From Sneathiella aquimaris (GTDB lineage: Bacteria > Pseudomonadota > Alphaproteobacteria > Sneathiellales > Sneathiellaceae): a DNA stretch of 64,000 bases. The position numbers and the translations under genes were made by a program. Positions 1 through 64,000 of the stretch are shown piece by piece. Numbering within the stretch: position 1 is the stretch's first letter; each line of letters begins with the position of its first letter. The DNA is taken from the NCBI RefSeq assembly GCF_026409565.1, contig NZ_CP112881.1:3479501-3543500 (forward strand), in the 5' to 3' direction. The notes below the pieces were generated by a model. It was given only the letters and a program-made list of their open reading frames with translations, was not told where the DNA came from and did no database searches.

Positions 1-376
1 CCAGAACTCCGCCGGGGCGCAACTGGTTCAGCAGTCTTGGAAAAATCGTTTCGTGATCATCAAGCCAATGCAGCGCGGCATTACTGAAAATCAGGTTCCC
101 TTTACTGACGGGGGAAAAATCATTAATTTCCTGAAGCTTCCATTCAAGTGAAGGATGGTCACTGGCCGCTTTTCGAAGCATCGCTTCAGAACTATCAATA
201 CCAATAACAACCGCTTCTCCCCATCGTTTCGACAGCAAAGAAGTGACATTCCCGGTACCACACCCTAAATCATAAATAACCGAAGGCGAAGCAAGGGTGA
301 CTTGCGATAACAGATCGAGTGCCGGGCGTAACCGGTGGTCAGTATACAGATGATAATGATCGGGATTCCAATTCAT
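1..376 (-). CDS. Tam-like SAM-dependent methyltransferase (partial)
   Basis: Read on the minus strand, an ATG at 374-376 opens a frame that stays open to the window edge, giving about 125 residues; the C-terminus is cut off. It starts MNWNPDHYHLYTDHR, has the SAM-binding motif I DLGCGTGN near residue 36, an acidic IGIDSSEAML strand that should bind the ribose, and NAALHWLDDHE after it. This order and the short N-terminus match trans-aconitate 2-methyltransferase (Tam), which methylates trans-aconitate with SAM in the cytoplasm. Related class I methyltransferases share the same motifs, so the substrate is inferred. It lies 119 bases downstream of the lipoprotein gene on the same strand. Confidence 0.75.
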   Translation of the reverse strand, partial: MNWNPDHYHLYTDHRLRPALDLLSQVTLASPSVIYDLGCGTGNVTSLLSKRWGEAVVIGIDSSEAMLRKAASDHPSLEWKLQEINDFSPVSKGNLIFSNAALHWLDDHETIFPRLLNQLRPGGVL

Positions 377-495
377 GGACTTGAATGCCTCCAACAATGA
401 TCGAGGACGCAAAAGACGATAGAAACCCGATCACTTGATTACCGGGATGCGCCACTCTTTTCTGAGCGATAATATTGTAAGAGGGGCACTTCAAG

Positions 496-894
496 TCAAT
501 CCAGTTCGGCAGTATCCGTTTTTGCTTCCATGAACGGCCAGGCGAAAATGGATTTTTTCGTATCTGGCTCTTTCCCAAGATACTCCACCTTAGCGCCTTC
601 AGAGCCTAACGCGCTGACAGTGCGAACACGTTCAGACGCTTCCGTATTATACGGATTTTTCGTGGCGTAACAATCAATGCCCCCAAGGGTCTTGTAGCAG
701 TATACAGGCTCTTGCTTGATTTCTTCTCTTTTTTCTTTGCAGTAAGGGTCTCCGAAAACCATGTTGACAGAGGTGCAGTCCATTTCCGTCATTTGAGAGA
801 TTTTTTCATCCACAACTGCGATCGCCGCTGACGTACAGCCCGAAACAGAAAACAGAGTAAAAACCGAAAAAACTACTGCCAGAAACCGAACCAT
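496..894 (-). CDS. Small cysteine-rich lipoprotein, function unknown
   Basis: A 132-residue protein. The open frame extends further upstream, but the start at 892-894 (MVRFLAVVFS) is chosen because it gives a proper lipoprotein signal: one hydrophobic stretch ending in the lipobox VSGC, with the lipidated Cys at residue 20. The mature part has four more cysteines (about residues 40, 52, 66 and 75), two of them in VYCYKTLGGIDCYATKNP, a pattern I associate with small alphaproteobacterial lipoproteins of unknown role. No enzymatic motif is visible. It is probably membrane-anchored on the periplasmic side. It sits 70 bases downstream of the sensor kinase and could be the last gene of that transcript. 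Confidence 0.7.
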   Translation of the reverse strand: MVRFLAVVFSVFTLFSVSGCTSAAIAVVDEKISQMTEMDCTSVNMVFGDPYCKEKREEIKQEPVYCYKTLGGIDCYATKNPYNTEASERVRTVSALGSEGAKVEYLGKEPDTKKSIFAWPFMEAKTDTAELD

Positions 895-964
895 CGCCCG
901 ACCTTCATCGTAAAGAAAAACAAATGTATAGGGACAGTATGCAAAATAACTAGTTTCTAAACTC

Positions 965-2410
965 TTAATCAGGCAACCGGATAACAAAAATAGTCCCTTT
1001 ATCATCCGTTTTTTCCACAAACAGGTCACCGCCATGGGCCTCAACAAGTTCCCGCGCAATGGAAAGCCCCAAACCCGTACCTCCATTTTTGACGGATCCA
1101 ACAAAGGGCTCAAACAAATGTTCCATCGCCATGGACGGAATACCGGGACCATTATCCATTACCTTTATAATAGATATGCCCTGTTCAGACTGTGCAGCCA
1201 CACAAATCTTCCCGTTGTCCTTTAGCGCCTCCGACGCATTTCTACATAAATTCAGTAGCGCACGATAGATTTGTTCCCGGTCAGCACAGAGAGTGAATTT
1301 TTCAGATACGCGAATGTCCCATTGAAGGCTCTTGCTTGCAGGTAGCGCAACCGAATCACACACTTCCTTAATCAGCGGGGCTAACAGAAACCTGCTTTTT
1401 TGCGGCAGCCTTTCTCCAGCTTTTCCGTACTTCAGGGTTTCCGTGCATAAATCAATGGCCCTGTCGATACTGGCAACCAGACGCGGGACAACTTTTTGTA
1501 CTCTTGGATCATCCAACTGGGCCAGTCCATCACTCACAATATGAGACGTGGATAGGATGTTCCGAAGATCATGGCTGATTTTCGTAACTGCCGTTCCCAG
1601 CGCGGCCAGATGCTGTTTCTGTTTCAGGGCGAAACGCAACCGTGTTTGCATGATTTCAAGCTCACGTTCCGCTATTCCTATTTCGTCCATCCGGCCTGAC
1701 GGAGAAATATTAACCTTTGGGTCTTCTGGTTTCCGCCGAAAGGCAATCATGCTGGCACTCAACCGACCCATGGGACGCACCAACAACCAGTGCAGGGACA
1801 GAAAAACAAGAACGGCCGTTACAACAGAGATTGCCAGGGATAACCAAAAAATATTCTTGGCATAGTCCAGCATCGCGGCCACCAGCGGCGCTTCATCCAG
1901 CACAATCTCCAAAGACGATGTCGGCGCATTCTCGATCGGTGACGTGACACGGATTATCCTGTTCTTCTGAACAAGAAGCGCCGCAGCCGCATCTTCAATA
2001 AGCTTTAACGAAGACCGTTCTGAAAGATCAAAACTGGCATCAACAACCGCAGGCATATCCTCGCTCAGCATCAGCATTGCAGAATTAGCGCTTCGAAAAA
2101 CGACAGATCGTGCGCCAACACGAAACAAAAGTTCCGCTTTCAGTTCCTTTGAAACCATATTGTCCGGGGATGCCAGCAACGCAAGGGATGCCAAATGCGC
2201 AAATTCGATTTTTTTATCCAGATAGTTCAGGCGAAAAAAGGCGACAGATGGGACAAAAATCAGCACCTCCGCCAGCATGACAAAAAGGATTGTCAAGAAC
2301 AAGAGCTGGGCGGACAGGCTTCTAAAAACCCGCGATATTTTCTGAAGATACCCCATAGTCTGTAAGCTATACAAAAAAGAGTTCAGAACCAATCCCTTAC
2401 GTTCTGACAT
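965..2410 (-). CDS. Membrane sensor histidine kinase
   Basis: 481 residues. TM helices at about 33-57 and 186-210 flank a periplasmic sensor region of about 125 residues. A HAMP-like linker follows (LLVRPMGRL, about 209-260), then the dimerisation helix with the H box KISHDLRN, phospho-acceptor about H280. The ATPase domain has the N box NLCRNASEAL (387-396), G1 DNGPGIP (419-425) and G2 GGTGLGLS (443-450), so it looks catalytically complete. A GAGGG Shine-Dalgarno nine bases upstream supports this start. No response regulator gene is nearby, so its partner is elsewhere. It is 39 bases downstream of the flavoprotein gene and probably co-transcribed with it and the TVP38 gene. The signal is unknown. 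Confidence 0.88.
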   Translation of the reverse strand: MSERKGLVLNSFLYSLQTMGYLQKISRVFRSLSAQLLFLTILFVMLAEVLIFVPSVAFFRLNYLDKKIEFAHLASLALLASPDNMVSKELKAELLFRVGARSVVFRSANSAMLMLSEDMPAVVDASFDLSERSSLKLIEDAAAALLVQKNRIIRVTSPIENAPTSSLEIVLDEAPLVAAMLDYAKNIFWLSLAISVVTAVLVFLSLHWLLVRPMGRLSASMIAFRRKPEDPKVNISPSGRMDEIGIAERELEIMQTRLRFALKQKQHLAALGTAVTKISHDLRNILSTSHIVSDGLAQLDDPRVQKVVPRLVASIDRAIDLCTETLKYGKAGERLPQKSRFLLAPLIKEVCDSVALPASKSLQWDIRVSEKFTLCADREQIYRALLNLCRNASEALKDNGKICVAAQSEQGISIIKVMDNGPGIPSMAMEHLFEPFVGSVKNGGTGLGLSIARELVEAHGGDLFVEKTDDKGTIFVIRLPD

Positions 2411-2449
2411 TCTATTCTGCCCTCAATCTGAATACCCTTTAAGCTAAAA

Positions 2450-3880
2450 TTAGCCGAATAAGGACAATAGTTTAACGATCCACCGCGTTTTAGAACTAAA
2501 TAACTTGGGTGTATAAAAACTCCCGGCCGCGCGCTTGTTGATTTCGCCAAGTGTCGGATAGGGCGCGATGTAACTCGCCATACTCGAGACCTTTAGCCCG
2601 CCTGTAATGGCCAGCGCCCAAGGTTGAATAAGTTCGCCAGCCTGCATCCCAACAATACCCGCGCCCAAAATCTTACCGTTCGTTCCAATGATCGCTTTTA
2701 CAAAACCTTCTGTCTTGCGTTCCGCACGAGCCCGGTCATTCTCGGCGTAAGGAAAGGTCAAAACCTGAACTTTATCACCTAATTGTTCACGGGCCTGTTT
2801 TTCCGTCATGCCGACATTTGCAATTTCAGGATCCGTGTAAGTGACCCAGGGCAACCCGTCATAATTTACTTTGGCAGGCAAGCGGAAAAGCGCATTTCGA
2901 ATGACAATGCCCGCATGATATCCTGCAACGTGTGTGAATTGAAAGCCGCCGGCAACGTCCCCGATGGCAAAGATTTTCCTGTTCGAACTCCTGAGCCGCT
3001 CATCAACCTCGATCCCGGATTTAGAATGCTCGACGCCCGCCGCCTCCAGGTTTAACTTCTCCAAATTCGGCTTACGTCCCGCGGCGACCAGAAGATGGGA
3101 GCCCGTCAGCTTTTCTTCCCTCCCCTCCTCTTCGACCACAACATTTATCGCGCCTTCCTCGGTCCGATCGACGCTATGAATTTTGACGTCCTCTCGAATA
3201 TCAATGCCTTCTGCCCGCAACGCCTTCAGCGCCACAGATGTCAGGTCTGGATCATCTTTTGCAAGGGCTTTAAAGGCTTCTAAAACGGTAACCCGACTGC
3301 CCAGGCGCCGGTGCGCCTGCGCCATTTCCATACCAATCGGCCCGCCGCCTATGATAATCAGATGCTCTGGTTTCTCGCGGTTCTCAAAAAGCGTTTCATT
3401 CGTCATGTACCCGCATGTTTCAAGACCGGATATTGGAGGGGCGGTCGCCCGGGACCCTGTTGCAATGACAAACCGCCGGGCCTTAATCGTAACGTCATCA
3501 ACCGTCACTCGATCGGGGCCAGAAAAGGACGCATACCCTTCAATGACCCGGACGCCCAATTGCTCAAACCGTTCCACAGAATCATGCGGCGCAATGCCGG
3601 CGATAATCTCCGAGACATGCCCCATCACTTTTTCATAATCAGCAACCAACGGCTGGCCTGTAACACCAAACTCGTCAGCATGTTGCAGACCATTTGCCTT
3701 TTTTGCCGCGGCCAGTAACGCTTTAGAAGGAACACATCCATAGTTCAGACAATCCCCGCCCATTTTGCCGCCTTCAATGAGAACCGTATCGGCCCCCATC
3801 TGGCTCGCCCCGGCGGCAACACTCAATCCACCCGACCCGCCGCCAATCACACAAAGATCAGCTTTTATAATTTTTGACAT
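2450..3880 (-). CDS. Dihydrolipoamide dehydrogenase/mercuric reductase-like flavoprotein
   Basis: 476 residues of the class I pyridine nucleotide-disulfide oxidoreductase family. The FAD-binding GGGSGG lies at about 13-18, the redox pair CLNYGC at C44/C49, the NAD(P)-binding GGGPIGME at about 178-185, the second FAD motif FAIGDVAG near 304-311, and a C-terminal dimerisation domain follows. The HPTxxE motif that supplies the acid-base His to the partner subunit in lipoamide dehydrogenase and mercuric reductase reads YPTLGE (441-446), so the His is Tyr. A hydrophobic tail follows (SSKTRWIVKLLSLFG). The family transfers electrons from NAD(P)H to a disulfide or quinone-like acceptor; the acceptor here is unknown. 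The next gene upstream encodes a TVP38 protein, a pairing seen elsewhere, sometimes as a fusion. Confidence 0.85.
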   Translation of the reverse strand: MSKIIKADLCVIGGGSGGLSVAAGASQMGADTVLIEGGKMGGDCLNYGCVPSKALLAAAKKANGLQHADEFGVTGQPLVADYEKVMGHVSEIIAGIAPHDSVERFEQLGVRVIEGYASFSGPDRVTVDDVTIKARRFVIATGSRATAPPISGLETCGYMTNETLFENREKPEHLIIIGGGPIGMEMAQAHRRLGSRVTVLEAFKALAKDDPDLTSVALKALRAEGIDIREDVKIHSVDRTEEGAINVVVEEEGREEKLTGSHLLVAAGRKPNLEKLNLEAAGVEHSKSGIEVDERLRSSNRKIFAIGDVAGGFQFTHVAGYHAGIVIRNALFRLPAKVNYDGLPWVTYTDPEIANVGMTEKQAREQLGDKVQVLTFPYAENDRARAERKTEGFVKAIIGTNGKILGAGIVGMQAGELIQPWALAITGGLKVSSMASYIAPYPTLGEINKRAAGSFYTPKLFSSKTRWIVKLLSLFG

Positions 3881-3903
3881 TCGGTTTTCTCCGCGTTTTC
3901 ATT

Positions 3904-4689
3904 TCAGGCAGGTGTTTTGCGAAATTTTTTAATCAAAATTGGCAGCAAGGCGACAATGCCCAAAGCAGCAAGAGCGATTAATATCTCTTTTGTAACAAGC
4001 GATCCGACTTCAAACTCGAGCGTACATCCCGTTTTCCCCGAAGCCTGACAAGCAGAGAACGTCTCCTGCTGTTCGACAATGATGCTATCAAGCCCACTGC
4101 CAATGAACGCAAACGCAAACGTACCGGGAATGATGCCAAAAAACGTCCCCACAACATAGGTGCGCAATGTCACGCCCAAGAATGCGGGAGCGATATTCAC
4201 CAGCCAAAAAGGAAACGCGGGCACAAGACGAAGAAACAACAGGTAATTCATCGCGTCCTGCTTAAATCCATTTTCCAGTCTGGCAAGCCAGGGCCCTGCT
4301 TTTGCACGAAGTGGGTTCCCCAGTGAGGTCGCCGCTATCAGAAATAGAAACGTCGCGCCAAAGGTTGCGGAAAATACGGTCAGCAACCCACCAACCAGCC
4401 AGCCGAACAGAAAGCCCCCTGAAATAGTCAGCAGCAATCCGCCGGGCAACGAGGCTGTAATTGCAATTGTATATAAAACAAAATACAGAGCCATAGCAGC
4501 GATGTAATGATTGGCGACGAAATCCAGCAAACGGTCTCGATTATCACTGAGGGATTTAAAGGTCAGATACTCATCTAGCCCAAAGATAAAAAAGGATGCG
4601 AAGATTAGGATTAGCGCCAAAAGAGGCAGTAATTTTTTTAGTTTTCCAGCCGATGACTTTGGCTGTTCCTCCTTCAATTCACTCTCCAT
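3904..4689 (-). CDS. TVP38/TMEM64 (SNARE-associated Golgi/DedA-like) membrane protein
   Basis: 261 residues from the ATG at 4687-4689, which has an AGGGA about ten bases upstream; a TTG eleven codons earlier is possible but less likely. There is an N-terminal membrane segment, then the VTT-domain signature: PGGLLLTISGGFLFG and, later, FLRLVPAFPFWLVN with a following AFLGV. Several further membrane helices and a basic tail (KKFRKTPA) complete it. The family sits in the inner membrane and is linked to lipid scrambling or flipping, although bacterial members are mostly untested. The gene lies 23 bases upstream of the flavoprotein gene, so the two products are likely to act together. Confidence 0.82.
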   Translation of the reverse strand: MESELKEEQPKSSAGKLKKLLPLLALILIFASFFIFGLDEYLTFKSLSDNRDRLLDFVANHYIAAMALYFVLYTIAITASLPGGLLLTISGGFLFGWLVGGLLTVFSATFGATFLFLIAATSLGNPLRAKAGPWLARLENGFKQDAMNYLLFLRLVPAFPFWLVNIAPAFLGVTLRTYVVGTFFGIIPGTFAFAFIGSGLDSIIVEQQETFSACQASGKTGCTLEFEVGSLVTKEILIALAALGIVALLPILIKKFRKTPA

Positions 4690-5021
4690 ATGCGATTCGT
4701 CCCTTTTCGTATCAATGCGCAATTCATTTCAATTCAAAAATGCTTTTCTGCGTAGAAGCGTTTATCGCGAATAGGGCGTACCTGTTGATCGGGTGCGCAT
4801 GATTCTAACACAATAAATTCGCAAACTTCTTTCCAAATCGCCGAACAGGCTGTGAAATTCCTGTATTTCTGCGGGTTAAGGTCTAAAAAAGCGATCCTAC
4901 ATCTGTCTGAACATAACAACGTCTTAGTTTTTAGAAAGCAGCGATCACTAATTTGTGAGGTATTTTGAGCATATGTCCGGAAACAAATTCCCGCGATCGA
5001 ACAGATAAAACATCTCATCCA
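4690..5021. other. Intergenic stretch upstream of the rpmH promoter
   Basis: This stretch separates the divergent TVP38 operon and the rpmH run. I see no convincing gene: the one minus-strand frame here (4734-5018) has no recognisable motif and an uneven, cysteine-rich composition. No DnaA-box cluster or long repeat was seen. It should contain the promoter for the minus-strand operon, but no clear -35/-10 pair stood out. Confidence 0.5.
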
Positions 5022-5050
5022 TTGACTTCATTGTCGCCACCCCTTATACA
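5022..5050 (+). promoter_or_regulatory. Sigma-70-type promoter of rpmH
   Basis: TTGACT (5022-5027), a 17-base spacer and TATACA (5045-5050), close to consensus. Transcription would start near 5057, about 50 bases before the rpmH start codon. It probably drives rpmH-rnpA-yidD-yidC and perhaps engB-argB. Confidence 0.75.
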
Positions 5051-5107
5051 GCGGGGCTTAATTTTCTCATCGCACAAATCCGTGCGTATGATTGACGGAG
5101 AAGTCAC

Positions 5108-5242
5108 GTGAAACGTACATATCAACCAAGTAAGCTTGTGCGCGCTCGTCGCCACGGTTTTCGCGCACGCCGTGCCACAGTAGGCGGTCGTCGCGTTCTT
5201 TCAAATCGTCGCACTAAAGGCCGTAAGAGCCTTTCAGCCTAA
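5108..5242 (+). CDS. rpmH: 50S ribosomal protein L34
   Basis: A 44-residue, very basic protein that starts with GTG and reads [20 protein letters not shown], the L34 signature, ending in [13 protein letters not shown] sits seven bases before the GTG. L34 is one of the smallest large-subunit ribosomal proteins. Its position four bases before rnpA is the near-universal bacterial order. Confidence 0.97.
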
Positions 5243-5246
5243 TAAG

Positions 5247-5618
5247 ATGCCGACTGGCGTCGAACGATTGAAAAAACGTGCGGAGTTCCTCCGTGTCGCT
5301 GGCGTTCGTCGCAAATGGGCAACTCCCGGAATGGTCCTGCAAGCCGCGCGCAATGATACGCTCGCGGACGCGGGACCTTTGCGCGTGGGCTTTACCGCGA
5401 CAAAAAAAGTCGGTAACGCCGTCATTCGCAATCGAATAAAGCGTCGCTTGCGCGCACTGGCAGACCAAATCCTGCCTTTGCACGCAAAAAGCGGCTGGGA
5501 TTTTGTTCTTATCGGCAGACAGTCCACCCCCGACCGCGCTTTTGATGATCTTGAAAAAGACCTCATGAAAGCACTGGAAAAGGTCGGCGCCCTCAAAAAA
5601 AGTGAGAATCATGAATAA
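5247..5618 (+). CDS. rnpA: Ribonuclease P protein component
   Basis: 123 residues. The protein subunit of RNase P assists the catalytic RNA in cutting the 5' leader from precursor tRNAs. The family core is present: RVGFTATKKVGNAVIRNRIKRRLRAL (about residues 48-73), including the RNR signature, with the basic N-terminus KKRAEFLRV before it. It follows rpmH by four bases and its end overlaps the yidD start by eight, so translation is probably coupled. Confidence 0.96.
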   Translation: MPTGVERLKKRAEFLRVAGVRRKWATPGMVLQAARNDTLADAGPLRVGFTATKKVGNAVIRNRIKRRLRALADQILPLHAKSGWDFVLIGRQSTPDRAFDDLEKDLMKALEKVGALKKSENHE

Positions 5619-5892
5619 AATCCTCACTTTTCTGCTTTCCGGGCTGATAAAGGTTTACCGATACGCGCTATCCCCTTATCTTCCTGCGAATTGTCGTTAC
5701 CATCCAACCTGCTCAGCATATGCCTTGGACGCACTGCATCTGCATGGACCGGTTAAAGGATCATGGCTTACTCTGAAACGTCTAGGACGGTGCCACCCTT
5801 GGGGTGGTCAAGGGTATGACCCGGTTCCTGAAGGGGCGAACAAGTGTCATGAGTGCGAAGTAAAATCGTCAGAGCGCGTCAGCATCGAGTAA
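5611..5892 (+). CDS. yidD: Membrane protein insertion efficiency factor YidD
   Basis: 93 residues from the ATG at 5611; a GTG nine bases earlier is in frame but less likely. It shows the family pattern YRYALSPYLPANCRYHPTCS, then AYALDALHLHGPVKGSW and RLGRCHPWGGQGYDPVP, with the conserved cysteines in CRYHPTC. YidD is a small peripheral inner-membrane protein thought to help YidC insert membrane proteins. It lies between rnpA (eight-base overlap) and yidC (18 bases). Confidence 0.95.
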   Translation: MNKILTFLLSGLIKVYRYALSPYLPANCRYHPTCSAYALDALHLHGPVKGSWLTLKRLGRCHPWGGQGYDPVPEGANKCHECEVKSSERVSIE

Positions 5893-5910
5893 ACTAATTA
5901 AGGCCTACAA

Positions 5911-7659
5911 ATGTCAGATCAGAAGAATGTGATCCTTGCGGTCGTCCTGTGCATAGGGATTATTTTTGGGTTTCAGTATTTTTTCCCGTCCCCGGAAATT
6001 GAAAATCAAGCCGCGCAGAATAATGAACAGGCCGCAATGAATGCGAACGGTTCAACGGCACCAACCCCGGGTACTGCGGGTACAGCTGCCGTTCCTTCTG
6101 GAACATCCGCAGCGCTTCCTGCAATGAGCCGTGAAGAAAGCCTTGCAAAAACGCCGCGCATTAAAATCAATACACCGTCCCTGCATGGCTCAATTGCGCT
6201 TAAGGGGGCCCGGATCGACGATTTGACATTGGTCAATTACCGCGAAGAAGTTGATCCATCCAGCCCGGAAATCAAGCTCTTCTCTCCAAGCGGATCTCCC
6301 AAGCCTTATTATGCTGAATTTGGCTGGAGCGTTGGACCGGAAACGACTGTAAAGTTACCGAATTCCAACAGCATCTGGACCACAACTGCTTCAGAACTGA
6401 CAACGGAAAAACCCTTGGTCCTGACGTGGGATAATGGTGAGGGGCTGATCTTTACCCGGACATATGCTGTTGACGATCACTTTCTATTCACCGTCAATCA
6501 GAAAGTTCAAAACAATACAGGCAATCCGGTTACCCTGTATCCTTACGGACTGATTTCGCGAACTGGTATGCCCGAGACAACAGGCTTTTACATCCTGCAT
6601 GAGGGTCCAATCGGTGTCTTCAACGAAACCTTGGAAGAGGTTGACTATGACGATCTGATGGAAGAAGGAACCCGTGCCCAGACCTCTACGGGTGGCTGGA
6701 TCGGCATGACAGATAAATTCTGGCTTGCGGCTCTTATCCCGGATCAGGCAACGCCTTCGAAAAGCCGTTTTAATCATGTGGCTCAGGGCAACCGCTTTCA
6801 GACTGACTATGTCAGTCAAACGGGTGTGACGATACCGGCCGGCAGCTCTTCGGACGCAACAAACCGTTTATTTGCAGGCGCTAAAGAAGTTCATGTTCTG
6901 GATAATTATGAAGAAGAATTTGGCATTTCCCGCCTTGAACTAGCGATCGACTGGGGTTGGTTTTACTTCCTTACAAAACCAATTTATTTCGCCCTTGAGT
7001 TCCTTGACGCACAAATCGGCAATCTGGGCCTCGCGATCCTTGCTCTAACTGTTATCATCAAACTACTTCTGTTGCCATTGGCTCATAAATCCTATGTGTC
7101 GATGACCAAAATGAAGAAGCTGCAGCCAGAAATGGTGAAGTTGCGCGAACAGTTTGGGGACGACAAACAAAAGCTTAATCAGGAAATGATGGCCCTGTAC
7201 AAACGGGAAAAAGCAAATCCCGCCGCGGGCTGCCTTCCGATCCTGCTTCAGATCCCGATTTTCTTCGCATTGTACAAGGTTCTCTTTGTGACCCTGTTGA
7301 TGCGCCATCAGCCGTTTTATGGATGGATTACTGATCTGTCGGCACCTGACCCAACGAATTTGTTCGAACTGTTTGGTCTGATCCCATGGTCGCCTCCAGA
7401 ATTCATGATGATCGGTGCCCTGCCTATCCTGATGGGTCTGAGCATGTACCTACAACAAAAATTTAACCCGCAGCCGGCAGATCCGGTTCAGGCAAAGATC
7501 TTCCTGTTCATGCCAATTTTCTTTACCTTCCTGTTGGCAAGCTTCCCTGCTGGACTGGTAATCTATTGGACTTGGAACAACTGTCTGAGCATTGCGCAGC
7601 AGTGGTTCATTATGAAAAGGATGGGTGTCAGCGTCAGCGGTCAATCTACGAAAGCATGA
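5911..7659 (+). CDS. yidC: Membrane protein insertase YidC/OxaI
   Basis: 582 residues, the length of Gram-negative YidC. An N-terminal helix (about 6-25) is followed by a low-complexity Ala/Gly/Thr linker, the large periplasmic beta domain, and the conserved insertase region from about residue 360. The cytoplasmic hairpin MTKMKKLQPEMVKLREQFG and the following AGCLPILLQIPIFFALYKVL segment are typical. YidC inserts membrane proteins alone or with SecYEG. A short basic tail ends the protein. It belongs to the rpmH operon. Confidence 0.97.
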   Translation: MSDQKNVILAVVLCIGIIFGFQYFFPSPEIENQAAQNNEQAAMNANGSTAPTPGTAGTAAVPSGTSAALPAMSREESLAKTPRIKINTPSLHGSIALKGARIDDLTLVNYREEVDPSSPEIKLFSPSGSPKPYYAEFGWSVGPETTVKLPNSNSIWTTTASELTTEKPLVLTWDNGEGLIFTRTYAVDDHFLFTVNQKVQNNTGNPVTLYPYGLISRTGMPETTGFYILHEGPIGVFNETLEEVDYDDLMEEGTRAQTSTGGWIGMTDKFWLAALIPDQATPSKSRFNHVAQGNRFQTDYVSQTGVTIPAGSSSDATNRLFAGAKEVHVLDNYEEEFGISRLELAIDWGWFYFLTKPIYFALEFLDAQIGNLGLAILALTVIIKLLLLPLAHKSYVSMTKMKKLQPEMVKLREQFGDDKQKLNQEMMALYKREKANPAAGCLPILLQIPIFFALYKVLFVTLLMRHQPFYGWITDLSAPDPTNLFELFGLIPWSPPEFMMIGALPILMGLSMYLQQKFNPQPADPVQAKIFLFMPIFFTFLLASFPAGLVIYWTWNNCLSIAQQWFIMKRMGVSVSGQSTKA

Positions 7660-7665
7660 TCTTGA

Positions 7666-8316
7666 ATGACTAAAATGACAGAACACGAAAAAGTGGAGGC
7701 GGCCCGTATTGAAGAGGGCCGCCTCCTTTTTGCAAAGGAATGTACCTTTGTCGCGGGCGCTGCAACTCTTGCGATGCTCCCAGAATTACCGATGAACGAG
7801 GTTGCATTTGCCGGCCGGTCAAATGTTGGTAAATCAAGCCTTATCAACGCCCTGACAAATCGCAACACACTTGCGCGAACGTCGAACACTCCCGGCCGCA
7901 CCCAACAGATCAATTTCTTCGACTTGGGAAGCCGGATGTATCTGGTGGATTTGCCCGGTCATGGTTACGCAAAAGTGTCGAAAGAGAAAGTTGCTGCCTG
8001 GACCGGACTGGTCAACACCTACCTTCAGGGCCGCGCCAAATTGCGCCGTGTTTGCCTGCTGGTTGATAGCCGCCATGGCCTTAAAGAAGTGGACCGGGAA
8101 ATCATGTCCATGCTGGATAAGGCCGCCGTGAATTATCAGATCATCTTGACGAAAGTGGATAAATCGAAAAAATCCGAACTGGATGACGTTATAACAAACA
8201 CACAGAGCGAGTTGAAAAAAAGACCGGCCGCCCATCCTGAAATCATGCTGACAAGTTCAGCGAAAGGAACAGGCATTGCGGAACTACGGGCAGAGCTTGC
8301 CTCTTTGGCTGAATAA
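7666..8316 (+). CDS. engB: Ribosome biogenesis GTPase EngB/YihA
   Basis: 216 residues of the TrmE-Era-EngA-like GTPase class. G1 is GRSNVGKSS (about 50-58), the switch I region has the family motif NTPGRTQQINFF, G3 is DLPGHGYA (about 95-102) and G4 is TKVDKSKK. EngB is needed for late assembly of the large ribosomal subunit. It starts six bases after yidC and lies 15 bases before argB, the usual alphaproteobacterial order. A second in-frame ATG three codons later is an alternative start. Confidence 0.95.
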   Translation: MTKMTEHEKVEAARIEEGRLLFAKECTFVAGAATLAMLPELPMNEVAFAGRSNVGKSSLINALTNRNTLARTSNTPGRTQQINFFDLGSRMYLVDLPGHGYAKVSKEKVAAWTGLVNTYLQGRAKLRRVCLLVDSRHGLKEVDREIMSMLDKAAVNYQIILTKVDKSKKSELDDVITNTQSELKKRPAAHPEIMLTSSAKGTGIAELRAELASLAE

Positions 8317-8331
8317 AGAAGGATCGTTGGG

Positions 8332-9237
8332 ATGGCAAAAAAGCAGATGACAGTTGAAGAACAACTTAAAAAAGCAAAAATCCTGTCTGAGGCACTGCCG
8401 TATATGCATCAGTTTGCCGGGCAAACTTTTGTTATTAAGTATGGCGGACATGCCATGGGCGATTCCGCCCTTGCTGAAGACTTCGCCCGTGATGTTGCCC
8501 TGTTAAAACAGGTTGGAATCAATCCTATTATTGTTCATGGGGGCGGCCCGCAAATCGGTGCCATGCTGGACAAGCTGAAAATCCAGAGTTCGTTTATTGA
8601 CGGTCTTCGGGTCACAGATCAGGCCACAGTGGAAATTGCTGAAATGGTCCTGAGTGGATCTTTGAACAAAAATATTGTTCAAGCCATCAATAAGGCTGGC
8701 GGTTTAGCCATTGGACTTTCCGGCAAGGACGGGAACCTGATCGAAGTTCAGAAACTGACACGGACCAAGCGGGATCCTGACAGCAATATCGAACGTATTC
8801 TGGATTTAGGATTTGTCGGCGAACCAAGTCGGATCAATCCTGAAATTCTGGAAAGTTTTGAAGATATTGATGTCATTCCGGTGATTGCCCCGATCGGAGT
8901 CGGACCGCATGGTGAAACCTTTAACATTAATGCGGACACCGTTGCCGGTCATATTGCGGCCGCCATTGGCGCCAGCAAATTGATCATGCTAACCGATGTT
9001 GAAGGTGTTTTGGACAAGCAGAAAAAACTTATCAATCAGTTGTCTCAAAATGACGTCAAAATTCTTCAAAAAGACGGAACTATTTCAGGCGGCATGATAC
9101 CAAAACTGGAAACCTGCCTATTCTCTCTGGACCGGGGCGTTAGCGCGGCTCACATTCTGGACGGCCGCATCCCGCATGTCCTGCTTCTGGAAACCTTTAC
9201 CGAACACGGTATCGGAACGATGATCCACGCAGACTAG
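8332..9237 (+). CDS. argB: Acetylglutamate kinase
   Basis: 301 residues. It phosphorylates N-acetylglutamate in the second step of arginine biosynthesis. Amino acid kinase motifs include [19 protein letters not shown], the glycine-rich GLSGKDG and LTDVEGVLD. The N-terminal helix [20 protein letters not shown] resembles the extension found in arginine-inhibited hexameric enzymes, so feedback control by arginine is likely. It ends the rpmH-argB run and is followed by a strong hairpin terminator. Confidence 0.96.
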
Positions 9238-9249
9238 CAACTGATAAAA

Positions 9250-9275
9250 AGCCGAAGACCTTCTTCGGCTTTTTT
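9250..9275. terminator. Bidirectional intrinsic terminator between argB and the DUF2336 gene
   Basis: Perfect 9-bp stem AGCCGAAGA/TCTTCGGCT with loop CCT, followed by a T run on the plus strand and preceded by an A run, so it can act in both directions between the convergent genes. Confidence 0.88.
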
Positions 9276-10524
9276 ATTCTTCCACATAAAAAGAAAGCTG
9301 CCAGTCCATTTCCTTTTCGTCAAAAGGATATTCCACGCCATCTTTTGCGTTTACCAATTTTGTATTGGGGACATGGGCAATTTCTGTCTGGATCCGAATA
9401 GCCAGCCGCATGGACAATTTTGCACGCCAGCAAAGAGAGGTTACGACTTTGCCGTTTCGCGAGTTCAGGATCCGGCGGATCACCCCGACGGACAGCCCCG
9501 TCATCAGCGCCAGCCCATTATGAACGAAACTCAGATCTTTTGACGTCACGGCTTCGGTCAGCGTCTTTTCATCCAGCCTGCCCGTTGCCCAAAGCTTCTC
9601 GGCACGGACCTGCCCATCGTCTTCCCTCGGCTCGTCAAAATTCTCAACTTCTTCGATACGTCCTTTGACAGACTTTTTCAGTTCTTTTTCAATATCCGGC
9701 GACAGGTCATTTCTCTCCACCAGCTTATCAACAAGAGACGACGCCACAAAACCGGCAATGCGGCGCATGGCCCGGATGGAAAGATCGACACGCATCACCA
9801 TAGGCTCATGCAAGTCTTCTACCGTTTCAGCCTGACTGATAATCTGATCCAGTGTGTCTTCACGAACCCGCGCGGACGAGTTGGCGAGCAAAGCTGCCAC
9901 AGCCGGAATTTCCAGTGAGGCAGCCACTGCGTCTGAAACATCCTCTCCAATATTTGGGCGTCGGGCAATGGCAGGTAATGCCCCGGCCGCAACACCACTG
10001 GCGATCACTTCCAACAGGTCTGCTTCGGTCAGTAGCGGTGAATATTCAAGAACCGGGCTCGCCACGATTTCTTCGACATCTTTAGCCAATGCCATGATGA
10101 CATGTTTGGGCGCCTCCAGCGTATCTTTCAAGGACTCCGAGAGAATTGCCCGTACCGAAGGCAACTGATCGGAGGCAAGCACTTCAAGAATTTCGATGGT
10201 TTGTTCGCGAATTGAATCCGCATCTGTGCCGCTGATATCCGGAAGAATTTTACATATTTTTCGGGCAAGTTCAGATCGAACCTGATCATCCGTATCCGTT
10301 GCCAAAATGGTGTTGGCCTGAACGGGAGTATTCGTATTCCGCGCAACATTCCGCCGGACTTCTGGCGAGTTATCATCCGTCAGATAATACAAAACCTCTG
10401 GCCGAACAGAAGCACTGGATGCCAGTTTTGCCCGTACTTTCGGGTTTTCGTCCCGCGCAAGTCCCTTACTATCTTCATAGCTGACTTCTTGCTTTTTCTT
10501 TTTGCCAAATAACTTCTTAAGCAT
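9274..10524 (-). CDS. DUF2336 HEAT-like repeat protein
   Basis: 416 residues, soluble and acidic after a basic start (MLKKLFGKKKKQE). The N-terminal half is built from short alpha-helical repeats of the ENPKVRAKLASSASVRPEVLYYLTDD kind, typical of DUF2336 proteins with HEAT/armadillo-like folds. No catalytic motif is visible. The family is common in alphaproteobacteria, often beside signalling genes, and is thought to be a protein-interaction scaffold. The start overlaps the end of the diguanylate cyclase gene by eight bases, which suggests translational coupling and a shared function. Confidence 0.82.
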   Translation of the reverse strand: MLKKLFGKKKKQEVSYEDSKGLARDENPKVRAKLASSASVRPEVLYYLTDDNSPEVRRNVARNTNTPVQANTILATDTDDQVRSELARKICKILPDISGTDADSIREQTIEILEVLASDQLPSVRAILSESLKDTLEAPKHVIMALAKDVEEIVASPVLEYSPLLTEADLLEVIASGVAAGALPAIARRPNIGEDVSDAVAASLEIPAVAALLANSSARVREDTLDQIISQAETVEDLHEPMVMRVDLSIRAMRRIAGFVASSLVDKLVERNDLSPDIEKELKKSVKGRIEEVENFDEPREDDGQVRAEKLWATGRLDEKTLTEAVTSKDLSFVHNGLALMTGLSVGVIRRILNSRNGKVVTSLCWRAKLSMRLAIRIQTEIAHVPNTKLVNAKDGVEYPFDEKEMDWQLSFYVEE

Positions 10525-12253
10525 CTTTTTGTTCCACTTTTTCTACAGCATCCGCGATAGAAAAAGCCCCCTTCCCCCGAGCCTTAACCTTATACATTGC
10601 CGCATCTGCACGCGCCAATAAACTATCCAGTGTTTCATTATCCTGCCCATCAGTGAGGGCAATGCCAATTGAAAAACTCAAACTGGGATCCAAAACATTG
10701 AGGCGGCCAGACATTTCCTGGCAAAGCTTTTGCAAATGTTCTGCTTTTTCAATTGTTTTATCGCGCGGAATGTCTTCCAACCACATGGCAAATTCATCAC
10801 CGCCCAATCGAGCAACCATATCACCAACCCGGGAATGCTCTGCCAAAAGTTGACTAACACCCTTTAGAACTTCGTCCCCTTTTTCGTGGCCGAAACGGTC
10901 ATTAACCGGCTTAAAATTATCCAGATCAATATAAAATAGTGCGTTGCCACCCTTGGACCTTTGGCGGGTTTTAAGCCGTTTTTCAACATCCTCATGAAAG
11001 GCCCGACGATTAAGCAAGCCACTTAATTCATCTGTACGGGAGAGCTGCTCCAACGTTTCGCGCGCCTTTATTTGAATAAGAGCAACACCCAGATGTTCGC
11101 TTAACAGGCGCATCAGACGGTTTTCTCCCTCCTCCAGTTCGGTCGCTTCTTTCCGGCGAACCAAGGCAACGGCACCATCCAGCTGACTGTTCGATTGAAT
11201 GGGCGCGATAAACAAGCGCCAATCACCGCTTTCCAGTTCCGTCAGCCCGTCGGTTTCAACTGTCGTTTGATGACGCATCCAATTGAGAAACGCTGCCTCC
11301 ACTTCATCATTTATCCCACTTTTGAACATCATCTCAAGCGAACCAGATGAGTTTTTCCGGGTCAACATCATGCGGGTGCTGTTTAACGCATCACAGGCGC
11401 CGCGACCGGCGATTTCGAACAATCGGGCTGGGTCAATTTCGTGGCGAATAGCGTCAATGATCTTTGAGAAAACCTTTTCCTGTGCCGCCATTTTTTCGAA
11501 TTGAGAGCGTTGCTCCATCTCGAAAGTAATGTCACGCCCCGCGCCCCGGCAACCGATATGACTTCCTGCATCATCAAAAACGGGGATGGATGAAATACGC
11601 ATGCAGGCCAATGCAGACGAGCGATCCCGCAGCCAGATCACCTCATCTTCCACCGGTACAGCACTTTCAAACGGGTTTGTTAGGGCGTCTGCCTCGTCAT
11701 CCTCAGAAGGAATGATCAGGTCCCGGGCAAGTCGGCCATCCAGTTCTGCTGCCGTGAAGCCAATCGCGCCTCGTGGAGAGACATATCGAAAACATCCATA
11801 TTCATCAGTTTCCCAAACGAATTCAGCAGTACAGGTAACAAGATCCTTAAATAATTGCCGGGACGCAACCAGCGCATTTGTCAGGTTTCGCTGCATACTG
11901 ACATCTTTTCCGGTCACAAGAACCCCCCCGCCCGACAGAGGCAGCAGCGTCAGGTCAAACACTTCAATTACATCGTCAGTACCGTATGTGAAGGTAAAAT
12001 GTTCAGAACGGTTTCGTGTCAAAACACCTTTTACTGCGCTTCTGAATTTACCGTCCGTTTGCTTTCCCATTTCATTAAGCAAAGGAACAGAAGAGAGGTT
12101 GCCTTCAACCAACTGGCAATCCTCGTCCAAAATAAAGGCAGGCCCCGGAAAGTTTTCCAGCAATGTCTCCTGCTCTTCGAGAATGACACCCGGCACCGGC
12201 TTGGCACTTAATGCATTATTCCTGCCAAACGACAGGGAACTAAGCAAACCCAT
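10517..12253 (-). CDS. PAS-PAS-GAF-GGDEF diguanylate cyclase
   Basis: 578 residues, no membrane segment. A degenerate PAS-like region lies at about 25-118, a clearer PAS at about 130-245 (ETDEYGCFRYVSPRGAIGFT), a GAF-like domain at about 260-395 and a GGDEF domain from about 405. The active-site loop is intact (GGDEF, 484-488), and an RxxD inhibitory site (RVGD, 475-478) sits the usual five residues upstream, so it should make cyclic di-GMP with product inhibition. The input ligand is unknown. It is the first gene of a two-gene unit with the DUF2336 protein. Confidence 0.9.
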   Translation of the reverse strand: MGLLSSLSFGRNNALSAKPVPGVILEEQETLLENFPGPAFILDEDCQLVEGNLSSVPLLNEMGKQTDGKFRSAVKGVLTRNRSEHFTFTYGTDDVIEVFDLTLLPLSGGGVLVTGKDVSMQRNLTNALVASRQLFKDLVTCTAEFVWETDEYGCFRYVSPRGAIGFTAAELDGRLARDLIIPSEDDEADALTNPFESAVPVEDEVIWLRDRSSALACMRISSIPVFDDAGSHIGCRGAGRDITFEMEQRSQFEKMAAQEKVFSKIIDAIRHEIDPARLFEIAGRGACDALNSTRMMLTRKNSSGSLEMMFKSGINDEVEAAFLNWMRHQTTVETDGLTELESGDWRLFIAPIQSNSQLDGAVALVRRKEATELEEGENRLMRLLSEHLGVALIQIKARETLEQLSRTDELSGLLNRRAFHEDVEKRLKTRQRSKGGNALFYIDLDNFKPVNDRFGHEKGDEVLKGVSQLLAEHSRVGDMVARLGGDEFAMWLEDIPRDKTIEKAEHLQKLCQEMSGRLNVLDPSLSFSIGIALTDGQDNETLDSLLARADAAMYKVKARGKGAFSIADAVEKVEQKDA

Positions 12254-12397
12254 AAATTAATCCATGCTAAAATAATTTTTTTTAATCTCGAAAGCCTAAT
12301 GAAAACAACTTAACAGCGCCTTAAAAACCAAAAGGAATAAGAAAGTTTCTGACAATTTTTGCTTGTTCTTTTGACAGTCAGACACCACACTTGAAGG

Positions 12398-13084
12398 ATG
12401 GAACAAAAAAGTAACTGGTCTGATTTTTCAGACATCGATACATGGATTTTCGATCTCGACAACACGCTGTATCCCGCTCATTGCAATCTATTTGCGCAGA
12501 TTGACCAAAAAATGGGGGACTTTGTCGCTGATTTTTTAAAAGTCGACCATGCAGAAGCAAAAAAAATTCAAAAGCACTACTTTCAGACCTATGGGACAAC
12601 GTTAAATGGCCTGATGAAATGTCATGACATGCATCCGGATGATTTTTTAGCGTTTGTTCATGATATCGACGTGAGTGAAATGGCCCGTGCTGAAAAGCTG
12701 GATGCCGCCCTGCATGAGCTCAGCGGTCGGAAAATCATTTTCACGAACGGTTCTGATGATCATGCGACAAATGTATCCCGGCAACTGGGGATCGATCATC
12801 ATTTTGATCATATTTTTGATATTCGAAAATGTGACTTTATTCCCAAGCCCGAAATATCTGTTTACCATAAAATGATTGATGAACTGGATATCACACCAAG
12901 CCGGGCCGTTTTCTTTGAAGATATGGCAAAGAATCTTAAACCTGCGCATGATCTGGGAATGACAACCGTTTGGGTCCCGAACGAGGAACACTGGTCTTCA
13001 GAAACATCGGAGGGGCCTCATATTCATCATATTGCGGAAGATTTGCCCGATTGGCTGCATCGCTTGCTGGCAAGCAGGCCCTAG
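12398..13084 (+). CDS. HAD-family pyrimidine 5'-nucleotidase
   Basis: 228 residues. HAD motif I is FDLDNTLYP near residues 19-27, motif II is IIFTNGS, the motif III lysine lies in FIPKPE, and motif IV is VFFEDMAKN. The family (yeast SDT1/PHM8-like, annotated pyrimidine 5'-nucleotidase) dephosphorylates UMP/CMP-like nucleotides, although specificity in alphaproteobacteria is inferred. The ATG at 12398 directly follows GAAGG, so the ribosome site spacing is odd. The gene is 71 bases upstream of dapD, a common alphaproteobacterial pairing, but dapD also has its own promoter-like sequence. Confidence 0.85.
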   Translation: MEQKSNWSDFSDIDTWIFDLDNTLYPAHCNLFAQIDQKMGDFVADFLKVDHAEAKKIQKHYFQTYGTTLNGLMKCHDMHPDDFLAFVHDIDVSEMARAEKLDAALHELSGRKIIFTNGSDDHATNVSRQLGIDHHFDHIFDIRKCDFIPKPEISVYHKMIDELDITPSRAVFFEDMAKNLKPAHDLGMTTVWVPNEEHWSSETSEGPHIHHIAEDLPDWLHRLLASRP

Positions 13085-13088
13085 GCAG

Positions 13089-13116
13089 TTGACTTGACGC
13101 TTCGGCGCGGTATGGT
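13089..13116 (+). promoter_or_regulatory. Probable sigma-70 promoter of dapD
   Basis: TTGACT (13089-13094), a 16-base spacer and TATGGT (13111-13116). It lies just after the nucleotidase stop and about 40 bases before the dapD start codon, which has a GAGG ribosome site. Confidence 0.55.
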
Positions 13117-13155
13117 GCGACAACAGAATTCCACTTATGAAATTGAGGTTCAAGA

Positions 13156-14001
13156 ATGAGTCTGACCGAATTGCAACCGGTTATTGAAGCGGCATGGGAC
13201 AACCGGGATGCCATTTCTCCTGCCACAAAAGGTGAACAACGCGATGCCATCGAGGCAACCCTTCTCGCACTTGATAGCGGTGCTGCCCGTGTTGCAGAAA
13301 AAACAACAGATGGCTGGCATGTCAATCAGTGGCTTAAAAAGGCGGTTCTGCTGTCTTTTCGCCTGAACGATATGGAAATGATTGCAGGTGCGCCGGGGAC
13401 AAACAGCAATTGGTATGACAAAGTTCCCAGTAAATTCGAAGGCTGGACAGAGGACACTTTTAAAGCCGCTGGCTTTCGGGCGGTTCCAGGATGTGTCGTG
13501 CGCCGCAGTGCCCATATCGCACCAAACGTGGTCTTGATGCCTAGTTTTGTTAATCTTGGCGCTTTTGTTGATTCTGGAACAATGGTTGATACTTGGGCCA
13601 CTGTTGGCTCTTGCGCGCAGATCGGCAAAGATGTGCATCTATCTGGCGGTGTTGGCATTGGTGGCGTTCTGGAGCCACTTCAGGCCGGTCCTGTGATCAT
13701 CGAAGATAACTGTTTTATCGGCGCCCGCTCTGAAGTGGTTGAAGGGGTTGTTGTTGAAACAGGTGCCGTTCTGTCCATGGGTGTGTTTATTGGTGCCTCC
13801 ACAAAAATTGTGAACCGGGAAACCGGCGAAGTTCATATCGGACGCGTCCCGGCTTACTCCGTCGTTGTCCCAGGAAGCCTTCCCGGAAAGCCATTGCCGG
13901 ACGGAACACCCGGACCAAGCCTGTATTGTGCTGTGATTGTTAAAACTGTTGACGAGCAAACACGGTCGAAAACATCCATCAACGACTTGCTACGCGACTA
14001 A
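13156..14001 (+). CDS. dapD: Tetrahydrodipicolinate N-succinyltransferase
   Basis: 281 residues, normal for DapD. It transfers succinyl from succinyl-CoA to tetrahydrodipicolinate in the succinylase branch of lysine/meso-diaminopimelate synthesis. The N-terminal helical domain contains [13 protein letters not shown], and the left-handed beta-helix is visible as hexapeptide repeats from about residue 115 ([20 protein letters not shown]), including [20 protein letters not shown]. It ends with SINDLLRD. The later desuccinylase gene dapE lies 1 kb downstream. Confidence 0.97.
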
Positions 14002-14021
14002 GCAACGTTTTATGCCATCTG

Positions 14022-14050
14022 AAAAACCCGCCTTAAACGGCGGGTTTTTT
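14022..14050. terminator. Intrinsic terminator after dapD, shared with the convergent DMT gene
   Basis: An 11-bp stem AAAAACCCGCC/GGCGGGTTTTT with a six-base loop and a T run. The loop carries the stop codon of the minus-strand transporter. A runs upstream allow use in both directions. Confidence 0.88.
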
Positions 14051-14920
14051 TCTGTTCTCGCGATAGACCATATATAATCCGCTCGCGGCAATAACCGCGG
14101 ATCCGACCCAGACATTAGAGGTTGGAATTTCATCAAATAGAACGATCCCAAGCAGCACTGCCCAGATCAAGGCTGTATATTCAAAGGGGGTAATGACCCC
14201 CACTTCACCAATTGTAAACGCCTTGATGATGAAAAAATTTCCGATTAAAGACAAAAACGCAACGATTGCGGCAACGCCAACATCAGCGACTGGCATGGGA
14301 ACCCAATAAAAAACAGACCCTGTCGCACCGCACAACATAACGACAAAATTCACGTAGAAGACAATCGTAAACGTGGCTTCTGTTGAGCCAAGCCAGCGAC
14401 TGCTGAGCATCAAAAAACAGTAGGCAAGGCTGCCACCCAGCACGAGAAAAGCCGCAGGATCAAAAACCTCGCTCGTTGGCTGTACAACGTAGAGAACGCC
14501 GCAAAATCCAACAAAAATTGCCCCCCATCGATGTATGCCGACCTTCTCTTTAAAAAACGGTACCGACAACGCTGTCATAACAAAGGGTGAAATGAAGAAG
14601 ATCACCGTGGCCTCCGCCAACCCCATGGAACGCAACGCGCTGAAAAAACAAAAAGGGGCAACAAAGCCCAACACCCCCCGCACGCCATGCGCAAAAACAC
14701 GATTGGTTTTGATCAGGCGCAGTCCACCCATAAAGGGCAACAATGCCAAAAGAACCACAACGTTCATAAGGCTGCGGACAAACAAAATCTGAAAAACCGA
14801 GTAGTCAGCGTGAACCAGCCATTTTGCCGCCGCATCCATTGTCGACATGGTAACGATCGCCGCAACCATATAAAGAATACCGGTTAGATTATTAATGCCG
14901 GGGGCGCTGTGTGATGTCAT
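14033..14920 (-). CDS. DMT/EamA family transporter
   Basis: 295 residues with about ten hydrophobic helices in two EamA repeats; the second half contains FTIGEVGVITPFEYTALIWAVLLGIVLFDEIP, the EamA signature. The first repeat has MDAAAKWLVHADYSVFQILFVRSL. It is a predicted inner-membrane drug/metabolite transporter, similar to those annotated as S-adenosylmethionine or amino-acid carriers; substrate cannot be read from sequence. It is transcribed against dapD and dapE and interrupts the dap pair. Confidence 0.85.
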   Translation of the reverse strand: MTSHSAPGINNLTGILYMVAAIVTMSTMDAAAKWLVHADYSVFQILFVRSLMNVVVLLALLPFMGGLRLIKTNRVFAHGVRGVLGFVAPFCFFSALRSMGLAEATVIFFISPFVMTALSVPFFKEKVGIHRWGAIFVGFCGVLYVVQPTSEVFDPAAFLVLGGSLAYCFLMLSSRWLGSTEATFTIVFYVNFVVMLCGATGSVFYWVPMPVADVGVAAIVAFLSLIGNFFIIKAFTIGEVGVITPFEYTALIWAVLLGIVLFDEIPTSNVWVGSAVIAASGLYMVYRENRKKPAV

Positions 14921-15029
14921 GGGCTAGCCTGCGAAAGAGAGGAAAAACAGACTTATCCCGGATTGCCTTGCGCGTCAATTATCCGTCAAAGACATTGACC
15001 CTCCAGAACGGGAACGGTAAAGGACATAC

Positions 15030-16199
15030 ATGACTTATATGGATGATCTTGATGTTGTTACGCTCACGCAGGAGCTTATGCGCTGCCCAAGTGTAACCCC
15101 CGCCGACGCAGGCGCTCTAAATGTTCTGCAATCTGTCCTTGAAAAAATCGGTTTTGACTGTCACCGGCTGACTTTTTCAGATGACAATACGCCAGATGTT
15201 GAAAATCTTTACGCAAGATATGGCACAGGCGCACCTAATTTCTGTTTTGCCGGCCATACTGACGTTGTCCCTCCCGGCGACCTTAACTCGTGGAGTGTTG
15301 ATCCGTTTGATTCCGTCATCAAAGACGGGATGCTGTACGGTCGCGGCGCGGCCGACATGAAAGCTGCTGTCGCGTGTTTTGCCGTCTCTGCCCAACGCCT
15401 GATCAAATCCCGCAAAGGAAAATTTGACGGATCAATTAGCCTGTTGATTACAGGGGATGAAGAAGGGCCCGCCATCAACGGAACCCGCAAAGTACTTGAA
15501 TGGATGTCAGAACAGGGCGAGCGGATTGATCATTGCCTTGTAGGAGAACCGACAAACCCGAAGGCACTCGGTGACATGGTCAAAATTGGTCGACGCGGTT
15601 CATTCACCGGCTTTTTGACCGTCAATGGCACAGAAGGACATGTCGCCTACCCGCATTTGGCGGACAATCCTGTTCCTCACCTGATCGCCATGATGTCTGC
15701 GTTGGATCATATGCATCTTGATGATGGCAGCGCCCATTTCCAGCAAAGCAATCTTGAGTTTACCACCGTAGATGTGGGAAACCCTGCGACCAATGTTATC
15801 CCGCCGGCTGCCAGAGCGACTTTCAATATCCGCTTTAACACAGAACATACGCTTGACGGTCTGGATCATAAAATACGATCCCTGCTTGATGAAATTGCCA
15901 AGGACCGAAATGCCAACTATGATCTGAAAGTCCTTAAAAATTCTGAGCCCTTCCTGACAAGCGAGGGGGATTTCAGCAGCTTGGTTGCGCAGTCCATTGC
16001 GGAGCATCTTGGCACAAAACCTGAGCTTTCAACAACGGGGGGCACATCTGATGCCCGCTATATTAAAAATTATTGCCCCGTTGTCGAATTTGGCCTTGTC
16101 GGGCAGACGATGCATAAAGTCGATGAACATGTCGCTGTCGACGATATCGAGCAGTTAGCCAATATTTACACGTCAATTTTAGATGGATATTTCAAATAA
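15030..16199 (+). CDS. dapE: Succinyl-diaminopimelate desuccinylase
   Basis: 389 residues, M20 peptidase family. It releases succinate from N-succinyl-L,L-diaminopimelate. The metal-site motifs are [27 protein letters not shown] and LVGEPT, and a C-terminal [10 protein letters not shown] together with [10 protein letters not shown] supplies the last His, all in the DapE style. AAAGGA precedes the start. A small membrane protein gene follows after four bases. A second, clearly different M20 protein is present in the AST operon at 18.7 kb. Confidence 0.95.
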
Positions 16200-16204
16200 A
16201 TCAG

Positions 16205-16774
16205 ATGGCTGGTCTCTACGAAGTTATTTACTCATTATTTGGTAGTTTCCGGCTCGCACTACGCGACCCCGATGCTTTGCGGTATTTCAATCTGTCCCCG
16301 GCTGGCTTTTGGGCGTCTTTTACGGCACTTCTGCTTTCCGTCCCGTTGCTTGCCCTGGATTTCTATCTTGATTTTCGTTTGATTGGGGCGGAAATCCCTG
16401 CTCTACCGTTTATCTTGAGCAAGCTTGGCATCACCTATGTTTCCTGGCTGCTATATTTGGTGATCGTCGGGGTTGCCGACCAGTATATTTTTGAAACGAA
16501 AAAGTTTGGCAACTTTACCATTATCTATAACTGGGCGCAGCTTGCTCTAATCTGTGTCTGGCTCCCATTTTCCATTCTTTCCATGGGTTATCTTGGCCTC
16601 GCACTAACGTCCCTGCTTTCCCTGACATTCCTGATCCTCTCTTATGTTTTTCTTTGGTATATCTTAAGACGGACACTCGAAATTTCGGGTACTGCGGCTG
16701 TACTGATGGCGTTTATTGAATTTGTTGTCGCACTTTCCCTTCATCAGATCGTGCTGCGCATTTTTTACGGGTAA
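16205..16774 (+). CDS. Multi-pass membrane protein of unknown function
   Basis: 189 residues, with five or so hydrophobic helices (for example FWASFTALLLSVPLLALDFYL, LLYLVIVGVADQYIF and LALTSLLSLTFLILSYVFLWYIL). The N-terminus has FRLALRDPDALRYFNLSPAGF before the first helix. I do not recognise a named family; it resembles Yip1-like small membrane proteins found after dapE in related bacteria. It starts four bases after dapE without an obvious ribosome site, so it probably depends on translational coupling. It ends three bases before the convergent Lrp gene. Confidence 0.75.
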   Translation: MAGLYEVIYSLFGSFRLALRDPDALRYFNLSPAGFWASFTALLLSVPLLALDFYLDFRLIGAEIPALPFILSKLGITYVSWLLYLVIVGVADQYIFETKKFGNFTIIYNWAQLALICVWLPFSILSMGYLGLALTSLLSLTFLILSYVFLWYILRRTLEISGTAAVLMAFIEFVVALSLHQIVLRIFYG

Positions 16775-16777
16775 ATT

Positions 16778-17272
16778 CTATTGCAGAAGTGCGCCTAGTG
16801 GATATCCGGTAAATTTTTTGTTCTCTGTCATCACCACATGGGTTTTGATGTTCACCACATTGGCACCCGAATTTAGAAGATTTTCGTTTACTTCGTGATA
16901 CCGCTCCATATCCGCGCAAACGATGCGCAGGATAAAATCACATCCTCCGCTCACAGTATCGCACTGGACAACCTCTGACACCCCTTCAACAAACTGCTCA
17001 AACACACGAAAATCCTGCTGGCGGTGGCTTTCCAATGTCACCATGGCGATGCAGGTAATATACCGGCATAACCGATCCAGATTTACCGTGCCTTGATAGG
17101 GGCCTATACACCCGTCTTCTTCAAGTTTGCGAACCCGAGCCAGACAAGAGCTCGGGGACAGCCCCACCTGTTCGGCCAATTGCTGGTTGGTTATTCTCGC
17201 CGACGTCTGCAATGACGAAATAATATTCTGATCAATTGCATCAAGCACCCGCTTACCGCTGCTATTACTCAA
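16778..17272 (-). CDS. Lrp/AsnC family transcriptional regulator
   Basis: 164 residues. The N-terminal winged helix reads LDAIDQNIISSLQTSARITNQQLAEQVGLSPSSCLARVRKLEEDG, followed by the RAM/AsnC ligand-binding domain with VQCDTVSGGCDFILRIVCADMERYHEV. The start is TTG at 17270-17272, supported by a strong AAAGGAGAG seven bases upstream. Such regulators bind DNA as dimers to octamers and sense amino acids. It is divergent from the AST operon across 260 bases, so it is the likely arginine- or ornithine-responsive controller of that operon; this is inference. Confidence 0.88.
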   Translation of the reverse strand: MSNSSGKRVLDAIDQNIISSLQTSARITNQQLAEQVGLSPSSCLARVRKLEEDGCIGPYQGTVNLDRLCRYITCIAMVTLESHRQQDFRVFEQFVEGVSEVVQCDTVSGGCDFILRIVCADMERYHEVNENLLNSGANVVNIKTHVVMTENKKFTGYPLGALLQ

Positions 17273-17392
17273 TATGACTCTCCTTTCAGAATATTACACG
17301 TTAACGGATTAGGCCTACAGAACCTTAAAATCAAGGAAATTTGACTTGTTTTTATAAAAACCTATCTCACACTATAAGAGACGGAGACACAA

Positions 17393-17437
17393 CCGAATAT
17401 AATTCGGCCACACCCCAATTATTCACATATTATTCGG
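17393..17437. promoter_or_regulatory. Candidate Lrp/AsnC operator in the AST control region
   Basis: CCGAATATAATTCGG (17393-17407) is a perfect 6-bp inverted repeat around a three-base AT centre. A second half site ATTCGG follows at 17432-17437, 30 bases from the first, close to three helical turns, with a weaker ATTCGA at 17450. AsnC-family sites are often 15-bp palindromes with AT centres. It lies 126-140 bases before the astC start. Confidence 0.5.
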
Positions 17438-17532
17438 TAAGGCACCCTAAATTCGAAACCCTATTCTCCATCAACCTTGCTACGCTACTGAACAATGCCT
17501 GACACAAAAGCCTGATATAAACTGGAGGAAAA

Positions 17533-18705
17533 ATGCCCCATCAAACCCTTATGGCAACATATGCCCCACCGGAAATCCTCTTTGAAAGGGGAGAAGGCTC
17601 CTATCTGATTACTAAAGAAGGAGAGCGGTATCTTGATTTCATTTCTGGGATCGCGGTAACTGGATTTGGGCACAGCCACCCTCACCTTGTTGGTGCCTTG
17701 AAAGACCAAGCCGATAAATACTGGCACACATCCAACATGTTCCGTGTGGAACAGGGAGAGCAGCTTGCTGACAGGCTTTGCAAACATAGCTTTGCTGATC
17801 GCGTCTTCTTTGGCAATTCCGGCGCTGAAGCTGTTGAGGCTGGCCTCAAGATAATGCGCCGGTATCATTATGATCGCGGTGATACTAAACGGACCCGTAT
17901 TATCGGAATGGAAAATGCGTTTCATGGTCGGACGATCGCAACAGTTGCCGCCGCGGGCAACCCCAGCCACATCAAAGGCTTCTTCACTGGCGATCTGGAA
18001 TGTGATCACGTCCCCTTCGGCGATATTGACGCGCTTCGTGCGGCCATTTCCGATGAAACCGCAGGTGTCATTCTAGAGCCGGTTCAGGGAGAAGGCGGTG
18101 TTCTGCCTGCCCCGAAAGGCTATCTTGAAGCTGTCAGGGCCCTGTGCGATGAAACCGGCATTTTAATGATGGTCGATGAAATCCAATGCGGCATGGGCCG
18201 GACAGGGAAACTCTTCGCCTATGAATGGTCTGACATTGAACCTGATATTCTTTCGTCTGCAAAAGGGCTCGGCGGCGGTTTTCCAATCGGCGCCTGTCTG
18301 GCGACGGAAAAAGCCGCAGCCTGTATGGTCATTGGAACGCACGGATCAACCTTTGGCGGTAACCCACTCGCGACTGCAGTTGGCAACGCAGTGCTTGATC
18401 TGTTGCTTGAAGACGGTTTTTTACAGCAGGTTCAGGAAACAGTAGAAACGCTAAGGCAGGGATTGGTCGAACTGACACAGAAACATCCCCATGTCATCAG
18501 TGATGTTCAGGGCCTGGGGTTGATGCTGGGTGTCAAATGTGTTGTTCCGAACACTGAATTGCTCGCTCGCCTCAGGGATGCCCGGCTTTTATCTGGCCGT
18601 GCTGGGACTGATATCCTCAGGCTTCTGCCACCGCTTAATCTGTCAGAGGAAGACCTTGCAAAGGGCCTCCGCATCATTGACGACGTTTGTACAGATTGGA
18701 AATAG
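17533..18705 (+). CDS. astC: Succinylornithine transaminase (class III aminotransferase)
   Basis: 390 residues, PLP-dependent. The cofactor pocket is visible: NSGAEA (95-100), VDEIQCGMGRTGK with D215, and the Schiff-base lysine K244 in SSAKGLGGGFPIG. The enzyme converts N-succinylornithine and 2-oxoglutarate to succinylglutamate semialdehyde and glutamate. By sequence it could equally be acetylornithine aminotransferase ArgD, and such enzymes often serve both roles; the AST neighbours decide the call. TGGAGGAAAA precedes the ATG. It is the first gene of the AST operon. Confidence 0.88.
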   Translation: MPHQTLMATYAPPEILFERGEGSYLITKEGERYLDFISGIAVTGFGHSHPHLVGALKDQADKYWHTSNMFRVEQGEQLADRLCKHSFADRVFFGNSGAEAVEAGLKIMRRYHYDRGDTKRTRIIGMENAFHGRTIATVAAAGNPSHIKGFFTGDLECDHVPFGDIDALRAAISDETAGVILEPVQGEGGVLPAPKGYLEAVRALCDETGILMMVDEIQCGMGRTGKLFAYEWSDIEPDILSSAKGLGGGFPIGACLATEKAAACMVIGTHGSTFGGNPLATAVGNAVLDLLLEDGFLQQVQETVETLRQGLVELTQKHPHVISDVQGLGLMLGVKCVVPNTELLARLRDARLLSGRAGTDILRLLPPLNLSEEDLAKGLRIIDDVCTDWK

Positions 18706-18714
18706 GGTTTATCC

Positions 18715-19944
18715 ATGTCATTACCTTCTTTTCTATCCTGGATCGACGACCAGCAGTCCGCAATGGTCGAAACTGTCTGTCAGTGGGCGCAGATCAATTC
18801 AGGCAGTGACAACCTGGAAGGTCTGGCCGTTATGGCCGACCACCTTCAGAAGGCGTTCGACCGAACCGGCGGTCAATCCGAACTGCTGGCATCCGACCCG
18901 ATGCCGTTGGTGACAAAGGACGGATATGAGGACAGTCGGGCCGTTGGTCAGATGCTAAAGGTATCGATAAGACCCGAGGCAAACAGGCGCGTTCTTTTGT
19001 GCGGTCACATGGATACCGTGTTTGATAAGGGTAGTCCGTTTCAATCCTGCACGGATCTGGGAGATGGAAAAATCGGCGGTCCGGGAACCGCTGATATGAA
19101 AGGCGGTCTGATGGTTATCCTGACCGCCTTGCAAGCATTTGAAAGAAGCCCGGACAAAAGTCAAATTGGTTGGGATGTGTTGATCAATGCTGATGAAGAA
19201 ATTGGTTCTTTTGGCTCGCGACAAACGATGGCCCATCTTGCAAATAAAGCGGATTTAGGTCTGGTATACGAGCCTTCACTTGCTGATGGCACTTTGGCGG
19301 GTGCCCGTAAAGGAAGCGGAAATTTCACTCTCGTTGTGCGCGGAAAAGCCGCTCATGCCGGCCGGGATCACCATTTGGGTCGCAATGCAATCGCCGCCCT
19401 GTCAGAAGCGGTTGGCAAGATCCATATGCTCTCGGGGCAGCGCCAGGATTTAACTGTTAATGTTGGGCATATATCAGGTGGAGGCGCACTTAATGTTGTC
19501 CCGGACCTTGCAATCTGCCGACTGAATGTCCGAATAAAGGCCTCAGAAGACAAAGACTGGTTTATTCAGGCGCTTGAAAAAATTACGGCAGAAACCAATG
19601 GTCAAGACGGTATTTCTGCCCAGCTGCATGGTCAGTTTACCCGCCCACCAAAACCGATGAGCCCTTCCTTCCGGCATCTATTCGATATCCTGCAGCAATG
19701 TGGGGAAGATCTGAACCTCCCGATAAACCAAAAACCAACGGGAGGATGTTGTGATGGGAATAACCTTGCCGCAGCGGGATTGCCTAATATCGATACCTTG
19801 GGGGTACGCGGCGCCAATATTCATTCAGATCAGGAATACATGATCAGCGAGAGTTTATCCGAGCGAGCCAAACTTACCGCCCTCCTACTCCACAAACTGG
19901 CGGTGGGCGACGTTACGTTTCCAAAGCGAGAGGAACCACAATGA
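18715..19944 (+). CDS. M20 metallohydrolase of glutamate carboxypeptidase (CPG2) type; candidate succinylglutamate desuccinylase
   Basis: 409 residues. The two-zinc site is complete: H98 in GHMDTVF, D127 in GPGTADMKGG, the catalytic/ligand pair E161-E162 in ADEEIGS, E186 in VYEPS and H370 in NIHSDQE. The spacings 29, 35, 24 and 184 nearly equal those I recall for carboxypeptidase G2 (H112, D141, E176, E200, H385), and R310 in TRPPKP falls where CPG2 has the Arg that holds the terminal glutamate. CPG2 cuts N-acyl-glutamates. It sits between astC and astA (four-base ATGA overlap with astA), no astE (M14 family) is present, and the pathway's last substrate is N-succinylglutamate. The desuccinylase role is therefore inferred and fits well; other acyl-amino-acid substrates remain possible. 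Confidence 0.72.
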   Translation: MSLPSFLSWIDDQQSAMVETVCQWAQINSGSDNLEGLAVMADHLQKAFDRTGGQSELLASDPMPLVTKDGYEDSRAVGQMLKVSIRPEANRRVLLCGHMDTVFDKGSPFQSCTDLGDGKIGGPGTADMKGGLMVILTALQAFERSPDKSQIGWDVLINADEEIGSFGSRQTMAHLANKADLGLVYEPSLADGTLAGARKGSGNFTLVVRGKAAHAGRDHHLGRNAIAALSEAVGKIHMLSGQRQDLTVNVGHISGGGALNVVPDLAICRLNVRIKASEDKDWFIQALEKITAETNGQDGISAQLHGQFTRPPKPMSPSFRHLFDILQQCGEDLNLPINQKPTGGCCDGNNLAAAGLPNIDTLGVRGANIHSDQEYMISESLSERAKLTALLLHKLAVGDVTFPKREEPQ

Positions 19945-20960
19945 TTATTATCAGGCGCGCCCGACTTACTGACCTGAATTGCCTGATGGACATCTCAACA
20001 GCCACAGGAAGCGGTATGTCTTCCATGCCGACAAGCCTTACCTCTTGGGAAAGTAAACTGCACAAGAGTGAAGAAAGTTTTGCCTTGGAAACAACCCATG
20101 GCAACGGCGAAATTTACTTCATGGTTATGGAGGACACCGCATCAGGAAAGCTGGTTGGGACTACGGCCATTTATGCTGGCGTTGGACTGGATCAACCCTT
20201 TTACTCCTATCGTGTCTCAACCCTGATTTCGATATCCAAGGAACTGGAAAAGAAAAACAAGCTGGAGGTCCTGCATCTTGTGAATGATTTCACGGGCAGT
20301 ACCGAGATTGGATCTCTATATCTCGACCCCGATTATCGCAAAGATGGCAATGGGCGTTTTCTATCCAGATGCCGGTTCCTGATGCTTGCTGATTTCCCTG
20401 AACGATTTGACGATACAATTATCGCCGAAATGCGTGGATGGCAGGACAAAGAAGGCCACTCCCCCTTTTGGGAGCAGCTTGGCCGAAAATTCTTTGGTTT
20501 AGGGTTTGAAAATGCAGACTTCATGAGTGCGGTCAAGGGGAACCAGTTCATTACAGATCTAATGCCCCGCCATCCAATTTATGTAGATCTTTTGCCTGAC
20601 GAAGCCCGAAATGTCATTGGCATTCCACATGACGCATCGTCTCCCGCGCTGCGTCTACTCGAAAAAGAGGGATTTCGGAAAAGCGGGTATGTCGACATCT
20701 TCGATGGCGGCCCAACCGTTCAGTGTCAGATGAGAAATATTTCCACGGTCCAACATTCTGATCGGCGGATCGTCTCTGAAATTCTGGCAAATGATAGCCT
20801 GTCTGACGATCCCTATATGATCAGCAATACCAACCTCAAAAATTATCGATTTGTTCGGGCGCCCCTTATCCTTGCAGAGGACAGCACCGTGCATATCACG
20901 CAAGAAACCGCCGAAACTTTGCAGGTTGAACCCGGACAGACCATCAGCTTTGCGAAATAA
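19941..20960 (+). CDS. astA: Arginine N-succinyltransferase
   Basis: 339 residues, the family's normal length. It transfers succinyl from succinyl-CoA to the alpha-amino group of arginine, the first AST step. Recognisable parts are the GNAT-like N-terminus [28 protein letters not shown], the [24 protein letters not shown] acetyl-CoA-fold region and [12 protein letters not shown]-like [20 protein letters not shown]. The ATG overlaps the stop of the M20 gene (ATGA). An untypically large gap of 16 bases follows before astD. Confidence 0.95.
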
Positions 20961-20976
20961 AGCAAAAGGAGACACC

Positions 20977-22446
20977 ATGACACAGGCCACTCTTTTTATC
21001 GGCGGGCACTGGCAGTCCGCAAATGGTACGCCTTTTTCGTCTGAAAACCCACAGACAGGAGAACAGATCTGGCGCGGGAAATCAGCAACAGAGCAGGATG
21101 TTGACGATGCGGTACAAGCCGCGTCACAGGCTTTTGAAAAATGGGCCCTGATGCCGCTTGCCGATCGCATAGAATTTATTCGCGCCTATCAAATTATTCT
21201 TAAAGAAAGAAAAGAAGAGATCGCCTCGCTGATCGCATCTGAAACCGGTAAACCTCTTTGGGAATCCCTGACCGAGGCTGCCACCATGATCGGAAAGGTC
21301 GATCTGTCTCTTTCTGCCTACGATGCCCGTACGGGCCAAAAAGAAACACCAATCCCTGGTGCCACCGCACGCCTTCGGCACAAACCCCATGGCGTTATTG
21401 CTGTTTTTGGCCCCTATAATTTCCCCGGTCACCTGCCCAATGGTCACATTGTACCTGCGTTACTTGCAGGGAATTGCGTCATTTTTAAACCAAGTGAGCT
21501 TACGCCCGCTGTCGCTGAAAAAATGGTTCAATGCTGGGAGGACGCCAAATTACCAAACGGCGTCCTGAACCTTGTACAAGGCGGTGCCGATACGGGAATA
21601 GCCCTCAGCAGCCATGAGGGTATCGACGGTCTATTTTTTACCGGGAGTTCACGGACAGGCAGCTTGATCCATTCGGAATTCGGCGGTCGGCCCGGGAAGA
21701 TTCTAGCCCTTGAAATGGGCGGAAACAATCCGTTGATTGTTAGCAATGTTTCAGACATCAAAGGAGCGGTGTATCACACGGTGCAATCCGCTTTTGTAAC
21801 CGCCGGACAAAGATGCACCTGTGCCCGGCGGTTGATCTTACCCCAAAGCGACCAACGGAGTGCCTTTCTGGATCAACTGACCCAAACAACCCAGTCCATT
21901 CAGGTGGGCCCTGACAAAGCGGACAGCGTGCCCTTTATGGGAAGTGTCATTTCAAACAAAGCTGCAGATGGTATGCTTGCCGCGCAGGAAAACCTTATTC
22001 GGCTGGGCGGCAAAACGCTTGTAAAAATGGCCCGCCTGGAAGACGGAAAACCGTTCTTATCCCCCGGTCTTATTGACGTAACCGACATTTCAGAATTACC
22101 AGACGAAGAATATTTTGGCCCGCTTTTGCAAGTCATCAAAACTGATGATTTTAAATCAGCAATTCAAATAGCGAACAAAACACGCTTTGGTCTTTCCGCT
22201 GGTATTTTTACCGATGACCCCGCTGAATATGAAACCTTCCTTGCTTTATCCAAAGCAGGCATCGTCAATTGGAACAGACCGCTGACCGGTGCAAGCGGGG
22301 CGGCACCATTTGGCGGCATCGGGGCCAGCGGCAATCACCGGCCAAGTGCCTTTTACGCCGCAGACTATTGCGCCTATCCTGTTGCCTCTGTAGAGGCAGA
22401 CAAAGCCGATCTGCCCGAGACACTGACACCTGGGATCTCCTTATGA
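20977..22446 (+). CDS. astD: Succinylglutamate semialdehyde dehydrogenase
   Basis: 489 residues from the ATG at 20977 preceded by AAAGGAG; the frame is open further upstream inside astA but that part is not used. It is an aldehyde dehydrogenase with the oxyanion Asn in FGPYNFPGH (about N148), the general base E246 in LEMGGN and the nucleophile C280 in [10 protein letters not shown]. It oxidises N-succinylglutamate 5-semialdehyde to succinylglutamate with NAD. The stop overlaps the astB start (ATGA). Confidence 0.95.
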
Positions 22447-23792
22447 CTTTGAGTGCAGAAATAAATTTTGATGGCTTGGTAGGGCCAACCCATAACTTCG
22501 CCGGATTATCGCGTGGTAATGTCGCGTCTACGAAAAACCGTGATGCGTCCTCTCATCCCAAGGCGGCAGCCCTTCAAGGCCTTCAGAAGATGAAGTCCCT
22601 TATGGATATGGGGCTGGTGCAAGGGGTATTACCGCCCCTGGAACGCCCCCATACACCAACGCTACGGGCTCTGGGTTTCACTGGAACGGATGAACATATT
22701 CTCTCAACTGTACAAAAACAGGCGCCTCATCTGTTAGCATCAGTCTCCTCGGCTTCGTCCATGTGGGTCGCTAATGCTGCAACCGTTAGTCCAGCAGCCG
22801 ACACGACGGATGGCCGTACCCATTTCACACCGGCAAACCTGTCCGCAATGTTTCACAGATCCATCGAACATCCGGATACAGGGCGCATATTGAAGAAAAT
22901 TTTCTCGCACCCCGACCATTTTGCCCATCACGACGCCCTTCCACCAGGCTCCTTCTTTTCAGACGAAGGGGCGGCGAACCACACGCGACTGACACCTTCG
23001 GCAGAAAGCCCAGGCATTGAAATTTTCACCTATGGGCGCTCGGCCTTTGATCCTTCCACGCCTCGCCCCTCCCGATACCCAGCGCGGCAAACGCGGGAGG
23101 CAAGTGAAGCCGTTGCCCGAAATCATGGATTATCCATAAACCGCACCCTTTTCGTTCAACAAAATCCGGCCGTTATTGACGCCGGTGTCTTTCATAACGA
23201 TGTAATTGCAGTGGGCTCGGCAAACTGCCTCTTTTTCCATCAGGACGCTTTTTTAAACTCTGATGATTTTATTCAAAACTTGAAACGCTGCTTTGCTGGC
23301 AACCCCCTGTCTTTGATTGAAGTATCCCGAAAAGACGTGCCTGTAGAAGACGCTGTTGCATCCTATCTGTTTAATACGCAGCTGGTTCAGCTTCCCGGAG
23401 CAGAGAACGACCTGCAACTGATCGCTCCAATGGAGTGCAAAAACAATAACCGCGTATACGATTATCTGAACCGTTTATTGGCGCAAAACACACCGATAAA
23501 AACAATTCACTATAAAGAACTTCGGGAAAGTATGAACAATGGCGGAGGACCTGCCTGCCTGCGGTTACGGGTCAGCCTGTCCAAAGCAGAAAGAGACAGC
23601 CTGCAGACACGTGTTCTTCTTGATAATGCACTTTATGAAGATCTGGTAGCATGGGTCCACAAACATTACCGCGATACCCTCAGCCCGGCGGATTTAGCTG
23701 ATCCACAGCTGTTGCAGGAAAGCCGCGAAGCGTTGGATGACCTGACCGACATACTGAAATTAGGAAGCGTTTATCCGTTTCAGCTATCGTAA
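22443..23792 (+). CDS. astB: N-succinylarginine dihydrolase
   Basis: 449 residues. The N-terminus [24 protein letters not shown] is diagnostic. AstB belongs to the guanidino-group-modifying superfamily and converts succinylarginine to succinylornithine, two NH3 and CO2. Other family features are [22 protein letters not shown]-like [13 protein letters not shown] and a C-terminal [14 protein letters not shown] with the nucleophilic Cys. It ends the operon and overlaps the end of convergent truA by 13 bases, with no hairpin terminator between them. Confidence 0.96.
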
Positions 23793-24523
23793 TCCACATC
23801 CGTCAGATAAAGCCCGTATGCCGGAGCGTTGGGACCTGCTTTTTGCCGGTCCCGCGCATCCAGCGCTTTCTGTACGTCATCCTTGGTCCATTGACCGGTG
23901 CCAACAAGCGATAATGTTCCAACCATGGATCGCACCTGATTGTGAAGAAAAGACAGGGCGGACACCCGAACCTGAATTTCATCGTCAAAACGCTGAACAT
24001 CAAGTTTCGACAATGTCCGAACCGGTGATTTCGCCTGACAGGCGGCGGCCCGAAAGCTGGTAAAGTCATGGCGCCCGATCAATATTTCGGTCGCCGCCTT
24101 CATCGCATCACTGTCTAAATCACGCTTTACATGCCATGCCAGTCCATTATCAATCGTCAAAGGGGCCCGGCGATTGATGATACGATAGAGATAATGCCGA
24201 CCGGTCGCAGAGAAACGCGCGTTAAACTCGGCATCGACACGGCTACAGTCTAAGATAGCAACCCGCGCCGGTTTCAAATGCTGATTAATCGCGTTCATGA
24301 CCGTTCTGGTCGTATGGTCCCCGGACAGATCAAATGTGGCAACCTGCCCCAGAGCGTGAACCCCGGCATCTGTTCGTCCTGCCCCTTGAATACGGATATC
24401 TTCACCGCAGAATTTAAAAATCGCTTCTTCAATATGTTGTTGAACAGACGGGCCATTTTCCTGCCGCTGCCAACCGACCAAGTCGCGGCCATCATATTCA
24501 ATCGTGATTTTATAGCGAGGCAT
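23780..24523 (-). CDS. truA: tRNA pseudouridine(38-40) synthase
   Basis: 247 residues. TruA modifies U38-U40 in the anticodon arm. The catalytic Asp lies in [16 protein letters not shown] (near residue 51), the N-terminus is [18 protein letters not shown], and [13 protein letters not shown] marks the C-terminal half. It is the last gene of def-fmt-truA, sharing one base with fmt (TGATG). Its 3' end overlaps astB. Confidence 0.96.
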
Positions 24524-25446
24524 CAGGCAAGAACCTCACCTTTTGTAAGAGGGTAGCCATTGAGAAAGGTTTTTGTATCCATGGGGGATTTTCCAGCTTT
24601 TTGAAGCATGGTTAGCGTCAAGGCCCCTTCACCGCAGGCAACCTTCAGCCCATCATCCAACACTTCACCGGGCTTGCCGGTACCGTCTGCCACTTCAACG
24701 TTCAACACCTTGATCCGCTGACCGCCTCGTTCAAAATAACAACCGGGAAATGGGCTTAAGCCCCGAATATGACAACTTAATTCCGTCGCAGGCATCGACC
24801 AATTGATCACCGCTTCGGCCTTGTCTATTTTCTTGGCATAAGTGACACCGCCTTCATTTTGCGTGCGCGGAACAAGGCTTCCTGTAGGCAGCTTATCCAG
24901 CGTCTCAACCATCAGCCTGGCCCCGACATCGGCCAACGCGTCATGGAGCGTTGCAGCGGTTGTGTCGGGCTGGATGTCAACGGTCGCTTCAGCCAGTACA
25001 TCTCCCGTATCAAGACCCTCAGCCATTTGCATCACACCGACGCCAGTTTGCCGATCCCCCGCCATAATCGCCCGTTGTATCGGGGCTGCACCGCGCCATC
25101 GCGGCAGCAAAGACGCATGCAAATTGAGACAACCATATTCAGGCGCTTCCAATATCGGTTTTGGTAAAATCAACCCATAGGCCACGACAACTGCAACGTC
25201 TAAATTCAGGGCAGCGAACTCGGCTTGCGCCTCGTCTGAGCGCAAAGAAACAGGTGTTCTTACTTCTATGCCCGCCTCTTGTGCCAGTTTGTGAACAGGT
25301 GTCGGAACAACCTTTTTACCGCGTCCCGCTTTACGAGGCGGCTGTGAATAAACACACACCACATCATGAGGGGACGCCAACAACGCTTTTAGAACTGTGC
25401 ACGAAAAATCGGGCGTTCCCATGAACGCGATTCTCAGATTATTCAT
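24523..25446 (-). CDS. fmt: Methionyl-tRNA formyltransferase
   Basis: 307 residues. It formylates initiator Met-tRNA with 10-formyl-tetrahydrofolate. The N-terminus [18 protein letters not shown] and the catalytic region [28 protein letters not shown] (Asn, His) with the [13 protein letters not shown] motif are typical, and an OB-like C-terminal domain follows. It lies ten bases after def. Confidence 0.96.
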
Positions 25447-25456
25447 GCCCCGTATC

Positions 25457-25978
25457 CTAACTTGCCTGCTTTTTAATTTTGAGAAGCTTGCGTAAAATCA
25501 TATTCCGCTTCAAGGCGGAAATGTGATCAACAAACAGAATGCCATCCAGATGATCCATTTCATGCTGAACGCACGTCGCGAGCAACCCGTCAGCGTGCAG
25601 TTCCTGAGTTTTCCCATCCAGATCAAGATATTTGACCTTTACTTCTGCTGGGCGCACAACATCGGCATAATGCTGCGGTACAGAAAGACATCCTTCTTCA
25701 TAGGAGGCGTCATCATCAGAAACCCAGGTTATTTCAGGATTAATAATAGCGATCGGTTGTGGGTCTCCCTCTTTCGAGCCTTTACCGACGACATCCATGA
25801 CCAAAACACGTTTTTGAACGCCCACCTGAATGGCGGCAAGGCCAATACCAGGGGCTTCGTACATGGTTTCAAACATGTCATCGACAAGTTTGCGGATTTC
25901 ATCGTCCACAGTCTCTACAGGAGTGGAAATTGTTTTAAGCCGCGGATCCGGCGCGGTAATAATGGGCAATAGGGCCAT
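25457..25978 (-). CDS. def: Peptide deformylase
   Basis: 173 residues. It removes the N-formyl group from new proteins. All three active-site motifs are present: [10 protein letters not shown] (motif 1), EEGCLSVP with the metal Cys (motif 2) and [14 protein letters not shown] with the HExxH-type zinc/iron histidines (motif 3). First gene of def-fmt-truA, divergent from rmuC. Confidence 0.97.
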
Positions 25979-26100
25979 AGTCTTCAGACAGTCTTCACGT
26001 TACATTAAGCAGGGTGCATTTTCTCCCTTTAGGTATTACTCTGCTGGGCCTACGTCAAGGTTCTTAAGAAAAGCAAAAATTGTGGGCTGGAGGCCCTTCT

Positions 26101-27222
26101 ATGGAATATTTACTGATTGCCGTTATTATTCTCCTCGTTGTTGTCACCGCTTTCATGGCTTTAAAACTGGCAAAATCTGAAAAAATGATCCACGGGGCGA
26201 TGTCAAACAGTGAGAACCTGACCCGCCTGACAGAAAATCTTCTAAACCAGCAGGCTCAACTGGAAGGCCAGCTAAGACAGATCTCTGCCGACGGGGCAGC
26301 GAGCCGCGATGAAATCAACAAAACCCTGTCAGATCGACTGGATACGGTTTCGAAACGACTTGGAGACAGCCTCGAACAATCCAGCGAAAAAACCGGTAAG
26401 TCATTGAATGATCTACAAACAAGGCTGGCAATCATTGATAAGGCGCAAAATAATTTGACAGATTTATCCAATCAGGTGGTTGGTCTACAGGACATTCTTG
26501 CCAACAAACAGGCGCGTGGCGCTTTTGGCGAAATTCAATTAAATGATCTGGTAAAATCAGCGCTGCCGCCTTCGTCATACGATTTTCAAGTGACCCTGAA
26601 TAACGGGAAACGGGCAGACTGCCTGATCCGGCTACCCAATCCACCCGGACCGATCGTTGTCGATGCAAAATTTCCACTTGAAAGCTATCACTTGATCCGC
26701 AACGCAAAGTCCGAGGCTGAAATCCAAACCGCTAATCGTGCTTTTATTTCGGCAATGACCAAGCATATCAGTGATATCGCGGGCAAATATATCATTGACG
26801 AGGAAACGGCCGAATCTGCTTTGTTATTTCTTCCCTCTGAAGCCGTTTATGCCGAACTTCATGCCAATTTTCCGCAGATTCTGGAAAAGTCCTATCAGGC
26901 ACGGGTCTGGATTGTTTCACCTACCACTTTAATGGCGACGCTGAATACTGTCCGCGCGGTCCTGAAAGACAGTCAAATGCGGGAACAGGCGGGTGTCATT
27001 CAAAAAGAAGTGGGCATCCTGATCAAGGATGTCGACCGTCTGGACAAGCGCGTGGACAATCTGTCCAAGCATTTCGCACAAGCCTCAAAAGATATTGGGG
27101 AAATTGAAACATCCAGCCGCAAGATTTCAAGCCGGGCTGAAAAAATAGAAGATCTTCAGCTTGGAGAAAATGATCAGGAAGATCTGCTTTCAAGCCCTCC
27201 TGACCGTCTTCAACAGAACTAG
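26101..27222 (+). CDS. rmuC: DNA recombination protein RmuC
   Basis: 373 residues from the ATG at 26101; a GTG at 26080 is less likely. One N-terminal membrane helix ([21 protein letters not shown]) is followed by a long coiled coil (about 25-140) and the RmuC nuclease-like domain with [34 protein letters not shown] and [12 protein letters not shown]. RmuC limits DNA inversions at repeats; the biochemistry is poorly defined. Its end overlaps convergent recR by four bases. Confidence 0.93.
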
Positions 27223-27821
27223 GCGTGAGATCGCCGGGATTTAAGGGCTGTTGCCAGCGTCCCGTCATCCAGATAATCCAGCTCTCCGCCAACCGGCACA
27301 CCATGGGCCAAATGACTGACTGTCAGGGTTGGATTGGTATCTTCAATCCTTTCAGTCAAATAATGAGCTGTTGTCTGACCATCGACTGTCGCATTTAACG
27401 CAAGAATAACCTCTTCAACTGTCTCGTCGCTCAATCGATTAAGCAGGGGGTCAACTTTCAGGTCTTCTGGTCCAACCCCATCAAGGGCAGACAGCGTTCC
27501 GCCAAGAACCTGATATTGGCCGGAAAAAACGCCAGCCCGTTCCAGCGCCCACAGATCCGAAACATCTTCAACCACACAAATGGTTTTCTTGTCCCGTGCC
27601 GGGTCTATACAAACCGAGCAGGGATCGAGGGTATCCAGATTTCCACATTGGCCGCATGTTTTCACGTTTTCTGCCGCCGCCGACATTGCATTTGCCAATG
27701 GCATCAGCAAACTTTCCCGATGCTTTATTAAAAACAGGGTTGCCCGACGCGCAGAACGGCTGCCAAGCCCCGGCAACTTGGAAAGCAATTGGATCAACTG
27801 ATCAATTTCGGATGTGCTCAT
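27219..27821 (-). CDS. recR: Recombination protein RecR
   Basis: 200 residues. The helix-hairpin-helix [14 protein letters not shown], the C4 zinc finger [16 protein letters not shown] and the Toprim region [17 protein letters not shown] are all present. RecR works with RecF/RecO in loading RecA at gaps. It lies 15 bases downstream of ybaB in the dnaX-ybaB-recR operon. Confidence 0.96.
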
Positions 27822-27836
27822 AAAATAACGACCAGC

Positions 27837-28160
27837 TTAAAAAGGCATTTCCATTCCGGGAGGAAGTTGCAACCCACCGGTCATCTCTTTCATTTTTTCC
27901 TGACTATATGCCTCGACCTTGCTGCGGGCATCTGCATGGGCCGCTTTAATAAGGTCTTCCATGACTTCCTTGTCATCAGGATCAACCAAAGATGGGTCAA
28001 TTTTCAACCCTCTCATATCCCCTTTTCCGTTCAAGGTAACCTCGACCATTCCAGCGCCCGAAACGCCGGTCAGTTCATGGTCCTGCAATGCCTGCTGCAT
28101 TTCAGCCATTTTGGTTTGCATTTCCTTGGCCTGCTTCATCAGGTTGCCGAGATTTTTCAT
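27837..28160 (-). CDS. ybaB: YbaB/EbfC nucleoid-associated protein
   Basis: 107 residues. The N-terminus MKNLGNLMKQAKEMQTKMAEMQQAL is a helix typical of the family, followed by GMVEVTLNGKGDMRGLKIDPSLVD. The family forms dimers that bind DNA. It sits 12 bases after dnaX and 15 before recR, a highly conserved arrangement. Confidence 0.95.
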   Translation of the reverse strand: MKNLGNLMKQAKEMQTKMAEMQQALQDHELTGVSGAGMVEVTLNGKGDMRGLKIDPSLVDPDDKEVMEDLIKAAHADARSKVEAYSQEKMKEMTGGLQLPPGMEMPF

Positions 28161-28172
28161 GGGAATTCTCCG

Positions 28173-30011
28173 TTACTCACTATCATCATTGGGCGATATG
28201 TCACCGTCTGCCATAAATTCAAGACCCGGTCCTAAATCCCGGACATCCCGAATAGACGCACCCTCAAAAATACTTTTAACACTTTGGACAAGCGGATGCT
28301 TATCGATCGCGGCGATCATCGCGGCCTTATCCAAGGCCCGCTTTTCAGCGACGGTTGGCGCACCTTCGGCATTTGCCGACAAGGTCACGGACCACTTCTC
28401 GCCCGTGATTTCCCGTAATCGGATTCCCAAACGGGCGGCCAGATCGGCAGGCGCGCTAGGCGCAGGGCTAAATTCCAACACACCTTTTTCAAACTTGACC
28501 GGACGAACAAAATTGATGAGCTGGCTACGCAGCATCACATCACTTCGATCATGCAGCAGGTTGACCAAATCCTCCATATCAACAAAATCTGCCTCCCTTT
28601 TCAGGGGTTCAGCCGGCTGTACTGCCGGCTCAGACACCGGTTCAGGCGCGACAGGTTCAACTAATGATAAATGCGCACGGGGCGCCGCTGCCTGCCGATA
28701 GGCCTGTTCGGATTGAGGATTTTCAGACATTGCAGGTGACGCATTTGACACCGCCAAAGTTGCGGCGCCACCGGACCGCATCGACGCACCGGTTCCATGC
28801 CCGCCAGAAGGGGAGTTGGGTTTTGCCTGCTGAGAGCTTCCTGCTCCATCCTGAATTTTCTTCGCCAGGTCTTCCGGCGAGGGTAAATCACTCGCATAGG
28901 CCAGCCGCACCAGAATCATTTCAGCTGCTGCAAGGGTCATCGGTGCATTACGGACTTCGTCCAATCCTTTCAACAACATCTGCCACGCCCGCGCCAGAGA
29001 TGGCATACCCAGCGCCTGCGCCATTTCCTGTCCGCGGGAGACATCACCGCCTGACATCGCGACATTATTGGCAGCCTCCGGTGTTACTTTCAACGTTGTC
29101 AGCCAATGGGTCAATTCCAACAGGTCCTGAATAACAACCACCGGATCAGCGCCGCTATCATACTGACTGCGTAAAATCGTCAACGCCTCGGCAATCTCGC
29201 CTTTAAAAATGGTTTCCAGCAAATCCAGCATCCGGGAGCGGTCGGCTAGTCCCAGCATATCCCGAACCTGCTCGGCAGAGACAGCTCCATCTCCGTGGGC
29301 AATAGCCTGATCCAATAAGGACAATCCATCCCGAACTGACCCTTCGGCCGCACGCGCAATCAAAGCCAGTGCATTATCTTCAATTTCAGCATCTTCTTTC
29401 GCTGCAATCGTTCCGAAATAATCTGCCAGCCTTTCCGCATCGACCCGCTTCAGGTCAAACCTTTGACACCGGGACAGAACGGTTACGGGAATTTTACGAA
29501 TCTCAGTGGTCGCAAAAATGAATTTCACATGTTCAGGTGGCTCTTCCAGTGTCTTCAGCAATGCATTAAACGCGTTTTTCGACAGCATATGCACTTCGTC
29601 GATAATGTAGATTTTATACCGGCCACTAACCGGCAGATAGCGCACCCCGTCGATCAATTCACGAATGTCGTCCACACCGGTCCGACTGGCCGCGTCCATT
29701 TCCAGAACGTCCTGATGCCGATCTTCAGAAATAGCGATACAGTTTTTACAAACACCACACGGATGCACCGTTGGCCCGCCGTCTCCATCGGGTCCGGTAC
29801 AATTCAGACCACGGGCGATAATTCTGGCCGTTGTCGTTTTTCCGATCCCCCGCGTGCCTGTCAAAACAAAGGCATGCGCCAGCCGCCCCGATTCCAAAGC
29901 ATTGGACAGGGTTTTGACCATGGCTTCATGGCCGATCAGATCATCAAAATTTGATGGTCTGTATTTACGCGCAAGGACACGATACGCTGAATTGGAGTTT
30001 TCTTCTGACAT
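28173..30011 (-). CDS. dnaX: DNA polymerase III subunits gamma/tau
   Basis: 612 residues. It is the clamp-loader ATPase of the replicative polymerase. Walker A is GTRGIGKTTTA (about residue 52), a zinc site includes CGVCKNC, Walker B is IIDEVHMLS and the SRC motif is VLSRCQRFD. A Pro/Ser-rich linker near 400-470 separates the ATPase from the tau-like C-terminal region. No programmed frameshift site was identified. First gene of dnaX-ybaB-recR; the SRP RNA lies just upstream. Confidence 0.96.
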   Translation of the reverse strand: MSEENSNSAYRVLARKYRPSNFDDLIGHEAMVKTLSNALESGRLAHAFVLTGTRGIGKTTTARIIARGLNCTGPDGDGGPTVHPCGVCKNCIAISEDRHQDVLEMDAASRTGVDDIRELIDGVRYLPVSGRYKIYIIDEVHMLSKNAFNALLKTLEEPPEHVKFIFATTEIRKIPVTVLSRCQRFDLKRVDAERLADYFGTIAAKEDAEIEDNALALIARAAEGSVRDGLSLLDQAIAHGDGAVSAEQVRDMLGLADRSRMLDLLETIFKGEIAEALTILRSQYDSGADPVVVIQDLLELTHWLTTLKVTPEAANNVAMSGGDVSRGQEMAQALGMPSLARAWQMLLKGLDEVRNAPMTLAAAEMILVRLAYASDLPSPEDLAKKIQDGAGSSQQAKPNSPSGGHGTGASMRSGGAATLAVSNASPAMSENPQSEQAYRQAAAPRAHLSLVEPVAPEPVSEPAVQPAEPLKREADFVDMEDLVNLLHDRSDVMLRSQLINFVRPVKFEKGVLEFSPAPSAPADLAARLGIRLREITGEKWSVTLSANAEGAPTVAEKRALDKAAMIAAIDKHPLVQSVKSIFEGASIRDVRDLGPGLEFMADGDISPNDDSE

Positions 30012-30088
30012 TGGCGCAGCATATCAGACCCCGATCGAATTGATCAAAGAAATATACGCCTGATTCCAATAAAATGTGGGGGTAAATA

Positions 30089-30181
30089 GAAGACTGACAA
30101 CGACCCGCGCCGTAACTCGTTACGGCTGCTTCCTTCCGGACCTGACCGGGTTCGCGAGGGGCACGCCCATCGCCAGCCTTC
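30089..30181 (-). ncRNA. ffs: Small bacterial SRP RNA (4.5S)
   Basis: On the minus strand the conserved apical loop CAGGTCCGGAAGGAAGCAGC is present, with the flanking CGGT/GCCG helix. The outer strands GAAGGCTGGCGAT and GTTGTCAGTCTTC pair over 13 positions with a few G-U pairs, which sets the ends given; the true ends could be a few bases further out. It binds Ffh to form the signal recognition particle. Position next to dnaX is conserved. Confidence 0.95.
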
Positions 30182-30330
30182 CAACGCTTATATCTGATAA
30201 GTTCGTTAAAGAAGCAACCCCCTAAAGCATTTTTTTTGGCGGCTATCCATATTTTTGGGTCTTTTCTGCCTTAAAAGCCCTCATGATCATGATTGCGCGC
30301 CCGTAAAAGTTATGCGAGAGTTCCGCCACC

Positions 30331-31254
30331 ATGACAAAACCACTCGTATTTACCGGCAATAGATTTGACCGGGCTGCCCAACATCGCGCTGATGCGAAAT
30401 GGATGGCAGAAAAACAAAAACAACCATCCACACGGTACCTACCGCTTCACAACCTGAAAGCCCTGATTAATGTACCCGATGGCCCCTCCATCGATTGGCG
30501 TGGCTATGCGGATGTCAAAGAATTCATTGAGGCCGGTGCAACATTGATTTTTTTGGGCATCGCCGACTTTGCCTGTCACTTTGCGATTGATGTCTCCGAC
30601 ATTGAGAACCCTAAACAGCCACCCAATTCAGATTGGGGGAAGTTTATTGACGTTCGCTCTATCTCTGCCCAGTTGCGTCCGGGCGAAGCAGGAGCTTTAG
30701 CGCAGGCACGCTCCATGATTTCATGGCATGACAATCACCAATTTTGTGCCGTCTGCGGAAATCAGACGGTTTTAAAGGAATCAGGGTATTCCCGAAAATG
30801 CAGCAATGACGCTTGCGGCGCTTCTCACTTTCCCCGAACAGACCCTGTCGCCATCATGATGGTTACAAAAGGGGACAAATGCCTGATGGGTCGCGGCCAT
30901 AATTTCCCGAAAGGACAATATTCCTGCCTTGCCGGATTTATTGAACCGGGCGAGACGATTGAGCAGGGTGTGAGACGGGAAGTCTTTGAAGAGACCGCGA
31001 TAAAAACGGGAGACGTCACCTATCACTCGTCCCAACCCTGGCCTTATCCATCTTCCCTGATGATTGGCTGCTTCACAGAAGCCCTGAATGAAGAAATTGT
31101 CCTGGATCCTGTGGAACTGGAAGATGCCCGCTGGTTCAGCCGCGAGGAAGTCCGTGAATTACTCAGAAAAGCAGGAACGCTGGAATCACCGCGCGCATCC
31201 CCTCCTCTTGCCATAGCCCACCAACTTGCTTTGGCGTGGCTGAATGAAGGTTGA
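30331..31254 (+). CDS. nudC: NADH pyrophosphatase NudC
   Basis: 307 residues. It hydrolyses NAD(H) to NMN(H) and AMP and can remove NAD caps from RNA. The zinc ribbon has CAVCG and CSNDACG pairs, the Nudix box is GFIEPGETIEQGVRREVFEETAI-like (about residues 206-228), and the NudC-specific SQPWPYPSS follows it. The N-terminal domain is the longer type seen in alphaproteobacteria. Two hairpins follow the stop codon. Confidence 0.93.
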   Translation: MTKPLVFTGNRFDRAAQHRADAKWMAEKQKQPSTRYLPLHNLKALINVPDGPSIDWRGYADVKEFIEAGATLIFLGIADFACHFAIDVSDIENPKQPPNSDWGKFIDVRSISAQLRPGEAGALAQARSMISWHDNHQFCAVCGNQTVLKESGYSRKCSNDACGASHFPRTDPVAIMMVTKGDKCLMGRGHNFPKGQYSCLAGFIEPGETIEQGVRREVFEETAIKTGDVTYHSSQPWPYPSSLMIGCFTEALNEEIVLDPVELEDARWFSREEVRELLRKAGTLESPRASPPLAIAHQLALAWLNEG

Positions 31255-31262
31255 TGACCAAA

Positions 31263-31279
31263 ATGTTGCATTGCAACAT
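31263..31279. repeat. 17-bp palindrome after nudC
   Basis: ATGTTGCA-T-TGCAACAT is a perfect 8-bp inverted repeat around one base, eight bases after the nudC stop. The tight centre makes it more like a protein-binding site than a stable RNA hairpin. Confidence 0.5.
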
Positions 31280-31286
31280 ACCAGTT

Positions 31287-31320
31287 AAAAAGACCGGGAT
31301 TTTTCTCCGGTCTTTTTTTT
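31287..31320 (+). terminator. Intrinsic terminator of nudC
   Basis: Stem AAAAAGACCGG/CCGGTCTTTTT (31287-31297 with 31307-31317), nine-base loop, then continuing T residues. It ends the nudC transcript, so the RNA downstream must have its own promoter. Confidence 0.85.
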
Positions 31321-31522
31321 GATCTATGCATTTGTCATGAAATGAATCACTTTCAAACGAAAGCAGCTGAAACTGAATTGAAAGTCGAAAATATACATCA
31401 GATGATCATCAAGTGCCTAAAACGCACGCTTTTACTGCCCTGAATTTAAGCATCCTGCATATTAACGCAGCACAAATATTGCGAAAACGAATAAAATGAA
31501 AAAAGATGGGAAAAAGAGGAAT
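31321..31522. other. AT-rich intergenic stretch upstream of the putative small RNA
   Basis: No coding frame, clear promoter or repeat was recognised here. TTGAAA at 31378 and TATACA at 31392 are only eight bases apart and so are not a promoter pair. Confidence 0.4.
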
Positions 31523-31553
31523 TTGCACTTGCGATATGATTTCGCAAGTGCAA
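31523..31553. promoter_or_regulatory. Perfect 12-bp inverted repeat upstream of the putative small RNA
   Basis: TTGCACTTGCGA (31523-31534) and TCGCAAGTGCAA (31542-31553) are exact reverse complements around seven bases. TATAAA follows at 31554 and TTGCGA lies inside the left arm, so the repeat overlaps a possible promoter (17-19 base spacing) and may be an operator. Confidence 0.5.
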
Positions 31554-31559
31554 TATAAA

Positions 31560-31642
31560 GTCAGTCAGCACACACACTGACAGCCCTAATTTAGGGCGTT
31601 TCCTCCCGACTTGGGCTGCGTTTGCGCGCAGCCCCTTTTTTT
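31560..31642 (+). ncRNA. Putative trans-acting small RNA with CCTCCC motif
   Basis: About 80 nt between nudC and yhhQ with no coding frame. Stem 1 is GTCAGT/ACTGAC (31560-31565, 31576-31581), stem 2 is GCCCTAA/TTAGGGC (31583-31597), then an unpaired GTTTCCTCCCGACTT, then the terminator stem GGGCTGCG/CGCAGCCC (31613-31620, 31627-31634) and a seven-T run. The TTTCCTCCC motif is complementary to Shine-Dalgarno sequences. Length and motif recall the MmgR/alpha-r8 small RNAs of alphaproteobacteria, from memory only. Start position is approximate. Confidence 0.6.
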
Positions 31643-31656
31643 GTCTGGCCGTCAGA

Positions 31657-32217
31657 TTAGCGGCCAGTACTGGCCAATGTCAACGGGTCTGTGAATTTTA
31701 AAAGGCCACGGAACGGAATAATCAAAATTGCGACCATAGCAAGCTTGACCCCATAGTCGCCTAACGCCCAGGTTTCCCAAGGAAGACCAGTACCCGCAAA
31801 AGCCAGACTAAAGAAAATCAGGGTATCCACAAAAGAAGCGACAACGGAGGAGACCAGCGGCGCTTTCCACCACACGGCCTGCCGCAACCGATCGAAAAGA
31901 AACACATCCAGCAACTGCGCGATTAAAAACGCACTTCCGGAAGCAAGCGCAATGCGTTCATTAGCCAAAAGCAGCGACATAACAACCGCGGCAACAAATC
32001 CAACCGTTACCACAAGGCGCGCCTTGGCGGCGCCCAAGGCTCGGTTCGTAAGATCCGTCACCAAAAACGCAAAAGGATAAGTCAAAGCCCCCCATGTCAG
32101 CCAATCATTGATCGGAATCTCGACGACAATATTCGATGTTGTGACAACAACGGTCATCGCAATAACACCCATGATCAGAAAGATGAGTTGCCCCCCGTTC
32201 ATTTTTGCTGAATTCAT
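31657..32217 (-). CDS. yhhQ: Queuosine precursor transporter YhhQ (VUT family)
   Basis: 186 residues from the ATG at 32215-32217, preceded by GAAGG at eight bases. An in-frame ATG at 32266-32268 is rejected because a strong promoter places the transcript start about five bases before it. Six or so membrane helices carry the family motifs TYPFAFLVTDLTNRALG (Asp-Asn) and AFLIAQLLDVFLFDRLR. The family imports preQ0/preQ1 for queuosine tRNA modification. It is read in the same direction as pheA but has its own promoter. Confidence 0.85.
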   Translation of the reverse strand: MNSAKMNGGQLIFLIMGVIAMTVVVTTSNIVVEIPINDWLTWGALTYPFAFLVTDLTNRALGAAKARLVVTVGFVAAVVMSLLLANERIALASGSAFLIAQLLDVFLFDRLRQAVWWKAPLVSSVVASFVDTLIFFSLAFAGTGLPWETWALGDYGVKLAMVAILIIPFRGLLKFTDPLTLASTGR

Positions 32218-32279
32218 AACACTTACCTTCACATATATACGAGTAACAGCCCGTGGCAGGCTGCTCAAATTTGAAAGCG

Positions 32280-32308
32280 CTTATATTCTCAATATTTTGG
32301 GAAAGCAA
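32280..32308 (-). promoter_or_regulatory. Sigma-70-type promoter of yhhQ
   Basis: On the minus strand TTGCTT (32303-32308), 17 bases, TATAAG (32280-32285). The predicted leader of about 55 nt contains a hairpin with arms CAGCC and GGCTG near 32240-32260. I looked for a preQ1 riboswitch in it and saw none that I recognise. Confidence 0.6.
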
Positions 32309-32318
32309 GTGACTTTCA

Positions 32319-33185
32319 TCAAGCTTTCGAACTATATTCCCGCCTGTAAGAATGAGCTGGATAAACACCAAGCACTTTTAGCTTGGCGCTGAAAAACTGC
32401 AGCTCTTCCAATGCCCGCGAGACATGGGCCTCATCCGGGTGCCCTTCAACCTCGATATAAAACTGGGCCGCTTCAAAGCTAGCATCCGTGATATAGCTTT
32501 CCAGCTTCGTGACATTCACGCCATTGGTTGCAAACCCACCAAGCGCCTTATAAAGGGCGGCAGGTTGACTACGCACTTGAAAAACAAGGCTCGTCATACA
32601 AGGCCCGGAACGCGGATCCGGATCCAGACGTTTACGGGACATAATTAAAAAACGGGTCGTATTGCCCAGCCGGTCTTCAATGCGTTCACGGATTACATCC
32701 AGACCGTAGATTTCCCCGGCAAGGCTTGACGCCACAGACGCCTGACTTTTGTCCCCAAGCTCCGCAATCATTTTTGCAGAGCCCGCCGTATCATAATGAA
32801 TAACCGGTTCGATCCCGAGTTCCCGGGTGAAATTGCGAACCTGCGCCAGCGCCTGTTCGTGACTATGCACTTGCTTGATATCTGTCAGCTTCGCGCCGGG
32901 AACCCCCAACAACTGATGCTGAACCGATTGAAAATGCTCGCCTATTGTGAAAAGACCAGACTCGGGAAGCAGATAGTGAATATCGGCCACACGCCCACCC
33001 AGTGAATTCTCAATGGGGATCATCGCATATTTGGCTCGCTCTTCACGCACCATTGCAATGGCGTCCGCAAAAGTTTCTGTGGCGATCGCCTCCATATCCG
33101 GAAAAACATTCCGGCAGGACAAATGGCTGTAGGCTCCTGGCACACCCTGGAAGGCAATGGCATTTTCTGGTTCAGGCGTCGTCAT
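32319..33185 (-). CDS. pheA: Prephenate dehydratase
   Basis: 288 residues, a monofunctional enzyme without chorismate mutase. It makes phenylpyruvate for phenylalanine synthesis. The catalytic domain has IAFQGVPGAYSHLS at the start, IPIENSLGGRVADIHYLL and the TRF motif in GNTTRFLIMSRK; the C-terminal ACT domain includes ALYKALGGFATNGVNVTKLESY with the ESR-like LESYI region that binds phenylalanine, so feedback inhibition is expected. It follows kdsB by about 50 bases on the same strand. Confidence 0.93.
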   Translation of the reverse strand: MTTPEPENAIAFQGVPGAYSHLSCRNVFPDMEAIATETFADAIAMVREERAKYAMIPIENSLGGRVADIHYLLPESGLFTIGEHFQSVQHQLLGVPGAKLTDIKQVHSHEQALAQVRNFTRELGIEPVIHYDTAGSAKMIAELGDKSQASVASSLAGEIYGLDVIRERIEDRLGNTTRFLIMSRKRLDPDPRSGPCMTSLVFQVRSQPAALYKALGGFATNGVNVTKLESYITDASFEAAQFYIEVEGHPDEAHVSRALEELQFFSAKLKVLGVYPAHSYRREYSSKA

Positions 33186-33238
33186 AATATATTCCGGTCA
33201 ATCTTGGGCAATCGGTGAAAGTTACAATTTAATCAGGG

Positions 33239-33994
33239 TCAGCGCGCGATACGAGCCTTGAACATCTCTCGGATACGCGCCAGATCTTCAGGAGTATCAA
33301 CACCCAAAGGCACGGTGTCAACGAGAGCCGCATCAATTCGCATTCCAGCCTCAAGCGCCCGCAACTGTTCCAGCTTTTCACGCACTTCCAACGGGGATGG
33401 TGGCAAAGCGACAAAACGCGCCAAGGCGGCCCGCCGATAGGCATAAATGCCAATGTGATGATAGTGCGGCCCGTCTCCTCCCGGTGCTTTTAACCGACTG
33501 AACCACAAGGCGGGTCCTCGTTTCGCGCCTGGAAGCAGGCTGACAACCGCTTTCACGGCACTTTCGTCATCCAGTTCGGCAGGATCACTGATTTTGGCAA
33601 CCAAAGTCGCCAGATCAGCGGCACTTTCCTCGATACTCTTTAAAGACGCGCGGATGGCGGACGGATCCAACAATGGCAAATCGCCCTGCAAATTGATGAT
33701 CACATCATGGGTTCCTGCCGGATCGAAAAGCTCTACGGCCTCATGCACCCGGTCCGACCCGGAAGGATGATCCGGCTTGGTAAGAATAGCTTGTCCCCCA
33801 GCGCCAGTAACCGCCTCTGCGATCTCCTGTTCAGCGCAGGCAACAAGAACCGGACCGATATTTGCTTCCTTTGCGCGCTCCAACACTTGCACGATCATTG
33901 GTTTCCCGGCAATGTCCGCAAGTGGTTTTCCCGGCAAACGTGTTGACGCCATGCGCGCGGGAATAACGATGACAGGCTTTAATGCTTCGGCCAT
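33239..33994 (-). CDS. kdsB: 3-deoxy-manno-octulosonate cytidylyltransferase
   Basis: 251 residues. It activates Kdo as CMP-Kdo for lipopolysaccharide. The N-terminal nucleotide-binding motif is IPARMASTRLPGKPLADIAGKPMI, followed by NLQGDLPLLDP and HIGIYAYRR near the active site. AAGGA lies upstream of the start. Presence of this gene implies a Kdo-containing outer membrane. Divergent from cycM. Confidence 0.95.
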   Translation of the reverse strand: MAEALKPVIVIPARMASTRLPGKPLADIAGKPMIVQVLERAKEANIGPVLVACAEQEIAEAVTGAGGQAILTKPDHPSGSDRVHEAVELFDPAGTHDVIINLQGDLPLLDPSAIRASLKSIEESAADLATLVAKISDPAELDDESAVKAVVSLLPGAKRGPALWFSRLKAPGGDGPHYHHIGIYAYRRAALARFVALPPSPLEVREKLEQLRALEAGMRIDAALVDTVPLGVDTPEDLARIREMFKARIAR

Positions 33995-34053
33995 AAAGCT
34001 TCGAATCCTTCCTGAAAATCGTGTCGTTTCAGTTCATTGAAACGAATTACGAG

Positions 34054-34082
34054 TTGTCACAATTTAGCACCGATTATATACG
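34054..34082 (+). promoter_or_regulatory. Possible promoter of cycM
   Basis: TTGTCA (34054-34059), a 17-base spacer and TATACG (34077-34082), about 95 bases before the cytochrome start. The region is AT-rich, and other -10 choices exist at 34074-34080. Confidence 0.4.
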
Positions 34083-34178
34083 TGTTGTACATTCGAAGCG
34101 AAACCCGTTAAATTCCACTCGCTTTTTTTTGTCGCGTTTGCTAGAGCTACGCCCAGAATATTTGAGCTGAGGTAAGCA

Positions 34179-34727
34179 ATGAATTCTTTTGAGCTAAATA
34201 AAATAGCCGGTGCAGTCCTTGCAGGTGCCCTCGCTGTTGTTGTTGTCAACGCAGTTGCCGACATTGCCGTTTCCCCTTCCTTTCCGGAAGAAACGGCCTA
34301 CGCGATCGACACAGGCGAAGCTGACGCCACGGCATCAACAGCCACCGCAGCTGTAGAAGAAGGCCCGTCTCTTGGCGTCCTTCTGGCCTCTGCAGATGTA
34401 TCCAAGGGTGAGAAAGTCTTCAAAAAATGTGGCGCCTGCCACACGGTTGATGAAGGCGGTGCCAACAAAATTGGTCCGAACCTCTATGGTGTCTTGAATC
34501 GCGCGAAAGGTGCAGTCGATGGCTTCTCCTATTCAAGTGCGTTGATAGAAAAGGGCGGAGACTGGAGTTACGAATCTCTGGATGCGTTCCTGAAGAAGCC
34601 TAAAGAGTACATCAAAGGGACTAAGATGTCCTTTAATGGTTTGAAAAAGCCAACTGATCGGGCTGATTTGATTGGCTATCTTCGGACGCTTGGTAAGGAC
34701 GATGTCCCGCTTCCAGCTGCCAACTAA
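34179..34727 (+). CDS. cycM: Membrane-anchored cytochrome c (CycM/c552 type)
   Basis: 182 residues. An uncleaved N-terminal helix (about 9-31) is followed by an Ala/Thr/Glu-rich linker (40-65) and a class I cytochrome c domain: haem site CGACH (84-88), KIGPNLYGVLNRAKG and the distal Met ligand M150 in GTKMSF. It should sit on the periplasmic face of the inner membrane and carry electrons from the bc1 complex to terminal oxidases, as in Paracoccus and Bradyrhizobium. It is 23 bases upstream of hisN. Confidence 0.93.
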   Translation: MNSFELNKIAGAVLAGALAVVVVNAVADIAVSPSFPEETAYAIDTGEADATASTATAAVEEGPSLGVLLASADVSKGEKVFKKCGACHTVDEGGANKIGPNLYGVLNRAKGAVDGFSYSSALIEKGGDWSYESLDAFLKKPKEYIKGTKMSFNGLKKPTDRADLIGYLRTLGKDDVPLPAAN

Positions 34728-34750
34728 TAGCAGGATAAGTAGTCTAGTTT

Positions 34751-35533
34751 ATGACTGAGACATGCCCCCCAGAATTTCTGGAACTTGCTCACCGGCTTGC
34801 TGATGCAGCCGGTGATGTAGTGTCCCCTCTGTTCAGAGAAAAGATTGACATCATTTCGAAAGATGATGCCAGCCCGGTTACGATTGCGGATCGCAATGCC
34901 GAAATGGTCATGCGCGACATGATCGAAGCCGCTTTTCCAGAGCATGGCATCTACGGCGAGGAGCATGGTCAGGTCAGACTTGATTCTGAATATGTCTGGG
35001 TGCTGGACCCGATTGATGGCACCCATTCGTTCATTTCGGGCGTCCCAACCTTTGCAACCTTGATCGGACTTACCCGCAACGGCAAGCCGATCATGGGCGT
35101 CATCGATCAACCTATCGCGAAAGAAAGATGGGTTGGTGCCAACGGAAAAACTGAACTCAACGGCACTCAGATTAGCGCCCGCGAGACTATCACCACCTGC
35201 TCAGAAGCCTCTTTATTCTCCTGGGGAATTGAGTTGCTTTTCAGCGAACGGGGTGACGATTACAAAAAGCTACTGGACACTGTGGCCCGCACACGGTTTG
35301 GCTATGACAGCTACGCATACGGACTTTTGGCGCACGGCTTTATCGATATTGTTGCCGATTTTGACATGAAACCTTTCGACTATTGCGCATTGGTTCCTGT
35401 TGTTGAAAATGCGGGCGGTGTTATTTCAGATTGGGATGGCAATCCTCTCACCTTGAATAACCCAGGCTATGTTCTTGCCTCTGCCAATAAAAGCCTTCAC
35501 GAGCACGCCTTGTCTCTCCTCTCAGGAGTTTGA
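34751..35533 (+). CDS. hisN: Inositol monophosphatase-family histidinol-phosphatase
   Basis: 260 residues. The metal motifs are GEEHG, WVLDPIDGTHSFISGVP and, near the C-terminus, DFDMKPFDYCALVPVVENAGG. DPIDGTxSF and the following FATLIGL are features I link to HisN rather than SuhB (which has DPLDGTTNF). HisN performs the second last step of histidine synthesis in actinobacteria and many alphaproteobacteria. Related activities on inositol or other sugar phosphates cannot be excluded. Probably co-transcribed with cycM. Confidence 0.8.
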   Translation: MTETCPPEFLELAHRLADAAGDVVSPLFREKIDIISKDDASPVTIADRNAEMVMRDMIEAAFPEHGIYGEEHGQVRLDSEYVWVLDPIDGTHSFISGVPTFATLIGLTRNGKPIMGVIDQPIAKERWVGANGKTELNGTQISARETITTCSEASLFSWGIELLFSERGDDYKKLLDTVARTRFGYDSYAYGLLAHGFIDIVADFDMKPFDYCALVPVVENAGGVISDWDGNPLTLNNPGYVLASANKSLHEHALSLLSGV

Positions 35534-35586
35534 CCCCCACTTTTTGCTTTTGACCTTGATGTCTGGGCCAATTCATCCCATGTTTA

Positions 35587-35610
35587 CAGTCGATTATTAA
35601 CAATCGACTG
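35587..35610. promoter_or_regulatory. 24-bp inverted repeat before the yej operon
   Basis: CAGTCGATT-ATTAAC-AATCGACTG, a perfect 9-bp inverted repeat, ends 12 bases before the first binding-protein gene. It could be an operator or a leader hairpin close to the ribosome site (AGGGA). Confidence 0.5.
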
Positions 35611-35621
35611 ACAGGGAAATA

Positions 35622-37478
35622 ATGGGAATTCTTAAAACTTCTGCTTTCGTCTTGATTTCCTTTTTCTGCGCGACGCCTTTTATTGCTGCAGAAACAGTTA
35701 AAACAACAAAATCGCATGGACTTTCATTAGCTGGTCCCCTTAAATATGGACCCGACTTCAAGCATTTGGAATATGCCAATCCTGATGCCCCGAAAGGCGG
35801 CACGCTCCGTCTTTCCGCCATCGGTGGATTTGATAATCTCAACCCTTTTATTAGCCGCGGTCAATCTGCCAACGGCATTGCGTTGACATTTCAAACGCTG
35901 ATGACCCAGCCGAACGATGATCCGAGCACGGAATATGCGCTGGTTGCTGAGAGTGTAGAGGTTGCAGAAGATTTAAGCTTTGCGATTTTCAACCTGAACC
36001 CTAAAGCGCGCTTTCATGATGGCAGCCCGATTACATCTGAAGATCTGATCTTCAGTTTTAATATGGCCAAAGAAAAAGGGCGGCCGGTTTTTCGGTATTA
36101 TTATGCCAATGTTGACAAAGCAGAAGCGCTGTCCCCCACTCGGATCAAATTTCATTTTACAGGCCCGCCAAATCGCGAACTTCCACAGATTGTTGGGCAG
36201 CTCATGCCAATTCTGTCAAAAAAACATTTTGAAACCCGCGAATTTGATGAAACCACGCTAACACCTATTTTGGGGGCCGGCCCCTACAGAGTTAAGGAAT
36301 TCGAAGCCAACCGTTATATCGTCTATGAGCGGGTAAAGGACTATTGGGGCGCAGACCTTCCAATCAATAAGGGGCGCTACAATTTTGATGAAATACGCTT
36401 TGATTTTTACAGGGACACCACCGTGCTGCTTGAAGCCTTCAAAGCTGGGGAATATGACTACCGCGCTGAAAATAGTGCAAAAAACTGGGCAACCGGATAC
36501 GATTTCCCTGCCTTGAAAAACGGGCTTGTGATCAAAGAAGAAATCCCGTCAAAAAGCCCCGCAGGCCAGCAGGGATACGCGTTTAACCTGAGAAAAGAAA
36601 AATTCAAGGACCCGGTTTTACGAGAAGCCATGACTTACGCCTTTGATTTCGAATGGCTCAACAAGAATATTTTCTATGATCAATATATCAGAACAAACAG
36701 CTTCTTTTATAATTCGGTGATGGCGGCAAAAGGCAAGCCGTCAGCAGAAGAATTGAAAATTCTTGAACCCTATCGTGATCAGTTACCTGCCCGCGTTTTT
36801 GGCCCTGCCTACACGCCCCCTGTGACGGATGGAAGTGGCCGGGACAGAAAGCCGCTCCGTACGGCCAAACGCCTGCTTAAAGAAGGCGGGTGGACCATAA
36901 AAGGCGGAAAATTGATCAATCCGAAAACCGGTAAACCGCTGGAAGTTGAATTTTTGATGTATGATCAGAATAGTCTCAGAATTGTTGGGCCCTTTATCAA
37001 AAATCTCCAGAAACTCGGAATCACGTCCACCACCCGGATTGTTGATACCGCCCAATATACCGAACGGTTACGTAATTACGATTTTGACATTGTCACAACC
37101 GTTTTTGGACAGTCCGTCAGCCCCGGCAACGAACAGCGTGAATATTGGGGAAGCGCGGCTGCGAAAACACCTGGAGGCCGGAATTTGATCGGCATACAAA
37201 ATCCCGTTGTGGATGCCTTGATCGAAAATTTGATTGCAGCACCAGATTATGAAAGCCTCATCCCGGCGACCCGCGCGCTTGACCGTGTTTTGACCTGGAA
37301 TTTCTATTTGATCCCACAATTCACCGCAGCCTATGATCGCCTTGCCTATTGGAACAAGTTTGGTAAAACCAATATCTACCCAAGTGAAGGCAATGATATT
37401 ATGGCCTGGTGGATTGACCCGGAAAAAGAAAAAGCACTTCGGGAGGGGCTTAAGAAAATCAAGAATGCAGAAAATTAA
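35622..37478 (+). CDS. yejA: Periplasmic oligopeptide-binding protein, YejA-like (copy 1)
   Basis: 618 residues of the SBP_bac_5 family. A Sec signal peptide ends near AETVKT (about residue 23). The mature protein has the family's KYGPDFKHLEYANPDAPKGGTLRL and later RARFHDGSP-like NPKARFHDGSPITSEDLIFSF, which is the SBP_5 signature, and a C-terminal GNDIMAWWIDPEKE. YejA proteins deliver oligopeptides or microcin-type peptides to the YejBEF importer. It is followed by a second paralogue overlapping by 14 bases. Confidence 0.92.
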   Translation: MGILKTSAFVLISFFCATPFIAAETVKTTKSHGLSLAGPLKYGPDFKHLEYANPDAPKGGTLRLSAIGGFDNLNPFISRGQSANGIALTFQTLMTQPNDDPSTEYALVAESVEVAEDLSFAIFNLNPKARFHDGSPITSEDLIFSFNMAKEKGRPVFRYYYANVDKAEALSPTRIKFHFTGPPNRELPQIVGQLMPILSKKHFETREFDETTLTPILGAGPYRVKEFEANRYIVYERVKDYWGADLPINKGRYNFDEIRFDFYRDTTVLLEAFKAGEYDYRAENSAKNWATGYDFPALKNGLVIKEEIPSKSPAGQQGYAFNLRKEKFKDPVLREAMTYAFDFEWLNKNIFYDQYIRTNSFFYNSVMAAKGKPSAEELKILEPYRDQLPARVFGPAYTPPVTDGSGRDRKPLRTAKRLLKEGGWTIKGGKLINPKTGKPLEVEFLMYDQNSLRIVGPFIKNLQKLGITSTTRIVDTAQYTERLRNYDFDIVTTVFGQSVSPGNEQREYWGSAAAKTPGGRNLIGIQNPVVDALIENLIAAPDYESLIPATRALDRVLTWNFYLIPQFTAAYDRLAYWNKFGKTNIYPSEGNDIMAWWIDPEKEKALREGLKKIKNAEN

Positions 37479-39348
37479 AAGTAATATGCTTCTTTTACCG
37501 CTCAAGAAAACCGCACTTGTCATTTGTCTACTATCCGCTTTCGGATCTGTTTCCGTCGCAAAAGAAAAGATGACGCACGGACTTTCAAGCTTTGGCGATT
37601 TGAAATATGCATCTGACTTCAAGCATTTTGATTATGTTAATCCACAAGCCCCGAAAGGTGGCCTTATCAGGCTGCGTAATCTGAACAGTTTTGACAGTGT
37701 TAATCCTTTCATTTTGAAAGGAACCAGTGAAATATTGAACGCCGATATTGGCGGGGACGCCAATTTTAATTTTGCAAGTTTGATGACGCCTTCCAACGAC
37801 GAACCCGATGCCGTCTACGGTCTGGTTGCAAAACACGCGATTTTGGATGATGCCGACAAATGGGTCGAATTTCATCTTCGTCAAGGACCCATTTTTCATG
37901 ACGGAACACCGATCACCGCATCCGATGTTGCCTTCACCTTTCATACATTGGTAAAGGACGGTCACCCTCGGTATCGCCAACTGTTTCGCGACGTTGAAAC
38001 AGTGCAGGTTTTGTCGGACGATAAAATACGGTTTTCATTTAAAAAAGAGGCTTTTACCCGGGGACTACCTGTTCTAATTGGCCGCATGCCGATCTTATCG
38101 CAAGCCTCATTTGATGAACGCCCATTTAAAAAAACAACACTTGAGCCGCTATTGGGCTCGGGTCCCTACAAAATGGTAGCCGTCGATCCAGGACGATCCG
38201 CCACCTACAAACGTATTGAAAACCATTGGGCCGACACGCTGCCTGTTCATGTGGGGCGCTATAATTTTGACGAAATCAAAGTCGATTATTATCGAGACAG
38301 AACAATTGCCACCGAGGCTTTCTTTGCTGGCAATTATGACTTCAGGGAAGAATTCACCTCTCGGGTATGGGCGACCGAATATGACGGCAAACCTGCCGTT
38401 GAAAAAAACTTGATACAGCGCGATATATTAAAAAGTAAGGCGCTGACCGGATTCCAGGCGTTCTTTTTTAATACCCGACTGGAAAAATTCAAGAACCCAC
38501 TGGTTCGCAAAGCCCTAACCCGTATGTTCGACTACGAATGGACGAACAAGAACCTGTTTTATGGCAGCTATGCCCGCCTGACCTCGGTCTTTGAAAATTC
38601 GTCTCTGAAAGCCACGGGCCTTCCAACCCAAGAAGAACTGGCGCTGCTGGAGCCTTGGCGCGCTCAGTTACCCGAACAGGTCTTCAAAGAGGCCTATATG
38701 CCGCCCATCACGGACGGTAGCGGGAAAATAAGGACGCAAATTCGCGCCGCACTCAAAGAACTCAAGCTGGCTGGATGGACCATTCAGGACAAAAAACTTA
38801 AAAACGAAAAAGGCGAACAGATGTCCTTCGAGTTTCTTCTGTATGACACGGGTTTTACACGGATCATCAATCCCTTCATCCGCAATCTGGAAAGAATTGG
38901 CGTCGAAGCAAAGGTTCGTATACTGGATGTTGCAAGCTGGCAGAACCGCTTGCAGGCTTTTGACTTTGATATCATTACACGGCGGCTCTCTCAATCGGCC
39001 TATCCGGGAACCGGTTTGCGGGACTGGTGGGGCTCGAAATCAGCAGATATCCAAGGGGGCTATAACCTCGCAGGTGTGAAAAATGAAGCCATTGATGCCT
39101 TGGTCGAAGAGGTTATCAAGGCAAAAGACGTTAAAACCCTGACCATTGCCGCCCGCGCCCTTGATCGCGCGCTGATGTGGGGTCATTATACAATCCCGCA
39201 ATGGTACAAAGCGAGCCACTTCATTGCTTATTGGGACAAATTTGGACGTCCTGATAAAACACCCCCGGGATATAATCGGTCTGTTTTGGATACCTGGTGG
39301 ATAGACACAGAAAAGGCAGCCGCCATTGACGCTGCCCTCAATCAGTAG
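37465..39348 (+). CDS. yejA: Periplasmic oligopeptide-binding protein, YejA-like (copy 2)
   Basis: 627 residues from the ATG at 37465; an ATG at 37486, just after the stop of copy 1, is an alternative. A signal peptide (LLLPLKKTALVICLLSAFGSVSVA) precedes YASDFKHFDYVNPQAPKGGLIRL. It is clearly paralogous to copy 1 through the whole length (for example shared VHVGRYNFDEIKVDYYRD-type and PPITDGSGKIRTQ segments), yet well diverged, which points to an old duplication and different ligands. It ends with LDTWWIDTEKAAAIDAAL. Confidence 0.9.
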   Translation: MQKIKSNMLLLPLKKTALVICLLSAFGSVSVAKEKMTHGLSSFGDLKYASDFKHFDYVNPQAPKGGLIRLRNLNSFDSVNPFILKGTSEILNADIGGDANFNFASLMTPSNDEPDAVYGLVAKHAILDDADKWVEFHLRQGPIFHDGTPITASDVAFTFHTLVKDGHPRYRQLFRDVETVQVLSDDKIRFSFKKEAFTRGLPVLIGRMPILSQASFDERPFKKTTLEPLLGSGPYKMVAVDPGRSATYKRIENHWADTLPVHVGRYNFDEIKVDYYRDRTIATEAFFAGNYDFREEFTSRVWATEYDGKPAVEKNLIQRDILKSKALTGFQAFFFNTRLEKFKNPLVRKALTRMFDYEWTNKNLFYGSYARLTSVFENSSLKATGLPTQEELALLEPWRAQLPEQVFKEAYMPPITDGSGKIRTQIRAALKELKLAGWTIQDKKLKNEKGEQMSFEFLLYDTGFTRIINPFIRNLERIGVEAKVRILDVASWQNRLQAFDFDIITRRLSQSAYPGTGLRDWWGSKSADIQGGYNLAGVKNEAIDALVEEVIKAKDVKTLTIAARALDRALMWGHYTIPQWYKASHFIAYWDKFGRPDKTPPGYNRSVLDTWWIDTEKAAAIDAALNQ

Positions 39349-39357
39349 AGGTTTACC

Positions 39358-40467
39358 GTGTTAGCCTATATACTAAGACGACTTCTCCTGATGATCCCGA
39401 CACTGTTCGGCATTATGGTTTTGAATTTCGTAGTGATCCAGTTCGCACCCGGCGGACCCATTGAGCAGATTATCGCCGAAATACAGGGCACCGCTGTTGG
39501 GGCAACGTCCCGCATTGGGGGAAGCGGCCAGGGAGATGTCTCCTCCGGCCAATCAAGTGCCACCGTGAACAGCGGGGGTGACAGTGCCTATCGAGGCGCG
39601 CAAGGCCTTGACCCGGAATTCATTAAAGAACTGGAAGTCCAGTTCGGCTTCGATAAACCGGCGCATGAACGGTTCTTCCTGATGATCAAAAACTATCTGG
39701 TCTTTGATTTTGGCAATAGCTATTTCCGAGACGAAAGCGTTTTTAATCTGGTTTTGGAAAAATTGCCGGTGTCTATCTCGCTTGGTCTTTGGACGACCCT
39801 GCTGGTGTATCTGATCTCTATTCCGCTGGGCATTAAAAAAGCCGTTCGGGATGGCAGCCGCTTTGATCTTTGGACCAGTAGTCTGGTCATTATCGGAAAC
39901 GCCATCCCCAGTTTCCTTTTCGCCGTTGCACTCATTGTCTTCTTTGCCGGTGGCTCCTATCTGGACTGGTTCCCTTTACGAGGCCTGACGTCTGAAAATT
40001 TTGATGAATTAAGCCTGTTTGGAAAAATCATCGATTATTTCTGGCATATTGCGTTGCCTGTAACAGCCATGGTGATTGGCGGCTTTGCAGCCCTCACACA
40101 GCTTACAAAGAATTCGTTTCTGGACCAGATCAGCCAACAATATGTTTTGACGGCAAAAGCCAAAGGCTTATCCGAACAACGGGTCCTTTACGGCCATGTA
40201 TTTCGTAATGCCATGTTGATTGTGATTGCCGGATTTCCAAGTGCCTTTATTGGCATCCTGTTTACCGGTTCTCTTCTCATTGAAGTGATCTTCAGCCTTG
40301 ATGGTCTTGGCCTCCTTGGGTTCGAGGCAGCGTTGAACAGGGATTACCCGGTTATTTTTGCAACCGTGTATGTGTTTGCTCTGCTTGGTCTGATCATGAA
40401 CCTGATTGGCGACATCACCTACACCTTGATTGATCCTAGAATTGATTTTGAAGCGAGGGATGTCTGA
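39358..40467 (+). CDS. yejB: Oligopeptide ABC transporter permease YejB
   Basis: 369 residues starting with GTG. The first helix is [34 protein letters not shown], a classic OppB/DppB start. An extended periplasmic insert rich in Gly/Ser (about 45-75) is typical for YejB. The cytoplasmic EAA loop is [21 protein letters not shown], the contact point for the ATPase. It shares one base with yejE. Confidence 0.93.
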
Positions 40468-41498
40468 TGTTCACTCTCTCTCCAATAAACCAGCGACGCC
40501 TGGAAAATTTCAAATCAAACCGCCGGGGATACTGGTCGATGATCCTGTTCCTCGGGTTATTTGTTCTGTCCCTGTTTGCCGAAGTCATCGCCAACGACAA
40601 GCCACTCCTGATTTCTTACAAAGGCGATTTTTTTACGCCCTTTATCGTCGAATATCCGGAGACAGCTTTCGGTGGTGATTTCGAAACCGAAGCCGACTAT
40701 CGGGATCCGTTCGTCAGTGAACTGATCGAGGAAGAAGGCGGCTGGATTATATGGCCGCCCCTTCGATACAGCTACACAACAATCAATTATGATTTGAGCT
40801 CTCCCGCTCCCAGCCCGCCGGATGGCGAGAACTGGCTGGGCACTGACGATCAAGGACGCGATGTTCTGGCCCGTGTCATTTATGGATATCGGATTTCGGT
40901 TGCGTTTGGGCTGATCTTAACAATTTTGAGCTCGATTATTGGTGTCGCTGCCGGAGCCGTTCAAGGATATTTCGGCGGCATGACGGACCTTATCTTCCAG
41001 CGTTTTCTGGAAATCTGGGGCGGCATGCCAAGCCTGTATATCCTGATCATTCTGGCCGCGCTGATTGAACCGACATTTCTTATACTTCTGTTTTTGTTAC
41101 TGCTTTTCAGTTGGCCCAGTCTGGTCGGGGTTGTCCGGGCAGAATTTCTAAGGTCCAGAAATTTTGACTATGTGCGTGCAGCCCGGGCCTTGGGCGTACG
41201 GGACAGTGTGATCATGTTCAAGCATTTGCTGCCAAACTCCATGGTTTCCGCTCTTACGTTTCTTCCCTTTATTCTGACCGGATCAATTGTAAGCCTGACA
41301 TCCCTTGATTTTTTAGGGTTGGGGCTCCCACCCGGGTCTCCGTCTTTAGGGGAATTACTGGCGCAAGGGAAAGCCAATCTTCAGGCTCCCTGGCTAGGGA
41401 TTACTGCGTTTTTAACTTTGTCGATCATGCTGACCCTCGCCTTTTTTATGCAAGAGGGAATACGGGATGCGTTTGATCCCAGAAAGACATTTGAATAA
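40467..41498 (+). CDS. yejE: Oligopeptide ABC transporter permease YejE
   Basis: 343 residues, OppC-like. It starts with LSPINQRRLENFKSNRRGYWSMILFLGLFVLSLFAEVIAND, has a periplasmic region with LGTDDQGRDVLARVIYGYRIS and the EAA loop VRAARALGVRDSVIMFKHLLPN. C-terminus FMQEGIRDAFDPRKTF is typical. It overlaps yejB and yejF by one base each, so all three are translationally coupled. Confidence 0.94.
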   Translation: MFTLSPINQRRLENFKSNRRGYWSMILFLGLFVLSLFAEVIANDKPLLISYKGDFFTPFIVEYPETAFGGDFETEADYRDPFVSELIEEEGGWIIWPPLRYSYTTINYDLSSPAPSPPDGENWLGTDDQGRDVLARVIYGYRISVAFGLILTILSSIIGVAAGAVQGYFGGMTDLIFQRFLEIWGGMPSLYILIILAALIEPTFLILLFLLLLFSWPSLVGVVRAEFLRSRNFDYVRAARALGVRDSVIMFKHLLPNSMVSALTFLPFILTGSIVSLTSLDFLGLGLPPGSPSLGELLAQGKANLQAPWLGITAFLTLSIMLTLAFFMQEGIRDAFDPRKTFE

Positions 41499-43099
41499 TG
41501 GCCTATGTCAGCGTTAAAAATCTGGGGATCTCCTTCAAAGTAAAAGGACAGGATGTTCCGGCCGTTACAAATGTGTCTTTTGACATCAACAAAGGGGAAA
41601 CTCTTGCTCTTGTCGGGGAAAGCGGGTCCGGAAAATCCATCTCGGCCCTGAGCATCCTGCAATTACTTCCCTACCCGTTGGCCAGCCATCCAACCGGCTC
41701 CATTCTGGTGGACGGAGAGGAAGTTGTTGGAAAGCCTCAGAAAGAAATGCAGTCCATTCGTGGCAACAAGATTTCCATGGTCTTTCAGGAGCCCATGACG
41801 TCCCTCAACCCCCTGCATAGCATTGAGAAACAGATTAACGAGACCCTGTTGGTGCACAAAGGGATGAGCCAGTCGGAGGCGGGAAAACGCGTACGCGAGT
41901 TATTGGATCTGGTTGGCCTGGAGGCCACGGACGAACGGCTGAAAGCCTACCCTCACCAGCTTTCCGGCGGACAACGCCAACGGGTCATGATTGCCATGGC
42001 ACTGGCCAACGAGCCGGATCTGCTCATTGCTGACGAGCCGACAACGGCGCTGGATGTAACCATTCAGGCTCAGATCCTCGAATTGCTGCTGGACCTTCAG
42101 AAACGTCTGGGCATGGCTATTCTCCTCATCACACACGATCTGGGGATCGTTCGGAAAATGGCCAAGGATGTGTGTGTGATGACGAACGGTACAATTGTAG
42201 AGGCAGGACCCGTTCAGCAGATATTTGACGCCCCACAGCATGACTACACAAAAATGCTGTTATCGGCGGAACCAAAGGGTCTGCCTGTTATCAAGGATCA
42301 GAACGCACCCGAAATCATGCGCGGCAATCATCTAAAAGTCTATTTTCCCATCAAGGCGGGTTTATTGAAACGCACTGTTGATCATGTAAAAGCTGTAGAT
42401 GATATTTCAGTCTGTGTTCAGGCGGGACACACGGTGGGGGTTGTAGGCGAAAGCGGGTCGGGTAAATCAACCCTGGGCCTCGCATTGCTGCGTCTGATCC
42501 GATCTCAGGGAGACATCCTGTATAACGGGAAATCCATTCAGAACGCCGACTGGAAAACCTTGCGCCCGTTGCGGTCAGAAATTCAGGTTGTGTTTCAGGA
42601 CCCCTATTCCAGTTTGAGCCCCAGATTATCCGTTGGACAAATCATTGAAGAGGGGCTTCTTGTTCATTATGGTCGCGGTGATGCCAAAGAGCGACGGGCG
42701 TTGATCGGTGAAACCCTCAATGAAGTTGGGCTAGACCCAGATGCACAGGATCGCTATCCCCATGAATTTTCGGGTGGGCAACGGCAACGGATCTCCATCG
42801 CCCGGGCCCTGATCCTGAAACCCAAATTCATCATTCTGGACGAGCCAACGTCAGCGCTTGATATGTCCGTTCAGGCACAGATCGTTGATCTCTTGCGAGA
42901 CTTGCAGCAAAAACACAACCTTGCGTACCTGTTTATCAGTCACGATTTGAAGGTCGTGCGCGCCCTTGCGGATACGGTTCTTGTCATGAAAGATGGAAAA
43001 GTAGTTGAACAAGGCCCTGCGGATCAGATATTTGATAACCCTGAAACACTTTATACCAAAGCCCTTATGAAAGCGGCTTTTGATCTCGCCACCCTATAA
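41498..43099 (+). CDS. yejF: Oligopeptide ABC transporter ATPase YejF (two NBDs)
   Basis: 533 residues with two complete ATPase domains. NBD1: Walker [10 protein letters not shown] (about 38-46), signature LSGGQRQR, Walker B LLIADEPT, and an H-loop His in LITHDLG. NBD2: Walker [10 protein letters not shown], signature FSGGQRQR, Walker [10 protein letters not shown]-loop SHDLK. It powers peptide import through YejBE. All motifs are intact. Confidence 0.95.
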
Positions 43100-43135
43100 G
43101 ATCACGACCAACAAACCTCACGGAGCAAAGTGACC

Positions 43136-44065
43136 ATGGCGCTACTATTTCACAGTAAAATCAAACGCAACGACTGGTGGCGGGAAGAACTCTCCAAGAA
43201 AGTCCCGGGACTGGAAGTGCGTTTTTATCCTGACATCGGAGATCCCGATGACATTGAATTTGCGTTGTGTTTTGCCATGCCTCACGGGGTTCTGGGTAAA
43301 CTGAAAAACCTCAAGGCTGTATTTTCTCTTGGTGCGGGCGTCGATCATATTTTTGAAGACCCAGACTATCCAAGACATGTTCCGATCGCGCGCGTCGTCG
43401 ATCCTGAACTAACCGACCGTATGAGCGAGTATGTCTTACAGCATGTTCTTAATCATCACCGTTACCAGCACCTGTATGATGAACAACAAAGAAAGCAAGT
43501 CTGGAAAGAAAAACACGCGCCTGCGGCCCGCAACCGAAAGGTTGGTATTCTTGGGCTGGGAGCGCTTGGAACCGGTTCTGCTGAAACCTTGAGAAAAATG
43601 AACTTCGATGTTGCCGGTTGGTCCAGAAGCCCTAAATCAATTGATGGCGTCACAACTTTTCATGGTCCGAAACAACTGGACGCCTTTCTCGCGCGCACGG
43701 AAATTCTGGTATGCCTGTTGCCCCTGACTGACGAAACCACCGGAATTCTGAACAAGGATCTGTTTCAGAAGTTGCCTGAAGGCGCCGCCCTCATTAATCC
43801 CGGTCGCGGACCGCATCTCAATGAGCAAGAACTGATTGACGCGCTGGACAGTGGACATTTGTCTGCGGCGACACTGGATGTCTTTCACACGGAGCCATTG
43901 CCAGCGGAAAGCCCTCTCTGGAACCATCCAAGAGTGCGCGTAACCCCACATGTAGCGAGCATAGCGTCCCCCGGACGGGTCACAGAATTGGCCGCAAAGA
44001 ATATTGAGCTTGCACGGGCTGGAAAACCTTTGCTCAATCAGGTCGATCCGGACAAAGGCTATTAA
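43136..44065 (+). CDS. ghrA: Glyoxylate/hydroxypyruvate reductase A
   Basis: 309 residues from the ATG at 43136; a GTG two codons earlier is possible. It belongs to the D-isomer-specific 2-hydroxyacid dehydrogenases: Rossmann motif GILGLGALGTGSAE, catalytic Arg in NPGRGPHLNE, Glu in HTEPLP and the HVASI catalytic His. It would reduce glyoxylate to glycolate or hydroxypyruvate to glycerate with NADPH. It commonly follows yejABEF in alphaproteobacteria. Its end overlaps chrA by four bases. Confidence 0.85.
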   Translation: MALLFHSKIKRNDWWREELSKKVPGLEVRFYPDIGDPDDIEFALCFAMPHGVLGKLKNLKAVFSLGAGVDHIFEDPDYPRHVPIARVVDPELTDRMSEYVLQHVLNHHRYQHLYDEQQRKQVWKEKHAPAARNRKVGILGLGALGTGSAETLRKMNFDVAGWSRSPKSIDGVTTFHGPKQLDAFLARTEILVCLLPLTDETTGILNKDLFQKLPEGAALINPGRGPHLNEQELIDALDSGHLSAATLDVFHTEPLPAESPLWNHPRVRVTPHVASIASPGRVTELAAKNIELARAGKPLLNQVDPDKGY

Positions 44066-45429
44066 ACAAGTCCCGTTAAATGCAGGACAATACCGGAAAG
44101 CGCTGCCACTGCGATCAGTGGTAGCAATCCGATTTTGAAGCGAAAAACAGCGAGAAAAGCCAATCCGCAGAATATCGCGGCCAGACCATTGAACGTCGTA
44201 ATTTCCGGATAACTCATCGTTAGAATACCGACGCTAAAATCAACGACCCGCCCAAACAGAACATGCAGTAAAAACCAAAATGCAATATTAACAATCACCC
44301 CGACAACTGCAGCGGTTATGGCGGACAAAGCGGCGGTCAAAGCCCTGTTTTGCCGGATTTTCTCGACATAGGGAGCTCCTAGAAATATCCAGAGAAAACA
44401 AGGCGTGAACGTCACCCATGTCGTGAGCATTCCGCCAAGCAGGCCCGCCATGGCAGGAGACAGGCTGCCAGGCTCCCGATACGCACCAAGATATCCAACA
44501 AATTGGGTCACCATGATTAAAGGCCCCGGCGTAGTTTCCGCAAGACCGAGTCCGTCCAGCATTTCGCCAGCCTGCAACCATCCAAAATCAGTGACAGCGG
44601 CTTGTGCAACATAGGAAAGAACGGCATACGCACCACCAAAAGTGACAACCGCCATTTTACTGAAAAAGAAAGCAATCTCAGTGAAAACATGATCCGGCCC
44701 GGCAAACAGAAAAAGGATCAGCGTTGGCGTAAGCCAAAGGCACAAAATGACGAAGGCTGTCGTTAAATAAGGGCCAAGTCGGTGAGCTGAAAGTGGTATC
44801 TCCTTGATCTCGTCCTGCGGTGGAGGAGACGTATGAAACGCCTTTAACCCTTTTTTTCCGGCGAAATATCCCAATAAACCTGCGCACAATATGATTGCTG
44901 GAAACGGGACGGAAAAAGCAAACAACGCGACAAATGACATCACGCTTATGGTAACTTTCAGCCTGTTTGTCAGCGCTTTCGATCCAATTTTCACGACGGC
45001 CTGAAAGACAATTGCGAGAACAGCGGCCTTTAGCGTAAAGAAAAGTCCATCCACCAACCCGCTTTCACCAAAGGCGGCATAGATCCAGCTTAAAACCATC
45101 ATTGCGACGGCACCCGGCAGCACGAATAATAAACCGGCTGTCACCCCACCAATTACCCGATGGGTGAGCCAGCCTGCGTAAATAGTCAATTGTTGAGCTT
45201 CCGGGCCCGGCAGCAACATGCAAAAATTGAGAGCATGCAAAAATCTGTCTTCGCTCAGCCATTTCTTTTCGTCGACCAGCAAACGATGCATGACCGCAAT
45301 CTGTCCGGCAGGGCCTCCGAAACTCAATAGCGCAATCCGAAGCCAGACAATCAAGGCTTCAGAAAATCGCACAGAAGGCACAATATCATCTGACGAAATA
45401 TTTGACGGTGGCACCTTGGCTTTGGCCAT
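44062..45429 (-). CDS. chrA: Chromate transporter ChrA (two CHR domains)
   Basis: 455 residues from the ATG at 45427-45429 (MAKAKVPPS), preferred over earlier codons because the conserved protein starts here. The two homologous CHR halves are visible: LRIALLSFGGPAGQIAVMHRLL with LPGPEAQQLTIY, and SKMAVVTFGGAYAVLSYVAQ with TTPGPLIMVTQFVGYLGAY. Full-length ChrA exports chromate from the cytoplasm. Its length and both FGG and PGP motifs are as expected. A MarR-type regulator lies just upstream. Confidence 0.9.
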   Translation of the reverse strand: MAKAKVPPSNISSDDIVPSVRFSEALIVWLRIALLSFGGPAGQIAVMHRLLVDEKKWLSEDRFLHALNFCMLLPGPEAQQLTIYAGWLTHRVIGGVTAGLLFVLPGAVAMMVLSWIYAAFGESGLVDGLFFTLKAAVLAIVFQAVVKIGSKALTNRLKVTISVMSFVALFAFSVPFPAIILCAGLLGYFAGKKGLKAFHTSPPPQDEIKEIPLSAHRLGPYLTTAFVILCLWLTPTLILFLFAGPDHVFTEIAFFFSKMAVVTFGGAYAVLSYVAQAAVTDFGWLQAGEMLDGLGLAETTPGPLIMVTQFVGYLGAYREPGSLSPAMAGLLGGMLTTWVTFTPCFLWIFLGAPYVEKIRQNRALTAALSAITAAVVGVIVNIAFWFLLHVLFGRVVDFSVGILTMSYPEITTFNGLAAIFCGLAFLAVFRFKIGLLPLIAVAALSGIVLHLTGLV

Positions 45430-45523
45430 AACGCTGGAAACCTGATAAAAATTGAACTGTGATGAACAATACTTGCCTTCCCCATATGACAGGAAAAAGA
45501 CAGGGCACAAGTTTTAATCCCTC

Positions 45524-45877
45524 TTATTCAGCGAGATGATGCCACGCCGATTGTTCAATCACCTCAGAAAACTCACTCAGATATACAGAGCCTTTGACAG
45601 TTCGTGCCACGGTTATTGATCGCTTATCCCGTTCATCGGGACGGCGTTTTAAAAGGTCTAGCTTGCTGAGCGTATCAAGTGCGCGGGTTACGGCTGGTTT
45701 GGAAATTTTCAAATGCGCCGCCAATCCACGAACTGTATGGGGCGGAGGGTCCAAATACACGATAAGCATGATCGCCATCTGGCGTGCGGACAGATCCGGG
45801 CCATCCCGCCGGATTAACTCCGTAAGGGATTGCTCCCATAATTTCAGAACCGCTTGAGTATTACTGTGTCCCTGCAT
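45524..45877 (-). CDS. MarR-family transcriptional regulator
   Basis: 117 residues. The winged helix is LSARQMAIMLIVYLDPPPHTVRGLAAHLKISKPAVTRALDTLSKLDLLKRRPDERDKRSITVA, with the recognition helix KPAVTRAL and the wing RPDERDKRS. It lacks a long C-terminal dimer helix. It is encoded 95 bases upstream of chrA on the same strand and divergent from a LysE exporter, so it may control either. The signal is unknown. Confidence 0.82.
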   Translation of the reverse strand: MQGHSNTQAVLKLWEQSLTELIRRDGPDLSARQMAIMLIVYLDPPPHTVRGLAAHLKISKPAVTRALDTLSKLDLLKRRPDERDKRSITVARTVKGSVYLSEFSEVIEQSAWHHLAE

Positions 45878-45984
45878 TGTTGAATGGTGCCACAGTTGTT
45901 TTCATTACGCAAGCGAAACAGAAACAACCTTGCTTTTTTACAACAAATGGAAAAGGGTCAACAGGTCGCAAAAAGGAATAAAAA

Positions 45985-46599
45985 GTGAGTCCTGAATTTT
46001 TAATAACGTCATTTATCGTCGTTCTGGCACCCGGAACAGGCGTTTTATATACCATTGTGTCCGGTTTATCCCGAGGCCGCGCCTCTTCCGTTGCGGCTGC
46101 CTTTGGCTGCACTCTTGGAATATTACCGCATCTCTTAGCAAGCATCATCGGGTTGGCAACCCTGCTTCATACCAGCGCCCTTCTTTTTCAGGGGGTCAAA
46201 TATGCTGGTGTGGCATATCTTCTTTATCTTGCTTGGAAAACCTTGCAGGATAAGGGCAGCTTAAGTTTTACAAATCAGGAACCAAGCCGGAAAAGCGTAA
46301 TTTCAACCATCGTTACCGGTTTTGCGATCAACTGCCTCAATCCCAAATTATCAATTTTCTTTTTGGCCTTCTTGCCTCAATTTGTCCCCATAAACAGCCC
46401 TTCCCCGACCGGCATGATGGCTGGCCTTGGGGCCATTTTTATGGTGATGACTTTTGCCGTTTTTATCCTCTATGGTGTCTTTGCCGCCCAGTTACGGCAT
46501 CAAATTACCAGTCGACCCAATGTTTTGGCGTGGTTTCGGCGAGGCGTTGCCGGGGCCTTCACGGCCCTCGGCACAAAACTCGCTTTCACGGATCAGTAA
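45985..46599 (+). CDS. LysE-family translocator (amino acid exporter)
   Basis: 204 residues, starting with GTG after AAGGA. Six hydrophobic helices; the N-terminal FLITSFIVVLAPGTGVLYTIVSGLSRGRASSVAAAFGCTLG matches the LysE/RhtB signature (LxPGP-like APGTG), and the fourth segment has NCLNPKLSIFFLAFLPQF. The family exports amino acids such as homoserine or threonine. Substrate is not inferable. Convergent with the aminopeptidase. Confidence 0.87.
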   Translation: MSPEFLITSFIVVLAPGTGVLYTIVSGLSRGRASSVAAAFGCTLGILPHLLASIIGLATLLHTSALLFQGVKYAGVAYLLYLAWKTLQDKGSLSFTNQEPSRKSVISTIVTGFAINCLNPKLSIFFLAFLPQFVPINSPSPTGMMAGLGAIFMVMTFAVFILYGVFAAQLRHQITSRPNVLAWFRRGVAGAFTALGTKLAFTDQ

Positions 46600-46614
46600 C
46601 CCCCTGTTCCTTTT

Positions 46615-47997
46615 TTAGCGGGCATACCGTTCTTTGAGATAGGAATAAACAGCGCGGATCGCGAAAGCTTCACCGCCAATTGGACGGCCTGCGCGGGCGC
46701 GATTGTTATACGCCATGATATCAAAATGAACCCAGCTTTTGCTTTTTTCAACAAACTCTTTCAAGAAAAGCCCCGCTGTAATTGCTCCCCCAAAACCGGT
46801 AGAGCCACTATTGTTGATATCAGCAATTTTACTGTCGATCAGCGATCGATACTCCGACCAGAGAGGCAACCGCCAGACAGGATCATTAACCGCTTTTGCA
46901 TGCTTTTCAATCCCGTCAAACAGGCCTTCATCATCCGTGAATGTTGCTGCCAATTCAGTACCGACCGCAACCCGTGCAGCGCCTGTCAACGTAGCAAAAT
47001 CAATCAACAGATCAGGCTCTTCCTCGTCCGCTGCGGTCATGGCATCAGCAAGAACCAATCGACCTTCGGCATCCGTATTGCCGATTTCAACAGTTTTCCC
47101 GGACCGACTGACCAGAACATCCCCGGGGCGATACGCATTTCCAGATACAGCATTTTCCACAGCCGGTATCAAAACCCGCAACCGGACGGGCAAATTCGCA
47201 TCCATAATAAGATGGGATAGCGCGAGGGCCATTGCAGCGCCGCCCATATCTTTTTTCATCATCAACATCGCCGCTGAAGGCTTAAGATCCAGGCCACCTG
47301 TATCAAAACACACACCTTTGCCAACGATGGTCACCTTTGGTGCATCGCTGTCTCCCCAAACCATGTCGATCAGCCGCGGGGCCTCGGAAGAGGCGCGGCC
47401 CACCGCATGAACCATCGGGTAATGATAGGTGAGCAAATCATCCCCCACGATATTGGTCTGACGTGCTTCAAACTCTCCCGCAATTTGAGAAGCTGCCGCT
47501 TCCAAGGCACGTGGTCCCATATCGGAGGTTGGGATATTGACCAGATCACGGGCGAGATTGGTCGCGAAAACCAGTCTTTCAACTTCGTCAGCATCTGCAT
47601 TTTCAGGCATCACCAGCGTGGCAAATGTGGCTTCGCTTTTTTTATAGCGATCGAAGATATAAGTGCCAAGCGACCATCCTGCGGCAACTTCCGTTGCGAG
47701 GTTCGCCTCCAGCTCCATAGCAAGATGATAGATGCCTTCCGGCAGATTTTCCGGTAAACCGGCAAGTGACCAGATATCCCAGCTATTCGTTTCTTTCATT
47801 AAAACAACTGAGCTAATCGTGCCATCATCCCCTGGAACAATCAGGTGCTGCCCTTCTTTTCCGGTAAAACCGTTTGCATCAATCCAAGTCTTCACGCGGT
47901 CAGATTGACCATCACACCAGCCCGAAAAAGCGGTTGGTGCAACAAGATTAATCGGAATTGAGGATGCAACCTCGTCTTGCGTTACATGCGGGATCAC
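46615..47997 (-). CDS. M17-family leucyl aminopeptidase
   Basis: 460 residues, starting with GTG after AAGGAG. It removes N-terminal residues from peptides with two metal ions. The C-terminal catalytic domain has GKGVCFDTGGLDLKPSAAM (metal Lys and Asp), KKDMGGAAMAL, and the signature NTDAEGRLVLADAM. A smaller N-terminal macro-like domain precedes it. This is the shorter PepA-like paralogue common in alphaproteobacteria, not necessarily the main PepA. Confidence 0.9.
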   Translation of the reverse strand: MIPHVTQDEVASSIPINLVAPTAFSGWCDGQSDRVKTWIDANGFTGKEGQHLIVPGDDGTISSVVLMKETNSWDIWSLAGLPENLPEGIYHLAMELEANLATEVAAGWSLGTYIFDRYKKSEATFATLVMPENADADEVERLVFATNLARDLVNIPTSDMGPRALEAAASQIAGEFEARQTNIVGDDLLTYHYPMVHAVGRASSEAPRLIDMVWGDSDAPKVTIVGKGVCFDTGGLDLKPSAAMLMMKKDMGGAAMALALSHLIMDANLPVRLRVLIPAVENAVSGNAYRPGDVLVSRSGKTVEIGNTDAEGRLVLADAMTAADEEEPDLLIDFATLTGAARVAVGTELAATFTDDEGLFDGIEKHAKAVNDPVWRLPLWSEYRSLIDSKIADINNSGSTGFGGAITAGLFLKEFVEKSKSWVHFDIMAYNNRARAGRPIGGEAFAIRAVYSYLKERYAR

Positions 47998-48111
47998 AAT
48001 TATCTCCTTGTCATTTTTTTATACATTTATAGAACACCGCCAACACAGCATGATCGGCTGGGATCTTTACCATTTTACACATTATGTCATGAGAAAATAA
48101 ATCAGGATGAA

Positions 48112-49164
48112 TTAGCCGTCCTCTTCGGACCGGATTTCCATATAGAATTTTCGCGCGCCGGAATGAAGAAGATTACCAACGCCCTCCAAGGCCGTTTCCA
48201 GCCGGATCAACCTGCCTTTTGCATGCCCCCCATCCAGAAGCACACGGTTTCTAGGGTGCCATAACGCCCGGGTAATAGCATAGACAAGATCATCATCCAT
48301 TTTGGCACTAACAATCCATTGCGTACTCACCGCCAGGGTTTCAACCTCCCCTATACCAACATATGTGCCTGCAGGAATATTGCTGGTGGAAAAGAACGGG
48401 TGGGCCTGAATAAGGTCCTGTGCTTCTTTCCCCGTGATCGGCAAAAGGTCTACAAGGCCATTTGACGCCAGTTCCGCGACAGCTATTGCCGGATAGCCTG
48501 CAACAAAAAAGAACGCATCCAGCTTATTTTCCTGCAAAAAACGGATAGATTTATCTGGATTAGCGGTGACCGGAATATAGTCTTTTTCACCGATTTTATA
48601 AGCGGACAAAATCGCCTTGGCATTTTCGCGCGTGCCCGACCCGGACAAATCAATGGAAATGCGTTTTCCCTTCAGGTCCGCAACAGTCTTGATATTGGCG
48701 GCTTTTCTGACGACCAAGTGAACATTTTCAGGGTATAGGTTGGCGATAACGCGCAGATCCTTCTGCGCCTGTTTGTTTCCTTTAAAGACGCCCTGCCCCT
48801 TGGCCGCCGCATGAACGATATCGGACTGAGCCAAGCCTGTTTCCAGATTTCCGGATAAAACACCTTTAATGTTGGCAACGGAACCGCGCGTGGTTTGTGC
48901 GGCAGCAATCAAACCGGGGACCCCACAACTTCCGCCGTCTTCGCAGGAACGACTACCGGGCGGTCCTGTAATTGTCGTACCAATAAGTGTACCAATCGGG
49001 AAATACGTGCCTGACGTTGAGCCTGTGCCGATCCTGAAAAACGTTACTGACTGGGCCGGAGAGAGAGCGGTTAATGCAGACATCCCCAATATAAAACTAA
49101 GACAAAAAATCCCGATGACAGACCTGCGGCGGCACCCTTTTTCCTGTCTTGTTTTTTCAGTCAT
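48112..49164 (-). CDS. TAXI-type TRAP solute-binding protein
   Basis: 350 residues from the ATG at 49164; a TTG eight codons earlier is possible. A signal anchor (RRSVIGIFCLSFILGMSALTAL) precedes the TAXI domain RIGTGSTSGTYFPIGTLIG. Family members bind small carboxylates such as glutamate or 2-oxoglutarate and feed a DctQM-type permease. Here no permease gene is adjacent, so it is an orphan binding protein. A disulfide-like CEDGGSCGVPG lies near residue 75. Confidence 0.88.
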   Translation of the reverse strand: MTEKTRQEKGCRRRSVIGIFCLSFILGMSALTALSPAQSVTFFRIGTGSTSGTYFPIGTLIGTTITGPPGSRSCEDGGSCGVPGLIAAAQTTRGSVANIKGVLSGNLETGLAQSDIVHAAAKGQGVFKGNKQAQKDLRVIANLYPENVHLVVRKAANIKTVADLKGKRISIDLSGSGTRENAKAILSAYKIGEKDYIPVTANPDKSIRFLQENKLDAFFFVAGYPAIAVAELASNGLVDLLPITGKEAQDLIQAHPFFSTSNIPAGTYVGIGEVETLAVSTQWIVSAKMDDDLVYAITRALWHPRNRVLLDGGHAKGRLIRLETALEGVGNLLHSGARKFYMEIRSEEDG

Positions 49165-49290
49165 ACCTGTTTTTTTTCCACTTCCCAATTTGGCTTTTAC
49201 ACCAATACATTTCTAGCCCTGTTTATAATATAGGTCGACCGAAATCCGGAAAGTAGTCCATATTGGACAAATTCCCGCTCATTCAGGGAA

Positions 49291-50229
49291 TTATTGACTA
49301 GCCGTTTTCAAAATGCTCGTTAAATCCTGGATATCAAATGCCAGATCCGCAGACTGTCGTAATTCTTTGCATGCTTTGTGAATGGCAAATGGAATTTGCA
49401 TCAGCAGTTCCTGTTCCTGTTCTTTCAGATCCTCGTTAGAGGTCAATAAACGGCGCAGCAGATCCCGCAACGCATCACAAAATGCTGCAACATGATTAAA
49501 TTCACTTCCGAGAATCCGGTGCTCCAAATCTTCGTTCATACTCAGCATGTCCTTGATCAGTTCCTGACGTTCCTGCAATTTACTGGGATCTGCCCCCAAC
49601 GATAAAATTCGGGAAGAATGATGAAGGAACAGTTCGGTATAAATTGTAACCTTTCGATCATTCACCGCCTGCAGAGCATGTTTGATATTTTCCGGCGTGG
49701 CATCCAGCTCCGGTTTATTCTCAACCTTGGCCTGAAGAGAGTTAGGGACTACCATCTGAGACACACGGGACATCCCCCGGACGATCTGACGCCGTTCTGG
49801 TCCAATATAGTCACTTGTCACAATAAACGGCTTTCTGGCCGCCACCAGCCCGCTTACGCGGTCTCGCAGATGGGCGTTCGACATCGGCCGGATAATCAGA
49901 TCATCCGTCCCTGAATCAATCGTACTGTGCACAACATCGGGCGACGCATCCCAAAGCGTCACGATCACATTGACAAAAGGGTTATGACCAATCGCGTTAT
50001 GGCGGATTTGCTTAATCAGATCACAAGTATCCTCGCCAACACTTCGGCTGTCTCCTACGATCAGATCGAAATGTTTCTTTTCCAATCGCTCCATGAATTC
50101 TGAATGATTGCTAACCGCCTCGACTTCACCAAAGCCGATATTCAACAAAGCAACACGCGTATTATATCGCATGGAAGATTGCGAATCCAAAAGAAGCGCT
50201 GATGCCGGTTGAAAGCGATGATCAAACAT
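49291..50229 (-). CDS. Receiver-domain protein with long helical C-terminus
   Basis: 312 residues. The N-terminal receiver (about 10-130) keeps an acidic pocket (D15), the phospho-acceptor candidate D60 in DLIVGDSR and T91 in VIVTLWDAS, but the switch Lys is Arg116 in LIIRP. DYIGPERRQ follows, a motif I have seen after receivers in alphaproteobacteria. The rest is helical with no known output domain. Nine bases after the PilZ gene, so probably one transcript. Confidence 0.75.
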   Translation of the reverse strand: MFDHRFQPASALLLDSQSSMRYNTRVALLNIGFGEVEAVSNHSEFMERLEKKHFDLIVGDSRSVGEDTCDLIKQIRHNAIGHNPFVNVIVTLWDASPDVVHSTIDSGTDDLIIRPMSNAHLRDRVSGLVAARKPFIVTSDYIGPERRQIVRGMSRVSQMVVPNSLQAKVENKPELDATPENIKHALQAVNDRKVTIYTELFLHHSSRILSLGADPSKLQERQELIKDMLSMNEDLEHRILGSEFNHVAAFCDALRDLLRRLLTSNEDLKEQEQELLMQIPFAIHKACKELRQSADLAFDIQDLTSILKTASQ

Positions 50230-50238
50230 GAATTAGGG

Positions 50239-50637
50239 TTACGCTTTCGGTAAGATCCGCGTTAAGTGAGCAAAGATTGTATCTGGGTTGTCGACAAATT
50301 GTATACCCACCCGTGTGTGATCCTGCCAAACCACGTTACAGCGGAACATCCCCAATTTCGGGATATGAAGTTCAAGATCCGTCTTTTCGAAAATGGGCTC
50401 GCTCAAATCAACTTTTGCCCCGTTTGCAGAAATATCCCGAACAACGCCCGTTATTTCCCGCACTTCACCTTTCAGTGTGACCTGATTGAAGCACAACTTC
50501 AATTTGGCTTCCCACACAACACGGCTGCGTCGGAAGGCCCTGTTTTCTGCGTAAACTGTCTCCCCAGAAGCACCGGCGGAAGCGCGCTCACTTTCCAGTT
50601 TCGACAGCATTTCCTGAATGTCTTTGCCAATAATCAT
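50239..50637 (-). CDS. PilZ-domain protein
   Basis: 132 residues. The cyclic di-GMP motifs are present: RxxxR (R33-R37 in RAFRR) and DxSxxG (D68-G73 in DISANG), followed by beta strands ending with RVGIQFVD. A helix of about 30 residues leads the domain. It should bind c-di-GMP; the window also encodes a diguanylate cyclase at 10.5-12.3 kb. GGAG lies eight bases before the start. Confidence 0.85.
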   Translation of the reverse strand: MIIGKDIQEMLSKLESERASAGASGETVYAENRAFRRSRVVWEAKLKLCFNQVTLKGEVREITGVVRDISANGAKVDLSEPIFEKTDLELHIPKLGMFRCNVVWQDHTRVGIQFVDNPDTIFAHLTRILPKA

Positions 50638-50831
50638 CTACTCTTCTCCGGGCCAACGAGCCCTTTGCTTATGCTGCAAACAGACTGACAGATTATTTAA
50701 ACCGAAATAGATTAATAAAAGGCAAAAACAACTGGTTTGGAGGATAGGATCCGCCACCGCAAAACACCAAGGTTCTATTACTCTGAACCTTCAAAGCCCT
50801 ATAACCAATGCGAAAAGAACCGACCAAGGTA

Positions 50832-51320
50832 CTATTCAGTGCCAATAATATGCGGTTCAGCAAAGATCGTCGCGGCGTTCGGGGTGCCGTCATTTTCGGT
50901 TGCGTGCTTTTTGAATGTGTCGAAATGCGGCGGCACAACAGTGCCCTGCAGCGCATCCGCCAAGAAAATATGTTTGGCATTTTCCGGAGTGATTTTCAGC
51001 CAGTTGGGGTCATCTAACGTCCCACCGTAAACGCCGACAACGCCATCAAATCGCTCGAAAGTCAAAAACAACTTGGTCCCGCAATTGTCACAGAAATGAA
51101 TGTAAACTTCCTTCCCGCTGCCCTTAGATAAATGCGTGTAACGCTTTGGTGCCCCCAGGGTTATCTTGACGTCCGCATTTTCGAATATCGGCTCCACCAG
51201 ATAAGCCGAGCCAGTGGCACGCTGGCAGAATTTACAATGACAAATGGTCGTTCGTGCCGGTTGCTTTAATACTTCGTATCTAAGTTTTCCGCACAGGCAT
51301 CCACCTTTGGCATTCGTCAT
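50832..51320 (-). CDS. GFA-family (glutathione-dependent formaldehyde-activating-like) zinc protein
   Basis: 162 residues. The zinc cysteines are all present: C8, C10 (GGCLCG), C27, C29, C32 (CHCKFCQRATGS) and C77, C80 (HFCDNCG). The fold is shared with Gfa and centromere protein V. The formaldehyde-glutathione activity of this family is disputed, and the physiological role is unclear. Stands alone. Confidence 0.85.
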   Translation of the reverse strand: MTNAKGGCLCGKLRYEVLKQPARTTICHCKFCQRATGSAYLVEPIFENADVKITLGAPKRYTHLSKGSGKEVYIHFCDNCGTKLFLTFERFDGVVGVYGGTLDDPNWLKITPENAKHIFLADALQGTVVPPHFDTFKKHATENDGTPNAATIFAEPHIIGTE

Positions 51321-51494
51321 TTTCTGGCCTCCTGACCGTCAATTTTCTGACAATAACACAGAATTGCCCGAACTTCTCACTGCAGAATCGGATCTGAATG
51401 AAATTCTCGATCAAGAAAATGTTTGGCGTGCATTCAGGGGATTGCAACTAACCTATTGGGGAGAAAGAAATTTTACTTTAAGATATTCCGATTG

Positions 51495-52199
51495 CTACCA
51501 ACCGGCACAACGGGACTGTACCTGTTGATAACTTTTGGGTGTGTCAATCTTCAAATTGGCTTTTCTTTTTTGTTTTTGAAACTCTCGAATAACCGGCTTC
51601 AAATCATGATAAAGTGAATTTTCCATTGAATCTGCGGCTCTTTGCACCGAACCGGAAATGACAGGGCGTAATCGATCCGCTATTTTTCGCAACGCACCAT
51701 CAATCATTTTCGTGAAGTTTTTCTGAACCGCCATATTGATTTTCATATGTTCCTGTTCATGCGCCAGAATGACCTTGAAATTACAGCTGCCTGGTTTGTA
51801 TTTACGGTCAATGAAAATCTGCGCTTCTCGCATGCCGTATTTGAAATCGATTTGCGTCAACCGTACACAATAACGGCCATCGGCCAGTTTTCTTCCCTGA
51901 ACCTTCAGGCTGAATTCGTACCCATCATTTGTATAGGTCAACCCGCGAAGCTGTCCTGCCGTTGTTGGCTTGAAAGCACCCGTGCGGTTGGCGATACGCT
52001 TTATTTGCGATGAAGATTTATTGGTTATGAGTGCAGTTTTGGCGTTTGTCAGAAGAAGCCGGATTTCAGGAGTTTTGTATGTGTCTCTGCATTGTCCGGC
52101 AGATAATGCGCGCGCTTGAGACAGGGGCAGGAGCAGGGCACACACGATCACCGCGCTAATCCAAAGAATTTTTGCCTCTGAAACATACCAAATGTTCAT
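51495..52199 (-). CDS. Secreted protein with HExxH zinc-peptidase motif
   Basis: 234 residues. A signal peptide ends near ARA-LSAGQC (about 31). HEQEH (147-151) in ILAHEQEHMKINMAVQ is an HExxH motif at the start of a helix, as in zinc metallopeptidases; DUF922-like proteins have a similar HE-rich site. Three cysteines (C37, C111, C139) precede it. The C-terminal third is basic and helical. I do not recognise the family with certainty; peptidase activity is inferred. It starts 17 bases after the preceding gene. Confidence 0.7.
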   Translation of the reverse strand: MNIWYVSEAKILWISAVIVCALLLPLSQARALSAGQCRDTYKTPEIRLLLTNAKTALITNKSSSQIKRIANRTGAFKPTTAGQLRGLTYTNDGYEFSLKVQGRKLADGRYCVRLTQIDFKYGMREAQIFIDRKYKPGSCNFKVILAHEQEHMKINMAVQKNFTKMIDGALRKIADRLRPVISGSVQRAADSMENSLYHDLKPVIREFQKQKRKANLKIDTPKSYQQVQSRCAGW

Positions 52200-52216
52200 A
52201 ACCTTACCGTACCAGA

Positions 52217-52834
52217 TTAATCGAACAATGCATCAATATCAGACTGGTCCAACAGCTCTCCACCAGAAACTTCGATAACCTCCGGCGCTGGTTTGGGCTG
52301 TGGGCGGGCGGGTGTCGCGGGCTCAACCGGTTTCTCCTGACCCGTCCAGGTCTGTCGCTGAGCGTCTTTATTCGGGGCGGCTTTTTCAGTGACCTGACCG
52401 TTTATTATACCACCAATTCGGTCTATCAACCCACGAATTAATGAGCATTTCGCCCCAATGAACTCACGTTTTTCAGGAGTTTGCAATTGATCGCGATCAC
52501 TATCAAGAGATTTTTGAAGCAGGCTTAGCTGCTTATTCAGGATTTTAACATTGCTCTCAAACGGCACACGATATTCAGGCGGCGAGACGTCATATGCATC
52601 GATTGCCAACTCTTTATCTGCAATTCCACTCTCGCGGAAATGATCCCGGTAATGTTTGGGCAGCCACATCAGAAAATCGTCCAGCATTTCGGGCATATCT
52701 GCTACCAATTCCGCGAGCATCAAGGCCTCGTTAAAATGGTTCAGATAATCTGTCGCCAATAAAGACACGGCATTGACATTCGTGCCAATCGCTTTCGCCC
52801 TATATCGTTCTAACTGACTTATTGTTTCCGCCAT
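52217..52834 (-). CDS. Uncharacterised protein with C-terminal FliM/CheZ-like CheY-binding peptide
   Basis: 205 residues from the ATG at 52834. The first 130 residues are helical (LNHFNEALMLAELVADMPEMLDDFLMWLPKHYRDHF), then a Pro/Ala-rich linker (about 150-185), and the chain ends in LLDQSDIDALFD. That ending closely resembles the FliM N-terminal peptide LSQAEIDALL and the CheZ C-terminal peptide, both of which bind phosphorylated CheY. The function is unknown. It is upstream of the HExxH gene (17 bases), so probably co-transcribed. Confidence 0.68.
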   Translation of the reverse strand: MAETISQLERYRAKAIGTNVNAVSLLATDYLNHFNEALMLAELVADMPEMLDDFLMWLPKHYRDHFRESGIADKELAIDAYDVSPPEYRVPFESNVKILNKQLSLLQKSLDSDRDQLQTPEKREFIGAKCSLIRGLIDRIGGIINGQVTEKAAPNKDAQRQTWTGQEKPVEPATPARPQPKPAPEVIEVSGGELLDQSDIDALFD

Positions 52835-53011
52835 ACACACTATCGCTATGCTTACTTCCGAAAATATTTTTGTGTCTAGCGTATCTTAGGATGAGAATCT
52901 TAAATAAAAGTGAGGAACAACCTGTCGTTCCAATAAATTCTAATGAATACTTTAAATAACATGCGTGTAGACGAACAATCCAAACGGCATTTAGGCAACC
53001 TCAACAAAACC

Positions 53012-53194
53012 TTATTTTTGGACGAGCAAAACCGTTTCATTTTGCGCAGTTTCCTGCAATCCGTCCCCGTTATTCAGTAATAGAACCGTCGACAGAAGGA
53101 GCATCAGGGTCAATACAGCGGCGGAACTCAGGAAACGAGAGTAACAGGTTTTAATTGAGATCGTATTTCCAATATCTTTGAACATCAGCTGCAT
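53012..53194 (-). CDS. Small single-helix membrane protein
   Basis: 60 residues, starting MQLMFKDIGNTISIKT. The start is set by a GGGAGGG four bases upstream of the ATG at 53192-53194, one of the strongest ribosome sites in the window. A helix of about 22 residues (SSAAVLTLMLLLSTVLLLNN) follows a short N-terminal part with one Cys; the tail is acidic and polar. No family is recognised. The open frame continues upstream to 53473, but that part has no start site and looks non-coding. Confidence 0.55.
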   Translation of the reverse strand: MQLMFKDIGNTISIKTCYSRFLSSAAVLTLMLLLSTVLLLNNGDGLQETAQNETVLLVQK

Positions 53195-53469
53195 TTTGCC
53201 CTCCCAATAAGCTAGTTGATGAGGCAGAAAGTAACGCACTTTAAAAGTGAATAACAAGCGTATTGATTGAAAATTATTTTCCAAAATGCACGATAAAAGT
53301 TTAAATTGTAGGCCTGACGCCTCTTGCCCGACATAACCTACTATATCTTGAGGGTTCCCGATCATACCATCATGTGGATTTTCAATTTTTTCTTTAGCAA
53401 CTAATAGTATGCAGAAGAAAATGTAGCGGAAAAGCCGAATCGCCGATGCAATTCGACTGAAATTGAAGA

Positions 53470-54078
53470 TCAAGATGCCGCTGCAAATGATGTATGCGTT
53501 GGCACCAGTATAGAGAAACGATCCGCAAGACCGGCAAGACAGGTCTGGTGAAGCTGGTCGGCCTTGATAATTGTCCCCTCTGGCCCAGGAAGATCCCGCG
53601 TAGCGCAGGCCTCAGTTACAATCGTTGTCCGATATCCCAAATCCAAAGCGGCCCGGGCAGTAGAACTCACACACATATGTGTCATGAAGCCAACAAGAAT
53701 AAGGTTGGTTTTCCCCAACCTTTCCAAAAGAGTATTTAATTGAGTACCTGCAAAGGCATTCGGTAACCCCTTTTCGACAATCAACTCATCCCCTTTGGGC
53801 GCGACCAGCGCGGCTATTGCTCCCTTTCCGCCTTCAGATCGGTCAAAAAGCCCGCCCGCTTGCCCTTTATGGGCAATATGAATGATGTCAGACCCTGCAA
53901 CGCGACAGGCTTCCAACATTCTCGCAGCTTCTTGCAAAGCAACATGGGCATTGGGAAGCGCAAGGGCCCCATCAATATATTCCTGCTGGCAATCAATCAG
54001 AATTAAAACTGCCTCTTCCAGAGCGGGCGGTGTCATATCCGCACCAGATAGCGATAATAGTGTTTCAGGCATCTTCAT
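53470..54078 (-). CDS. Isochorismatase-like cysteine hydrolase
   Basis: 202 residues from the ATG at 54076-54078, with AAGGGATGG upstream; an earlier start is possible but lacks support. The family triad is visible as D29 in LILIDCQQEY, a Lys in the IVEKGLPNAFAGT region and the Cys in GFMTHMCVSSTARAAL. Family members hydrolyse isochorismate, nicotinamide or N-carbamoyl compounds; this one cannot be assigned. Divergent from a LysR gene across 93 bases, so the LysR protein probably controls it. Confidence 0.87.
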   Translation of the reverse strand: MKMPETLLSLSGADMTPPALEEAVLILIDCQQEYIDGALALPNAHVALQEAARMLEACRVAGSDIIHIAHKGQAGGLFDRSEGGKGAIAALVAPKGDELIVEKGLPNAFAGTQLNTLLERLGKTNLILVGFMTHMCVSSTARAALDLGYRTTIVTEACATRDLPGPEGTIIKADQLHQTCLAGLADRFSILVPTHTSFAAAS

Positions 54079-54115
54079 AAATCCATCCCTTTCAAGTGAA
54101 CCAACAGCATAAACC

Positions 54116-54169
54116 TGCAATTTTGCATTTATATTCTTTATAATGCCGATCCGTTATGCAAATATGCAT
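54116..54169. promoter_or_regulatory. Candidate LysR-type operator pair
   Basis: Two TGCA-type inverted repeats, TGCAA-TT-TTGCA (54116-54127) and ATGCA-AATA-TGCAT (54156-54169), lie 41 bases apart (about four turns) around a TATAAT at 54139-54144. This layout suits a LysR tetramer controlling the divergent pair. Confidence 0.5.
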
Positions 54170-54171
54170 GC

Positions 54172-55047
54172 ATGGACTGGAATGATTTACGATACCTGCT
54201 TGCCGTTCATCGATGCGGCACGTTATCTGCGGCCGCCAAGGCGCTAAAGGTCAATCAAACAACAGCAGGGCGAAGGCTTCAGAAACTGGAAGCAGACCTG
54301 CAGCAAAAGCTATTCAAACGATCCGAAAACAGAATGTCACTGACGGAAGAAGGGCACATCCTTTTGCGCGCGGCAGAAAGCATTGAACAAACCGCGCTTT
54401 CCGTTGAAAATCAACTGAAAGGAAGTAATGCGCTGACTGGCCCTGTACGCGTTACAGCTGTTGAAAGCCTGATCAATCAAATCATCATGCCGTCACTGTC
54501 TGAATTTCAGGAAACCCACCCGAATATCGAGCTTTCGCTTATTGGCAGTAGCGAAAATCTGGGTATTGATCGCTTTGAAGCTGACATTGCTGTTCGTTTG
54601 GCTCGGCCCGAGAGCGGAGCAATGACAATCCGAAAACTGGCCGATATCGGTTTTTCTGTTTACCATCACAGAAGCCATGACGTTAAGACGCTTGCCACCA
54701 ACGGTCCGGCCTGGGCTGTTTATGATAAAATATATGAAGACCTTCCTGAAATGAAATGGATCCACACCAATTACCCGAATGTCCATATTGGCCTTCGGTG
54801 CCCGTCAGCGGCCTCCATCCTGAACGCCGTTCTGCACACAAAAATGTCGGGTATTCTACCCTGTTTCATGGGGGACACCCATCCGGACCTTATCCGTCTA
54901 AGTGGCGAAAAGCCGATCCTGTACCGGGAAGCCTGGATTGCAACGCATCCGGATCTTTACCAAACACAGAGAATACAGGCCGGTTTTAGTTGGCTAAAAG
55001 CCACATTTTTCGCTCAACAGGAAAGACTACGGGGGCTTCGATCTTAA
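54172..55047 (+). CDS. LysR-family transcriptional regulator
   Basis: 291 residues. The N-terminal helix-turn-helix is LRYLLAVHRCGTLSAAAKALKVNQTTAGRRLQKLEADLQQKLFKRSE (about 6-52); a LysR substrate domain follows from about 90. The NQTTAGRR recognition helix resembles the subgroup annotated as regulating cysteine hydrolases and other neighbours. Effector unknown. The end overlaps the convergent MarR gene by four bases. Confidence 0.9.
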   Translation: MDWNDLRYLLAVHRCGTLSAAAKALKVNQTTAGRRLQKLEADLQQKLFKRSENRMSLTEEGHILLRAAESIEQTALSVENQLKGSNALTGPVRVTAVESLINQIIMPSLSEFQETHPNIELSLIGSSENLGIDRFEADIAVRLARPESGAMTIRKLADIGFSVYHHRSHDVKTLATNGPAWAVYDKIYEDLPEMKWIHTNYPNVHIGLRCPSAASILNAVLHTKMSGILPCFMGDTHPDLIRLSGEKPILYREAWIATHPDLYQTQRIQAGFSWLKATFFAQQERLRGLRS

Positions 55048-55517
55048 AGGATGTCCTGAAACTTTTTTAGCAAGTTAATCAGTTGCTGGTGATTGCGGGC
55101 CCCTAATCCATCGATAAACTTCTGTTCCATTTTGACCACCTGTTCCCGTAAAACTGCAAGTTCCGACTGGCCTTTTTCAGTTAAGGACACAGCATAAGCA
55201 CGTTTATCGCGCTCAACGGGTTCGCGGGTGATCAAATTGTTTTTTTCAAACTGATTTAAAATTGGTACCAGCGAAGAACGGTCCAAACCTGCTGCCCAAG
55301 CAATCGCGGACTGGGTTCGGCCGGGATTTTGCGCAATAATTTCCATGACGGAATATTGCCCTGTCAGCAGCTTTACGCCTGATTCTTTCAAAAAACTACT
55401 TTGCGCCGCCAACACTGATTTCCGCATAAAATAGCCGACATTTGTCTCGAGTGGGCCAAGCTCCATAGCCTTATGTGCAGACTCTGATGTTTTCTTCTGA
55501 CGACTCTTTACGCTCAA
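55044..55517 (-). CDS. MarR-family transcriptional regulator
   Basis: 157 residues. The start is TTG at 55515-55517, supported by GGGAG seven bases upstream; an ATG at 55466 is the fallback. The winged helix is LTGQYSVMEIIAQNPGRTQSAIAWAAGLDRSSLVPILNQFEKNNLITREPVERDKRAYAVSLTEKG, with the wing RDKRAY. Flanking helices form the dimer interface. The target is unknown; a paired inverted repeat lies just upstream and may be its own operator. Confidence 0.85.
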   Translation of the reverse strand: MSVKSRQKKTSESAHKAMELGPLETNVGYFMRKSVLAAQSSFLKESGVKLLTGQYSVMEIIAQNPGRTQSAIAWAAGLDRSSLVPILNQFEKNNLITREPVERDKRAYAVSLTEKGQSELAVLREQVVKMEQKFIDGLGARNHQQLINLLKKFQDIL

Positions 55518-55550
55518 CTACTTGCTCCCAATGCCCCATTTTCCCGCCGC

Positions 55551-55611
55551 TCAGTTTCGCATTGAACCCCTTTATTTCATTTTTATCTGGGGTACAATTA
55601 AGCGAAACTGA
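55551..55611. promoter_or_regulatory. Paired inverted repeat upstream of the MarR gene
   Basis: TCAGTTTCGC (55551-55560) and GCGAAACTGA (55602-55611) are exact 10-bp reverse complements, 41 bases apart, and bracket the likely promoter of the MarR gene. Confidence 0.45.
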
Positions 55612-55722
55612 AACGCTATTCGGATAGCATATACATTTATCAGTAGTGTTGAAACACAATTTACAACACCTATAAATAGCATTTTTTAGGAACAAAAAAT
55701 CGGAGAGCTACAAAGCAGGGCT

Positions 55723-57891
55723 CTATTGGGCCTTCGCTATCAACCGGCATGCATGCAGGATCGGCTCTGTATAGCCACTTGGCTGAACCCGCCCTTTAAA
55801 GACCAGATCACACGCCGCTTTAAAGGCGATGGAACCATCAAAGTCTTCTGCCATTGGCTGGTATAATGGATCGCCCGCGTTCTGATCATCCACAACTGCG
55901 GCCATTCGTTTCATAATCTGCATAACCTGATCTTCTGTACAAATGCCATGATGCAGCCAATTGGCGATATGCTGGCTGGAAATGCGCAGCGTGGCCCGAT
56001 CTTCCATCAGTCCCACATTATTGATATCCGGAACCTTGGAACATCCAACGCCCTGGTCAACCCAGCGCACAACATAACCCAAAATACCCTGAGCGTTATT
56101 TTCGATCTCTGCCGTGATTTCTGCATCTGACAAATTCTGACCGGCCATCAGAGGCGGGGTTAGAATATCATCAAGGCTTGCGCGCGGACGATTTGCCAAT
56201 TCCGCCTGACGGGCGGCAACTGAAATCGTGTGATAATGCATCGCATGCAAGGTCGCCGCTGTCGGCGAAGGAACCCAGGCACAATTTGCACCGGCCATTG
56301 GATGCCCGGTTTTAGCAGTCATCATTTCTGCCATCTCATCGGGCTTGGCCCACATTCCCTTACCAATCTGGGCATGTCCGGGCAGACCCGCAGCCAAACC
56401 GATATCCACATTCCAGTCTTCATAGGCAGCAATCCATGCCTCCCCCTTGGCATCATCCTTTCTCATGAAGGGGCCCGCTTCCATACTGGTATGGATTTCA
56501 TCACCCGTTCTGTCCAAAAATCCCGTATTAATGAAGAAAAGCCGTTCAGATACAGCGCGAATGCACTCTTTCAAATTAACGGTTGTCCGCCGCTCTTCGT
56601 CCATGACGCCTACCTTCAAGGTATTGCGTGCGAGACCAAAACCATCTTCAACTGCCGCAAAAAGATCGTTCGTAAAAGCAACCTCTTCCGGGCCATGCAT
56701 TTTGGGTTTCACAATATAAACACTGCCAGCCCGACTGTTTCTAAGACCTGACGTTTTATTGAGGTCATGTAGCGCGCAAGCTGTTGTCATAACCGCATCC
56801 AGAATTCCTTCCGGCACTTCTCGTCCGTCTTTGTCCAGAACGGCCCCATTTGTCATCAAATGCCCGACATTCCGAACCAGAAGCAGACTGCGGCCATGCA
56901 GAACAATTTCTGAACCGTCTTTGCCCGTATAGACACGATCTTCGTTTAATTTTCGACTGACCGACGTCCCGCCTTTCTCGAATTTGTCGGCAAGATCACC
57001 TTTCATCAGGCCCAACCAGTTTCGATAAACCAGAGCCTTATCCTCTGCATCAACCGCAGCAACAGAATCTTCACAATCCTGAATGGTCGACAGTGCCGAT
57101 TCTACCAACACATCTTTCACATTGGCCGGGTGGTCCTTACCAACAGGATGGGCCGCATCAATTTGAATATCCAGGTGCAAACCATTATTTTTCAATAGAA
57201 CTGAGGTTAAATGTCCGTTTTTTATATAACCAACAAACTTGTCTGGATCGGCAAGGCCAGTTTTCGAGCCGTTCAGCAACGTGACCTGCAACTCACCCTC
57301 GCTGTCGAGGGCATATTCTTTCGCATCTTTATGCTGACCGGTCGCCAATGGGGCCGCATCGTCCAGAAATGCTGATGCATATTCAATAACCTTTGCTCCG
57401 CGCACAGGGTTATAACCCCCGCCTTTTGTCGCGCCGGCATCCTCCGAGATTACATCGGTGCCATACAGCGCATCATACAGACTGCCCCAGCGGGCGTTTG
57501 CTGCGTTGAGGGCATAGCGCGCGTTCATAACAGGGACCACCAGCTGGGGGCCCGCAACGGACGCAATTTCGGGATCGACATGATCGGTTGTTACCCTGAA
57601 ATCATCGCCCTCAGGTACAAGGTAGCCAATTTCCATCAGAAACGCTTTATAGGCTGCCGGGTCCGGGGTCTCGCCTTTTTGAGCGAGATGCCAGTTATCA
57701 ATCTTCTCCTGCAGGAGTTCGCGTTTTTCCAGCAGCGCCCGATTGCGCGGTGCAAAATCGTTGAGAACTGTTTCCAGAACCTGCCAGACCTTATCCGCCT
57801 CAAGATCCAGACCAACGGTGATTTCATCTTTCACCAACGAGACTAATTCTTCTGCAACCTGCAACGTTCCGATCTGCATGCGGTCTGCCAT
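55723..57891 (-). CDS. glcB: Malate synthase G
   Basis: 722 residues from the ATG at 57889-57891 ([16 protein letters not shown]), almost the length of E. coli GlcB (723). An upstream in-frame start adds eleven residues but lacks a ribosome site, whereas AAAGG precedes this one. It condenses glyoxylate and acetyl-CoA to malate. Recognisable parts are [59 protein letters not shown] and [11 protein letters not shown]. It is divergent from an IclR gene. No aceA was seen in the window. Confidence 0.96.
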
Positions 57892-57988
57892 TGCGAACCC
57901 TTTCTTTGACATAGTGGGCATCACTCAAACAGTGAGCCAGTAAATTTTACCCATATTGACAGTTTCTTTCTTTCAGTGGAATATAATT

Positions 57989-58002
57989 TGGAAATGTTTT
58001 CA
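57989..58002. promoter_or_regulatory. Possible IclR-type operator between glcB and the IclR gene
   Basis: TGGAAA-TG-TTTTCA is a near-palindrome (one mismatch) resembling TGGAAA/TTTCCA IclR sites, in the 131-base divergent region. Confidence 0.35.
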
Positions 58003-58022
58003 CAATACGGAAAAATCCACCT

Positions 58023-58838
58023 ATGGCACCCGAAACCAGCCCGACAAAATCCCGTACCGGCCAAGTCCAGTCTCTGACCAGAGCCCTAAGCGTGCTGAAT
58101 GTCATTGCGGAAAATCCACCCGGCATGACACTTACGGGTATCTCCCGTGCTTTGGGTCTTGCCCCCTCAACCAGCCATCGATTACTAACCACCCTTCAAG
58201 AAGAACGTTACGTTCAATATGATCGCGATAGCAGTCATTGGCAAATTGGCATTCAAGCCTTTGTTACCGGAAACGGTTTTCTTTCCTCTCGCGACCTTGT
58301 CAGTGTCGCTCGCCCGTTCATGAGAAGAATGATGGAGGAAAGCGGGGAAACTGTTAATCTTGCAATTAGCGAGGGCGACGATGTCATTTATATGGCTCAG
58401 GTGGAAAGCCGCGAAATGATGCGGGTATATTCAAAACCGGGCAATCGGGTGCCTCTTCATTGCTCCGGGGTCGGCAAAGCCATCATGATGCTTATGAATG
58501 ACACCGATATCGACAGAATAATATCTCTTCGAGGACTTCCCAAACTAACAGAGAAAACATTCACTGACAGCGACCAGTTAAAAAGGGAGCTCCTTCAAAG
58601 CAGGCGCCAGCGTTTTGCTATCGATGACGAAGAGCATGCGGTGGGCCTGCGCTGTGTGGCCAGTGTAATTTACGACGAATATGCTGAACCATTAGCAGCG
58701 GTTTCCATTTCCGGTCCGGCCGCCCGTATTTCCACAGAGCGTCTCCCGGTTCTCGGCCAAACAGCCTTTCAATTTGCGCAAGAAATCACCGCGGCTTTGG
58801 GCGGCAGGACACCGGCGGACGCGGCAGACGTTAAATAA
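58023..58838 (+). CDS. IclR-family transcriptional regulator
   Basis: 271 residues. The N-terminal winged helix is SLTRALSVLNVIAENPPGMTLTGISRALGLAPSTSHRLLTTLQEERYVQYD (about 14-68), followed by the GAF-like effector domain with HCSGVGKAIMM and RCVASVIYDEYAEPLAAVSISGP. Placement next to glcB suggests control of the glyoxylate pathway, although guanine deaminase or the kinase on the other side are also nearby. Its last 70 bases overlap the convergent kinase gene. Confidence 0.88.
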   Translation: MAPETSPTKSRTGQVQSLTRALSVLNVIAENPPGMTLTGISRALGLAPSTSHRLLTTLQEERYVQYDRDSSHWQIGIQAFVTGNGFLSSRDLVSVARPFMRRMMEESGETVNLAISEGDDVIYMAQVESREMMRVYSKPGNRVPLHCSGVGKAIMMLMNDTDIDRIISLRGLPKLTEKTFTDSDQLKRELLQSRRQRFAIDDEEHAVGLRCVASVIYDEYAEPLAAVSISGPAARISTERLPVLGQTAFQFAQEITAALGGRTPADAADVK

Positions 58839-60016
58839 TGCCATTCCACCCGTGATTGCGGCACGACGAGGCGAGCTGTCGTTCCGGCATCCGCCTCGCT
58901 GATCAACTGAAACGAGACCTGGTGCAACTCTGCCAACGCTTTCACAATTGGCAATCCTAATCCGGTACCCTGGGTTTTGTTATTGATGTCCGTTCCAGCC
59001 TGTGCAAATGGCTCCAGCATCTTGGAAGTCATGGCTTTGGGGATCCCCACGCCGGTATCAATCACGTCGATTTGCAAATCGCCGCTTTGCAGCTCCTGAC
59101 ACTCAACAAGAACCGTCCCGCCCGGCGGCGTATATTTTATCGCGTTTGAAATCAGGTTCAACAGCATCTGTTTAAAGGCTCTTTCATCTGCCCGTAAAAT
59201 CGGCGTCCCTATCTTACACTGGCAACCCAGATGAACGCCTTTTTCCACTGCCAGAACATGGCACATCTTGACCACGTTCGCGGTTAGACGGTTCAGATCA
59301 ACTGAATTTTCCTGAAGCTCATAACGCCCCGCTTCGATCTTGGACATATCCAGAATATCGTTAATCATGGAAAGAAGATGACGTCCACTGTCCAGAATAT
59401 CCTGTGCATAGTCCTTATATCGCGGCTCTTCTAATTTACCGTAGGCTTCAGAGGCGATCAGTTCAGAAAAACCAATAACCGCATTCAGCGGCGTTCGCAG
59501 CTCGTGACTCATATTTGCCAAGAACTGGGTTTTCATCTGATTGGCCTGTTGTGCCTGTTGACTGATTTTGACAAGATCCGCATTTCTGACACGCGTTCTT
59601 TCCACCCCGGCTCGCAACAAAGACAGACCGGTTCCCATCCCTAGATACAAGCCATCCCTGATAATAACGAAACCTGATAAAAGGGCTTGCGGATACCCGT
59701 TCGCAATACACCTTTCCACATCATCCAGCGGGGCCTGCACATCGACAATCAATGGATTGGTATCCATGAGTTCACTTACCGGCCGTTTCCCATAAACAGC
59801 GTGACCATATTGGGTGGCCATTTTTATGATCAGCTCGTCTCTGGAAATGACCCCCACTGGAACCCCAGAACGTAACACCGCCACACCGCGAACGGTTTCG
59901 CGTTGACGGAAAAACTCAGCCACATCCCGACATAGCATCGTTTCCTGTACTGGCGAAACATCCTGCAGGATTTCCAGCATTGCGGGCCGGTGCCAGTGTT
60001 TTTCTTGCCTACTCAT
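58769..60016 (-). CDS. CBS-domain sensor histidine kinase
   Basis: 415 residues from the ATG at 60014-60016, supported by AGGGG; a GTG start upstream at 60139 would add a hydrophobic stretch and cannot be excluded. A tandem CBS-like region (about 20-130) precedes a coiled linker and HisKA with NMSHELRTPLNAVIGFSELI (His about 171), the N box NLISNAIKYTPPGG, DTGVGIP and GTGLGLPIVKAL. CBS pairs usually bind adenine nucleotides or c-di-AMP. No cognate regulator gene is adjacent. Its 3' end overlaps the IclR gene by 70 bases. Confidence 0.87.
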   Translation of the reverse strand: MSRQEKHWHRPAMLEILQDVSPVQETMLCRDVAEFFRQRETVRGVAVLRSGVPVGVISRDELIIKMATQYGHAVYGKRPVSELMDTNPLIVDVQAPLDDVERCIANGYPQALLSGFVIIRDGLYLGMGTGLSLLRAGVERTRVRNADLVKISQQAQQANQMKTQFLANMSHELRTPLNAVIGFSELIASEAYGKLEEPRYKDYAQDILDSGRHLLSMINDILDMSKIEAGRYELQENSVDLNRLTANVVKMCHVLAVEKGVHLGCQCKIGTPILRADERAFKQMLLNLISNAIKYTPPGGTVLVECQELQSGDLQIDVIDTGVGIPKAMTSKMLEPFAQAGTDINNKTQGTGLGLPIVKALAELHQVSFQLISEADAGTTARLVVPQSRVEWHYLTSAASAGVLPPKAAVISCAN

Positions 60017-60172
60017 TGCAATCCCCTGCGCAATCACACTACTCAAGAGGGTGTACGGTAGGGCCGCAAAGGTTAACAAAGTCCAACAGAAAAATGACAG
60101 TTTGATGAAATTAGGCCAGTCCGATGCGACGCCGATCACACAACTGGCTCAAGGCTCCTGAACGGCGGCTCT

Positions 60173-61510
60173 TTAAAGATGCGTAAACGACATTCTTTTC
60201 GTTTCCATGCTTCGTTCCGCAGCCAGCGCACCCCCTACATATGTTGCCCGAACCGCGTCCGCTGGTGCCAATGTCATCAGGACAAACAGGATTTCATGCA
60301 AGTCAGCCGCATATTTCAAACGGTGCGCCAATAAATCCGTCGCTTTCAAATCGATAACCACCATGTCCGCCTCCATCCCCGAGGCAATCGATCCGATTTT
60401 ATCATCAAGATAAAGGGCCGTCGCTGCCCCCCGTGTCGCCAGATAGAAAGCCTGCCAGGCAGTAAGCGCAGAGCCGCGCAACTGGGCAACCTTATAGGCC
60501 TCCCCCATCGTGGAAAGCATCGAAAAACTGGTTCCAGCCCCCAGATCTGTTGCCAGCCCCACCCGTACTGGTCGTTTCTCATCACTGGCTTTTTTAAGAT
60601 CGAATAAGCCGCTCCCCAGAAACAGGTTTGACGTTGGACAATGAGAAATCGCTGCACCCGCTTCATGCAACCGCTGAAAATCGCTTTCACCCAGATGAAC
60701 CCCATGACCAAAAATGGCGCGCGGGCCAACATGCCCGAACTGATCGTAAACATCCAAATAGTCTTTATGCCCCGGAAACAGATCACGCACCCATTCTATC
60801 TCGCCTTTATTTTCAGAAATATGGGATTGCAGATATGTGCCCGGATGTTCCTGCCAAACAGCCCCAGTCATTTCCATCTGTTCAGCGGTACTGGTCGGCG
60901 CGAATCGAGGGGTTACGCTATATAAAGAACGGCTGTTACCATGCCATTTTTTAATCAGCGCCTTTGTTTGATCATATCCGGTCTGTGCCGTATCCAGCAA
61001 TTCTGGTGGAGCATTTCGGTCCATGAGAACCTTGCCTGCAATATTCCGCATTCCTGCCTTGTTGGATTGCTCAAAAAACGCATCCACAGACGCGGGTTCA
61101 ACCGTACAAAAAACTGACGCTGTAGTTGTTCCGCTTGCGAGGGCCTCTTTTAGGAAAAGATTTGCTGTCAGCTCAGCATGCGCCTTATCCCCAAATTTCT
61201 GTTCTGCGACAAAGGTGTATTTGTTAAGCCAGTCAATCAACTGCTCCCCAAACGCGCCGATAATTTCCGTTTGCGGATAATGGACGTGACAATCAATAAA
61301 GCCAGGTAAAATAAGCGAGTCCCGGTAATGGACAACTTCCACGTCTGCGGGTAACGTTTTTAACAGCACTTCTGCCGGGCCGACCTGCTGTATTTTGCCG
61401 TTCTCCATGACCACTAAACCGTCGGATTCATAGAACAGGAAATCCTCCGTCGTAGTAAAAAACGGATTATCCCGAAAGGAAACAACAGTTCCGCGAATGG
61501 CACATATCAT
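60173..61510 (-). CDS. guaD: Guanine deaminase
   Basis: 445 residues from the ATG at 61508-61510. It converts guanine to xanthine and ammonia with one zinc ion. Amidohydrolase features are PGFIDCHVHYPQTEIIGA (H75, H77), LQSHISENKGEIEWV, GHGVHLGE and SHCPTSNLFLGSGLFDL, the last being guanine-deaminase specific. Other purine catabolic genes are not in the window. Divergent from the acyl-CoA dehydrogenase gene. Confidence 0.93.
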   Translation of the reverse strand: MICAIRGTVVSFRDNPFFTTTEDFLFYESDGLVVMENGKIQQVGPAEVLLKTLPADVEVVHYRDSLILPGFIDCHVHYPQTEIIGAFGEQLIDWLNKYTFVAEQKFGDKAHAELTANLFLKEALASGTTTASVFCTVEPASVDAFFEQSNKAGMRNIAGKVLMDRNAPPELLDTAQTGYDQTKALIKKWHGNSRSLYSVTPRFAPTSTAEQMEMTGAVWQEHPGTYLQSHISENKGEIEWVRDLFPGHKDYLDVYDQFGHVGPRAIFGHGVHLGESDFQRLHEAGAAISHCPTSNLFLGSGLFDLKKASDEKRPVRVGLATDLGAGTSFSMLSTMGEAYKVAQLRGSALTAWQAFYLATRGAATALYLDDKIGSIASGMEADMVVIDLKATDLLAHRLKYAADLHEILFVLMTLAPADAVRATYVGGALAAERSMETKRMSFTHL

Positions 61511-61711
61511 GGCTTGCCCCAAGGCTGATAAAAATACAAAGGCCCTTCAGTGGACCGAACAGACAATACTATCTGATTTTAGGCCTTAAACGCAGGGCTT
61601 TTTTATAAATCCATGCGTTCCTGCCATGGGATTTGGTGATTTTTTCTCCATGCGGAAAGTTTGATGACATTTCTTCAAGAAGCTTTTAGGCTAAACCGAA
61701 AAAGGTGATTG

Positions 61712-62830
61712 ATGAACTATTCCACACCAAGGCTCGCAGAACGCGTTGCCCACTATACGCAAGAGATCATTCTTCCAAATATCCTGAACTGGGAAAAAAA
61801 CCGAACAGCCGACCGGTCTTTCCTGACGGCCGCAGCTGACTTTGGACTTCTAGGCTTGGAAACCCCACTCGACAAAGGAGGGTTAGGGGGAAGTTTCCTG
61901 GACAAGGTTGCTATGGCACGGGAGATGTCTCAAGCCTCAATGGCTGTGACCTTTGCCCTCATCAACAGTCAGAATATTGCAGCCCGGCTCAGTGGAAGCC
62001 CCGTATCCCGTCATGCCGAAGAGATTGCACCGCTTTTAAGGTCTGGCAAGCTGGTCGGGTGTACCGCCCTTACGGAACCCTCGGCCGGAAGTGACTTCGC
62101 AGCCATTCAGACTTCCGCCACGAAAACAGCGGGAGGCTGGATATTGAACGGCGAGAAGGCCTGGATTACCAATGCCGCCCATGCGGATATTATCATGCTC
62201 TATGCCCAGACAGATCCGGAAAAAGGCTGGCGCGGCATTGCCTCTTTCCTGATAGATGCCAGAAACCCGGGCTTTAAGCGGGGAGACTGTCATGACATTT
62301 TGGGCGGCCATTCAATCGGTGCTGGCGGTTTTTCCCTTACGGATTATTTTGCGCCGGATGAAGACAGGCTCGCCGCGCCAGGAGACGCTTTTAAATATGC
62401 CATGACAAGCATTAATGGTGCCCGCACATACGTTGCGGCCATGTGTGCCGGGATGCTTCGAAATGCATTGGATCAGGCCATCACTTACGGAAAAGAAAGA
62501 ACCAGTTTCGGGCAACCCTTATTGCAGCATCAGGGATTAAAATGGACTTTGGCAGATCTTGCGACGGAACGGGAATGCCTTGATCTTTTAACCGCAAAAG
62601 CCGCGCACCACATCCACACCGGTGCCGATGCGGTTTTAAGTGCAGCCTATGCCAAAAAATATGCAGGAGAAATTACAGTGCCCGGCGTTACAGCCTGCAT
62701 TCAGGCAATGGGGGCCAATGGATTAAAGGCAGATACGTTACTTGGACATCATCTAGCCTGCGCAAAAATTGCCGCCTACACAGATGGCTCGACCGAAATG
62801 ATGAAAGAAAGAATTGCCGCTTTCTTTTGA
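61712..62830 (+). CDS. Acyl-CoA dehydrogenase family protein
   Basis: 372 residues from the ATG at 61712. FAD-binding and substrate parts are seen: VGCTALTEPSAGSDFAAIQTSA (the ACAD signature), GEKAWITNAAHADI, then GQPLLQHQGLKWTLADLATE and the C-terminal CIQAMGANGLKADTLLGHHLACAKIAAYTDGSTEMMKERI. At the place where many members have the catalytic Glu of a YEGT motif, this protein has Asp (TDGS). Substrate unknown. Ends near the EamA gene with a shared hairpin. Confidence 0.85.
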   Translation: MNYSTPRLAERVAHYTQEIILPNILNWEKNRTADRSFLTAAADFGLLGLETPLDKGGLGGSFLDKVAMAREMSQASMAVTFALINSQNIAARLSGSPVSRHAEEIAPLLRSGKLVGCTALTEPSAGSDFAAIQTSATKTAGGWILNGEKAWITNAAHADIIMLYAQTDPEKGWRGIASFLIDARNPGFKRGDCHDILGGHSIGAGGFSLTDYFAPDEDRLAAPGDAFKYAMTSINGARTYVAAMCAGMLRNALDQAITYGKERTSFGQPLLQHQGLKWTLADLATERECLDLLTAKAAHHIHTGADAVLSAAYAKKYAGEITVPGVTACIQAMGANGLKADTLLGHHLACAKIAAYTDGSTEMMKERIAAFF

Positions 62831-62842
62831 TCGCGGCAATTC
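62811..62842 (-). terminator. Hairpin between convergent acyl-CoA dehydrogenase and EamA genes
   Basis: GAATTGCCGC (62811-62820) and GCGGCAATTC (62833-62842), a perfect 10-bp stem around the acyl-CoA dehydrogenase stop codon. On the minus strand it is followed by a T/C-rich stretch, so it fits a terminator of the EamA gene. Confidence 0.5.
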
Positions 62843-62850
62843 TGGAAGGT

Positions 62851-63774
62851 TTACTCTTTCATTTGAGCAACAACTGTTGTTGCAATACCAAGTGCAATCA
62901 CGGCCGCCCCAACCCAGGTTAGAAACGCATAGCTCTCGCCCAACAAGAGGGTCGCGGCAATCAATCCAACCGCAGCAGCAACATACCCTAACTGGCTCAG
63001 AAGAACCGGCCCCCCTTTTTGCTGCAATCTGAAAAACACGGGAAATGTCAAACCACCGACAACAAGCTGGGCGAAAGCCGCCCAAGGCGACAGCGCCAGT
63101 TCGTCAACGGAAACAGTCCCATCAACCGCAACCATTAACACAAGAAACACGACCACTGAAAAGAGGTGGCTCCAAAACGCCAATGTGTCAGGCAGTGCCC
63201 CGTCTGGCCAGTCCATAGTTCTATAAATATTGCCGCACGCCAAAGTCATCGGAATGGCCAGCGCTGCCAGAAGCCACATTACAGGTGGCGCTTCGGGTGC
63301 AGATCCTCGTGTAACGCTTACGATTGAGGCCCCGACAAGGCCTACGGCAATACCCATCAATCCGATTTTTCCCGGTGTTCTTAACCGAAAGACCGTTGCC
63401 AGCGAAAGTGTAAAAACGGGAGACAGGGCAAACATCAAACCCGTATAGCCTGATCCAGCATGCGGGATCACACTAAACAGCAGAAGATTGGGGATAATGA
63501 AAGAAATCACCGCTGAAATCACCACATAACGGATCATCCGACCCCGCGGCCAGGCAAGACGTTTCTTAAGACCCAGTACAGGAAACAGGATAAGGCAAAC
63601 GCCAAGAGATACCAGCATTGCCCAGAGCATGGGGGATACCCCTGCCTCCCCTCCGATTTTACCCAATGGAAAGTTTAGACCAACCAATATCCCGGTAACC
63701 AAAAGCAGGATCGCCGGGTTTTCTGAAATTAACTTTGAGCCTGAATGGGCGGCGTCTGGCGAGTTAGCTGTCAT
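62851..63774 (-). CDS. EamA/DMT family transporter
   Basis: 307 residues from the ATG at 63772-63774 (MTANSPDAAHSG). About ten membrane helices in two EamA repeats, for example PAILLLVTGILVGLNFPLGKIGGEAGVSP and SQLGYVAAAVGLIAATLLLGESYAF in the second half. Substrate is not inferable; the first DMT protein at 14 kb is unrelated in detail. The start overlaps the nitroreductase end by eleven bases, so the genes are probably co-transcribed. Confidence 0.83.
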   Translation of the reverse strand: MTANSPDAAHSGSKLISENPAILLLVTGILVGLNFPLGKIGGEAGVSPMLWAMLVSLGVCLILFPVLGLKKRLAWPRGRMIRYVVISAVISFIIPNLLLFSVIPHAGSGYTGLMFALSPVFTLSLATVFRLRTPGKIGLMGIAVGLVGASIVSVTRGSAPEAPPVMWLLAALAIPMTLACGNIYRTMDWPDGALPDTLAFWSHLFSVVVFLVLMVAVDGTVSVDELALSPWAAFAQLVVGGLTFPVFFRLQQKGGPVLLSQLGYVAAAVGLIAATLLLGESYAFLTWVGAAVIALGIATTVVAQMKE

Positions 63775-64000
63775 CGGAATATAGTCCTTCAAAAGCAAGT
63801 TCCTGTACAGGCATTCTTGAACTGGGCATCTCGCGTTCCTGCAAAAATTCTGGCAATAGGGAAACCGACGCTCGTTTTCCAATTGCAACAACGGCCTCCA
63901 GCTGCAACCTGTCTGGTAAATTCAGTGTCCGAACCGCTGTTTCTAAATTCTGAATGGCCATCGCATGGGCAGAATATCCTGAAACGGTTGCCTGTAATGC
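63764..64000 (-). CDS. Nitroreductase-family protein (C-terminal part)
   Basis: 79 residues are visible; the N-terminal part lies beyond the window edge. The sequence includes ALQATVSGYSAHAMAIQNLE, then LPDRLQLEAVVAIGKRA and LPEFLQEREMPSSRMPVQELAFEG, the last being the end typical of nitroreductase-like FMN proteins in alphaproteobacteria (usually REKPSDRRPLSEIAFEG). Family members reduce nitroaromatics or quinones with NAD(P)H; here the FMN site is off the window. Stop codon at 63764-63766. Confidence 0.7.
   Translation of the reverse strand, partial: ALQATVSGYSAHAMAIQNLETAVRTLNLPDRLQLEAVVAIGKRASVSLLPEFLQEREMPSSRMPVQELAFEGLYSDDS

Follow-up and report, generated by a model that had tools for sequence, protein, structure and literature searches.

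The M20 metallopeptidase encoded within the arginine succinyltransferase (AST) operon of Sneathiella aquimaris is very probably a non-orthologous succinylglutamate desuccinylase which has displaced AstE, and which is widespread and not confined to this genome. We put the probability of this reading at roughly 87%, based on sequence-level tests: the operon itself, the lack of AstE, a full M20/CPG2 catalytic set with the glutamate-site arginine, linkage to ast genes in distant taxa, and the exclusion of AstE across genomes. The proposal had been made in a sequence-only reading of this DNA and is supported by each of these. Fold, chemistry and reaction were all known already; as far as the titles and abstract openings of the open-licence literature go, the pairing of NF005602 with succinylglutamate desuccinylation appears to be new, as none of them named an M20 succinylglutamate desuccinylase, and the main text of PMC9007349 contained no occurrence of succinylglutamate, desuccinylase or astE.

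The window, by which we mean the whole stretch of 64,000 nucleotides analysed, carries five AST genes in the order astC-M20-astA-astD-astB (Table 1). This order, and the lack of astE from the cluster, had both been noted from the letters of the sequence and were borne out by the NCBIfam matches, no AstE model matching any gene of the cluster. The gap between astC and the M20 ORF is 9 bp and that between astA and astD 16 bp, with 4-bp ATGA overlaps between the M20 stop and astA start and between the astD stop and astB start.

Table 1. Features of the ast operon and its upstream region, with positions in the window
Feature	Position	Strand	Evidence and remarks
Lrp/AsnC-family regulator, divergent from operon	16778..17272	-	PF01037, PF13412, PF13404
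Perfect inverted repeat CCGAAT-ATA-ATTCGG, upstream of astC	17393..17407	.	Sequence reading; possible regulator site
astC/argD-type succinylornithine/acetylornithine transaminase	17533..18705	+	NF002325 and TIGR00707 above cut-off; TIGR03246 below cut-off
M20 metallopeptidase, NF005602/PRK07338 family, proposed non-orthologous N-succinylglutamate desuccinylase	18715..19944	+	409 aa, ATG start
astA, arginine N-succinyltransferase	19941..20960	+	TIGR03243, 404 bits (cut-off 284.35)
astD, succinylglutamate-semialdehyde dehydrogenase	20977..22446	+	TIGR03240, 767.8 bits (cut-off 579.3); ATG start
astB, N-succinylarginine dihydrolase	22443..23792	+	TIGR03241, 659.3 bits (cut-off 538.3)

The M20 protein is a full-length member of NF005602/PRK07338 (563.8 bits, cut-off 357), a family named only "hydrolase" and modelled without a specific function, for which the present analysis proposes one. 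Its place among the M20 metallopeptidases is given by the Peptidase_M20 (PF01546, 85.3 bits) and M20_dimer (PF07687, 69.2 bits) domains, five metal ligands and the general base. The Pfam hits were completed by a weak M28 match and included no AstE/aspartoacylase-type domain (TIGR03242, PF24827), nor did an AstE model appear within the best 25 of its 53 NCBIfam matches. The M20 protein and AstE would share a reaction and a pathway position; their phyletic distributions are complementary and their protein families unrelated.

Two neighbouring assignments call for some care. AstA passes the AOST subfamily model and falls 12 bits below the AstA equivalog cut-off (TIGR03244, 379.1 against 391 bits). 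The best model class for the operon transaminase is acetylornithine transaminase (NF002325, 564.9 bits, cut-off 372; TIGR00707, 449.6 bits, cut-off 410.05) and it misses the astC-model cut-off (TIGR03246, 399.9 bits, cut-off 609.95), so that the name astC rests on context. The divergent Lrp/AsnC-family protein, which is under the cut-off of the Lrp model NF008370 (104.7 against 233 bits), is a candidate regulator of the operon; between its gene and astC there is a second half-site, ATTCGG, near 17430-17439, which may form an operator together with the inverted repeat. A short way upstream of the operon, at 13156-16199, the window carries dapD and dapE.

The distribution of the M20 family and AstE was compared in two surveys. 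Among 190 alphaproteobacterial genomes, AstB was present in seven and NF005602 over its cut-off in five (nine at E<=1e-70), all five of the over-cut-off genes being within 3 kb of astB by their listed coordinates; AstE was found in 0 of the 190 at E<=1e-30. A phylum survey of 398 genomes used thresholds of E<=1e-60 for AstB, E<=1e-90 for NF005602 and E<=1e-30 for AstE, the latter two scored only on a few top first-look candidates in each genome. It detected AstB in 102 genomes (82 over cut-off), NF005602 in 36 (36 over cut-off) and AstE in 77 (58 over cut-off, the remaining 19 matches counted lying under the curated cut-off). The M20 family alone was found in 35 of the 102 AstB genomes, AstE alone in 65, both in none and neither in two (G110 and G522). 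Within the class of S. aquimaris, 33 of the 35 AstB genomes carried the M20 family and 0 of 35 carried AstE; in the other classes AstE was present in 65 of 67, and the remaining two (G377 and G474) had the M20 gene in an ast cluster. A single M20 genome, G541, was without an AstB match, its M20 gene adjoining astA and astD, and 12 AstE genomes were without one. Fisher tests gave p = 2.6e-25 for the exclusion of M20 and AstE and p = 3.7e-22 for the association of M20 with AstB, both of which kinship among the genomes makes too small. The 102-genome table therefore shows the family present where the AST pathway occurs without AstE and absent where AstE is present, G116 (see below) being one further genome with neither.

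The two surveys together covered 36 distinct alphaproteobacterial AstB genomes, of which 33 have the M20 family. The swap of M20 for AstE, which had been taken as an oddity of one operon, therefore stands as a swap, but its restriction to a single operon does not, given this count and the many Gammaproteobacteria described below. Neither AstB nor the M20 family was matched, at the thresholds used, in two genomes listed under the same genus as the window (G041 and G168), which implies loss or gain of the operon inside that genus. Another genome, G386 (L110, L111, L112), has three AstB genes and two M20 copies in separate ast clusters.

Relatives of the gene were also sought by a pattern scan of genome contigs, which returned at least 596 pattern matches and at least 589 relatives, the best 80 named loci being kept. 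In tblastn comparisons of these best 80 of at least 589 relatives, astA, astD or astB was found within 5 kb of the M20 gene in 75 and within 400 bp in 70. Four of the five unlinked loci (L116, L176, L185 and L191) end no more than 0.75 kb downstream of the M20 gene, and in the fifth (L172, Endozoicomonas) none of astA, astD and astB occurs in the 5.7 kb downstream. By title, 29 of the same best 80 are from Gammaproteobacteria, including Neptunomonas, Marinobacterium, Oceanospirillum, Endozoicomonas, Hydrocarboniphaga, Nevskia, Legionella and others, genera which we take to belong to that class; the M20 swap is thus not one class's habit. One of the 80 (L147) is from a Desulfobacterales MAG in which the M20 gene adjoins astA and no astD or astB was found in the 17-kb locus, possibly reflecting transfer of the M20 gene outside its main groups. 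In eight of 16 loci inspected (from Neptunomonas, Oceanospirillaceae, Marinobacterium, Oceanospirillum, Endozoicomonas and Pseudomonadales) the M20 gene is followed by two tandem astA paralogues, which resemble the AruF/AruG pair. An AstE profile built from eight loci found AstE in 27 of 30 astB loci from other classes; the same profile had no match within the best 80 loci themselves, nor within 17 AST-region loci, some of which are without the M20 gene. The same M20 gene, which the sequence-only reading had suggested looking for in other AST operons that lack astE, is therefore indeed found there.

There are exceptions, however. At the thresholds used, the alphaproteobacterial genomes G110 (L031, L209) and G522 (L100, L210) have AstA and AstB with neither AstE nor the M20 family, and G116 (L032), also alphaproteobacterial, likewise has neither, with astA-astD-astB lying on a contig of 15 kb; as G116 is an assembly of 150 contigs, the gene could be missing from the assembly. 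On reading of the ORF lists, an astD-like ORF lies beside astA in G522, and there is no obvious hydrolase candidate around astA in G110 or around astA and astB in G522. Elsewhere the locus is split, the M20 gene being apart from the ast cluster in G322 and lying with astA and astD apart from astB in G456 and G543. The three genomes without either enzyme suggest that the AST pathway may run with something else, and together with the split loci they may reflect a third succinylglutamate desuccinylase or incomplete pathways.

The existence of genomes with AstA and AstB but neither enzyme also fits a different explanation, in which the M20 protein acts on another acyl amino acid near the pathway (N-acetylornithine, N-succinylornithine or an arginine-containing peptide) and a different hydrolase carries out the final step. 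The acetylornithine type of the operon transaminase is in keeping with this, as is the presence of ArgE and DapE among the M20 families. However, the M20 protein reaches only 82.6 bits on the ArgE model (TIGR01892, cut-off 297.7) and 54.5 bits on the DapE model (TIGR01246, cut-off 361.8), and the genome encodes elsewhere its own DapE (15030-16199) and two further M20 proteins over the ArgE cut-off; on these grounds the gene was rejected as argE or dapE. Moreover, the exclusion of AstE (both enzymes in 0 of 102 AstB genomes) would be unexpected for a side activity, and we consider this explanation improbable.

The genome is a single contig of 3.94 Mb, listed as 100% complete, and the whole-genome search for an M14-type astE, which the sequence-only reading had proposed as a check, was carried out on it. 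No protein exceeded an AstE cut-off: the best TIGR03242 result was one weak match of 23.8 bits (cut-off 305.65) and PF04952 gave no matches, whilst the positive control, E. coli, was detected with both. The AstE/aspartoacylase catalytic domain PF24827, which we take to be of peptidase type M14, was found in three proteins of the genome (L001, L002 and L003). One of these is the ectoine enzyme DoeB (557.1 bits, cut-off 402.7), with DoeA adjoining, and neither of the other two reaches any of its listed NCBIfam cut-offs; by reading, one has a RimK-like gene as its neighbour and the other LysR/GntR-like regulators. An AstE hidden elsewhere in the genome was rejected on these results. It could still be argued that one of the three PF24827 proteins supplies the AstE activity and that the M20 gene is accessory, the more so as the weak AstE match is to the protein of L002, beside the RimK-like gene; but with one of them assigned as DoeB, the others under every cut-off listed and neither of the latter near ast genes, this is very unlikely.

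CPG2 releases glutamate from N-acylglutamates, and its Arg324 is the glutamate-binding residue. The sequence-only reading had matched the M20 protein to this enzyme by its zinc ligands H98, D127, E162, E186 and H370, with spacings of 29, 35, 24 and 184, and by R310. All were recovered in the MAFFT alignment, in which these five ligands and R310 pair with CPG2 H112, D141, E176, E200, H385 and R324, a numbering anchored on H112. The nearest solved structure is that of CPG2 (glucarpidase; PDB 1cg2, 6xj5), also an M20 enzyme. That the protein is a true glutamate carboxypeptidase of this kind, a folate/peptide hydrolase placed in the operon by chance, might be supposed from this kinship and the match of R310 to R324, but is scarcely credible, given that ast linkage recurs in 75 of the best 80 of at least 589 relatives, that the CPG2-type model NF004788/PRK06133 gives 217.9 bits against a cut-off of 349, and that K313, C346 and N350 separate the family from CPG2 and from the other aligned M20 rows.

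In the 35 family sequences collected by profile, R198, R217, R310, K313, C346, G348 and N349 are invariant and N350 is kept in 34; in that alignment O_L023 looks to be in the wrong frame, O_L004 and O_L005 are badly aligned at the metal site and O_L195 was unused. The first seven residues occur in 113 of 113 rows, and N350 in 112 of 113, of a larger set whose counts are biased, as 80 of its loci were chosen by the patterns GG[VC]C[DE]GNN and PGxADMKGG; it comprised 125 M20 loci less 13 duplicates, giving 112, and the window added as a row of its own, so that the window is present twice. CPG2 shares only R310 of these signature residues and has T213, A232, F327, T361, A363, A364 and Y365 at the positions of R198, R217, K313, C346, G348, N349 and N350, and it lacks the family motif GGxC[DE]GNN. 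The 17 other M20 rows, not all of them well aligned, have no K313, C346 or N350, and two of them have R217. R198 is not family-specific, being common outside the family, for instance in DapE and the weaker relatives L020-L022. The last also have R310, unlike the DapE at 15030-16199, which has no equivalent of R310 or K313.

N-succinylglutamate carries three carboxylates, for which a number of invariant basic residues round the kept glutamate-site arginine would be suitable, and R217, K313 and the GGxC[DE]GNN motif could accommodate such a tricarboxylate. In the mechanism we propose, the enzyme would perform the last step of the AST pathway in place of the unrelated AstE, acting as a di-zinc amidohydrolase that cleaves N-succinyl-L-glutamate to succinate and L-glutamate. 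H98, D127, E162, E186 and H370 would bind the two zincs, E161 would serve as general base and R310, like its CPG2 counterpart, would hold the glutamate end of the substrate, whilst R217, K313 and perhaps R198 may, judging from their conservation, bind the further carboxylates of the trianion.

A broader evolutionary account can be offered more tentatively, and we would not favour it in full: a dedicated M20 clade on the glutamate-carboxypeptidase side may have gained a tricarboxylate pocket (R217, K313 and GGxC[DE]GNN beside the old R310) and then taken the place of AstE in almost all Alphaproteobacteria that bear the AST pathway, as well as in several distinct lineages of Gammaproteobacteria; a third succinylglutamate desuccinylase would be hidden in the few AST genomes that have neither of the two. 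If the desuccinylase function is correct, the final gap in a classic route of nitrogen scavenging would be closed for a large bacterial group, and NF005602 would gain a name and a reaction, to the benefit of annotation tools that search for AstE alone. The M20 enzyme and AstE would also offer a clear example of zinc hydrolases from unrelated families occupying one position in a pathway, and a few residues would be available for testing how a glutamate-carboxypeptidase pocket might be altered towards N-succinylglutamate.

In a tree of 43 rows, a branch supported at 98/99 sets the family to one side, next to CPG2 and L020-L022; the tree has a midpoint root, and CPG2, O_L011, O_L012 and O_L020 have long branches. 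Five rows were omitted (O_L004, O_L005, O_L009, O_L010 and O_L023) and five of the 35 requested family names had already been removed as duplicates. CPG2 occupies a separate branch, and the AST-operon context belongs to the NF005602 family. Within the family, G473 (L079), a genome of the same class as the window, has an M20 protein almost the same as the one from Kordiimonas laminariae (L119), which points to Alphaproteobacteria as that class; the two branches measure 0.0045 and 0.0038.
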